Origin: Methanomicrobiales archaeon | Lineage (GTDB): Archaea; Halobacteriota; Methanomicrobia; Methanomicrobiales; Methanospirillaceae | Length of the DNA stretch: 35,490 bases | Assembly: GCA_012729535.1 (NCBI GenBank) | Contig: JAAYCY010000073.1 | Coordinates: forward strand, 1 to 35,490 | Reading direction: 5' to 3' | Shown: piece by piece, positions 1 through 35,490 of the stretch | How positions within the stretch are numbered: position 1 is the stretch's first letter | How the letters are laid out: each line of letters starts with the position of its first letter | Position numbers and translations under genes: made by a program | Notes under the pieces: model-generated | Databases searched by the model: none | What the model saw: the letters and a program-made list of their open reading frames with translations, nothing else | Told to the model about the DNA's origin: nothing

Positions 1-97
1 AACGATATTTCAGAGAAATTAAAAGATTCTACCAGTTTTTTAACTATGAGTGATTGCATGGCATATCTTAATTATAGATCAAACGAATGCAATGGAC

Positions 98-805
98 ATG
101 GCAAAACAAGTACGGTACTCAAACCTGATTATCCTTGTATTAATTGTTGGATTCTTATGTTGTATTGCATCTTCTTCTGCAGCGATAACTGAAAAAAGCG
201 TAAAAAATCTCAATAAACTTGAGAACAAAAATCAGTCAGTAAACATGTTGATGAGTAAAAGCAATGTGGGTTTAACATTATTTGATGGAAAAACAATCAT
301 CCAGAATAAATCGGTAATGACACAAGTAAAACAAAACTTGACTGTTGTTGAGAATCTGCACTCTGAAGTTGCAAAACGATATGACTATCAAAATTGGACT
401 TTACGTCAGTATGCTGATTATGTCGCAGATCCTTCGCATTCAATCGATTACTGGATTACTACTACAAATGGTATTTTAACCGCGGCATCAGAGGGTAAAT
501 TAGGCTATAGCACAGCAACTGATCAGATTATTGGGGATAAAAATAACTGGTATGTATGGGGACTGAGTGATATAATTTCAGAAGAAACTATTCACTTTTT
601 AAATAATTTAAATCGTCAATGGCGTCTTACAATTGACCCGGATGAGAATCATATGTTACTTCAGGAGTGGAATAGACCGCATGGAACGACTCCCGATAAT
701 GAATACATTGTAGCACTTAACCAAAGGGGATTTGGACATTTCGGTGGAACAATTGGAGAACTGGATTACTTTGCCATACACTTATGTCCAGATCCCATCC
801 CTTAA
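98..805 (+). CDS. exported protein of unknown function
   Basis: I do not recognise a family. The N-terminus has a short basic stretch (AKQVRYS), a strong hydrophobic core and small residues ending in SSSAA, which reads as a Sec signal peptide of about 30 residues, so the mature protein is probably outside the membrane. The mature part is hydrophilic, with several Trp and Tyr residues and a Gly-rich tail motif (RGFGHFGG). I chose the ATG at 98 over upstream in-frame ATGs at 50 and 92 because it places charged residues directly before the hydrophobic core, and because a TATA-like TTAATTATAG at 67-76 would start transcription close to 98 (leaderless). The base composition is visibly more AT-rich than most neighbouring genes, which may point to later acquisition. 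The next gene also encodes an exported protein but is separated from it by about 80 bases. Confidence 0.6.
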   Translation: MAKQVRYSNLIILVLIVGFLCCIASSSAAITEKSVKNLNKLENKNQSVNMLMSKSNVGLTLFDGKTIIQNKSVMTQVKQNLTVVENLHSEVAKRYDYQNWTLRQYADYVADPSHSIDYWITTTNGILTAASEGKLGYSTATDQIIGDKNNWYVWGLSDIISEETIHFLNNLNRQWRLTIDPDENHMLLQEWNRPHGTTPDNEYIVALNQRGFGHFGGTIGELDYFAIHLCPDPIP

Positions 806-886
806 GGATTTTTTATGATAAAACTACACATATAAAGTTCATACCTTTTTGAAAAGAATATACCTATCTACACGATAATCTACTAT

Positions 887-1624
887 ATGAAAAAGAATCA
901 TAGTTGTTCGATTCAACAAACATTTTTGCTATTTCTATCGATCATTACCCTTTTGATAACTCCGGTTTTTTCGGATATTATTTCTGAACCACCGGTTATG
1001 TACCAGGCATCCACCTATGCCATGGTAGAATCCGGTAACTATTCAGAGGTTATCACTGTTGATGACATGAAAAATTATGGAACCTTCGGAGTCGGGGGAT
1101 TTGAAGACCTTGACGGAGAACTGACCCAGATTGACGGGGATGTGTATCAGATTAAACATGACGGAACGGTCCTTGAGCCTGAAGGAGATACCGGAATATG
1201 TTTTGCAAATACCATCACATTTGACCCGGAATATGTCATCAATCTCAATGAAACCATGAATGAAGATTCCCTGCTTTCAAACATCCATGATTCATTCCCG
1301 GATGAAAATGTCATATATGCGTTCAGAATTGACGGAATTTTCCCGAATATCACGGTCAGGAGTGTTCCACACCAGGAAGAGCCCTATCCACCGCTCAGTG
1401 AAGTTGTCGAAGACCAGTCAGTATTTCACCTGCACAACATCTCCGGGACCGTTAGCGGGTTCTGGTTCCCGGAGTGGATGCAGGGAGTCAATTATGCAGG
1501 ATTCCATACCCATTTTATCACCGATGCCCGGGATGCAGGCGGCCATGTCCTGGATATGACCACAGAAGATGTAGCAGTCTCCATCCAGCCGATATACACG
1601 TTTACTATGATTCTTTCGGATTAA
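887..1624 (+). CDS. budA: alpha-acetolactate decarboxylase, exported
   Basis: The enzyme family converts (S)-2-acetolactate to (R)-acetoin and CO2. The recognisable core is present: GTFGVGGFEDLDGELTQIDG near residue 65-80, a VYQI/DG segment, RSVPHQEEPYPPL, GTVSGFWFPEWMQGVNYAGFH and GGHVLD. The zinc-ligand pattern is intact: His207, His209 and His220, with the same spacing (2 and 11) as the three zinc histidines of the characterised Bacillus enzyme. Length after the leader matches the family (about 215-240 aa). A signal peptide of about 28 residues (basic start, hydrophobic core, ending near VFSD) suggests export, as in some Bacillus versions. The start at 887 has no Shine-Dalgarno; a TATA-like GAATATACC at 856-864 fits a leaderless transcript. 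No acetolactate synthase is adjacent, so the substrate source is not shown by context. Confidence 0.9.
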   Translation: MKKNHSCSIQQTFLLFLSIITLLITPVFSDIISEPPVMYQASTYAMVESGNYSEVITVDDMKNYGTFGVGGFEDLDGELTQIDGDVYQIKHDGTVLEPEGDTGICFANTITFDPEYVINLNETMNEDSLLSNIHDSFPDENVIYAFRIDGIFPNITVRSVPHQEEPYPPLSEVVEDQSVFHLHNISGTVSGFWFPEWMQGVNYAGFHTHFITDARDAGGHVLDMTTEDVAVSIQPIYTFTMILSD

Positions 1625-1633
1625 AAAAGAGAA

Positions 1634-2104
1634 TTAACTGATAGGGATGTCACCTCCTGACTCCTTACCAGATTTTTTAAATTTTACCTCCAGAACTCCA
1701 TTTTCAAAGGTTGCACTGGCGTTTTCCTCCGTTACTTCAACTGGAAGAGGAACACTCCGGCTGACTGAACCAAAGAATCGTTCCCTGATAAAAAAGTCTT
1801 TTTCTTCCTGTTCTTTCTCATCAGTCCGTTCGCAGGAGATCTGAAGAAGGTTTGGCCTTACAAGACGGATTTTGACATTCTCCTTGCTGCATCCGGGAAG
1901 ATCGGCCTTGGCAACTACCATATCATCTTCCTGTTTTACATCAATGGTAAAGCCACCTGAAAAGACCGGGGCCAGTTCACGTCCTCCCTGAGAATATGCA
2001 GGGTATGTAGGGAGGAGTGACTGAAACCTGTTTTCCATCTCGGCAAACATATTATCCAGTTCACCCCTGAACATGTTGAACGGATCACGTTTGATGATTG
2101 CCAT
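1634..2104 (-). CDS. Hsp20/alpha-crystallin small heat-shock protein
   Basis: This is a small heat-shock chaperone that holds unfolding proteins as oligomers in the cytoplasm. It has the standard layout: a variable N-terminal arm (MAIIKRDPFNMFRGELDNMF), a central alpha-crystallin domain beginning near GGFTIDVKQEDDMVVAKADLPG, the family's conserved A-x-x-x-n-GVL motif (ATFENGVLEV) near the end, and a C-terminal PIS tail resembling the I-x-I/V anchor. At 156 aa it has normal length. Two ATGs are possible (2110 and 2104). The GAGGAG at 2116-2111 touches the first but sits 6 nt before the second, so 2104 is the better start. A TATA-like stretch lies near 2164-2153, and a 7-bp inverted repeat (2117-2135) lies between it and the ribosome site. 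The gene is convergent with the acetolactate decarboxylase gene. Confidence 0.93.
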   Translation of the reverse strand: MAIIKRDPFNMFRGELDNMFAEMENRFQSLLPTYPAYSQGGRELAPVFSGGFTIDVKQEDDMVVAKADLPGCSKENVKIRLVRPNLLQISCERTDEKEQEEKDFFIRERFFGSVSRSVPLPVEVTEENASATFENGVLEVKFKKSGKESGGDIPIS

Positions 2105-2116
2105 ATACATCTCCTC

Positions 2117-2135
2117 TTGTCTGAGTAACAGACAA
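2117..2135 (-). promoter_or_regulatory. inverted repeat in front of the hsp20 ribosome site
   Basis: TTGTCTG, a 5-nt spacer and CAGACAA form a perfect 7-bp inverted repeat directly upstream of the GAGGAG Shine-Dalgarno of the small heat-shock gene. The predicted transcription start (about 22-27 nt from the TATA-like stretch at 2164-2153) falls inside or next to it. It could be a repressor operator or a 5'-leader hairpin. No equivalent copy was seen upstream of grpE. Confidence 0.45.
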
Positions 2136-2275
2136 ATCTTCTATAGGTGTACTAAAACATAAAATTTTGGACCATGATTTCAGGAAATATCAGTTCTTTT
2201 TTATAAAAACACTTAAATTCCACCGTTTCACCAACTATGTAAAGAGATTTATTCACAGCCATACCAGACCTATCT

Positions 2276-2590
2276 ATGTCAGGATTGATTCCCACAGTAT
2301 GTGGAATGTACTGCGATGAATGCGATCACTATGAACAAGACTGCCAGGGATGTGATGAATCAGAAGGGACGATATTCTGGAATGAATACGTTGACATTGA
2401 ATGCTGCCCGGTCTATGACTGCTGTGTTAACAAGAAACACCTGGTGCATTGTGGACAATGTGATGAAATGCCCTGTGAGCGGTATTTCAGGTTCCGCGAT
2501 CCCGGTGTCACCGAGGAAGAGGCAAAACAAGTACTCGAAAAGCAAAAAGCCTGTTTAGCCAGGAGAGTTCAAGAAGAAAAGAAATTGTAA
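2276..2590 (+). CDS. Cys-rich DUF3795-type protein
   Basis: This 104-aa protein of unknown function carries about a dozen cysteines in pairs: CGMYCDECDHYEQDCQGC at the N-terminus, then ECCPVYDCCVNKK and HCGQCDEMPCERY, followed by a Lys/Glu-rich helical tail. The C-G-x-x-C-x-x-C opening and the C-x-x-C-x-x-x-PC segment are typical of the DUF3795 family, common in anaerobes and presumed to bind metal (zinc or Fe-S; not shown by the sequence). The start at 2276 gives the expected family N-terminus. There is no obvious Shine-Dalgarno; an AT-rich TATA-like stretch lies near 2246-2256. It is a single gene, divergent from hsp20. Confidence 0.8.
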   Translation: MSGLIPTVCGMYCDECDHYEQDCQGCDESEGTIFWNEYVDIECCPVYDCCVNKKHLVHCGQCDEMPCERYFRFRDPGVTEEEAKQVLEKQKACLARRVQEEKKL

Positions 2591-2625
2591 CCAGATCCTG
2601 TTTCGCTCTTTGTCGATTGAGTCTT

Positions 2626-2662
2626 CGTTAATTATATAACTCCCCTGGATCCTAGTGTACTA
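2626..2662 (+). promoter_or_regulatory. promoter and possible operator of the regulator/mevalonate operon
   Basis: CGTTAATTATATAAC (2626-2640) contains the TATA box TTATATAA at 2632-2639, followed by TCCCCTG. A dyad TAGTGTACTA at 2653-2662 covers the expected transcription start, just before the ATG at 2665, so the mRNA is probably leaderless. The same 15 bases, followed by CCCCTG and a similar AGTA/TACT dyad, recur at 6066-6102. Confidence 0.65.
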
Positions 2663-2664
2663 AC

Positions 2665-3375
2665 ATGGAATCGGGACTTCGTCATCGGCTCGCAGAGAAG
2701 ATGGCGGGGGAGATAACACTTTCTGATTCTCCGGGAAAAACCCTGAAAAAATGGCGACTGAGTTTTGACATTTCCCAGGGTCAGCTCTCCGAATTTCTGG
2801 GTGTTTCGCCATCGGTCATCAGTGACTACGAGAGCGGAAGGAGAAAAAGTCCGGGCACTGCGATAATCGGCCGGATTGTTGATAGTATTCTTGCCATTGA
2901 TGAGGGAAAAGGCGGGAGATATATCCATAAATATGCATCCCTGCTTTTTACCGAGATGGGAGACGGAGTCATCTATGACCTCCATGATTACAAAAATCCC
3001 ATTGTACTGTCAACATTCGCAGATGTTATCAGTGCCGAGGTTATATCCGGCCAGGTAAATCTGAGCATTTACGGGTATACGGTAATTGACAGCCTCAAGG
3101 CAATTATGAACCTTACCGCAAGCGAATTTAACCGGATATACGGATGGAGCACTGAGCGGGCGCTCATTTTCACCGGAGTTTCTAACGGAAAGTCACCTAT
3201 GGTGGCTATCCGGGTTACTCCCTTCAAGCCCCGGTGCGTAGTGCTTCATGGTATTGAATCCTGTAATGTTCATCCAATTGTGCCAAAAATGGCAGATAAG
3301 GATAACATTACCCTGATGTGTACGAAACAGGGGATTGAAGATATCGTGGAGAGACTGAGGGAAGAAAAATGGTAG
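2665..3375 (+). CDS. HTH (XRE-type) transcriptional regulator, COG1709-like
   Basis: This is a predicted DNA-binding regulator. Residues about 25-65 form a Cro/CI-type helix-turn-helix: [33 protein letters not shown] is the typical fold with the recognition helix around [10 protein letters not shown]. The rest (about residues 80-236) is an uncharacterised sensor-like part with alternating hydrophobic strands ([41 protein letters not shown]). In many methanogens a regulator of this type is the first gene before HMG-CoA synthase. Here its stop overlaps the HMG-CoA synthase start by 7 nt, which implies translational coupling. Control of its own operon, and perhaps of the short ORF at 6121 that has a similar promoter, is inference from the shared promoter and dyad. 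Confidence 0.85.
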
Positions 3376-4421
3376 GAATCATCTCGTACGGTGCATATAT
3401 TCCACGCTACCGTATAAAAGTAGAAGAGATAGCCCGGGTATGGGGTGCTAATGGCACTGAAATATCAAGGGGACTTGGCGTGTATGAAAAAGCACTGCCA
3501 GACATGGATGAAGACACGATCACCATCTCTGTTGAGGCTGCACGGGCTGCAATGGCCAGAAGAAAAGTAGATCCTGTGGAGATTGGTGCCGTTTACGTTG
3601 GTTCAGAGTCTCATCCTTACGCGGTGAAACCTACCGCAGTAACCGTTGGTGAAGCTATCGGGGCTACTCCGGTAATGACCGCAGCAGACTACGAATTTGC
3701 CTGCAAGGCAGGAACTGCAGCGATTCAGACCTCTATGGGACTGGTAAAATCAGGCATGGTTACATACTCTGTCGCAATCGGTGCTGATGTTGCCCAGGGA
3801 GAACCAGGCGATGCTCTTGAATATACCGCAGCAGCCGGTGGAGCAGCGATGATTATCGGGAACAAAGACCCGATTGCAGAAATTAATCATACCTGTTCAT
3901 TCACAACTGATACCCCTGACTTCTGGAGACGTGAAAACAAACCATATCCAAGACACGGTGGACGGTTTACCGGAGAACCTGCATATTTCAAGCATGTTGT
4001 CGGAGCTTCAAAACTAATGCTTGAAAAGATGGGAACAAAACCATCTGACTATACGTATGCGGTATTCCACCAGCCTAACGGAAAATTCCCGGTTCAGGCA
4101 GCATCCATGCTCGGGTTTTCCATGGACCAGATTAAGCCGGGTCTTGCAGTAACCTACCTTGGAAACACGTATTCAGGTGCCTCGATGGTCGGTCTTTCTG
4201 CTGTTTTGGACAATGCAAAACCAGGTGACCGAATCTTTATGACCAGTTATGGATCAGGTTCAGGAAGTGATTCATTTGACATTACCGTTACTGACGTAAT
4301 AAACTCTGATCTCTTTAACCGTGATGCAGCACCGACAGTATCCGCCCTCCTTGCAGACAAGAAACTGGTGGACTATGCAGTTTATGCCAAACACAAAGGC
4401 AAAGTGGTGATGATGGAATGA
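3369..4421 (+). CDS. hydroxymethylglutaryl-CoA synthase, archaeal type
   Basis: It condenses acetyl-CoA with acetoacetyl-CoA to HMG-CoA, the second step of the mevalonate route to archaeal isoprenoid lipids. The 350-aa length is the archaeal size. The thiolase-fold active site is visible: Glu80 in [12 protein letters not shown], the nucleophile Cys112 in [11 protein letters not shown], the His in the FHQPNGKFP motif, and the Gly-rich [11 protein letters not shown] and [10 protein letters not shown] segments. The gene overlaps the regulator upstream by 7 nt and the thiolase downstream by 4 nt (ATGA), so the set is one operon. In Methanothermococcus the thiolase, HMG-CoA synthase and DUF35 protein form a substrate-channelling complex; the same three genes in the same order here suggest the same assembly. 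Confidence 0.96.
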
Positions 4422-5581
4422 GAGAAGTTGCAGTAATTGGCGTGGGCTGTACTAAATTCGGAGAAAAATGGGAGAGTTCATTTAGAAACCTCTTTGTTGA
4501 AGCAGGAGCCCTTGCCCTTGAGGATGCCAACATCTCCGGTGAGCAGATTGATGAGATCTTTGTCGGAAACATGAGTGCCGGACGATTCGTAGAGCAGGAG
4601 CATATTGGTGCCCTTATCGCCGACTATGCCGGACTTGCAACCAACAATATCCCGGCTACCCGTGTTGAAGCCGCCTGTGCATCAGGAGGGCTTTCTTTTA
4701 AACAAGCATATACCGCTGTTGCATCGGGGATGTCAGATATCGTGGTTGCAGCAGGTGTTGAGAAGATGACCGATGTTGGAACCGAGGTAACGACAGATGT
4801 TCTTGCAGCAGCTGCTGACCGTGAGTGGGAGGGAATTGCAGGAGTTACGTTCCCTGGCCTTTATGCTATGATTGCTACCGATTACATGCACCGGTACGGT
4901 CTTACCCGGGAACAACTTGCCCAGGTTGCCGTAAAAAACCATGAAAACGGTGCAAAGAATCCGAATGCACAGTTTCAAAAACCGATTACCCTTGACACGG
5001 TTTTAAACTCCACCCTGGTAGCAGATCCTCTCCGCTTGTTTGACTGTTCACCGGTTACTGACGGGGCAGCAGCAGTTATCCTGGCACCCCTTGACCGTGC
5101 ACGGGAATTTACCGATACTCCTATCAAAGTTCTCGGAGCAGGACAGGCATCAAGCACCATCGCTCTCCATGACCGAAAGGATATTTCCACGATTGATGCA
5201 ACGGTTGCAGCAGGAAACCGTGCATTTAAGATGGCAGGTGTTGAACGGAAAGATATCGGTTTTGTCGAGGTCCATGACTGTTTCACGATTGCCGAGATAT
5301 GTGCCATCGAAGATCTTGGCTTTTGTAAGAAAGGTGAGGCAGGCAGACTGACCGAAGAAGGACAGACCGCAATCGGTGGAAAGATCCCAATCAATCCGAG
5401 TGGCGGTCTGAAAGCCTGTGGTCACCCGGTTGGAGCAACAGGAATAAAACAGGTCTATGAGACCGTAAAACAGCTTCGTGGTGATGCAAAAGGCAGGCAG
5501 ATTGACACAGAAATCGGTATGACTCATAATGTGGGTGGTACCGGAGCAACGGTTGTCTGTCATATATTCGGGAGGGCATAA
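4418..5581 (+). CDS. acetyl-CoA C-acetyltransferase (archaeal thiolase)
   Basis: It makes acetoacetyl-CoA from two acetyl-CoA, the first mevalonate step. The thiolase landmarks are all present in 387 aa: the acyl-enzyme Cys87 in [26 protein letters not shown] near residue 285-305, [17 protein letters not shown] near 330-345, and a terminal [12 protein letters not shown]. The N-terminal [14 protein letters not shown] is typical of the archaeal/SCP-x branch rather than the bacterial PhaA branch. The start overlaps the HMG-CoA synthase stop by 4 nt, and the DUF35 gene follows after one base. Confidence 0.96.
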
Positions 5582-5582
5582 G

Positions 5583-5972
5583 ATGTCAGTTGCACGATTC
5601 TGGAGAAAACAGCAGAACCGGTACAACCTTATCGGAACACACTGCACTACATGCGGGAAATATTTTTATCCGCCCCGTGCTTTCTGCCCGGACTGCAGAA
5701 GAGACGGTAAGATTGTCGAACACCAGTTCAAGGGAACCGGAAAGGTTGTGACGTACTCCATCATCCGGAGTTCTTCAGGAAACTTTAAGCTCCTGACTCC
5801 CTATGTCCTTGCCATCATTGAACTAGATGAGGGTTCACGGCTTACTTCCCACATTATCTGTGAGATTGATAAGGTATACATTGGAATGCCGGTTAAGAGG
5901 GTCTTTAGGAAACTAGGAGAGGAAGGATCCAGCGGCGCAATCCATTACGGGACAAAATTTGTCCCTGCATAA
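5583..5972 (+). CDS. DUF35 Zn-ribbon/OB-fold protein, thiolase-HMGCS scaffold
   Basis: This 129-aa protein has a rubredoxin-like zinc ribbon (Cys21, Cys24, Cys35, Cys38 in CTTCGKYFYPPRAFCPDC) followed by an OB-fold (GTGKVVTYSIIRSSSGNFKLLTPYVLAIIELDEGSRL). In archaea this family bridges thiolase and HMG-CoA synthase and holds part of the shared CoA-binding site. The reading frame stays open upstream to 5529 inside the thiolase gene, but the ATG at 5583 gives the family N-terminus and has a GGAGGG 6 nt ahead of it. It is the last gene of the regulator/mevalonate operon, with a hairpin plus T-runs at its end. Confidence 0.92.
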   Translation: MSVARFWRKQQNRYNLIGTHCTTCGKYFYPPRAFCPDCRRDGKIVEHQFKGTGKVVTYSIIRSSSGNFKLLTPYVLAIIELDEGSRLTSHIICEIDKVYIGMPVKRVFRKLGEEGSSGAIHYGTKFVPA

Positions 5973-5979
5973 CTTTTTT
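5949..5979 (+). terminator. terminator of the mevalonate-entry operon
   Basis: GGGACAAA and TTTGTCCC form a perfect 8-bp inverted repeat with a single-base centre (5949-5965), overlapping the last codons of the DUF35 gene. A run of six T follows at 5974-5979, with further T-runs at 5985-5989 and 6002-6006. Hairpin plus T-run is a plausible end for the operon transcript. Confidence 0.55.
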
Positions 5980-6065
5980 GCACGTTTTTATTTGATTTCT
6001 GTTTTTCATCACATTGTCCATAGTATATGATTTATAGGCACGTTTAACAGATGTCGATATGCCAT

Positions 6066-6102
6066 ACGTTAATTATATAACCCCTGCAGAGTAGTATTAC
6101 TT
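6066..6102 (+). promoter_or_regulatory. second copy of the mevalonate-type promoter
   Basis: CGTTAATTATATAAC followed by CCCTG repeats the promoter at 2626 almost base for base, with the TATA box TTATATAA at about 6073-6080. An AGTATTACT dyad at 6093-6101 sits where transcription should start, as TAGTGTACTA does in the first copy (about 2 nt closer to the TATA box here). It drives the short ORF at 6121 or an RNA covering it. Confidence 0.6.
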
Positions 6103-6120
6103 ATCACACCGCCATCATCG

Positions 6121-6228
6121 ATGGCAGGAGAACTACCGGCATGTTATGTGCCTGAAGAACCACTCCGAACTCAAAGCGTTCTTACAATCCTCCTTCCCGG
6201 GATTATCCCGGGTTTCATGCTACTCTAA
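6121..6228 (+). CDS. possible 35-aa small protein
   Basis: An ATG-to-TAA frame of 35 codons lies 20-30 nt after the mevalonate-type promoter. The N-terminal half is polar (AGELPACYVPEEPLRTQ). The C-terminal half is a hydrophobic run rich in Leu, Ile, Pro and Gly (SVLTILLPGIIPGFMLL), which could insert in a membrane as a tail anchor. There is no clear Shine-Dalgarno. The frame contains a perfect 17-nt palindrome (6196-6212) that encodes LPGIIPG. It may be a real small membrane protein, a leader peptide of a regulated RNA, or chance. I recognise no family. Malic enzyme follows 63 bases later with its own TATA box. Confidence 0.4.
   Translation: MAGELPACYVPEEPLRTQSVLTILLPGIIPGFMLL
6196..6212. 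repeat. 17-nt perfect palindrome inside the short ORF
   Basis: CCCGGGAT, a single T and ATCCCGGG pair perfectly over 8 bp. In RNA this would be a tight GC-rich hairpin near the end of the short transcript. It is similar in design (8-bp arms, one-base centre) to the terminator at 5949-5965. Confidence 0.5.
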
Positions 6229-6243
6229 CAGATAATTTCCTCC

Positions 6244-6254
6244 CTTTTATATGA
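6244..6254 (+). promoter_or_regulatory. TATA box for malic enzyme
   Basis: CTTTTATATGA lies 38-48 nt before the malic enzyme ATG. A GGTGA at 6275-6279 could serve as a weak ribosome site with long spacing. Confidence 0.4.
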
Positions 6255-6291
6255 GCAAACATTCATATCCAACCGGTGAGATTCATTTTTC

Positions 6292-7500
6292 ATGGATATA
6301 GACAGAGAGGAGATTGCACATAAATCACTCATTCTGCATCTGGAACATCAGGGAAAACTTGAAATAAAATCCAGGGTTCCGGTAAAAACCCGTGAAGACC
6401 TCTCACTTGCCTATACCCCGGGGGTAGCACATGTCTGCAGGTACATTGCAGAAGATAAAAACCGGGCATTTACCTGTACCCTCAAACACAATACTATAGC
6501 AATCGTTACCGACGGAACTGCCGTATTAGGACTTGGAAATATCGGACCATATGCTGCTATCCCGGTTATGGAAGGAAAGGCAATTCTCTTCAAGGAATTC
6601 GCCGATATTGATGCTTTTCCCATCTGTATCAAAGGGGATCATGAAGACCTCATTGGTCATATCAGGAGTATTGCCCCGGTTTTCGGGGGAATAAACCTTG
6701 AAGACATCTCTGCCCCCCGCTGTTTTGAGATTGAAGAAGAACTCCAGGATTTAGGCATTCCTGTAATGCATGATGACCAGCATGGTGCCGCTATCGCCGT
6801 TATGGCAGCTCTTCTCAATGCCTGCCGGGTGACTGGTAAACGGTACAGAGATCTCACAGTGGTCGTGTCTGGTGCCGGGGCTGCAGGATATGCTATATGC
6901 AGGCTACTCAAGTGTATCGGCTATGAGGGAGAAGAATGCCATGCAGTAAAAGAATTGATTGTATGTGACCGCACGGGCATTATTTACCGGGGAAGGCCGG
7001 GATTATACCACAATATCTATAAGTACCTCCTCGGAGATGAAACAAACCTGAATCTGCGGAAAGGGACTCTTGCCGATGCCCTTATCGGGGCTGACGTGTT
7101 TGTCGGGGTTTCTGATGCAAACCTGGTTACCGCAGAGATGATCCGGACCATGAACACGGATCCGATTGTGCTGGCCCTTGCAAACCCGACTCCGGAGATA
7201 GTACCGGACGAAGCAAAGGCAGGGGGTGCTGCCATCATTGGAACCGGACGTTCAGACTATCCTAACCAGGTAAACAATGTCCTGGTATTTCCAGGAATCT
7301 TCCGGGGAGCCCTTGATGCCGGTGCAACAAAGATAACCGAAGAGATGAAGGTTGCTGCTGCATATGCCATCGCAAAATATGTAAAAGATCCAAAACCAGA
7401 CCGTATACTTCCAGATCCACTGGACCGGGGAGTGGCACAGGCGGTTGCAGGAGCGGTTGCTGATACGGCACGGAAATGTGGGTGTGTGAGAAAGATTTGA
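6292..7500 (+). CDS. malic enzyme (malate dehydrogenase, decarboxylating)
   Basis: It oxidatively decarboxylates malate to pyruvate and CO2 with NAD(P)+. At 402 aa it is the short bacterial/archaeal form without the phosphotransacetylase-like C-terminal domain. Landmarks: the catalytic Tyr41 in [11 protein letters not shown], the Lys in [16 protein letters not shown], the metal-site acidic residues in [14 protein letters not shown], the HDDQHGAA motif, the Rossmann loop [11 protein letters not shown] and the ALANPTPEI segment. A Cys-containing loop ([13 protein letters not shown]) after the Rossmann start is slightly longer than in many homologues. It appears to be transcribed alone and probably links C4 acids to pyruvate for biosynthesis. 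Confidence 0.95.
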
Positions 7501-7857
7501 CAGCCAGGAAAATACAATCCTTATGGACCATACCAGTATAACAACAATATTCATAATATGGAAACCTTGAGCCTGTTACACTGATATCAGAGGAACAATT
7601 CCATCTTTGGTAATCAGACCGGAAAAAAACCATTGAAAAAGTGATTCAGGAGATCAATTCGGGGAAATTGCCGGCAATGCTACGATCACCGAAGTGATGG
7701 GTACCGGGGTATCAGCTTCCCGTGATCACCATGAGAATACCTGCAATGGAAATCCCTGTCCCATATACAGGAGAGGTTCACCTTCCTTTCCGGCTGAATC
7801 CATCCAAACTATACCCATAACAATCATACCCTTCTCCTCATTAGTACCCAGTTCAGG
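7501..7857. other. intergenic stretch without a recognisable gene
   Basis: No frame gives a convincing protein. A short plus-strand stretch near 7632-7700 reads as a plausible helix (TIEKVIQEINSGKLPAML) but is quickly broken by stops, so this may be an eroded gene end. No RNA or repeat was seen. Confidence 0.4.
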
Positions 7858-8427
7858 TCATGAGATCCAGCGGATCTTCTTCTCCAGGTCTGGATCGAAG
7901 ACCGAATGGGGTCCCGGCATCTCTTGTGGATATCCGAGCGGGGTGATGGCAACCAGGGTGAGGTTCTCAGGGATCTCCAGAATCTTCCGGAGAAAAGGCT
8001 CATCTTCCAGTGGTCCGCCCATCCAGCAGGTTCCAAGGCCAAGAGCGGTTGCTGCAAGCAGAAGGTTTTCCATCGCTGCACTGGCACTCTCCAGGTAAGC
8101 CCGCTGAAAGTTCGGGAGGTCACTTATGGTGCAGAGAACCACAATCGCCACCGGAGCACCGCCATAGGTCCGGGCAAAGGTGACAACTTCAGCTGGGAGT
8201 TCTTCTCCCCGGGTTTTTTGAATCCGGTCAACAACTCGTTCAAAACTTACACCTAGCTCCCTGATTAGATCACCGGTGACCACGAGAAACTCCCAGGGTT
8301 TGTGGTTCATCGCAGACGGGGCCATATTGGCTGCCTGGAGAATCCTGGTGATATCAGCAGGCGGGACTGGGTCGGGAAGATATTTCCTGACCGATCGTCT
8401 CTTGCAGAGAGTATCGAAGAAATCCAT
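7858..8427 (-). CDS. nitroreductase-family FMN oxidoreductase
   Basis: This is a flavin (FMN) oxidoreductase of the nitroreductase superfamily, 189 aa, close to the family norm. The N-terminal CKRRSVRKYLPDPVP is the FMN phosphate-binding motif. APSAMNHKPWEFLVV is the second FMN/dimer motif. AMENLLLAATALGLGTCWMGG and ITPLGYPQEMPGP are the C-terminal FMN loop segments. The natural substrate cannot be read from the sequence; these enzymes reduce nitroaromatics, quinones or other acceptors, or serve in cofactor chemistry. It stands alone, with non-coding DNA on both sides. Confidence 0.92.
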   Translation of the reverse strand: MDFFDTLCKRRSVRKYLPDPVPPADITRILQAANMAPSAMNHKPWEFLVVTGDLIRELGVSFERVVDRIQKTRGEELPAEVVTFARTYGGAPVAIVVLCTISDLPNFQRAYLESASAAMENLLLAATALGLGTCWMGGPLEDEPFLRKILEIPENLTLVAITPLGYPQEMPGPHSVFDPDLEKKIRWIS

Positions 8428-8868
8428 CGGTACATCTTTTTGTCAGAACCATGATGAAGGGATCCGGTGCCGGGAGGAAATAGGGGAGAGATGTGGTAAT
8501 TAGGGGGGAAAGAACTGACCGGCTCCTAGTTCTGGTGAGATTCTCCTCTATTACTGATAAACTCTCATAAAATTGAATTTCATGATATTTCTGCCTGCAA
8601 GAAGAGAGAATTGATGAAAAACTCACCACTCCACAAAATACTCTATGGGGAGTAACACACAGTATTCAACAGATAACTCCGGCCGTACCATGTGGAATCT
8701 GAACATCAGATATTGGAGAATTCGTGTAATCAGCATCTTTTTTCGGAAGAGTTCATTCCTCCACGAGTTACCTCCCTTTATTCCGAATATTTTAAACCCT
8801 CTCATGATAATAACAGGATAACTTTCAACAAGGGATAAGCTGAAACCAAGAAGTAAAAGGAAGTTACC
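8428..8868. other. intergenic stretch upstream of nitroreductase and the four-Cys protein
   Basis: Short frames here (for example on the minus strand at 8623-8805) show no protein-like composition or known motif. An AT-rich TATA-like stretch around 8787-8797 (AATATTTTAAA) is the likely promoter of the small protein at 8869. Confidence 0.4.
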
Positions 8869-9006
8869 ATGCCATCCTGTAAAGACTGCATTAACTATAC
8901 CGCAAAAACTACTGACACTGGAGAATGTAAGGTCCTCGGGAATGTACCTCCTGATCGGGACAGCGGGCGTTGCCCGGTACGTTTGTTCCAGCCTCGGACA
9001 AAATAA
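8869..9006 (+). CDS. 45-aa four-cysteine protein
   Basis: A complete 45-codon frame with four cysteines: C4 and C7 (SCKDCINY), C20 (GECKVLG) and C35 (GRCPVRLF), ending QPRTK. The pattern C-x2-C ... GxC ... CPxxxFxPR resembles the small metal-binding subunit family that accompanies some glycyl-radical decarboxylases, and similar stand-alone proteins in anaerobic archaea (resemblance from memory, not tested). AAGGAAG at 8857-8863 is a good ribosome site 5 nt before the ATG. No glycyl-radical enzyme gene is in the window. The intact frame and ribosome site contrast with the decayed genes just downstream. Confidence 0.65.
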   Translation: MPSCKDCINYTAKTTDTGECKVLGNVPPDRDSGRCPVRLFQPRTK

Positions 9007-9171
9007 AACCAGAACAGTCCGAGAGGATGAGACTGCGATACCTGAATTTCTTTATGTCATCTTTGCCAGGACTGTACAAAGACATCTGTCATCGCAAAGA
9101 TAGGATATCGGATCGCTGGAAGATGATACTTCCCGGTAACCGGTACGGGTTTTTGATCTCCTTTCCCATGA

Positions 9172-9399
9172 TTTCGTCCTTTAGGGCTACAAAGGGAACT
9201 CCACTTCGGATTCGATGTCACCTACCATTCCAGTCTTGCCCATTTACGGGAGATGGAGGAGTGGGATGCCAGGATCCGGTTCCTTGACGACTGGTCGGAC
9301 CTTGACTCATACATGGGAAGCTTCTTCTGGCTCAGGGTGTTCCGGCATGTTCAGTTCATCCGCTATACCCAGTGGACCGTTCATTACCGGCTGGGATAG
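9172..9399 (+). pseudogene. fragment of an unidentified protein gene
   Basis: An open frame of 75 codons without a good start encodes a protein-like sequence rich in Trp, Tyr, Phe and Asp (LAHLREMEEWDARIRFLDD, then SFFWLRVFRHVQFIRYTQW). Upstream of 9172 this frame is closed by stops while other frames look partly coding, so it is probably a frameshifted remnant. I do not recognise the family. It lies next to the decayed restriction gene on the other strand. Confidence 0.35.
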
Positions 9400-9417
9400 G
9401 ATTTTGAAGAGATAATC

Positions 9418-9945
9418 CTGTTAAAGTTTTGAAGCGGTTCAGGTTTGAACGATGCAAACGCCCGGATTGCCTGAGGGGCAAGAGCCCTCCAGTATACGAA
9501 AAAGAGAATCCGTTTCGTAACCCCTGACTCCATCAGACAATACACCAGGTTTCCATCATGAATGTCTTCCCGGTCCCGGTTGCCATGGCAACCAGCATCT
9601 TCTGCATCCGGTCAGCAATGGCATTTTAAACCGCATGATTTGCCTGAATCCGATATAGTCTGAGTCGTTTATGGGTATTGTGTGTGTTCAGGAATTTCTG
9701 GCAAACTGCATTAAAATCTAAAGAGATTCATTCCTGGAGAGCTTGTGGGGTATGAAATCATTTGATCTCATGGGACCGGTTCTGTTCGCAGACATCGATG
9801 AACCAGTTTTCGTTCCGTTTGAAGAGTAGAAAAAGGGAACCGGTATTCATCAAAGGAGCATGAGCAACAGAATCAGGGATACCTTTTGCATATCTTCGTG
9901 CCTGATTCAGGACTTCCTGCGGTGCGACTAAATGATAAAAAAAAT
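9418..9945 (-). pseudogene. decayed type I restriction enzyme R subunit (HsdR)
   Basis: Reading the minus strand from 9945, successive pieces match the N-terminal half of HsdR-type helicase/nucleases: LVAPQEVLNQARRYAKG, WFIDVCEQNRSHEI, FHTPQALQE, RLRLYRIQANHAV and MLVAMATGTGKTF with the Walker A (near 9590-9560). After a frameshift comes LMESGVTKRILFFV, then RALAPQAIRAFASFKPEP. The first part is one frame interrupted by stops after HEIK, LQE and HAV; the helicase part continues in another frame after the Walker A. The translocase/helicase motifs beyond this and the C-terminus are missing. No hsdM or hsdS is visible. It is a dead remnant of a restriction system. Confidence 0.85.
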
Positions 9946-10098
9946 TCACTGATCATCTACATACAACAAAGAAAAAGGTTCAAATACCGCTCGTATTGAT
10001 TCATTCCCTTCTATGCCAGCAGGACCGATAAAAGCAGTAGGTATAAGGAGGTTTTTCTGGTGATAGTTCTTCATGTATTCCTCGAACATCAGTTTATA
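9946..10098 (-). pseudogene. 3' remnant of a thioredoxin-like gene
   Basis: About 50 codons (KLMFEEYMKNYHQKN ... PTAFIGPAG ... FEPFSLLY, stop at 9948-9946) align without gaps to the C-terminal end of the intact thioredoxin-like protein at 11853-12284, with 34 of 45 residues identical by my count. A TAG in the same frame lies two codons before KLMF, and the N-terminal half with the CxxC motif is absent. It abuts the HsdR remnant. The divergence argues for an old paralogue rather than a recent copy. Confidence 0.8.
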
Positions 10099-10110
10099 CT
10101 ACGAAAAAGG

Positions 10111-10145
10111 CTCATAGAGTAATTTCATGTAATCGACTCTATGAG
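10111..10145. repeat. 10-bp perfect inverted repeat upstream of the ATPase
   Basis: CTCATAGAGT and ACTCTATGAG are perfect inverted copies separated by 15 bases. They lie about 60 bases before the ATPase start, between the thioredoxin remnant and an AT-rich promoter-like stretch. The repeat may be an operator, a terminator hairpin for an opposing transcript, or a scar of rearrangement. Confidence 0.5.
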
Positions 10146-10206
10146 GTCTTACCATAAACTATTATTACTAATAAACAAATAATACAATTTGGTATATTGG
10201 TAATAT

Positions 10207-11451
10207 ATGATCGCCTATCATATCCTAAAAGAGGTCATTGGAGATCAACATCAGCGGTTTCATAATCAGGATCCAGGCATACCCAGGAGAATTGATCCTG
10301 AACAGTACCGCATGAGAGACAGAATTGTAGTCATATCCGGAGTTCGCAGATCAGGGAAATCTACCTTCTTAAAACAATTATCACTTGGATTTCCATCTTT
10401 TTTATACCTGAATGCTGATGATGACCGGTTAATCGGAGCCACAACTGAAGACTTAGGGTCTCTCCTCCTTATTTGGGAGGAATTATTTCCCGGGGTAAGA
10501 ACGGCATTTTTAGATGAAATCCAAAATATCCCCGGATGGGAACAGGTTGTTCGAAGGATGCATGATGAAGGGTATAAAATTTTTCTGACCGGATCAAATG
10601 CACAGATGTTGAGTAAAGAACTTGGAACCCATCTGACCGGGAGATATGTAAGAGTAGAATTATACCCCTTTGGATTTGATGAATATTGTTCCTTTCATCA
10701 TTTTACCTGGGAAAAAAAGGGTATCCATACTACCAGTGAATCAGCAGCTGCTCTCCGCCTTTTCTCTCAGTTCATTGAAGACGGAGGATTTCCGGAATTT
10801 CTTAAGGATCCTGACCCGGAAATATTACGACGAACTTTTGACGACATTCTGTTTCGTGATATCATCGCCAGATATGCAATTCGTGAAGTCAAGGCATTTC
10901 GTTTGCTATGCAGATACTTGTTTACAAACATGACAAGAGAAGCCAGTCTTACGTCGCTGGCTTCAACTGTCCAGATGAAAAGCCCGGTTTCAATGAAAAA
11001 CTGGATTGGATATCTTGAAGATAGTTATCTTATCGGAAGTCTCTCTCCTTTTGAATACTCAATGAAGAAACAACTCTCACGAAACCAAAAATACTATGGG
11101 ATTGATACAGCTCTTCGTAACGCCGTATCCTTCAGATTTTCAGACGACTATAGCCTTCTCCTTGAAAACATCGTGTGGCTGGAACTATGCAGAAGAGGGT
11201 ATGAATTATACTGGCTTAAAGGACAATCCGAATGTGATTTTATCGTCATCGAGCAAGGAAAAGTGAGTATGGCGATTCAGGTATGCTGGCACTTGTCTGA
11301 TGAAAATCGCAAACGGGAGCATGATGGAGTTATTGAAGCAGGTAATATGTTTCCAGGTTCAAATGGCTATATATTGACACTTAATCAGGAAGAAGAGCCA
11401 TCTCAAAATATCAGGGTAATGCCGGTCTGGAAATGGATACTTGAACAGTGA
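10207..11451 (+). CDS. AAA-family ATPase with DUF4143 C-terminal domain
   Basis: This 414-aa P-loop ATPase belongs to the archaeal/bacterial AAA_14-DUF4143 family. Walker A is GVRRSGKST (residues 45-53), Walker B is TAFLDEIQNI (Asp103, Glu104), a sensor-1 segment follows in KIFLTGSNAQML, and an arginine-rich HLTGRYVRVELYPFGFDEY motif is typical. The C-terminal part has a degenerate PD-(D/E)xK-like core, ECDFIVIEQGKVSMAIQVCW, as usual for DUF4143 proteins. The cellular role of the family is unknown; genes of this type are often lineage-specific, mobile or decaying. The start has no Shine-Dalgarno; AT-rich DNA upstream fits a leaderless mRNA. It converges on an MNT nucleotidyltransferase gene with a 21-base gap. 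Confidence 0.9.
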   Translation: MIAYHILKEVIGDQHQRFHNQDPGIPRRIDPEQYRMRDRIVVISGVRRSGKSTFLKQLSLGFPSFLYLNADDDRLIGATTEDLGSLLLIWEELFPGVRTAFLDEIQNIPGWEQVVRRMHDEGYKIFLTGSNAQMLSKELGTHLTGRYVRVELYPFGFDEYCSFHHFTWEKKGIHTTSESAAALRLFSQFIEDGGFPEFLKDPDPEILRRTFDDILFRDIIARYAIREVKAFRLLCRYLFTNMTREASLTSLASTVQMKSPVSMKNWIGYLEDSYLIGSLSPFEYSMKKQLSRNQKYYGIDTALRNAVSFRFSDDYSLLLENIVWLELCRRGYELYWLKGQSECDFIVIEQGKVSMAIQVCWHLSDENRKREHDGVIEAGNMFPGSNGYILTLNQEEEPSQNIRVMPVWKWILEQ

Positions 11452-11472
11452 GTTTGAGAGAGAAATGTTGTA

Positions 11473-11802
11473 TCATCCATAAACCCATATCACCTCTCGT
11501 TCTACATAGGGCCTAATGTGTGGAGAGAGTCCCTTTACAGTCACAAGATCGACTGAACGACCAAACATCTCTTCTAATTCATCTGCAAGGCTGATATATC
11601 TCCGATATATCCCTCTTTCAGGAGATAAATCCACAAGGATATCTATGTCACTATCAGACGTATCTTCTCCCCGGCTGACAGAACCAAAGATGCCAAGCCT
11701 TGTGACTCCATAATTTCTCCTCATCTCATCAATGTGAGAATTTAATTTAGTAAGAACAAATGGAATAGAAGAATGAGAACTCTCATTCATAATGAAATTC
11801 AT
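11473..11802 (-). CDS. MNT-type minimal nucleotidyltransferase
   Basis: This 109-aa protein has the minimal nucleotidyltransferase core: GIFGSVSRGED (Gly40-Ser41) followed by SDSDIDILVDL with catalytic Asp52 and Asp54, and a third acidic position in RSVDLVTVKGL. Such MNT proteins usually pair with a HEPN protein as toxin-antitoxin modules, in which MNT neutralises HEPN by nucleotidylation. No HEPN gene is adjacent, so it is an orphan here; upstream is the thioredoxin-like gene on the same strand. The start could be Met1 (11802) or Met5 (11790); neither has a clear ribosome site. Confidence 0.88.
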   Translation of the reverse strand: MNFIMNESSHSSIPFVLTKLNSHIDEMRRNYGVTRLGIFGSVSRGEDTSDSDIDILVDLSPERGIYRRYISLADELEEMFGRSVDLVTVKGLSPHIRPYVEREVIWVYG

Positions 11803-11852
11803 TATTCTCTATCCATATTACAGTATCGAAAACCGAATCGTTTGAGCCTGAA

Positions 11853-12284
11853 TTACTCATTATATAACAATGTAAACGGCTCAAACAGTATTTTTATACT
11901 CTCGACACCTTCAAGCCCTGCCGGACCAATAAAAGCAGTAGGGGCCATCAGGTTTTTCTGCTCATATTCTTTCATATAATCCTCAAACATCAGCTTATTT
12001 GTTGTATTGAGATGGAGGTCATAGTACTCAATAGCAATCTCCGGGTGTTTTGTTTCAAAATCACCAAGATATTCCATCGCTTCCTCACAGGTTTCACAGA
12101 TAGTGTCATGAAAAACAATTACCGGGCCGGTTCCAGAATATTCGTCAAACCGTTCCAGTATTTCATCCTTTGAGAGAGATGAGTTATAGAGTGTACCATC
12201 TGAAAAGAATACCCGCTCTGCGGCTATCGGAGTTGTGATGAAGATGAGAAATACAAGGATCGTAGCGATCCTGGAGAAAATCAT
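11853..12284 (-). CDS. exported thioredoxin-like protein
   Basis: This 143-aa protein has a signal peptide of about 22 residues (basic start, ILVFLIFITT core, AA before ER). The mature part has a thioredoxin-like C-E-T-C at Cys63-Cys66 after the strand PVIVFHD, and a cis-Pro-type APTAFIG segment near residue 110-116, consistent with an extracytoplasmic thioredoxin fold that handles disulfides or delivers reductant. The fold call rests on motif spacing; overall similarity to classical thioredoxin is weak. A paralogous C-terminal fragment lies at 9946-10098 on the same strand. No DsbD/CcdA-like membrane partner is in the window. Confidence 0.75.
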   Translation of the reverse strand: MIFSRIATILVFLIFITTPIAAERVFFSDGTLYNSSLSKDEILERFDEYSGTGPVIVFHDTICETCEEAMEYLGDFETKHPEIAIEYYDLHLNTTNKLMFEDYMKEYEQKNLMAPTAFIGPAGLEGVESIKILFEPFTLLYNE

Positions 12285-12331
12285 ACTCAGTATTTCTCAT
12301 CATAAGTATGTAAGATTGCTCTGATAATTGC

Positions 12332-12341
12332 CATTATATAG
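12332..12341 (+). promoter_or_regulatory. TATA box for the isochorismatase-type gene
   Basis: CATTATATAG lies 22-31 bases before the ATG at 12363, which implies a leaderless or nearly leaderless mRNA. Confidence 0.55.
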
Positions 12342-12362
12342 ATAGCGTGGTATTGTTTTATC

Positions 12363-12932
12363 ATGAAAAAACCAGCTCTTCTTATCATCGACATGCAAAA
12401 TGACTTTGCATCCAAAAATGCAATCCTTCCGGTTGCTGGAGCAGAAGAAGTCATCAGCCCGTTAAAGCAGGTTCTTTCGGAATTCAGAGCCCGAAACCTT
12501 CCTGTCTTTCACGTAGTCCGGGTCCATCACCCGGATGGATCTGACGTGGAATGGTTCAGGGCTGAAAAATTCAAATCTACTCCATTTGCAATCAGGGGAG
12601 CTCCCGGTGCAGAAGTGATTGATGCACTAAAACCAGCACCGGGAGAATATATTCTTGAAAAGATCCGGATGAGTGCATTTATCGGAACTGGCCTTGACCT
12701 GATCCTCCGGACACTGGGAGTGGAGGTTGTTGTCATTGTCGGAATTCAGACCCCGAACTGTGTCAGGACCACGGTATTTGATGCCATGGCATACAACTAC
12801 GAGACGATCCTTGTTCATGATGCCACCGGAGCACAAACCAAAGAGATACATGAAGCAAATGTCCTTGACATGAAAAATATTGGTGTTCACATCATAGAAA
12901 CTGCAGAACTTCCCACCTGGCTGAATGCCTGA
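12363..12932 (+). CDS. isochorismatase-family cysteine hydrolase
   Basis: This 189-aa cytoplasmic hydrolase belongs to the isochorismatase/nicotinamidase superfamily. The catalytic triad can be placed: Asp10 in LLIIDMQNDF, Lys100 in YILEKIRMSAFIGTGLD, and Cys133 in VGIQTPNCVRTTVFDAMAYNY, with the usual cis-peptide segment GIQT before it. Substrate is uncertain. The absence of a clear nicotinamidase metal-site pattern (D-x-H near residue 50-60 is replaced by VHHPDGSD) argues against simple nicotinamidase, but amidase or isochorismatase-like activity cannot be told apart. It is transcribed alone and convergent with the cluster protein downstream. Confidence 0.92.
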   Translation: MKKPALLIIDMQNDFASKNAILPVAGAEEVISPLKQVLSEFRARNLPVFHVVRVHHPDGSDVEWFRAEKFKSTPFAIRGAPGAEVIDALKPAPGEYILEKIRMSAFIGTGLDLILRTLGVEVVVIVGIQTPNCVRTTVFDAMAYNYETILVHDATGAQTKEIHEANVLDMKNIGVHIIETAELPTWLNA

Positions 12933-12943
12933 TGATATCCCCG

Positions 12944-13414
12944 TTATTTAGTCCGGTACCCGTGATCTTCAAAAAACCGGGAGAGCCATCCATCCCGGTT
13001 CTGTTCTCCCTGTGGTAACCGGGACAGGCAGGATTCATACAAAGCACGAAGTCCGGGATCTTCAGTATGGAGAGCCCCCATCCCGGTGATGTACCCGACC
13101 ATTGAATCACCGGAATAGATTCTGACGGCTATACACCGATATATCTTACATTGGGCAGGACTGGTACTATGGATGGTACAGACGATCCGGTCATCTCCTG
13201 CCGGACGCAAAAAGGGACAGGCATGGGGATGTAAAACGGAAAAATCCCGATTGTCAAATATATCCCGTTTATCCTCATCGACAACCGCCTGAAACGAAGT
13301 ATTAGTTGATACACAGGAACAGGCATAAGAATATGGTCCGGTCTGTTCGTCAATGACAAGGTAATCTCCGAGGTACATGCAACACTGACCACATTGTGTG
13401 CAGGTAAAAACCAT
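12944..13414 (-). CDS. YkgJ-type zinc/iron-chelating cysteine-cluster protein
   Basis: The protein begins FTCTQCGQCCMYLGDYL, the hallmark of the YkgJ/CxxCxxCC family, followed by HPHACPFLRPAGDDRIVCTIHSTSPAQCKIYRC, whose spaced cysteines complete the predicted metal cluster. The C-terminal part is charged and helical (GLRALYESCLSRLPQGEQ). The biochemical role of the family is not established. In-frame starts exist at 13480, 13447 and 13414; I prefer 13414 (MVFTCTQCG), the usual family start, because longer versions run into the region of the divergent ilvD gene. Confidence 0.88.
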   Translation of the reverse strand: MVFTCTQCGQCCMYLGDYLVIDEQTGPYSYACSCVSTNTSFQAVVDEDKRDIFDNRDFSVLHPHACPFLRPAGDDRIVCTIHSTSPAQCKIYRCIAVRIYSGDSMVGYITGMGALHTEDPGLRALYESCLSRLPQGEQNRDGWLSRFFEDHGYRTK

Positions 13415-13538
13415 GATCAGTATTGCTCGTACCGGTTTATGCACCATATGGTTTTCCGTATCCGGATGAGTGGTGCACACGATGAATTTTTTTGCACCAC
13501 CATCCTTTCCTTTATCTTCTGGTCAGCCCAATCTGTTC

Positions 13539-15197
13539 ATGAGTACCATGCGGAGTGATGAGGTCAAAACCGGGTACGCCCGGGCACCGAACCGGTCGCT
13601 TATCAGATCTCTTGGGATTGATGAGAGTGAGATGGACCAGCCGTTCATCGGAATTGCAAACTCCTGGAATACCATCGTCCCAGGTCACATGCACCTTCGG
13701 ACCTTAGGAGATAGGGTTCGTGAGGGAATCGCTGCCGGAGGCGGGACGGCTTTTGAATTTAATACCATTGGGATATGTGATGGTATCGCCATGGGACACG
13801 AAGGAATGCGGTATTCCCTTCCTTCCCGGGAAAATATTGCAGATTCTGTGGAACTCATGATCCAGGCACATAAATTCGACGGTATTGTCTGTGTGTGTAC
13901 CTGTGATAAGATTGTTCCAGGAATGCTCATGGCAGCGGCCCGGTGTAATATTCCAGCGATAGTGGTTACCGGTGGAAACATGCTGCCCGGTCATTACCAT
14001 GGCTGTGAACTATCCCTGACCGATGTATTTGAGGGAGTCGGAAAGGTTGCCGGTGGAAAGATGAGCGAAGAAGAACTGCATGAACTGGAAGCTGCAGCAA
14101 TGCCAGGATGCGGATCATGTCAGGGCCTGTACACCGCAAACACGATGGCCTGCATGACCGAGGCAGTCGGCATGTCTCTTCCCGGCTGTGCGGCAACACC
14201 GGCAGTATATTCTGAAAAACTCCGGCTTGCATACCGATCAGGAAAACGTATCTGCGACCTGGTAAAAGAGCAGGTCTGCCCCCGTGATATCATCACTCCG
14301 GCAAGTCTTCGCAATGCCATCCGGGTGGATATGGCACTTGGTGGATCTACCAATACGGTCCTGCATCTCATGGCTATCGCAACCGAGGCAGGAATTCCCT
14401 TTAAATTACAGGAATTTAATACCATTTCCGGCCAGGTGCCCCATATAGCTTCCATGATGCCAGGCGGCCCTCACTCAATGGAAACACTTCATCATGCCGG
14501 GGGAATCCCGGCAGTTTTCAGACAGATCAAAAAGTATCTGGAGAATTGCCAGACTGTTTCCGGAATGGATACAAATTCTATTGCCAATGCAGTCACATAT
14601 GTCAATGAAGAGGTAATCAGACCCACAGACTCACCAGTTCATGCAAGTGGCGGCCTTATGATCCTGGCCGGAACCCTGGCTCCAAATGGTGCGGTCGTAA
14701 AAAGCGGTGCAGTACAGGATGAAATGTGGAAACACACCGGTCCTGCACGGGTATTTGACGGTGAAACCGATGCCATGAAGGCCATCCTTGAAAGACAGAT
14801 AACGGAAGGGGATGTAGTCATTATCAGGTACGAAGGACCAAAAGGCGGACCTGGAATGCCGGAAATGCTCTCTCCAACATCTGCTCTTGTCGGTCTTGGA
14901 TACAGCAGGGTTGCCCTCGTCACCGACGGGAGGTTCTCTGGTGGGACAAGAGGGCCATGTATCGGTCATGTTTCTCCTGAAGCTGCAGCGGGGGGTCCCA
15001 TTGCCTTTGTCAAAGATGGAGACAGCATATCAATCGACCTCTATGATAAGACGATTAAGCTCAATGTCAGCCCAGACGAACTTGAAAAGAGAAAGGCCGG
15101 TTGGAAGCCATTACAAAAAACATTAACCAGCGTTCTTTCCCGCTATGCTGCATCAGTCGGTCCGGCAGATCTTGGTGCAGTACTCCTCCAAAAGTAA
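13539..15197 (+). CDS. ilvD: dihydroxy-acid dehydratase
   Basis: It dehydrates 2,3-dihydroxyisovalerate (and the methylvalerate analogue) to the 2-keto acids, the third common step in valine and isoleucine synthesis; it is an Fe-S lyase. Iron-sulfur cysteines are visible in VCVCTCDK (residues 118-124) and PGCGSCQG (Cys191, Cys194). Other family blocks: [38 protein letters not shown], and [16 protein letters not shown] and [10 protein letters not shown] near the end. The frame is open from 13470, but the family N-terminus is [19 protein letters not shown] chose ATG 13539, three codons before that Met (13548), because a TATA-like TTTATC at 13511-13516 would start transcription near 13539. The gene stands alone; no other ilv genes are in the window. 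Confidence 0.95.
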
Positions 15198-15208
15198 AGT
15201 GATAACAC

Positions 15209-15229
15209 TTTTTTTTAGTTTCCTTTTTT
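15209..15229 (+). terminator. T-rich terminator after ilvD
   Basis: Two T-runs (eight T at 15209-15216, six T at 15224-15229) follow the ilvD stop within 12 bases, the usual form of archaeal intrinsic termination. Confidence 0.5.
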
Positions 15230-15295
15230 AAAAAGCCCACACCGATGCCAAAACCCACATCTATAATTTCTCACAGTTCCTAACTGGTGATCATT

Positions 15296-16807
15296 ATGGA
15301 AAAGTCCATCGATGAGATCAACCGGCGTATCCGTGATGGTACGGCCCGGGTGGTCACTGCCGATGAAATGCCGGACATCGTTGCCGAGCTTGGAGAAGAA
15401 GGAGCATTAAAGGAGGTGGATGTTGTTACCACCGGAACCTTCGGAGCTATGTGTTCCTCCGGAGCTTTTCTCAACTTCGGCCATGCCGAACCTCCGATTA
15501 AAATGGAGCGTATATGGCTCAATGATGTGGAAGCATACGGTGGCATAGCAGCTGTTGATACATACATCGGTGCGACAAACAAGTCTGTTACCAGGATGGA
15601 AAACTACGGGGGTGCCCATGTTATCGAAGATTTTATATCAGGAAAAGCAATCGAACTTCGTGCCCAGTCATCAGGGTCAGACTGTTATCCACGAAGAAGT
15701 ATCACAACAGAAGTCAGGCTTGAAGATCTGAACCAGGCCATCATGGTCAACCCGCGAAATGCGTACCAGCGGTATGATGCAGCAGTCAATACCTCTGACG
15801 ATATCCTGTATACCTATATGGGAACTTTACTCCCCCACAGTGGTAATGTTACATTTTCAGGAGCTGGAACTTTAAATCCCATCTGCAATGATCCAAACCT
15901 GCGACTAATCGGAAGCGGAGTTCCCATTCTGCTCGGAGGCGCACAGGGAATGGTCATTGGTGAAGGAACACAGCATTCGTCTGCAGGTAATTTTGCTACC
16001 CTGATGACTACCGGTGACATGACCGAGATGAATTCTGATTTTCTCCGGGCAGCATTCATGTACCGGTACGGACCAACCCTGTATTTAGGGATAGGTATTC
16101 CTCTCCCGGTTCTCGACATTGAAACTGTCAGGAAGACTGCTGTTCGTGACGAAGATATCTCGGTCAGCATCAGAGATTACGGAGTTCCGTCCAGGAGCAG
16201 ACCGGTCATCAGGCCAGTGAGTTATGCAGAATTAAAATCGGGGAAAATTGAACTGAACGGAGAAGAAGTAAAAACCTCATCTCTCTCATCATACCGGCGG
16301 GCAAAACTGGTGGCAAACACCCTGAAAAAATGGATAGAAGACGGCCATATGAATCTCTGTCTGCCGACCAGGTATATTGATACTTCAAAGCAGGCAAAAC
16401 CAATGAGAGAGACGAGAAAAGTGGTTCTGGTCCAGGAGATAATGCAGAGGAGGGTTGTTACTATAAAGGAAGATCAGGACATTACTGAAGCCGCAAAAAA
16501 ACTCCTGAAGGGAGAGACAAACCACCTCCCGGTCCTCAATGAACAGGGCAGACTGACTGGTGTTGTTACTACATTTGATGTTGCAAAAGCAGTTGCAAGA
16601 CCTGAACGCAAAGTAAAGGTTCAGGATGTCATGACCAGGAATGTAATTACCACCCAGGCGGATGAACCCATTGACATAGCAGCACAAAAACTGGAAAACC
16701 ACCGGATAAGTGCCCTGCCTGTTGTAGATGCCCAGAATCAGTGTATTGCCATCCTCCATGCCAGTGACCTGGGTAAATTGTTCAAACCAGGAGGACCGAG
16801 AACATGA
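15296..16807 (+). CDS. homocysteine biosynthesis protein (COG1900/DUF39) with two CBS domains
   Basis: This is the methanogen L-aspartate-semialdehyde sulfurtransferase component that makes homocysteine without O-acetylhomoserine; genetics on Methanosarcina acetivorans MA1821 and its partners support this role. The DUF39 domain (residues about 1-365) holds two conserved cysteines, in GAMCSSGAFLNFGH (Cys53) and GSDCYPRRS (Cys130). Their 77-residue spacing equals that of the two cysteines I recall as important in MA1821. Residues about 375-503 are two CBS repeats (VQEIMQRRVVTI ... and VQDVMTRNVITT ...), probably adenosyl-ligand sensors. A GTG at 15287 is possible, but GGTGA at 15286-15290 sits 5 nt before the ATG at 15296. 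The stop overlaps the NIL-ferredoxin start by 4 nt. Confidence 0.94.
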   Translation: MEKSIDEINRRIRDGTARVVTADEMPDIVAELGEEGALKEVDVVTTGTFGAMCSSGAFLNFGHAEPPIKMERIWLNDVEAYGGIAAVDTYIGATNKSVTRMENYGGAHVIEDFISGKAIELRAQSSGSDCYPRRSITTEVRLEDLNQAIMVNPRNAYQRYDAAVNTSDDILYTYMGTLLPHSGNVTFSGAGTLNPICNDPNLRLIGSGVPILLGGAQGMVIGEGTQHSSAGNFATLMTTGDMTEMNSDFLRAAFMYRYGPTLYLGIGIPLPVLDIETVRKTAVRDEDISVSIRDYGVPSRSRPVIRPVSYAELKSGKIELNGEEVKTSSLSSYRRAKLVANTLKKWIEDGHMNLCLPTRYIDTSKQAKPMRETRKVVLVQEIMQRRVVTIKEDQDITEAAKKLLKGETNHLPVLNEQGRLTGVVTTFDVAKAVARPERKVKVQDVMTRNVITTQADEPIDIAAQKLENHRISALPVVDAQNQCIAILHASDLGKLFKPGGPRT

Positions 16808-17187
16808 AACTGCTAGTCAGACTTTACAACGAAAGCAGACCGATAATTGCACAGGTTGTAAAAGATACCGGTATCCTCATCAACGTTGACCGGGCACGAT
16901 CTGATGCACATGAGGGTGAGGAAGCCCTTGTTGATGTTCCGGATGAACACTGCCTGATGATAAGCGAACGGATGAAAAGCCTTGGAGCAGAAGTCAGAAT
17001 ACTGGAGGAAGGAATCAGGCATGACGAGGAAGAATGTATTGACTGTGGTGCATGCATATCCATCTGTCCAAAAGGAGTCTTCTATCTCGATGATGAATGG
17101 AAGCTGCAGGTTGAGACAAAGAAATGCATTCTTTGTGGCAAATGCATCATAAGTTGTCCACACAATGCACTCGTACTGAGTTACTAA
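16804..17187 (+). CDS. NIL-domain ferredoxin of the homocysteine pathway
   Basis: This 127-aa protein has an N-terminal NIL domain (residues about 1-72, a ferredoxin-like ligand domain also found on methionine ABC transporters) and a C-terminal two-cluster ferredoxin: Cys78, 81, 84, 88 (CIDCGACISICPKG) and Cys108, 111, 114, 118 (CILCGKCIISCPHN), each a complete [4Fe-4S] motif. It matches M. acetivorans MA1822, the partner of the COG1900 protein, and probably supplies electrons or assists sulfur transfer when homocysteine forms. It overlaps the upstream gene by 4 nt; the COG2122 gene begins 3 nt after its stop. Confidence 0.94.
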   Translation: MKLLVRLYNESRPIIAQVVKDTGILINVDRARSDAHEGEEALVDVPDEHCLMISERMKSLGAEVRILEEGIRHDEEECIDCGACISICPKGVFYLDDEWKLQVETKKCILCGKCIISCPHNALVLSY

Positions 17188-17190
17188 GAG

Positions 17191-17925
17191 ATGACTATTC
17201 GTCATCATTTTGAACTGCGACAGACAATCGCTACAATCCTCGCGGATTGTGAAGAAACCATCCGGATAGCGTCAGAGGGAATGAGAGAGACCCGATCAGA
17301 GATCGAACGGTTTCTGGTTAAAGATCCTTTTTTTGGTTCCAGTTATGAACCGGTGGATATCCCTGCCGGCCCGATAATTATCAGAGACATGGCAATAGCA
17401 GCGAAGCGGGCAGGGGTGGGCCCAATGGCAGCAGTTGCCGGGGCAATTGCCAGGGGAGGAGTTCAGGCAGCATGTAAAACCAGAACTGAATATTGTGTTA
17501 TCGATAATGGCGGGGATATCGCAATTGTTTCAGACCGTGTAGTACGGATTGGACTTTACGCAGGTGAATCGCCACTTTCGGGCAGGTATGCCTTTGTCAT
17601 CGATCCAAAAGAAAAAATGTATGGGGTGTGTACTTCTTCTGCCACAGTGGGGCACTCATTCTCTTTTGGAACGGCTGATTCTGTGACTGTATTTTCTGAT
17701 GATATTATCCTTGCTGATGCTATTGCAACTGCTGTATGCAATACCCTTACCTTAGAAGACCAGTCATGTTTACAGGATCTTGACCCGGATATTGACGGTG
17801 TTTATGCAGTATTTCATGACAAAAGCCTGATGTGGGGTGACATTCCTCCCATTGTCAGGGCTGACAACCGGGATGATCTTATTACTGCCGGAGGACTTGG
17901 ATTCTTAAGGAAGAAAGGACAATGA
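17191..17925 (+). CDS. UPF0280 (COG2122) ApbE-like protein, homocysteine pathway
   Basis: A 244-aa protein of the UPF0280 family. Recognisable blocks: HFELRQTIATI, IIRDMAIAAKRAGVGPMAAVAGAIA, EYCVIDNGGDIAI and GVCTSSATVGHSFSFGTADSVTVF, the last resembling the catalytic T-S-x-T-x-x-H-S region of ApbE flavin transferases. In M. acetivorans the COG2122 protein MA1715 is also implicated in homocysteine formation but lies elsewhere; here all three genes form one compact operon, which strengthens the link. Its precise chemistry is unknown. The start at 17191 lies 3 nt after the ferredoxin stop. Confidence 0.92.
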   Translation: MTIRHHFELRQTIATILADCEETIRIASEGMRETRSEIERFLVKDPFFGSSYEPVDIPAGPIIIRDMAIAAKRAGVGPMAAVAGAIARGGVQAACKTRTEYCVIDNGGDIAIVSDRVVRIGLYAGESPLSGRYAFVIDPKEKMYGVCTSSATVGHSFSFGTADSVTVFSDDIILADAIATAVCNTLTLEDQSCLQDLDPDIDGVYAVFHDKSLMWGDIPPIVRADNRDDLITAGGLGFLRKKGQ

Positions 17926-17934
17926 GGGAATACC

Positions 17935-18393
17935 ATGACACCGATAACTCCTATTGTTGTAACTCTCGATTTTTTGGAATTTCCACCAGATTACACCTGC
18001 AAAGGTGATAACCGGTCACCGGCACTTACAATAAAAAACCTGACTGCACAGTCTCTGGCGATCATGGTTTTTAATCCGTTTATAAAATCATGTTGTTCCT
18101 TTTCCACATGGCTTATCTGGAATATTCCGGCAATGTCCAGAATCCCGGAGAATTTTCCAAAAGAACCAGTCCCGTTATCACCAGTCCAGGCAGTTCAGGG
18201 AAAAAATGATTATGGTACCATTGGGTATACAGGTCCATGTCCACCTGAAGGAGAAATGCACCGGTACCAATTCCGGGTGTATGGACTGGATATAATGCTG
18301 GATCTTCCGCCAGGTTCAGCGAAAGATGACCTCATTCACGCCATGAAGGATCATGTCACTCAGTATGGAGAAACACTGGCCCTTGCACGGTAA
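17935..18393 (+). CDS. YbhB/YbcL-type phosphatidylethanolamine-binding protein
   Basis: This 152-aa protein has the PEBP/RKIP fold pattern of the prokaryotic YbhB/YbcL group: FPPDYTCKGDNRSPALTI near the start, a WLIWNIPA strand, GTIGYTGPCPPEGEMHRYQFRVYGLD (the ligand-pocket loop), then LPPGSAKDDLIHAMKDHV. The common motif ...SPxLxW is altered to SPALTI. Function in prokaryotes is not established. GAGG before ATACC-ATG (about 7 nt spacing) supports the start. It follows the homocysteine operon after only 9 bases and is probably co-transcribed, but a role in that pathway is not indicated. Confidence 0.9.
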   Translation: MTPITPIVVTLDFLEFPPDYTCKGDNRSPALTIKNLTAQSLAIMVFNPFIKSCCSFSTWLIWNIPAMSRIPENFPKEPVPLSPVQAVQGKNDYGTIGYTGPCPPEGEMHRYQFRVYGLDIMLDLPPGSAKDDLIHAMKDHVTQYGETLALAR

Positions 18394-18413
18394 TCTCTGG
18401 CATTTTTGTTGTT

Positions 18414-18626
18414 TCAGCTATTGACCGGCACTTTGGCAAGTTCCCCGGTCGATACAGCAGAAACCTTCCCTGGCTTGTGCTCCTGGACTTTTCTTATCGG
18501 ACAAGTCCAGAAAGGATACGGGCATTCCCGATTACTTTTTTCTTCAGAGCATACCGGTTTTCCATGAATGTACCAGAGATAAAGGCAATGAGGCCTGTCA
18601 GGATGCTTTTTATGGTCTTCTACCAC
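18414..18626 (-). CDS. possible 70-aa Cys-containing protein
   Basis: A minus-strand frame starting at GTG 18626 (AGGAAG 9 nt ahead) encodes a basic protein with four cysteines in a plausible metal-site arrangement: PHCLYLW, KPVCSEE, RECPYPF and WTCPIRK. AT-rich DNA near 18650-18680 could hold a promoter. I recognise no family, and the start is not ATG; it may equally be an eroded gene. It lies in an otherwise empty gap of about 320 bases between the PEBP and PEGA genes. Confidence 0.35.
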   Translation of the reverse strand: MVEDHKKHPDRPHCLYLWYIHGKPVCSEEKSNRECPYPFWTCPIRKVQEHKPGKVSAVSTGELAKVPVNS

Positions 18627-18711
18627 AATTACCGACTTCCTACAGTTATCACTAGTATCTTATTTTAGTAATCTGTTTTTAAAGTTGCGTTTAATGAAAA
18701 CAAAAATTTTA

Positions 18712-19944
18712 TTAGGGGGAACGAATTCTCGCCACTAATATTCCCCCGATAACAAGGGCAAAACAGAGAACAGTGACATTTATGCTGGATTTGGTTGGCT
18801 GAGGTATCGGAACCTGTGTCGGTGGTACTGTAGGAACCTGTGTTGGTGGTGCGGATGGAGTTAATACTGCCGATATACTCTCGGTATCTCTCCTGGAGAT
18901 ATCTACTTTGGAGATGTAATCAGCAAAGCCATCCTTTTTCAGTACCAGCGAATGGGATCCCGAACGGACATTACTCAGCACGACTGGAGAAAAACCACGG
19001 TATTCATTGTCAAGAAATACCTGGGCACCAGAAGGATCAGACTGGACAGATATCGAACCGGTTTCAGAATAACTCTGGCTGATTCTGACCATGTCAGCAT
19101 CAAGGTATACCGTCCTTCCCCGAGGCACATACACATCTTCATAATAGTCATAATATCCGGAATATTTCAGTCGGACCGTATAGGTTCCCGGCCTGATATC
19201 CTCTAACGTTTTATACCCTGAATATGGCGTATAACCCCTGAACCGGTTATCAACATATATCTCCGCCTGGTGTGGTGTACTGGCGATCTTCAGCATCCCA
19301 TCTACGCAATAATATGATGAATACCGGTAATCACAGTCATCATAGTCGTAATACGAAGGGCGATAATTCCGGTCATCATACCGGTAATTGTCGGAATGAT
19401 ACCTATCGTAGCGGTAGTTATCACGCCCGGTGTAGATAGTAACCGGTTGTTCGTATCTTATCTCGCGGTAGGTCACCGGAGGAGAGTAGACCGGGGTCTG
19501 GGGGTAAGGAGTTGGCTCAGGAGTTACCGGGCCGGGGGGAGTAATCCACACCGGTTCCTGGGTATATTCTGGTGCCGGTTCAGGGGGATTTGCAGGATAG
19601 TACGGCTCTGCTGTTCCAGGATCCTGGTAGACATTCCCTACTGGTGTGCCTGGTCCGACTGAAATTACCTGAGGGTTAGATGCCATAGGAGTTGGAACCG
19701 GCTGGCTCCCTGAATATAATGGTTCAGGAGCAAAGCCAGTACCCGGGCCGGCTTGGATCTGGGATCCCCCGCTCTGGTCAGATATTAGTTGAGGGAGATG
19801 CCCGGGATAAAATGGTTCAGCAATCCCGGGATCCTGCCCTCCATAATATATATTACTACCGTCACCGGTATACTCTGCACAGGTATATCCTGTAAGGAGA
19901 CACATGCACAGAAGAAATCCAGTGATACGGAGTTTGACATTCAT
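18712..19944 (-). CDS. surface protein with two PEGA domains
   Basis: An exported 410-aa protein. After a signal peptide (NVKLRITGFLLCMCLLTG, residues 1-25) comes a Pro/Gly-rich region with repeated EPxYxxxxP units (AEPFYPGHLP, PEPLYSGSQP, AEPYYPANPP). A strongly Tyr/Asp/Arg-rich spacer (DNYRYDRYHSDNYRYDDRN) follows. Then come two PEGA domains: GMLKIASTPHQAEIYVDNRF ... and GSISVQSDPSGAQVFLDNEY .... A Pro/Thr linker and a C-terminal membrane segment (VTVLCFALVIGGILVARI) close the protein, so it is probably anchored with the PEGA domains outside. I chose the Met at 19944 because GGAGG lies 10 nt ahead; in-frame Mets at 19953, 19962 and 19965 are possible. It is divergent from the exported peptidase gene. 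Confidence 0.88.
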   Translation of the reverse strand: MNVKLRITGFLLCMCLLTGYTCAEYTGDGSNIYYGGQDPGIAEPFYPGHLPQLISDQSGGSQIQAGPGTGFAPEPLYSGSQPVPTPMASNPQVISVGPGTPVGNVYQDPGTAEPYYPANPPEPAPEYTQEPVWITPPGPVTPEPTPYPQTPVYSPPVTYREIRYEQPVTIYTGRDNYRYDRYHSDNYRYDDRNYRPSYYDYDDCDYRYSSYYCVDGMLKIASTPHQAEIYVDNRFRGYTPYSGYKTLEDIRPGTYTVRLKYSGYYDYYEDVYVPRGRTVYLDADMVRISQSYSETGSISVQSDPSGAQVFLDNEYRGFSPVVLSNVRSGSHSLVLKKDGFADYISKVDISRRDTESISAVLTPSAPPTQVPTVPPTQVPIPQPTKSSINVTVLCFALVIGGILVARIRSP

Positions 19945-20038
19945 GTTATTCATACCTCCCATCATACAATGACCACTATCATCATAGTCACGTTGTGTGA
20001 AATATGAATATGATAGTCTTCAATCACTATAATGTTTC

Positions 20039-22003
20039 ATGATGCTGCGGAATGAAAAATTTTCACGTGATGAATTACTCTTCAATACTATCATAATAGC
20101 AATTGTTGTAGTCGTATGTCCGATAATTTTCCAGTCCTGCAGTGCTGACACAAGTCCTGGCATTGGTACTGTAACTGCCGGACCAGATATAATTCCCCGA
20201 TCAGTTCCGGAGATTGAACATGAGATTCTGGAAACGATCTCAGAGACAGATACCAGGATCACCACGCTCGTAAAAAACTGCACAGAAAACCAGAGTAATT
20301 CCCGGATTATCAGAGATCTTGACAAAATCCTTGCTGATATGAACAGCCATCTCTATAAGTACGAGACTCTTTCCGGTTTATACCCTGACCCTGATCTGAG
20401 AAATGCAGCTGAAAAGGGGATTATTGCCAGGAATACTATCCTCCGATCTCTTGCAGGAAATAGTACTCTTTACCAGTGTATTCAATCTGCACAGCCAGTG
20501 TCTGAACAAGAGAAATGGCTGTATGAACAAGAACTTCTCTTTTTCTCCATAACTCATGCAGACGTTTTACAAAGAGGCAATGAAAAACTAATCAGCCTGC
20601 AAAACGAACTTGACTCCTTACACCTCCGGTATATCACTAACATCAGAGATAACAGACCGGTTAGTGAAAATCTACAGATACTAAACCAGTCTGCCTCTGT
20701 CAGATCCGATATTGCCACCATTTTTGGATATGAGAACTGGGTTGATCTTGTAGCGTTTAGGCAGGGATGGGAGATGAACGGATCTCATATATCCGACCGT
20801 CTGGAAATTATCTCTCAATTAGCAGAAGAAGCGATAAAACCGATAATAACACACGTATTGGAGAATAAAAAGATACATGATCCTGACACCACATCAGTAT
20901 ATGATTATGAAATCATCCAATACATGAATGAACTGTCCCGGCAGCAGTTACCTGAACAAACCCAGATTTTTTCCATACCAACCGAGACAATTGTTTCCCG
21001 TTCGGTCTGTTCTCTGTCATGTCTCATGAATTTTACTACCCGGAGGGCTGATGACTATTATCGGTATGCTCAGGGAGTGGAATTATTCCGGGTTTCTGAC
21101 AAATCAAACACAACCCGAGCCTGGTTTTATCTTGACCTCTATAACCGGCCGGGAAAAAACCAGGAATGGATGACTACTCTAATACACACCGGATGGAATG
21201 AGTCAGATGGCGATATCTGGCAACAGAGTGCCCCGACCTTTATTGTCAGCGGGAACATCAGGGAAAACAGGGGCATAACCCAATTCGGCGAAGAAGAACT
21301 CACACTCCTGTTCCATGAACTTGGCCACTTGTATACAAGAATCCTAACCTGGCCGGGAACAGGTGAGGATACTCCTCTGAACATACCCATAGAATTTACC
21401 GAAGCATTCTCTCGTTTCTTTGAATTTTTGCCATGGACTGCGGAATTTCAGGCATTACTTTCTGCACCAATGGAAAGAACTCAGGTGGTTACCGGGCTTT
21501 TCACAAATGGTCAGAACCTAACATCAAAAAGCCCGCATAGTCTTCAAAACAGGTGGCTTTTTGCATATGATACCATTATTGCCCTGCTTGACTCCAAAAT
21601 AGCCCAATCGTCAGGAGACGTCAGATTTGGGGAATGGTACACGGAAATCTATACTGATATTACTGGAGCTACGGTAACAAACCAGGGCGGATCTCTCCTG
21701 CAACACCCACACCTTTCAGGCAGCACTGCAGGAGCGTTATGGATATACCCGGTAGGGGATTTGTATGCATCTATCATGTATGACATGTTTTTCAAAACCG
21801 GTTTTTTTGACCAGACAACCTGGAATGATATCACCAATAACCTTCTCATTGGTAAGAACCGGTCCTGGAATTACCTTGAACATAACGATTCGCCCGGATG
21901 GAAAGAACCGGTGCATCCATCTGATAATTCCATACCTCCGGATGAGACCTTCCCGGCAAATAATTGGCAGTATGTACCTGGATGCCTGATGGAATGTCAG
22001 TAA
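20039..22003 (+). CDS. exported M3-type (oligoendopeptidase-like) zinc peptidase
   Basis: This 654-aa protein has an N-terminal hydrophobic segment (residues about 14-32, LLFNTIIIAIVVVVCPIIF) followed by QSCSAD, so it is exported and may be anchored. The zinc motif is HELGH (His426, Glu427, His430), with the third ligand probably Glu455 in IEFTEAFSRFFE, 29 residues from the first His, the spacing used by M3 peptidases such as thimet oligopeptidase. The flanking FGEEELTLLFHELGHLY fits a gluzincin. The N-terminal half is helical, as in M3 enzymes; an M2-like assignment cannot be excluded. It probably cleaves peptides outside the cell. Starts at 20039 and 20042 are both possible. Confidence 0.8.
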   Translation: MMLRNEKFSRDELLFNTIIIAIVVVVCPIIFQSCSADTSPGIGTVTAGPDIIPRSVPEIEHEILETISETDTRITTLVKNCTENQSNSRIIRDLDKILADMNSHLYKYETLSGLYPDPDLRNAAEKGIIARNTILRSLAGNSTLYQCIQSAQPVSEQEKWLYEQELLFFSITHADVLQRGNEKLISLQNELDSLHLRYITNIRDNRPVSENLQILNQSASVRSDIATIFGYENWVDLVAFRQGWEMNGSHISDRLEIISQLAEEAIKPIITHVLENKKIHDPDTTSVYDYEIIQYMNELSRQQLPEQTQIFSIPTETIVSRSVCSLSCLMNFTTRRADDYYRYAQGVELFRVSDKSNTTRAWFYLDLYNRPGKNQEWMTTLIHTGWNESDGDIWQQSAPTFIVSGNIRENRGITQFGEEELTLLFHELGHLYTRILTWPGTGEDTPLNIPIEFTEAFSRFFEFLPWTAEFQALLSAPMERTQVVTGLFTNGQNLTSKSPHSLQNRWLFAYDTIIALLDSKIAQSSGDVRFGEWYTEIYTDITGATVTNQGGSLLQHPHLSGSTAGALWIYPVGDLYASIMYDMFFKTGFFDQTTWNDITNNLLIGKNRSWNYLEHNDSPGWKEPVHPSDNSIPPDETFPANNWQYVPGCLMECQ

Positions 22004-22483
22004 AAATCTATATATCCAGTCTCCCTTTTATGGTGTGAATTAGTATCAGGAATTTATCGGTATAGTAACATCAGAACCCCTTTATTTCCACTGGAGCGCG
22101 AGAAATATTGGACGGTAATTTCTGTTTGAATGCATATTTTTCTTATATGAAAAAGTCAAACCGAATGATTTATTTACTATTTATCCATCTCTTGCGGGTG
22201 CAGGGAGTGACGGGTTAACGTCCCGCATGAGAAAAAATATACAATATTTTACCCTAATTCTCATTATTTCCAAACAGACTCTGATTATTTTATTTTTTGT
22301 TTGCGCGGTAGCAAGGTTCATGCGATCAAGGAGGACATCTTTTTCACTAACTTCAGGTTAATGAAGAGAGAATTCTTCAAAAATTCCAAATATTCTATAT
22401 TTTTAAGATAAACTAGCAAATAATTAATTTTTTTCTGTGTGCCAATGATACATTAATGTGATAGGAATGAAGAGTTTGGATAA
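22004..22483. other. 480-base non-coding stretch before the grpE promoter
   Basis: No supported gene. The minus strand near 22360-22230 has a short protein-like run (SEKDVLLDRMNLATAQTKNK) interrupted upstream, perhaps a gene remnant. The centre contains the compact inverted repeat listed at 22189-22231; the rest is AT-rich. Confidence 0.4.
22189..22231 (+). ncRNA. possible structured RNA element
   Basis: CTCTTGCGGG (22189-22198) pairs with CCCGCATGAG (22222-22231) in 10 positions with one mismatch. Inside it, GACG and CGTC (22209-22212 and 22219-22222) form a second hairpin around GGTTAA. The nested, GC-rich arrangement stands out in AT-rich surroundings. It lies about 290 bases upstream of grpE, probably too far for its leader, so it could be a small RNA, a DNA-level site or a remnant. 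Strand is a guess. Confidence 0.35.
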
Positions 22484-22494
22484 CTTATATATAG
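22484..22494 (+). promoter_or_regulatory. TATA box of the grpE-dnaK-dnaJ operon
   Basis: CTTATATATAG lies 32-42 bases before the grpE ATG. A ribosome site AAGGATGA (22512-22519) follows, 6 nt before the start codon, so this transcript has a short leader. Confidence 0.65.
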
Positions 22495-22525
22495 AACTAC
22501 ATTACAACAATAAGGATGAACCTCT

Positions 22526-23077
22526 ATGAACGAATCCGCAGACACTCAGAATGAGCATAAATCAGAAATGAACCAGGAAGAGAGAGGAGACATTGTCGTC
22601 GAAGAAACGCCTCATACCGAAGAAAAATCCCCTCTTGACCTGCTTAAGGCAGAGTATGATGAACTCAATGAGAAGTATCTGCGGCTTGCAGCTGACTTTG
22701 AAAACTTCAGAAAACGATCTGTCCGGGATACAGAGCAGCGGATAGCCCAGTCTTTAAGTCAATTTGCTTTAGACATGCTTGAAGTTGCCGATAGTCTTGA
22801 CCGTGCCATAGAGGCCGAAGGCGGATCACATGAAGGACTTCTTCAGATTCATAAATTACTAGCCCAGGTGATGAAAAGACAGGGAATTGAATCTTTTGAA
22901 TCAGTCGGGGAGAAATTTGATCCATCCCGTCATGAAGCGATTGCAATGGTCCCTTCTCCACAGGATGAAGGTATTATCTGTGATCAGGTCTGCAGAGGAT
23001 ACTGCCTGAAAGACAGGATAATTCGTCCTGCAAAGGTAGTTGTCTCCAATGGTAGCGTATCAGAAGAACAAAACTAA
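22526..23077 (+). CDS. grpE: GrpE nucleotide exchange factor
   Basis: It is the nucleotide exchange factor that releases ADP from DnaK. The 183-aa protein has an acidic, disordered N-terminus (residues 1-35), a long dimerising helix (LKAEYDELNEKYLRLAADFENFRKRSVRD) with the family FENFRKR motif, and the C-terminal beta domain GIESFESVGEKFDPSRHEAIAMVPS ending RPAKVVVSNG. It is first in the order grpE-dnaK-dnaJ, with a clear ribosome site. In archaea this operon is considered to be of bacterial origin. Confidence 0.96.
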   Translation: MNESADTQNEHKSEMNQEERGDIVVEETPHTEEKSPLDLLKAEYDELNEKYLRLAADFENFRKRSVRDTEQRIAQSLSQFALDMLEVADSLDRAIEAEGGSHEGLLQIHKLLAQVMKRQGIESFESVGEKFDPSRHEAIAMVPSPQDEGIICDQVCRGYCLKDRIIRPAKVVVSNGSVSEEQN

Positions 23078-23102
23078 TCATTCATATTAAGGAACTAAAA
23101 TC

Positions 23103-24935
23103 ATGGCAAGCGAAAAAATTCTTGGTATTGATCTTGGAACAACCAACTCCTGTATGGCTATCATGGAAGGAGGAAAAGCAGTGGTCATTCCAAATGCTGA
23201 GGGAGGAAGAACCACACCGTCTGTTGTAGCCTTTACCAAGGAGGGGGAGCGACTTGTTGGAAGCCTTGCAAAACGCCAGGCAATAACCAATCATCAGAAT
23301 ACTGTAATCTCCGTTAAACGTGATATGGGGACTGCCAAAAAGATCGATTTAACAGGTAAGAATTATACTCCCCAGGAAATTTCTGCAATGATCCTGCAGA
23401 AGATGAAAACTGATGCTGAAGCATATCTTGGTGAGGAAATAAAAAAGGCTGTCATAACAGTGCCAGCATACTTTAACGATGCACAAAGACAGGCAACAAA
23501 GGATGCAGGAACCATTGCAGGACTTGAAGTCCTCCGTATCATCAACGAACCCACTGCATCAGCCCTTGCCTATGGAATTGACAAGGAAGATGATCACACC
23601 GTGCTTGTTTACGATCTCGGTGGCGGAACCTTCGATGTTTCCATACTGACCCTTGGTGACGGAGTTTTTGAAGTCAAGGCAACTTCAGGTAACAACAAGC
23701 TTGGTGGAGACGACTTTGACAAGCGGGTGACAGATTACCTGGTCACCGAGTTTAAGAAGAAAGAAGGAATAGACCTTTCAAAAGATCCGATGGCCATGCA
23801 GCGCCTGCGTGATGCGGCAGAAAACGCAAAAATTGAGCTCTCCCAGAAACAAAAGACAAATGTCAACCTTCCCTATATCACGACCGATCAGTCTGGCCCG
23901 AAATTTTTGGATATTGATCTTTCCCGTGCACAATTTGAACAGTTGATCTCTGATCTTGTGGAGAACACCATCGGCCCGGTAAAACAGGCACTCTCTGATT
24001 CAGGATTAAAGACATCTGAAATTGACCGTGTTCTTTTGGTAGGAGGATCAACCCGGGTACCCCTTGTCCAGCAAAAGGTAAAGGATCTGCTTGGGAAAGA
24101 ACCAGATAAGGGAATTAATCCTGATGAGTGTGTTGCCGTTGGTGCAGCTATCCAGGGAGGAGTACTCGCTGGTGATACCAGTGATATCGTGCTTCTTGAT
24201 GTAGCCCCGCTCACTCTCTCAATTGAGACACTTGGAGGCATTGCCACCCCTATCATCGACCGGAACACCACCATCCCGACAAAGAAGAGCCAGATATTCT
24301 CTACCGCTGCAGATAACCAGACCTCGGTTGAGATCCATGTTGTGCAGGGAGAGAGAAAACTCGCCAATGATAACTTTACCCTGGGCAAGTTCATGCTGAC
24401 CGGCATTCCCCCGGCACCGCGTGGAATTCCACAAATCGAGGTTACCTTCGATATCGATGCAAATGGTATCATCCATGTAACGGCCAAGGATCTTGGAACT
24501 GGAAACGAGCAGGCAATCACCATCAAAGGAAGCAAGAAACTCTCTGATGATGAGATCAACCGGATGGTTGACGATGCCAAGAAGTATGAAGACGAAGACA
24601 ACAAGAAGAAAGAAGAGATAGAAATTAGAAACAACGCAGATATGGCCGTATTCTCTGCAGAAAAACTTCTCAAAGAGAATGAAGATAAGATAGAAGAAGA
24701 AGACAAGACGAATATCCAGGACCAGATTGAAAAGATGAAGACTGCCCTTGAAGGTACCGATTCTGAAGAAATTAAAAAGCAGATGGAGGAACTTACCGAG
24801 GCAGTGTTCAAGGTAACAACTAAGATTTATCAGAAGGTCCAGGCAGAACAGGCAGCCCAGAAGACTGATGATTCATCATCATCTTCTTCTGATGACAATG
24901 TTGTGGATGCTGACTTTACTGAGAAGAAGGAGTGA
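23103..24935 (+). CDS. dnaK: DnaK (Hsp70) chaperone
   Basis: This ATP-driven chaperone of 610 aa shows all three Hsp70 signatures: [13 protein letters not shown] at the start, [14 protein letters not shown] near residue 175-190 and [15 protein letters not shown] near 315-330. The substrate-binding domain (about 365-485, with [16 protein letters not shown] and [19 protein letters not shown]) is followed by a helical lid rich in Lys/Glu, then a Ser-rich linker (SSSSSSDD) and the bacterial-type tail NVVDADF. The nucleotide-binding domain lacks the roughly 24-residue insertion of Gram-negative DnaK ([20 protein letters not shown] then directly [10 protein letters not shown]), as in Gram-positive forms, which fits transfer from that group. 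AAGGA lies 9 nt before the ATG. Confidence 0.97.
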
Positions 24936-24945
24936 GTCATAACAG

Positions 24946-26082
24946 ATGGCTGCGGGAGATTACTACGATATCCTTGGCGTGTCCCGCAATGCCGATGATA
25001 CCGAGATAAAAAAAGCATACCGTGGTATGGCACGAAAATTCCACCCGGATGTGAATAAAGATCCTGGAGCAGAAGACAAGTTCAAAGAGATAAACGAAGC
25101 ATACAGTGTCCTTTCTGATGCCCAGAAGAGGCAGCAGTATGACCATATGGGACATGACGCCTTTACAAACGCTTCCAAGGGTTCATATGGTGGCGGAGGA
25201 TATGGCGGCGGATTCAATGCAGACTTCTCCGGGTTTGGGGATATCTTTGATTTCGCCGGTGACATCTTTGGAGGATTTGGGAGACAACGTGGCCCAAGAC
25301 GTGGTGATGACCTGCTCATGCGGTTTGAAGTCACTCTCAAGGACGCAGTATTTGGTGCAGACCGGGATATCGAAGTGATGCATGCTGAAGCATGTTCCAC
25401 CTGTGACGGTACCGGGTCGGAAACCAAGAAGACAAAGAACTGTCCGAAATGCGGGGGGTCAGGCCAGATCAGACAGGCCACACAGACACCATTTGGTAAC
25501 TTTGTCAGACAGTCTACCTGTGACCTTTGCCATGGTAAAGGGAAGGTTGCCGAAAAACCATGCTCAAAATGTAAAGGTACCGGTCATGAGAAAGTAAAAA
25601 GAAAAGTCTCAGTTCACATTCCACCTGGCGTGGATACGGGCATGCGGCTTCGGCTTGAAGGATATGGTGAGGCAGGAGATCATGGTGCCCCAAACGGCGA
25701 CCTGTATATTGAAATTCGTGTCAAGCCTGAGCCCCGGTTTCAGCGTGATGGTGACACACTGCTGACAAAGATCCAGGTATCACCAGCCCAGGCAGTTATC
25801 GGAACCACCGTTGATGTGACTACAATTGATAACAGGCACCTGGAAATTAAAGTCCCTGCCGGAACACAGGGAGGGCGGAAACTGCGGGTTGCCGGAGAAG
25901 GAGTCAGGAAACGGGGAAGACCGGGAGATCTTCTGGTCGAAGTTGAGGTCCAGATCCCCAAACATGTATCAGGAGAACTCAAAGAACTCTATGAGAAAAT
26001 TCTTGAGATGGAAGGATTAAAAGGTTCTTCCGGACAGGGAAATGAAAAAAAAGGTTTCTTTGAATCTATTCTGGGAGGATAA
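24946..26082 (+). CDS. dnaJ: DnaJ (Hsp40) co-chaperone
   Basis: This is a full-length type I DnaJ of 378 aa. The J domain (residues about 5-70) carries His33-Pro34-Asp35, which stimulates DnaK ATPase. A Gly/Phe-rich linker ([15 protein letters not shown] ...) follows. The zinc domain has four CxxCxGxG motifs ([36 protein letters not shown]) at about residues 147-216. The C-terminal substrate domains include [22 protein letters not shown] and [13 protein letters not shown]. It begins 10 bases after dnaK in the same operon; the most likely ribosome site, AAGGAG, overlaps the end of dnaK. Confidence 0.97.
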
Positions 26083-26147
26083 CCCCTCTCATCCTCACTG
26101 GTCAATATCACAAAATTTAATTGTTTTTGCAGGATAAGTACTGATAC

Positions 26148-26510
26148 ATGGCGCGGATCCTCCTGGTGGATGATGCAGGATATATGAGGCGGCTCGTCGG
26201 TATCATGGCTACCAAGGGAGGTCACGAAATAGTTGGTGAAGCCGAAACCGGACAGATTGCTATTGATCTCTATCAGAAAATAAAACCTGATCTGGTAATT
26301 TTAGATATCCTGATGCCTGACATGAACGGCCTTGAGGCACTCAAGAAAATTATGGAGTTGGATCCAAAAGCCCGTGTTCTCATGTGTACGGCTTCAGAAC
26401 AGTCAGCACATGTTCAGGAAGCCCTATCTCTTGGCGCAAAAGGATATATCGTTAAACCATTCACAAAAGATGCAATTCTCGATACAATAAATAAGGCCTT
26501 TACCGCCTGA
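26148..26510 (+). CDS. CheY-like single-domain response regulator
   Basis: A receiver domain only, 120 aa. The acidic pocket is Asp8-Asp9 (ILLVDDAGYMRR), the phosphoacceptor is Asp53 (LVILDILMPDMNG), and Thr81 (LMCTASEQ) and Lys103 (YIVKPF) complete the active site. The N-terminal DDAGYMRRLVGIM block resembles archaeal CheY, which signals to the archaellum motor, but no che or fla gene is adjacent except the CheR-like methyltransferase about 1 kb downstream. It is followed by T-runs (26512-26519, 26524-26530). Confidence 0.93.
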   Translation: MARILLVDDAGYMRRLVGIMATKGGHEIVGEAETGQIAIDLYQKIKPDLVILDILMPDMNGLEALKKIMELDPKARVLMCTASEQSAHVQEALSLGAKGYIVKPFTKDAILDTINKAFTA

Positions 26511-26539
26511 ATTTTTTTTACGATTTTTTTGGAGACCGA

Positions 26540-27493
26540 GTGAAACTCATTCTGGAATTATCCGGTGAACATCCAGAGATTCCATATGCTGAAGTTGCCG
26601 CGATTATCCCGGTATCACTTCACACCACCCAGGTGCTGCTAGCGGATGCACCCGACCCGTCCGTTCTCTCACGATTTGCATATACCCATCTTGCCATGCG
26701 GTACATTGGTGAATGCCTGGCAGACCGGGATTCATTTATCAGGATGCTCGGGGATCTCAACCTGATAAGTGACAAGCCATTTTGTGGGAGGGTGAAAAAA
26801 ATGGCTGATCATGGTATGAACACTCCGTCCGCTGAACTTGAGCGCTTAATCGGATACCATATCTCCGGAACGGTGTCTGTTTCATTACCGGAGAGGATAT
26901 TCAGGGCAATTATAGCTGATGGCAGATGCTATTTTGGAGAGGTCATCTGGGAAATTAATCGCGAACCCTATCATGAGAGAAAACCAGGTAACCGCCCGTT
27001 TTTTCACCCCGGGGTAATGATGCCAAGAATGATCCGGGCCCTTGTGAACATGTCCGGTGCAAAAACAGGAGAATGGGTGTTAGATCCCTTTTGCGGTACA
27101 GGAGGGACCCTGATAGAAGCCTCGATGGTTGGGTGCCATGCTGCCGGGACAGACGCTGATCACGAAATGATCACCGGTTGCAGGCTGAATCTTTCCGGTG
27201 CAATGGCAGGTACCGCCGATGCACGCCATCTCCCATTTCCGGATAGCAGCATTGACCACGTGGTGTCTGACCTTCCCTATGGACAATCGGTCATGATCAT
27301 CGGAGCAGGTCTTACTGATCTTTATTTCCAGTCATTATCCGAGATACGCAGGGTTGTAAAGAAAGGAAACAAATCTGTCCTGGTGACACATCAGGATATC
27401 AGACCGCTTGCAGAGCAATTTTTTACAATCACCGATTATTTTGAACAACGTGTCCATAAAAGCCTTACCCGACGGGTTATAGTGGTAATATAG
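26540..27493 (+). CDS. tRNA (guanine-10-N2) methyltransferase, Trm-G10/TRM11 type
   Basis: It adds one or two methyl groups to N2 of G10 in tRNA using S-adenosylmethionine. The 317-aa protein has an N-terminal part in which the THUMP domain is expected (residues about 1-140; weakly conserved here) and a C-terminal Rossmann methyltransferase. DPFCGTGGTLIEA is motif I, GTDADHEM is motif II, ADARHLPFPDSSIDHVVSDLPYG ends in the catalytic D-L-P-Y motif IV, and KKGNKSVLVTHQD follows. The start is GTG at 26540 with GGAG 5 nt ahead. It lies between the response regulator and the CheR-like gene; no functional link is evident. Confidence 0.92.
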   Translation: MKLILELSGEHPEIPYAEVAAIIPVSLHTTQVLLADAPDPSVLSRFAYTHLAMRYIGECLADRDSFIRMLGDLNLISDKPFCGRVKKMADHGMNTPSAELERLIGYHISGTVSVSLPERIFRAIIADGRCYFGEVIWEINREPYHERKPGNRPFFHPGVMMPRMIRALVNMSGAKTGEWVLDPFCGTGGTLIEASMVGCHAAGTDADHEMITGCRLNLSGAMAGTADARHLPFPDSSIDHVVSDLPYGQSVMIIGAGLTDLYFQSLSEIRRVVKKGNKSVLVTHQDIRPLAEQFFTITDYFEQRVHKSLTRRVIVVI

Positions 27494-27552
27494 CCATCCG
27501 TCAGGTATCCTCTTTAGTGAGTAAAAGAAACCACTACCTATAGACGGATACT

Positions 27553-28167
27553 ATGGCGTTTACTTTCTTCTTTCGGGATGCCCAGACATTAAATCTCGCA
27601 ATCGATCATTTTCTCCCGTATATTCAAAGCAGGAGGACCATTACCATCTGGAGCGCAGGATGCGCAATGGGACAGGAACCCTATACCTTTGCAATTTTGC
27701 TCAGGGAACGAATGGGCCCGAACCTTTTTCGGAATGTCAAGATCTATGCAACCGATATAGATACCTATAACCAATACGTGCAGGTGATAGGAACCGGTCG
27801 ATACCCAGAAAAAGACCTCCAACGTATTCCACCCGACATTTTCAATCAATATTTTAAAACCGACCCGGAAGATCCGGGGTTCGTTTACATATCAGACGAG
27901 ATAAAAAATGCAGTTCAGTTCCAAAAACATGATCTGTTGACATTCGAACCGGTACGAACCGGGATTCAGATGATCATCTGTAAAAACGTACTCCTGCATT
28001 TTTCAGCAGAAGAACGACTTTTGGTATGGAACATGTTCTGGACCGCACTTGAAAGCGGCGGTTTTATACTCCACGAACACACACAAAAAATTCCTGAAGA
28101 ACTGGAAGGAAAGTTTACCCGGATAGTGATGAATGCACAGATATTCAGAAAACCAGAGCCCATATGA
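27553..28167 (+). CDS. CheR-type methyltransferase catalytic domain without N-terminal domain
   Basis: This 204-aa SAM-dependent methyltransferase matches the catalytic domain of the chemoreceptor methyltransferase CheR: FFRDAQTL near the start (the F-F-R motif), WSAGCAMGQEPYTFAILL (motif I, residues about 33-50), KIYATDIDTYN (motif II, acidic residue binding the ribose) and VQFQKHDLL ... MIICKNVLLHFSAEERLLVWNMF. The helical CheR N-terminal domain of about 70 residues is missing, with no upstream coding sequence for it. It may methylate receptors or have another target. Its stop overlaps the start of the first MBL gene by 4 nt, so the three genes are one unit. Confidence 0.88.
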   Translation: MAFTFFFRDAQTLNLAIDHFLPYIQSRRTITIWSAGCAMGQEPYTFAILLRERMGPNLFRNVKIYATDIDTYNQYVQVIGTGRYPEKDLQRIPPDIFNQYFKTDPEDPGFVYISDEIKNAVQFQKHDLLTFEPVRTGIQMIICKNVLLHFSAEERLLVWNMFWTALESGGFILHEHTQKIPEELEGKFTRIVMNAQIFRKPEPI

Positions 28168-28763
28168 TTGTCCAGAACCTTACCCGGAACAGTGAACAGT
28201 ACACATCCAATGCCTGGCACGTTTGTGGCACGTACCATGAATTATCTGACAAAAATACTCTCATCGACACCGGAAGGGATCCCTCAATCTTTGAAAAACT
28301 TGACCAGATAAAGTGTGGACTGGGGAAAAAACCTCTCGAACAGATCATCCTGACGCATTCTCATTTTGATCATGCCGGCGAACTGAATCGTTGCATTCAG
28401 AAATATCACCCAAAAGTATTCGCCCATCCACAGAGCAGGATTGCAGGGATTACTCCGCTCAAAGACAGGGAGATGATTCATGTTGGAGAACAGGACGGTA
28501 AAATCGTGCATACTCCCGGTCATAGTGAAGACTCACTCTGCATCCTGTGTGAACAGGATAAAACTCTGTTTTCAGGCGATATTCCAATCAGAATATATTC
28601 TGATGACGGTACCTATTCATCCCTTTTTGTCGAGGCTTTTGAGCTGTTTGCAGCATCTGAATTGAAAATGATTTATCCCGGGCATGGTGAACCGCTAACA
28701 CTCAATGTTTCCCAGCTCATTGATGAGTCGCTGAGAAATATCCACCGCAGCACGATTGTTTAG
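28164..28763 (+). CDS. metallo-beta-lactamase-fold protein, copy 1
   Basis: A 199-aa MBL-fold hydrolase. The dinuclear metal motif is LTHSHFDHAG (His65, His67, Asp69, His70). Further ligands are in HTPGHSEDSLCI (His in PGH), FSGDIPI (Asp) and YPGHGEP (last His), so the site looks complete. LIDTGRDPS is the usual early Asp strand. It is a short, glyoxalase II-like form with no added domain. It overlaps the CheR-like gene by 4 nt, and its paralogue follows 1 base after its stop. The substrate is not known; co-expression with a methyltransferase is the main clue. Confidence 0.9.
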   Translation: MIVQNLTRNSEQYTSNAWHVCGTYHELSDKNTLIDTGRDPSIFEKLDQIKCGLGKKPLEQIILTHSHFDHAGELNRCIQKYHPKVFAHPQSRIAGITPLKDREMIHVGEQDGKIVHTPGHSEDSLCILCEQDKTLFSGDIPIRIYSDDGTYSSLFVEAFELFAASELKMIYPGHGEPLTLNVSQLIDESLRNIHRSTIV

Positions 28764-28764
28764 C

Positions 28765-29361
28765 ATGAACATCAGAAACCTGACCGAAAAAAGTATCATA
28801 TACACATCTAATGCATGGCTCTGTAATTGTGACAAGCCAGAAAAGTGGTGCAAGATCCTCATCGATACTGGATGCGATATTCTTGCCATTGATGAACTCA
28901 GGGAGATTAAAAAAAGAACCGGGAGAACTCCTCTCAATCATGTCATCCTGACGCATAACCACTATGACCATGCACAGCTTCTTTGTGCGATAAAAAGAGA
29001 GTATGAACCGGTAATTCATGCCTCTTCTTCATATACCCAAGGTGTTGACCATGTACTGAATGACGGTGATGTTATTACCTGTGGTAGTTTCCATTTTGAG
29101 ATTATTGCGATACCCGGACATACCTCTGATTCGGTGTGCATATACTGCCCGGAGGAAGAAGTTCTCTTTTCCGGCGATACACCAATAAATATCTGGGGTT
29201 CTGATAATACCTATGAGCAGTCTTTTGTCAGGGGATTTGAGATACTCTCCAAGAAAAAAATCAGGGCAATATACCCGGGACACGGTGAAGTAATCCATTC
29301 GGATATACCGGGCATTATCAGACAATCCCTTATAAATCTTAAGAACAGCAGAATCATCTGA
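28765..29361 (+). CDS. metallo-beta-lactamase-fold protein, copy 2
   Basis: A 198-aa paralogue of the preceding gene; both open with NLT-x-x-S-x-x-YTSNAW and share the whole domain plan. Metal motif: LTHNHYDHAQ (His64, His66, Asp68, His69), then IPGHTSDSVCIYC, FSGDTPIN and YPGHGEV. It differs by extra cysteines in the N-terminal part (WLCNCDKPEKWCKILIDTGCD), absent from copy 1. The frame is open to 28756, but ATG 28765 gives the N-terminus matching copy 1. It is the last gene of the cluster. The duplication suggests two related substrates or a heterodimer (inference). Confidence 0.9.
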   Translation: MNIRNLTEKSIIYTSNAWLCNCDKPEKWCKILIDTGCDILAIDELREIKKRTGRTPLNHVILTHNHYDHAQLLCAIKREYEPVIHASSSYTQGVDHVLNDGDVITCGSFHFEIIAIPGHTSDSVCIYCPEEEVLFSGDTPINIWGSDNTYEQSFVRGFEILSKKKIRAIYPGHGEVIHSDIPGIIRQSLINLKNSRII

Positions 29362-29501
29362 CCGTTGTACATGATTCACACGAATCCGGCAGACATTTTT
29401 GTGGTATACGCTCCAACAGGTATTGGCAAACCTGAAAGTTATTAATTACACAAAAGATCAGCACTGTCAGTATACCATCATCTATCTTATTTCGTTAAAT
29501 C

Positions 29502-30812
29502 ATGAAAACAATTATTCTCGGAGGTGGACTTGCCGGAGTTACTCTTGCAAATATGTTATCAGCAAAGGGTGAAACGGTTTTTGTCCTCGAACAGGAAACT
29601 TCTCCTGGTGGCCTGTGTAGATCAGAGGTATCAGACGGTTTTACATTTGATACTGGAGGATCCCATATCATTTTTTCCCGGGATCTTGAGGTTTTATCGT
29701 TTATTCACAATGTTCTTGGAAAAAACCGGGCAGAGAGAATCAGAAATACCAAGATCCTGTACAAAGACAGGTACGTTAAATACCCGTTTGAAAATGCCCT
29801 GTCCGAGCTTCCCCGGGAGGACTGTTACTACTGCCTGCATGAGTATATAAAAACCCTTATGAGATCAGAAAAAGGCGAATTTTCACCACCTGAGAATTTC
29901 GAAGAGTGGATCCTCCAGATATTTGGGAAAGGGATTGCTGATTGTTACCTGATCCCCTACAATACCAAAATCTGGAATTATCCACCAAGCCTTATGTCTG
30001 CTCACTGGATGGAGGGGCGGGTACCACGACCTCCGGTAGAGGATATTTTAAAATCTGCTGTTGGGATCCCAACCGAGGGGTACACCCATCAGGCAGTATT
30101 CTCATACCCGGTTGATGGAGGAATTGAATCACTTGTTCACGCTATTGCCGCCCCAATAAAAGACCGTATTATCACTGGATTTCGGGTAACTTCCATCTCA
30201 CAAAAGGATGGCGGTTATTCGGTAAGTAATGGCAGACAGACGTATACTGGAGACAGGATAATCAGCACGATTCCACTCCAAAACCTGATTCCCTGCCTTG
30301 AAAATGTGCCGGGGGGAGTGCAAAAAGCCGTATCTGACCTGAAATATAATTCTGTCATATCCATTGGAATCGGCATATCAGGTGATGTGCCACCATATTC
30401 GTGGGCATACATACCTGATTCTGATGTGTCCAGAGCAAACCGTATCTCATTCCCGTCAAATTTTTCAGATAACGCAGCACCACAAGGATGCTCATCGGTA
30501 CTTGCGGAGATCACCTACAATGAAGGTGATTTTGTTTCCCTGATGACTGATGCCGAGATAGTGGACCATGTTACTACATCAATCGCAAAGATTGGCCTCT
30601 TTTCACATGACCAGATCCTGACCACCAATGTCACCAAAAACCAATATGCATACGTAGTCTATGATCTTGACTACCTGAAAAACATTGCAATCATCCGGGA
30701 CTATTTCAGCACCGGCGGGATATCACTGGTTGGCCGGTTTTCACAGTTTGAATACCTGAACATGGATGGAGTCATCCGTTCGGTCATGAATTTTATCCGG
30801 GACATGAAATGA
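29502..30812 (+). CDS. FAD-dependent oxidoreductase, UDP-galactopyranose mutase/HemY-like
   Basis: This 436-aa flavoprotein opens with the dinucleotide motif IILGGGLAGVTLA, then VFVLEQETSPGGLCRSE and FDTGGSHIIF, features of the amine oxidase/protoporphyrinogen oxidase/UDP-galactopyranose mutase superfamily. FGKGIADCYLIPYNTKIWNYPP closely recalls the mutase group (F-x-x-Y-T-x-K-x-W type), and YPVDGGIESLVHAIA is the second FAD segment. Because two glycosyltransferases follow with 4-nt overlaps, a role in sugar-nucleotide or glycan modification is more likely than a role in heme synthesis. This is inference; closely related proteins are often annotated only as FAD-dependent oxidoreductases. Confidence 0.85.
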   Translation: MKTIILGGGLAGVTLANMLSAKGETVFVLEQETSPGGLCRSEVSDGFTFDTGGSHIIFSRDLEVLSFIHNVLGKNRAERIRNTKILYKDRYVKYPFENALSELPREDCYYCLHEYIKTLMRSEKGEFSPPENFEEWILQIFGKGIADCYLIPYNTKIWNYPPSLMSAHWMEGRVPRPPVEDILKSAVGIPTEGYTHQAVFSYPVDGGIESLVHAIAAPIKDRIITGFRVTSISQKDGGYSVSNGRQTYTGDRIISTIPLQNLIPCLENVPGGVQKAVSDLKYNSVISIGIGISGDVPPYSWAYIPDSDVSRANRISFPSNFSDNAAPQGCSSVLAEITYNEGDFVSLMTDAEIVDHVTTSIAKIGLFSHDQILTTNVTKNQYAYVVYDLDYLKNIAIIRDYFSTGGISLVGRFSQFEYLNMDGVIRSVMNFIRDMK

Positions 30813-31786
30813 GAGTAAACTTTGTCGTCGAGGACATGTTTGTCTTCAAGTACATCGGCTGCTCCACGGTTGCCCGGTCATTATACCGTGGTCTTCAAAA
30901 CCAGGATGGTATCAAAGTCAGCTGGGAACGGTACAAGTGCAATGCAGATATTTCTCATTACCATACCTTCGGACCGATAGCCCTGATGAACCGGAGAATG
31001 GCATCAGGCAAGACGATTCTTACTGCACATTCCACCCCCCGGGTAAATATCGGGAACGTAGCCCTGACCCAGACTATTAACAAGCGATACCCGGATATTT
31101 ATGGCAAGTTTGACCATATCATCACCATTTCAGAGACCTGCGAGGAAGAAATCAGGGAGATGGTTCCACATGTCCCGGTTACCCTGATACCAAATGGGAT
31201 AGACAGGGACTACTTTTCACCATCACAGAAGAAACGGGATACCTTCAGGGATATGTGGAATATCTCACCTGATGAACAGGTTGTCCTGACTGTTGCGCAG
31301 ATTAGTCCCAGAAAAGGTATCTATGACTTTTTGGAACTTGCCGCACAAAACCCTGATACCAGGTTTGTCTGGGTCGGGGGATTTCCCTATGGCTTAATTT
31401 CCAAGGACTATGCTAATATTCGTATGAAACTTCAAAATAAGCAGAAAAATCTTCTTTTTACCGGATTTGTCAGGGATATATCCGAGGCATACTGTGCAGC
31501 GGATGTTTTTTTCATGCCGACCTATGCAGAAACATTCGGTCTTGCCGTTCTTGAAGCACAGTCATGCGGTCTACCGGTAATTGCCAGAAGTATCCCTGAA
31601 TTCCATGAGGTATACGGGGATTCTATCCGGTACTTCTCTTCGGTTGCAGATGCAAAAAGCGAACTTAAAAACGAAGAATCATTGCGAAGATGTGCTGCAT
31701 CTGCCCGCCAATATTCAGAACGGTATGATATCAGGCAGATCTGTGCAGACCATCTGTCCCTTTACAAGGAACTTGTTTCATCATGA
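30809..31786 (+). CDS. glycosyltransferase family 4-type protein
   Basis: A 325-aa GT-B-fold retaining glycosyltransferase. The C-terminal donor domain has the GT4 landmarks: VVLTVAQISPRKGIYDFLELAA, FVWVGGFPYG, NLLFTGFVRDISEAYCAADVFFMPT and the E-x7-E motif in AETFGLAVLEAQSCGLPVIA. The N-terminal acceptor domain is shorter than usual (about 140 residues). The start (30809) overlaps the FAD oxidoreductase stop by 4 nt, and the GT2 gene overlaps its stop by 4 nt. It probably acts at the cytoplasmic face of the membrane on a lipid-linked or surface glycan. Confidence 0.93.
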   Translation: MRVNFVVEDMFVFKYIGCSTVARSLYRGLQNQDGIKVSWERYKCNADISHYHTFGPIALMNRRMASGKTILTAHSTPRVNIGNVALTQTINKRYPDIYGKFDHIITISETCEEEIREMVPHVPVTLIPNGIDRDYFSPSQKKRDTFRDMWNISPDEQVVLTVAQISPRKGIYDFLELAAQNPDTRFVWVGGFPYGLISKDYANIRMKLQNKQKNLLFTGFVRDISEAYCAADVFFMPTYAETFGLAVLEAQSCGLPVIARSIPEFHEVYGDSIRYFSSVADAKSELKNEESLRRCAASARQYSERYDIRQICADHLSLYKELVSS

Positions 31787-32481
31787 TATCTGTAGTAATT
31801 CCTTCATTTAACGAAGAAGAACGAATTGAGAGATGTCTTGAATCACTCACAAATCAGGACATCCAAAGGACTGAATATGAGATCATCGTGGTCGACGGAG
31901 GATCGAAAGATCAGACACGCGAGATTGCTGAAAAATATGCAGATGTTGTGTTTATCCAGACCAGTCCAAAGGTTGGGGGTGCCAGGAATGATGGTGCTGC
32001 TTACGCTAAAGGAGAAATTATTGCAACCACCGACGCTGACACAATCATTCCACCGGACTGGATTTCAAGGATAAAAAAAGGATTTGAAAACCCTGAGGTT
32101 GTGATGTTGTACGGCCCGGTAAGACCGGTTGAAAAAACATTAAAAAACCGACTTTACCTCTTTTTTGCTAATACTTTTGCTCATATTGGATACCTCACCG
32201 GGACAGTCCTTTTTTCTCTCGGGTGCAACAGTGCATTCAGGGCTGAAGATTTTAAAAAGGTGGGCATGTACAGGGTTTCTGATGCAGGAGATGATATTGA
32301 AATCTCTAACCGGATGAGAAAAGTTGGACTTGTCAGATTTGACCGGAAACTATATGTTGGCTTTTCCATGAGGCGTTATGACCAGTTTGGAGCATTACGC
32401 TCTATATACGAATGGTTTTACATAGTTATCCATGGTGGGGATGCTGACCGGTACCAGTACACGAAACGAGAGTACCGATAA
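31783..32481 (+). CDS. glycosyltransferase family 2-type protein
   Basis: A 232-aa GT-A-fold glycosyltransferase: SVVIPSFNEEERIERCLESLTNQ at the N-terminus, YEIIVVDGGSKDQTREIAEKYAD, GARNDGAAYAKGEIIATTDADTIIPPDWI with the metal-binding DAD, and an acceptor-side segment DAGDDIEISNRMRKVG with the ED-like acidic pair. A hydrophobic stretch (LYLFFANTFAHIGYLTGTVLF) may associate with the membrane. It is the last gene of the three-gene overlapping operon, probably for a lipid or surface glycan. The product sugar cannot be read. Confidence 0.93.
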   Translation: MISVVIPSFNEEERIERCLESLTNQDIQRTEYEIIVVDGGSKDQTREIAEKYADVVFIQTSPKVGGARNDGAAYAKGEIIATTDADTIIPPDWISRIKKGFENPEVVMLYGPVRPVEKTLKNRLYLFFANTFAHIGYLTGTVLFSLGCNSAFRAEDFKKVGMYRVSDAGDDIEISNRMRKVGLVRFDRKLYVGFSMRRYDQFGALRSIYEWFYIVIHGGDADRYQYTKREYR

Positions 32482-32647
32482 CCCTCCCAATATCCGGGAC
32501 GTTCATAAACCCCAGACGGATAATGAAGGTATACAGAAATTATCACACCCTCGCATCTGGCAGAAAATCCACGTTTGAGTCATAAAAAAGACTATTGCCA
32601 GTGGTCCAGGTAGTTAAAGATGATGAAGTACCGGCAACCCTCATTGA

Positions 32648-32914
32648 TCTTTTTTTTTCAATCCATACGGAGAGCATCTCCTGAATGTCAACCGGAATGA
32701 TAATATTCTTAAATCAATCGGCAATTACCTTACCTTTTATGATACCAGGCAGAACATTGTGTTTACTGATCCGTTCCAGGAAGGCATACAGGAAGGCCTT
32801 GTTCCTGGTATAAAGCAGTATATTGCCGTGAAAATACATGACGACTCATTTCGGCAAGTTGTCCTCCATATTTACGGCAAAAAAGAGATTAGGAAAATGA
32901 GTCACTTGGTATGA
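32648..32914 (+). pseudogene. broken open frame upstream of tRNA-Arg
   Basis: 88 codons without a usable start give a protein-like sequence (GEHLLNVNRNDNILKSIGNY, then FTDPFQEGIQEGLVPGIKQY and VVLHIYGKKEIRKM). An ATG-started stretch in another frame (from about 32621, MMKYRQPSLIFFF) runs into an eight-T run at 32651-32658, where one frameshift would join the two. The family was not recognised. It is either a pseudogene or a sequencing error in the homopolymer. The remaining bases of this 515-base gap hold nothing else I can support. Confidence 0.4.
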
Positions 32915-32973
32915 TTGTCAGAATGCAAATGGAAACTAAAAGTGGGTTATGAATACTTTCATATCTGATTAGC

Positions 32974-32984
32974 TATAACATATA
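32974..32984 (+). promoter_or_regulatory. TATA-like box of tRNA-Arg
   Basis: TATAACATATA lies 13-23 bases before the mature tRNA 5' end, consistent with a short 5' leader. Confidence 0.4.
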
Positions 32985-32996
32985 CAGGCACGGTTA

Positions 32997-33068
32997 GTCC
33001 CGGTAGGGTAGTGGATATCCTAGAAGCCTGCGGAGCTTTTGACCTGGGTTCAAGTCCCAGCCGGGACG
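32997..33068 (+). tRNA. tRNA-Arg (anticodon GCG)
   Basis: A complete 72-nt cloverleaf. The acceptor stem GTCCCGG pairs with CCGGGAC, with discriminator G. The D arm GGG/CCT encloses a GTGG-type loop, the anticodon stem GAAGC pairs with GCTTT (one G-U), and the anticodon loop CTGCGGA carries GCG at 33030-33032. There is a 4-nt variable region, then T stem CTGGG/CCCAG with loop TTCAAGT. No intron and no encoded CCA. It reads CGC, and CGU by wobble. Confidence 0.94.
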
Positions 33069-33252
33069 TTGGAGTGATTCGTTCGCTTTCTTTTCGAAAA
33101 TTTTATTATTATTACGACGCTTCCGTTTTCTTATGCCTCCGGGTCGACGACTTTTGGAATTTGTCTTTCATGATTAAGCAGGATTATCCTGATTGATCGA
33201 ACCAGAAAAACAATGAATAAATATAGCAGGAGGTGATCAGTGAGAGATTATG

Positions 33253-33381
33253 ATGAGATTGGTGGCCTGTGGATTTTCGCAGGCAGTCCATGATCTCCAG
33301 ATTACTGAAAAGATTCATTCAATCGGGGGGAATTTTAGCATGATTGATCCGGTTATTGATGTGTTCTGGAGAGTGCATTAA
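33253..33381 (+). CDS. possible 42-aa ORF or gene remnant behind a perfect ribosome site
   Basis: AGGAGGTGATC (33228-33238) is a perfect match to the 16S rRNA 3' end. The ideally spaced start is GTG 33240, but that frame stops after 17 codons (RDYDEIGGLWIFAGSP). A second frame from ATG 33253 encodes 42 residues of protein-like sequence (AVHDLQITEKIHSIGGNFSM, then IDPVIDVFWRV). A frameshift joining the two is possible, which would make this a remnant. I recognise no family. Confidence 0.3.
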   Translation: MRLVACGFSQAVHDLQITEKIHSIGGNFSMIDPVIDVFWRVH

Positions 33382-33493
33382 CCGGATCTCATCAGGCAGT
33401 TCCTGGGACTGGTTAAAATGTTTTTAAATATGGTAATATGTTTTTTATCCAATATATTTTGCAATGTCTTAAAAAATTTGATTAGATGGTTTT

Positions 33494-33516
33494 TCCCGAG
33501 TTTTACAAAATCGGGA
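33494..33516. repeat. short hairpin
   Basis: TCCCGA and TCGGGA pair over 6 bp around an 11-nt loop. It lies about 100 bases before the phased array and is followed by one more ATGTGC (33518-33523). It may be a terminator or part of the array locus. Confidence 0.35.
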
Positions 33517-33613
33517 CATGTGCCTAGAATTACCATATAATCTCATACAATTTTTAAAATCACATGGATTAATTATTAAATCGGCAATTAGGCCAATATC
33601 ATTTGTCCATTTC

Positions 33614-33939
33614 AAAGTATGTACACAATGTGCACGTATGTACACGAATGTGCAAAACCATTTGCACATTAAAGAAGCCCTATATATTGATATTATTAAA
33701 AAATAATTATTATTTATATTATTAGTACTAGTATGTGCATAAATTTCAGGATCACAAGGGATACACAATTTTCCAAATATTCATGTACCTCTTTATTAGT
33801 GATCTGGAAAATTGTGCACATAACATATAAAATCAAAAAATACGAAGCGATTTTAATATTGAAACTCAATGCCCCTGCCTTTTATGTGCAAAGTAAAATG
33901 CACATTCGTGCACACACGTGCACATAATGCACATACTTT
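33614..33939. repeat. two facing, helically phased ATGTRCAC motif arrays (inverted repeat of about 57 bp)
   Basis: Left array: GTACAC, GTGCAC, GTACAC, GTGCAA and TTGCAC start at 33621, 33630, 33640, 33650 and 33662. Right array: GTGCAA, ATGCAC, GTGCAC, GTGCAC and ATGCAC start at 33886, 33898, 33908, 33918 and 33927. Spacings are 9, 10, 10, 12 and 12, 10, 10, 9, exact mirrors. The reverse complement of the right arm matches the left in about 45 of 57 positions by my count. Extra copies lie at 33735, 33785 (variant) and 33814. The core around 33681-33730 is almost pure A/T. No convincing gene overlaps it. Confidence 0.8.
33764..33816. repeat. perfect 12-bp inverted repeat in the array core
   Basis: CACAATTTTCCA (33764-33775) and TGGAAAATTGTG (33805-33816) are perfect inverted copies with a 29-base spacer containing another ATGTAC. 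The right copy runs into the GTGCACAT motif at 33814. The centre lies about 14 bases from the centre of the large inverted repeat. Confidence 0.75.
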
Positions 33940-34198
33940 TCTGGAAGACACCGGATATTCTATTGAAGAAATAAACTACGTCTTCTTACTATATCAGTAT
34001 TTGTGACTCACACTAAAATTGCGAAAATAACTCTCCAAAACACCTGTCTCCGGAGAATCATCAAATATTTCACAGAAAAACCTGGGGAGGTGTATACCAT
34101 AAAAAGGATTATTTAAGTTATCAGAAAGGGAACACTCAAACTGGCAGTATGGATTTTTACCATTTCAATTTATCATCCCGGCCGGAAAAATACCATTA

Positions 34199-34858
34199 AT
34201 GAAAATAGACGATGCTATCCTTACAACTTTTCCGGGACTTTTTATTGCAGAAGGCGATGTCGGACCACTTTGTATCACCGGCAGGAACCTGGAACTCGAA
34301 ATACTGAAAGAGAAGATTATCACCATTACAAAAGATCGGTATACCCTTGAAGAGGTGAAAGACGATCCTCTCTTCAGAGCGTACCGGGATTTTTTCTGGA
34401 GCGTTGGAATAGATCCTACAAAAACCCGTCCGGCCTCTGAAGCCCTGGTCCGGAGAATATTGTCCGGAAAAGTACTACCAACGATTAACACGGCTGTTGA
34501 TGCCTATAATCTTGCATCAATTGAGACCGGTGTGCCAATCGGAGCTTTTGATGCTGACCTCCTGAAAGGAGAACTCACGATGCGATTTGCACAGGAAGGA
34601 GAGGAATTTCTTGGAATCGGAATGGAAAAACCCATTGAACTCCATACAAACCAGGTGATTCTGACGGATGAGAAAGAGATAATTGCCATTTACCCATACC
34701 GGGATTCTGACAGGACAAAGATTACTCCGGCAACAAAAACGATACACATTGTGGCCTGCGGTGTTCCAAAGGTTACGCAGGAAACGGTTATTACCGCATT
34801 TGAACTTTCATCCGGATATTTGAAAGAGTATGGAACAGAGTCCGGGATAAAATTATGA
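34199..34858 (+). CDS. B3/B4-domain (tRNA-editing-like) protein
   Basis: A 219-aa stand-alone B3/B4 domain, the fold of the editing module of the phenylalanyl-tRNA synthetase beta chain (COG3382 group). Visible blocks: FRAYRDFFWSVGIDPTKTRPASEALVRRIL near residue 60-90, LPTINTAVDAYNLASIETGVPIGAFDADLL, and a late IAIYPYRDSDRTKITPATKTIHIVACGVP. These stand-alone proteins may deacylate mischarged tRNA or act on amino acids; function is not established. The start at 34199 has no Shine-Dalgarno; an AT-rich box near 34108-34118 may be the promoter. It stands alone, beside the phased array. Confidence 0.88.
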   Translation: MKIDDAILTTFPGLFIAEGDVGPLCITGRNLELEILKEKIITITKDRYTLEEVKDDPLFRAYRDFFWSVGIDPTKTRPASEALVRRILSGKVLPTINTAVDAYNLASIETGVPIGAFDADLLKGELTMRFAQEGEEFLGIGMEKPIELHTNQVILTDEKEIIAIYPYRDSDRTKITPATKTIHIVACGVPKVTQETVITAFELSSGYLKEYGTESGIKL

Positions 34859-35176
34859 TGAAAAGATGGTGATGTGTCTGCCATTACTCATTGCTGTATA
34901 AGAAAACAAAAAAAAGAAAACCCTGTCCTTTTTTGTGATAACACCCTGACTAATCATTATTAGGTGTTTCACAAGATCGAAATTACCATGGTATCATGGC
35001 ATTGGTGGCTCCATAACCCATCACAATACATAACGACCTCAAGGTAACAAATAATCGTTGAGTTAGTCCGGCCAACTGGAACTCAATGAATATAGGATAT
35101 CCCGGAATAAAAAAAACTAAATAACGTGTATAACTCTCATTTATTCATAGAATTCATAACGTCGAGGTAGTGCGGA
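34859..35176. other. intergenic stretch between B3/B4 and VOC genes
   Basis: No gene seen. It contains a T-run at 34929-34934 and a weak hairpin AACACC ... GGTGTT (34940-34968, with CTAAT/ATTAG nested), a plausible bidirectional end for the two convergent genes. Confidence 0.4.
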
Positions 35177-35490
35177 TTAAACATAATCCCCAGAATATTC
35201 ACCGAACGGATCTACCACAGATGCAGTGATGAAACCATTTCCTCTGTCCCGGATTTCTTCATGTTTCGTCGCCCCCATCGAGAGCAATCGGTGAAAAGTT
35301 TTTTGAACATCATCCACGTGCCAGTACATGACAGCACCTGCCGGTTCAGTACCCGGATTCCCGGATACATATCTCTTATCGATGATACCAAGTTCAAGCT
35401 CGTAATCTCCAATACGAAATTCGGCATATCCCGGAACTTCAAAATACGGATCACTGCCAAGGAGTTCAGCATACCATCTCTTCGCAGCAT
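35177..35490 (-). CDS. VOC-family (glyoxalase/bleomycin-resistance fold) protein, 5' end outside the window
   Basis: A minus-strand frame open to the window edge gives 103 residues ending at a TAA (35179-35177). The sequence has the VOC pattern: KRWYAELLGSDPYFEVPGYAEFRIGDYELELG (the F-Y-x-x-x-L-G opening of a beta-alpha-beta unit and the glutamate strand), AVMYWHVDDVQKTFHRLLSMGATKH (strand with the His ligand and helix), and GFITASVVDPFGEYSGDYV, the usual closing D-P-x-G-x-x strand. It is cut at its N-terminus by the window, not by mutation. Substrate is unknown; the superfamily includes glyoxalases, epimerases and dioxygenases. Confidence 0.85.
   Translation of the reverse strand, partial: AAKRWYAELLGSDPYFEVPGYAEFRIGDYELELGIIDKRYVSGNPGTEPAGAVMYWHVDDVQKTFHRLLSMGATKHEEIRDRGNGFITASVVDPFGEYSGDYV

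Follow-up and report, generated by a model that had tools for sequence, protein, structure and literature searches.

A mirrored array of 12 short sites in a Methanospirillum genome, probably a solo copy of the iteron origin of an integrated element

The window (the whole stretch of DNA analysed, 35 490 nt) is contig C65 of a Methanospirillum genome (G000, 3.09 Mb). At 33614–33939 it contains an array of the word TGTRCA that adjoins a B3/4-domain gene. Twelve sites lie within 33620–33933, compared with at most two in any other stretch of about 310 bp. The single word is not enriched across the window (54 matches with up to one mismatch, 46.5 expected), and the non-randomness of the array therefore lies in the clustering, order and phase of its sites and not in window-wide word frequency. 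With forward and reverse sites denoted F and R, the order is FFFF-R-F-R-F-RRRR and the steps are F-9-F-10-F-10-F-14-R-71-F-81-R-70-F-14-R-10-R-10-R-9-R. The array comprises the following features.

33614–33939, no strand: entire array, 12 sites; not spanned by any ORF of at least 80 aa, each of the six frames being interrupted by stops
33614–33674, forward strand: left arm, with direct TGTRCA sites at 33620, 33629, 33639 and 33649 and an inverted site at 33663
33679–33733, no strand: A/T-rich stretch (11 % G+C), possible unwinding region
33734–33739, forward strand: central forward site, matched at an equal step (71) by a site of the rep-gene array described below
33815–33820, reverse strand: central reverse site, inside the palindromic TTGTGCACA
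33879–33939, reverse strand: right arm, mirror of the left arm, with a direct site at 33885 and inverted sites at 33899, 33909, 33919 and 33928

The two arms form a 61-bp inverted repeat with 49 of 61 positions matched (80 %). An earlier note on this DNA, made from the sequence alone, had described mirrored arrays of at least ten copies with spacings of 9, 10, 10 and 12 facing each other across a nearly pure A/T core. The mirrored arrangement and the spacings of 9, 10 and 10 were recovered, but there are 12 sites, an inverted pair at a step of 14 bp had been taken for a spacing of 12, and the core is not free of sites, since it holds those at 33734 and 33815. Near-pure A/T composition applies to 33679–33733 and not to the core as a whole (26 % G+C). 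In a scan for the geometry that was blind to the word, the window array scored 12 of 12, while 154 shuffled loci reached a maximum of 6. An Rfam search matched only a tRNA (tRNA-Arg). A separate 13-bp inverted repeat (GATCCGGTTATTG/CATTAACCGGATC) is located at 33346–33388, between this tRNA and the array. The tRNA-Arg was considered as an attachment site and rejected, as no convincing repeat was found and a 12-bp match in the B3/4 gene was judged to be due to chance.

Only two TGTRCA arrays were found genome-wide in G000, that of the window and one at C17:12995–13302. The array is thus not a general repeat, as the earlier note had reckoned it would be if copies proved numerous. The C17 array is located inside the coding sequence of a 1054-aa ORF, termed Rep, and has steps of 8, 10, 11, 14, 71, 72, 72, 14, 11, 10 and 9. 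All 12 sites correspond between the two arrays and the steps agree within 2 bp except at the centre (81 vs 72). No Rep match was detected on the window contig by tblastn, and the window therefore carries the array without rep (a solo array).

Prim-pol motifs (DxD, GNGxH) are present in Rep, together with a zinc-binding segment (CPF/CHH) and a P-loop ATPase that has both Walker motifs, A and B. These are followed by a winged helix, by a variable linker and, at the C-terminus, by two zinc ribbons. The array lies in the linker, directly after the winged helix. Among 18 Rep homologues, invariance is complete or nearly complete at the DxD, the H, Walker A and B and the C-terminal cysteine pairs, while the linker has no invariant positions. 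No significant assignment was obtained by sequence against Pfam, PHROGs, NCBIfam or PDB. Fold comparison gave Z 8.8 for the prim-pol part and Z of about 8 for the winged helix before the linker, with low-confidence models; AlphaFold runs on parts of Rep with two sequences had poor mean pLDDT values of 51 and 39, and the helicase part was unusable.

Rep apparently belongs to the arCOG07809 family of integrated elements, an assignment based on a published description (PMC4158269) and not on a profile. In that account of archaeal prim-pol elements of the Mpal_2033 type, the domain set belongs to small integrated elements that also have an HJR-type nuclease (PMC4158269), and its authors guessed that the element is an integrated satellite virus (Makarova et al. 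2014, PMC4158269). Rep resembles that description in combining a prim-pol domain with a P-loop helicase, a winged helix and zinc ribbons, in being chromosomal and multi-copy, and in that a small protein weakly matching a Holliday-junction resolvase family is encoded ahead of rep (PMC4158269). An origin, an array within the gene, private words and solo arrays do not feature in the family's description there (PMC4158269), and no further naming of the family was found in the literature searched beyond that paper. The small ORFs that form a cassette with rep at locus L030 (5909–6259 and 6181–6540 upstream, 9704–10021 downstream) are conserved, and it is the first of these that gave the weak PHROG match (E 0.08). 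The rep loci of G000 and M. stamsii share a 4.66-kb homologous block with unrelated flanks, and no integrase or att repeat was identified. Adjacent pairs of paralogues of 167–186 aa (MADFVSKSVVKSAERELATPLAGKAVLNTIVGNILADNPWG...) recur within about 4 kb of rep at 21 loci (including L061, L063, L068, L070, L071 and L074–L080) and possibly represent a structural or cargo pair of the element. Loci L059, L066 and L091 (G000, G001 and M. stamsii) retain only the Rep C-terminus within surroundings that are 82–95 % alike over 2–4 kb; they are an ancient relic retained at a single place in the chromosome.

Relatives of Rep were found in 11 of 12 congeners, with as many as some 20 tblastn matches in a single genome (some genes being split over two matches), and across the order Methanomicrobiales in 91 of 150 genomes and 27 of 35 genera. 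Among plasmids, only a prim-pol half, in Methanomethylovorans, and weak matches to the helicase were recovered, and exact peptide patterns did not recover a relative from IMG/VR. Array geometry was detected by the word-blind scan in many rep loci, while many others (e.g. L054, L073 and L078–L080) had no array at the scan threshold used. Paralogues in Methanospirillum share the geometry and differ in the word (TATGCA, GCGGAA, TCGCGGAA, TTTTCTGCA, GGAGAA or GCGGCAG), and rep-gene arrays of other genera use TTTGCAC and TGCAGCA with the geometry unchanged. A private word for each element family is expected where the origins of several elements must coexist in one cell. Covariation of winged helix and word, judged by eye, was consistent and is confounded with phylogeny. 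The relation of word to winged helix would constitute a directly testable code for which natural specificity variants are at hand. In elements of genome G008, the array is located 1–2 kb downstream of rep (about 8284–8580 in L082 and about 9689–9974 in L077, rep-oriented); as these two arrays lie outside rep, the position of the origin varies between Rep subfamilies.

Comparison of G000 with M. stamsii gave a dN of 0.059 and a dS of 0.465 for Rep aa 1–800, and a dN of 0.195 and a dS of 0.114 for the array segment, in which synonymous change is depressed. Within this array 72 of 72 site bases are identical, compared with 191 of 239 outside the sites. This substitution pattern indicates that the DNA of the segment is conserved and the protein is not, with amino acids changing freely; if this holds, rep would clearly exemplify a coding region whose sequence is shaped by the geometry of the DNA and not by the protein.

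The window solo adjoins the same B3/4-domain gene in both species. Its site bases are identical at 70 of 72 positions (79 % outside the sites), both differences being A/G changes within TGTRCA. The array is without indels, and the spacing is therefore kept in a close relative, a check that the earlier note had proposed. Non-site positions of the array are identical at 209 of 254 and the flank at 74 of 103 (Fisher P=6.5e-5). The window solo thus appears, by sequence comparison, to be still constrained although it has no reading frame. For pairs of solos elsewhere, identity was 0.92–1.00 at sites vs 0.62–0.96 at non-site positions.

Solo arrays are not confined to G000. In the M. hungatei-like genome G003, the word TATGCA forms a single rep array and two solos with 12 sites in each, and several solos are present in genomes G060 and G133. 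On contig C6 of M. stamsii, a GCGGAA solo is recognizable as a former rep-gene array; its frame is broken and the homology stops at the array edges. Among 40 strict TTTGCA arrays in Methanomicrobiales, 17 were with a rep gene, three with the Rep C-terminus only and 20 without Rep, defined as no tblastn match to five Rep queries within 2.5 kb; a control scan with the reversed pattern gave signal in three of 150 genomes. Many solos match rep arrays, either from the genome that holds them or from a related one, from edge to edge only, and their neighbours are mostly unrelated genes. A tRNA adjoins the window solo and the C6 solo of M. stamsii, and is found neither at the G003 solos nor at the M. 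stamsii counterpart of the window solo. Some Rep families had no solo (CAGAAA in G001 and G003; TATGCA in G001 and G009).

The window feature is therefore probably a solo copy of the iteron origin of an integrated element whose Rep normally carries the origin within its own gene. The in-gene arrays are read as origins because their direct sites are phased and form two mirrored sets with an A/T-rich middle between them, and because they are private to a primase-helicase. Arrays that lie outside rep, Rep loci without an array at the scan threshold and Rep families without a solo tell against this reading. In the proposed mechanism, the winged helix of Rep would read a word of 7–8 bp, and four Rep molecules per arm would stack along one face of the DNA. 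The 14-bp inverted pairs and the steps of about 71 bp would bring the two arms together, and the A/T-rich middle would open and receive the helicase/primase part. Cooperative binding on one face by two facing assemblies, as suggested in the earlier note, fits this scheme well; the likely binder is the Rep of C17, whose gene contains the same array. The note's candidate of a replication origin with initiator sites and an unwinding element also fits well, though not in the form of a chromosomal Orc1/Cdc6 origin. A candidate origin is thereby gained for an uncharacterized and very abundant family of archaeal replicons. It is about evenly balanced whether a wider generalization holds, in which the origins of a family of integrated archaeal satellites lie inside initiator genes, each with the fixed geometry and a private word, and solos are dispersed, selected chromosomal sites across Methanomicrobiales, either origin-only parasites or immunity/incompatibility sites kept by the host.

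Known replicons share parts of this organization. PICI/SaPI are chromosomally integrated satellites with their own initiator, and in their origins an A/T-rich region located 3' of rep has a set of short iterons on either side (PMC6092414). The window array similarly has two iteron sets around an A/T-rich region, but the archaeal arrays differ in their fixed layout of 12 sites and in being inside the rep coding sequence or free-standing, not just 3' of the initiator gene. In phage lambda, the origin lies within gene O, so that the four direct iterons recognized by the initiator sit in its own gene. This placement is the same as in rep, whereas lambda has neither mirrored arms nor dispersed solo copies. 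Chromosomal sites that are bound by a replicon's initiator away from the origin are represented by datA in E. coli and by crtS, with RctB, in V. cholerae. Neither is a full copy of an origin, which the window solo probably is. The crtS site also features in PMC11711613.

The solo arrays raise the new question of why chromosomes retain copies of an origin without rep. A solo might be bound in trans by the resident Rep, and the bound copy could then act as a decoy or incompatibility site restraining the element, or could be an origin-only hitch-hiker. The first of these, in which an extra origin kept by the host titrates or handcuffs Rep and so silences or limits the element in the manner of datA or inc iterons, is a tentative reading that falls short of an even chance. 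It accords with vertical retention of the window solo beside the same B3/4 gene in two species with sites intact and the full 12-site geometry kept. Solos were also found in three of five combinations of genome and word with a resident Rep of the same word vs none of 19 without, although solos were sought with Rep-derived words and agreement between solo word and resident Rep word is partly by construction. However, the full mirrored geometry is more than a decoy requires, one or two copies are a weak sink, and G000 and M. stamsii are non-independent cases. Were it correct, solo arrays might offer a simple means, needing no protein, of interference with an integrated element.

The hitch-hiker would be a MITE-like unit of about 0.3–0.5 kb that ends in the inverted arms and depends on Rep, acting in trans, for its replication or movement; it is an unlikely though live explanation. 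Solos of the same genome at unrelated loci are alike over about 400–560 bp centred on the array only (L229/L231 in G060, L206/L207 in G133), the likeness ending within tens of bp of the array. The 61-bp arms would serve as terminal inverted repeats, but copy number is low, no enzyme is known and orthologous solos stay at one site across species (L224/L234, L226/L230). The non-autonomous mobile element listed in the earlier note thus survives as one explanation of solo copies, while in G000, with one solo and one in-gene array, it is not multi-copy.

It is rather improbable that the window solo is a passive, decaying remnant of an integrated Rep element that is now unused. Intermediates of such decay do occur, as arrays with only the Rep C-terminus (L065, L206 and L233) and in the broken frame of the M. 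stamsii C6 solo. Retention of solo sites while neighbouring positions diverge, in the window and in many solo pairs, nevertheless suggests that simple decay is disfavoured. Several solos also lose homology to rep within tens of bases of the array and have interiors that are 70–80 % alike, a combination not expected from simple decay of a whole rep gene.

A chromosomal Orc1/Cdc6 origin or an operator of the neighbouring gene is very improbable: the A/T-rich core and the inverted, clustered sites in an intergenic position upstream of the B3/4-domain gene would suit either, but cdc6 is on other contigs in G000 and at least about 120 kb from the G003 solos, 33614–33939 contains no match to the ORB consensus TTCCASTGGAAAC at up to three mismatches, as the earlier note had sensed, and an operator of the B3/4 gene is rejected because the array is absent at the B3/4 orthologues of G001 and G003 and other solos flank unrelated genes.

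Two further observations concern the window itself. Positions 1–1077 of contig C46 of G000 are 92 % identical to window positions 34420–35490, B3/4 gene included, which reflects either a recent duplication or the presence of a second strain among the assembled sequences. Two tandem, diverged genes of metallo-beta-lactamase fold (assigned by eye) at 28164–29361 are apparently a local duplication.
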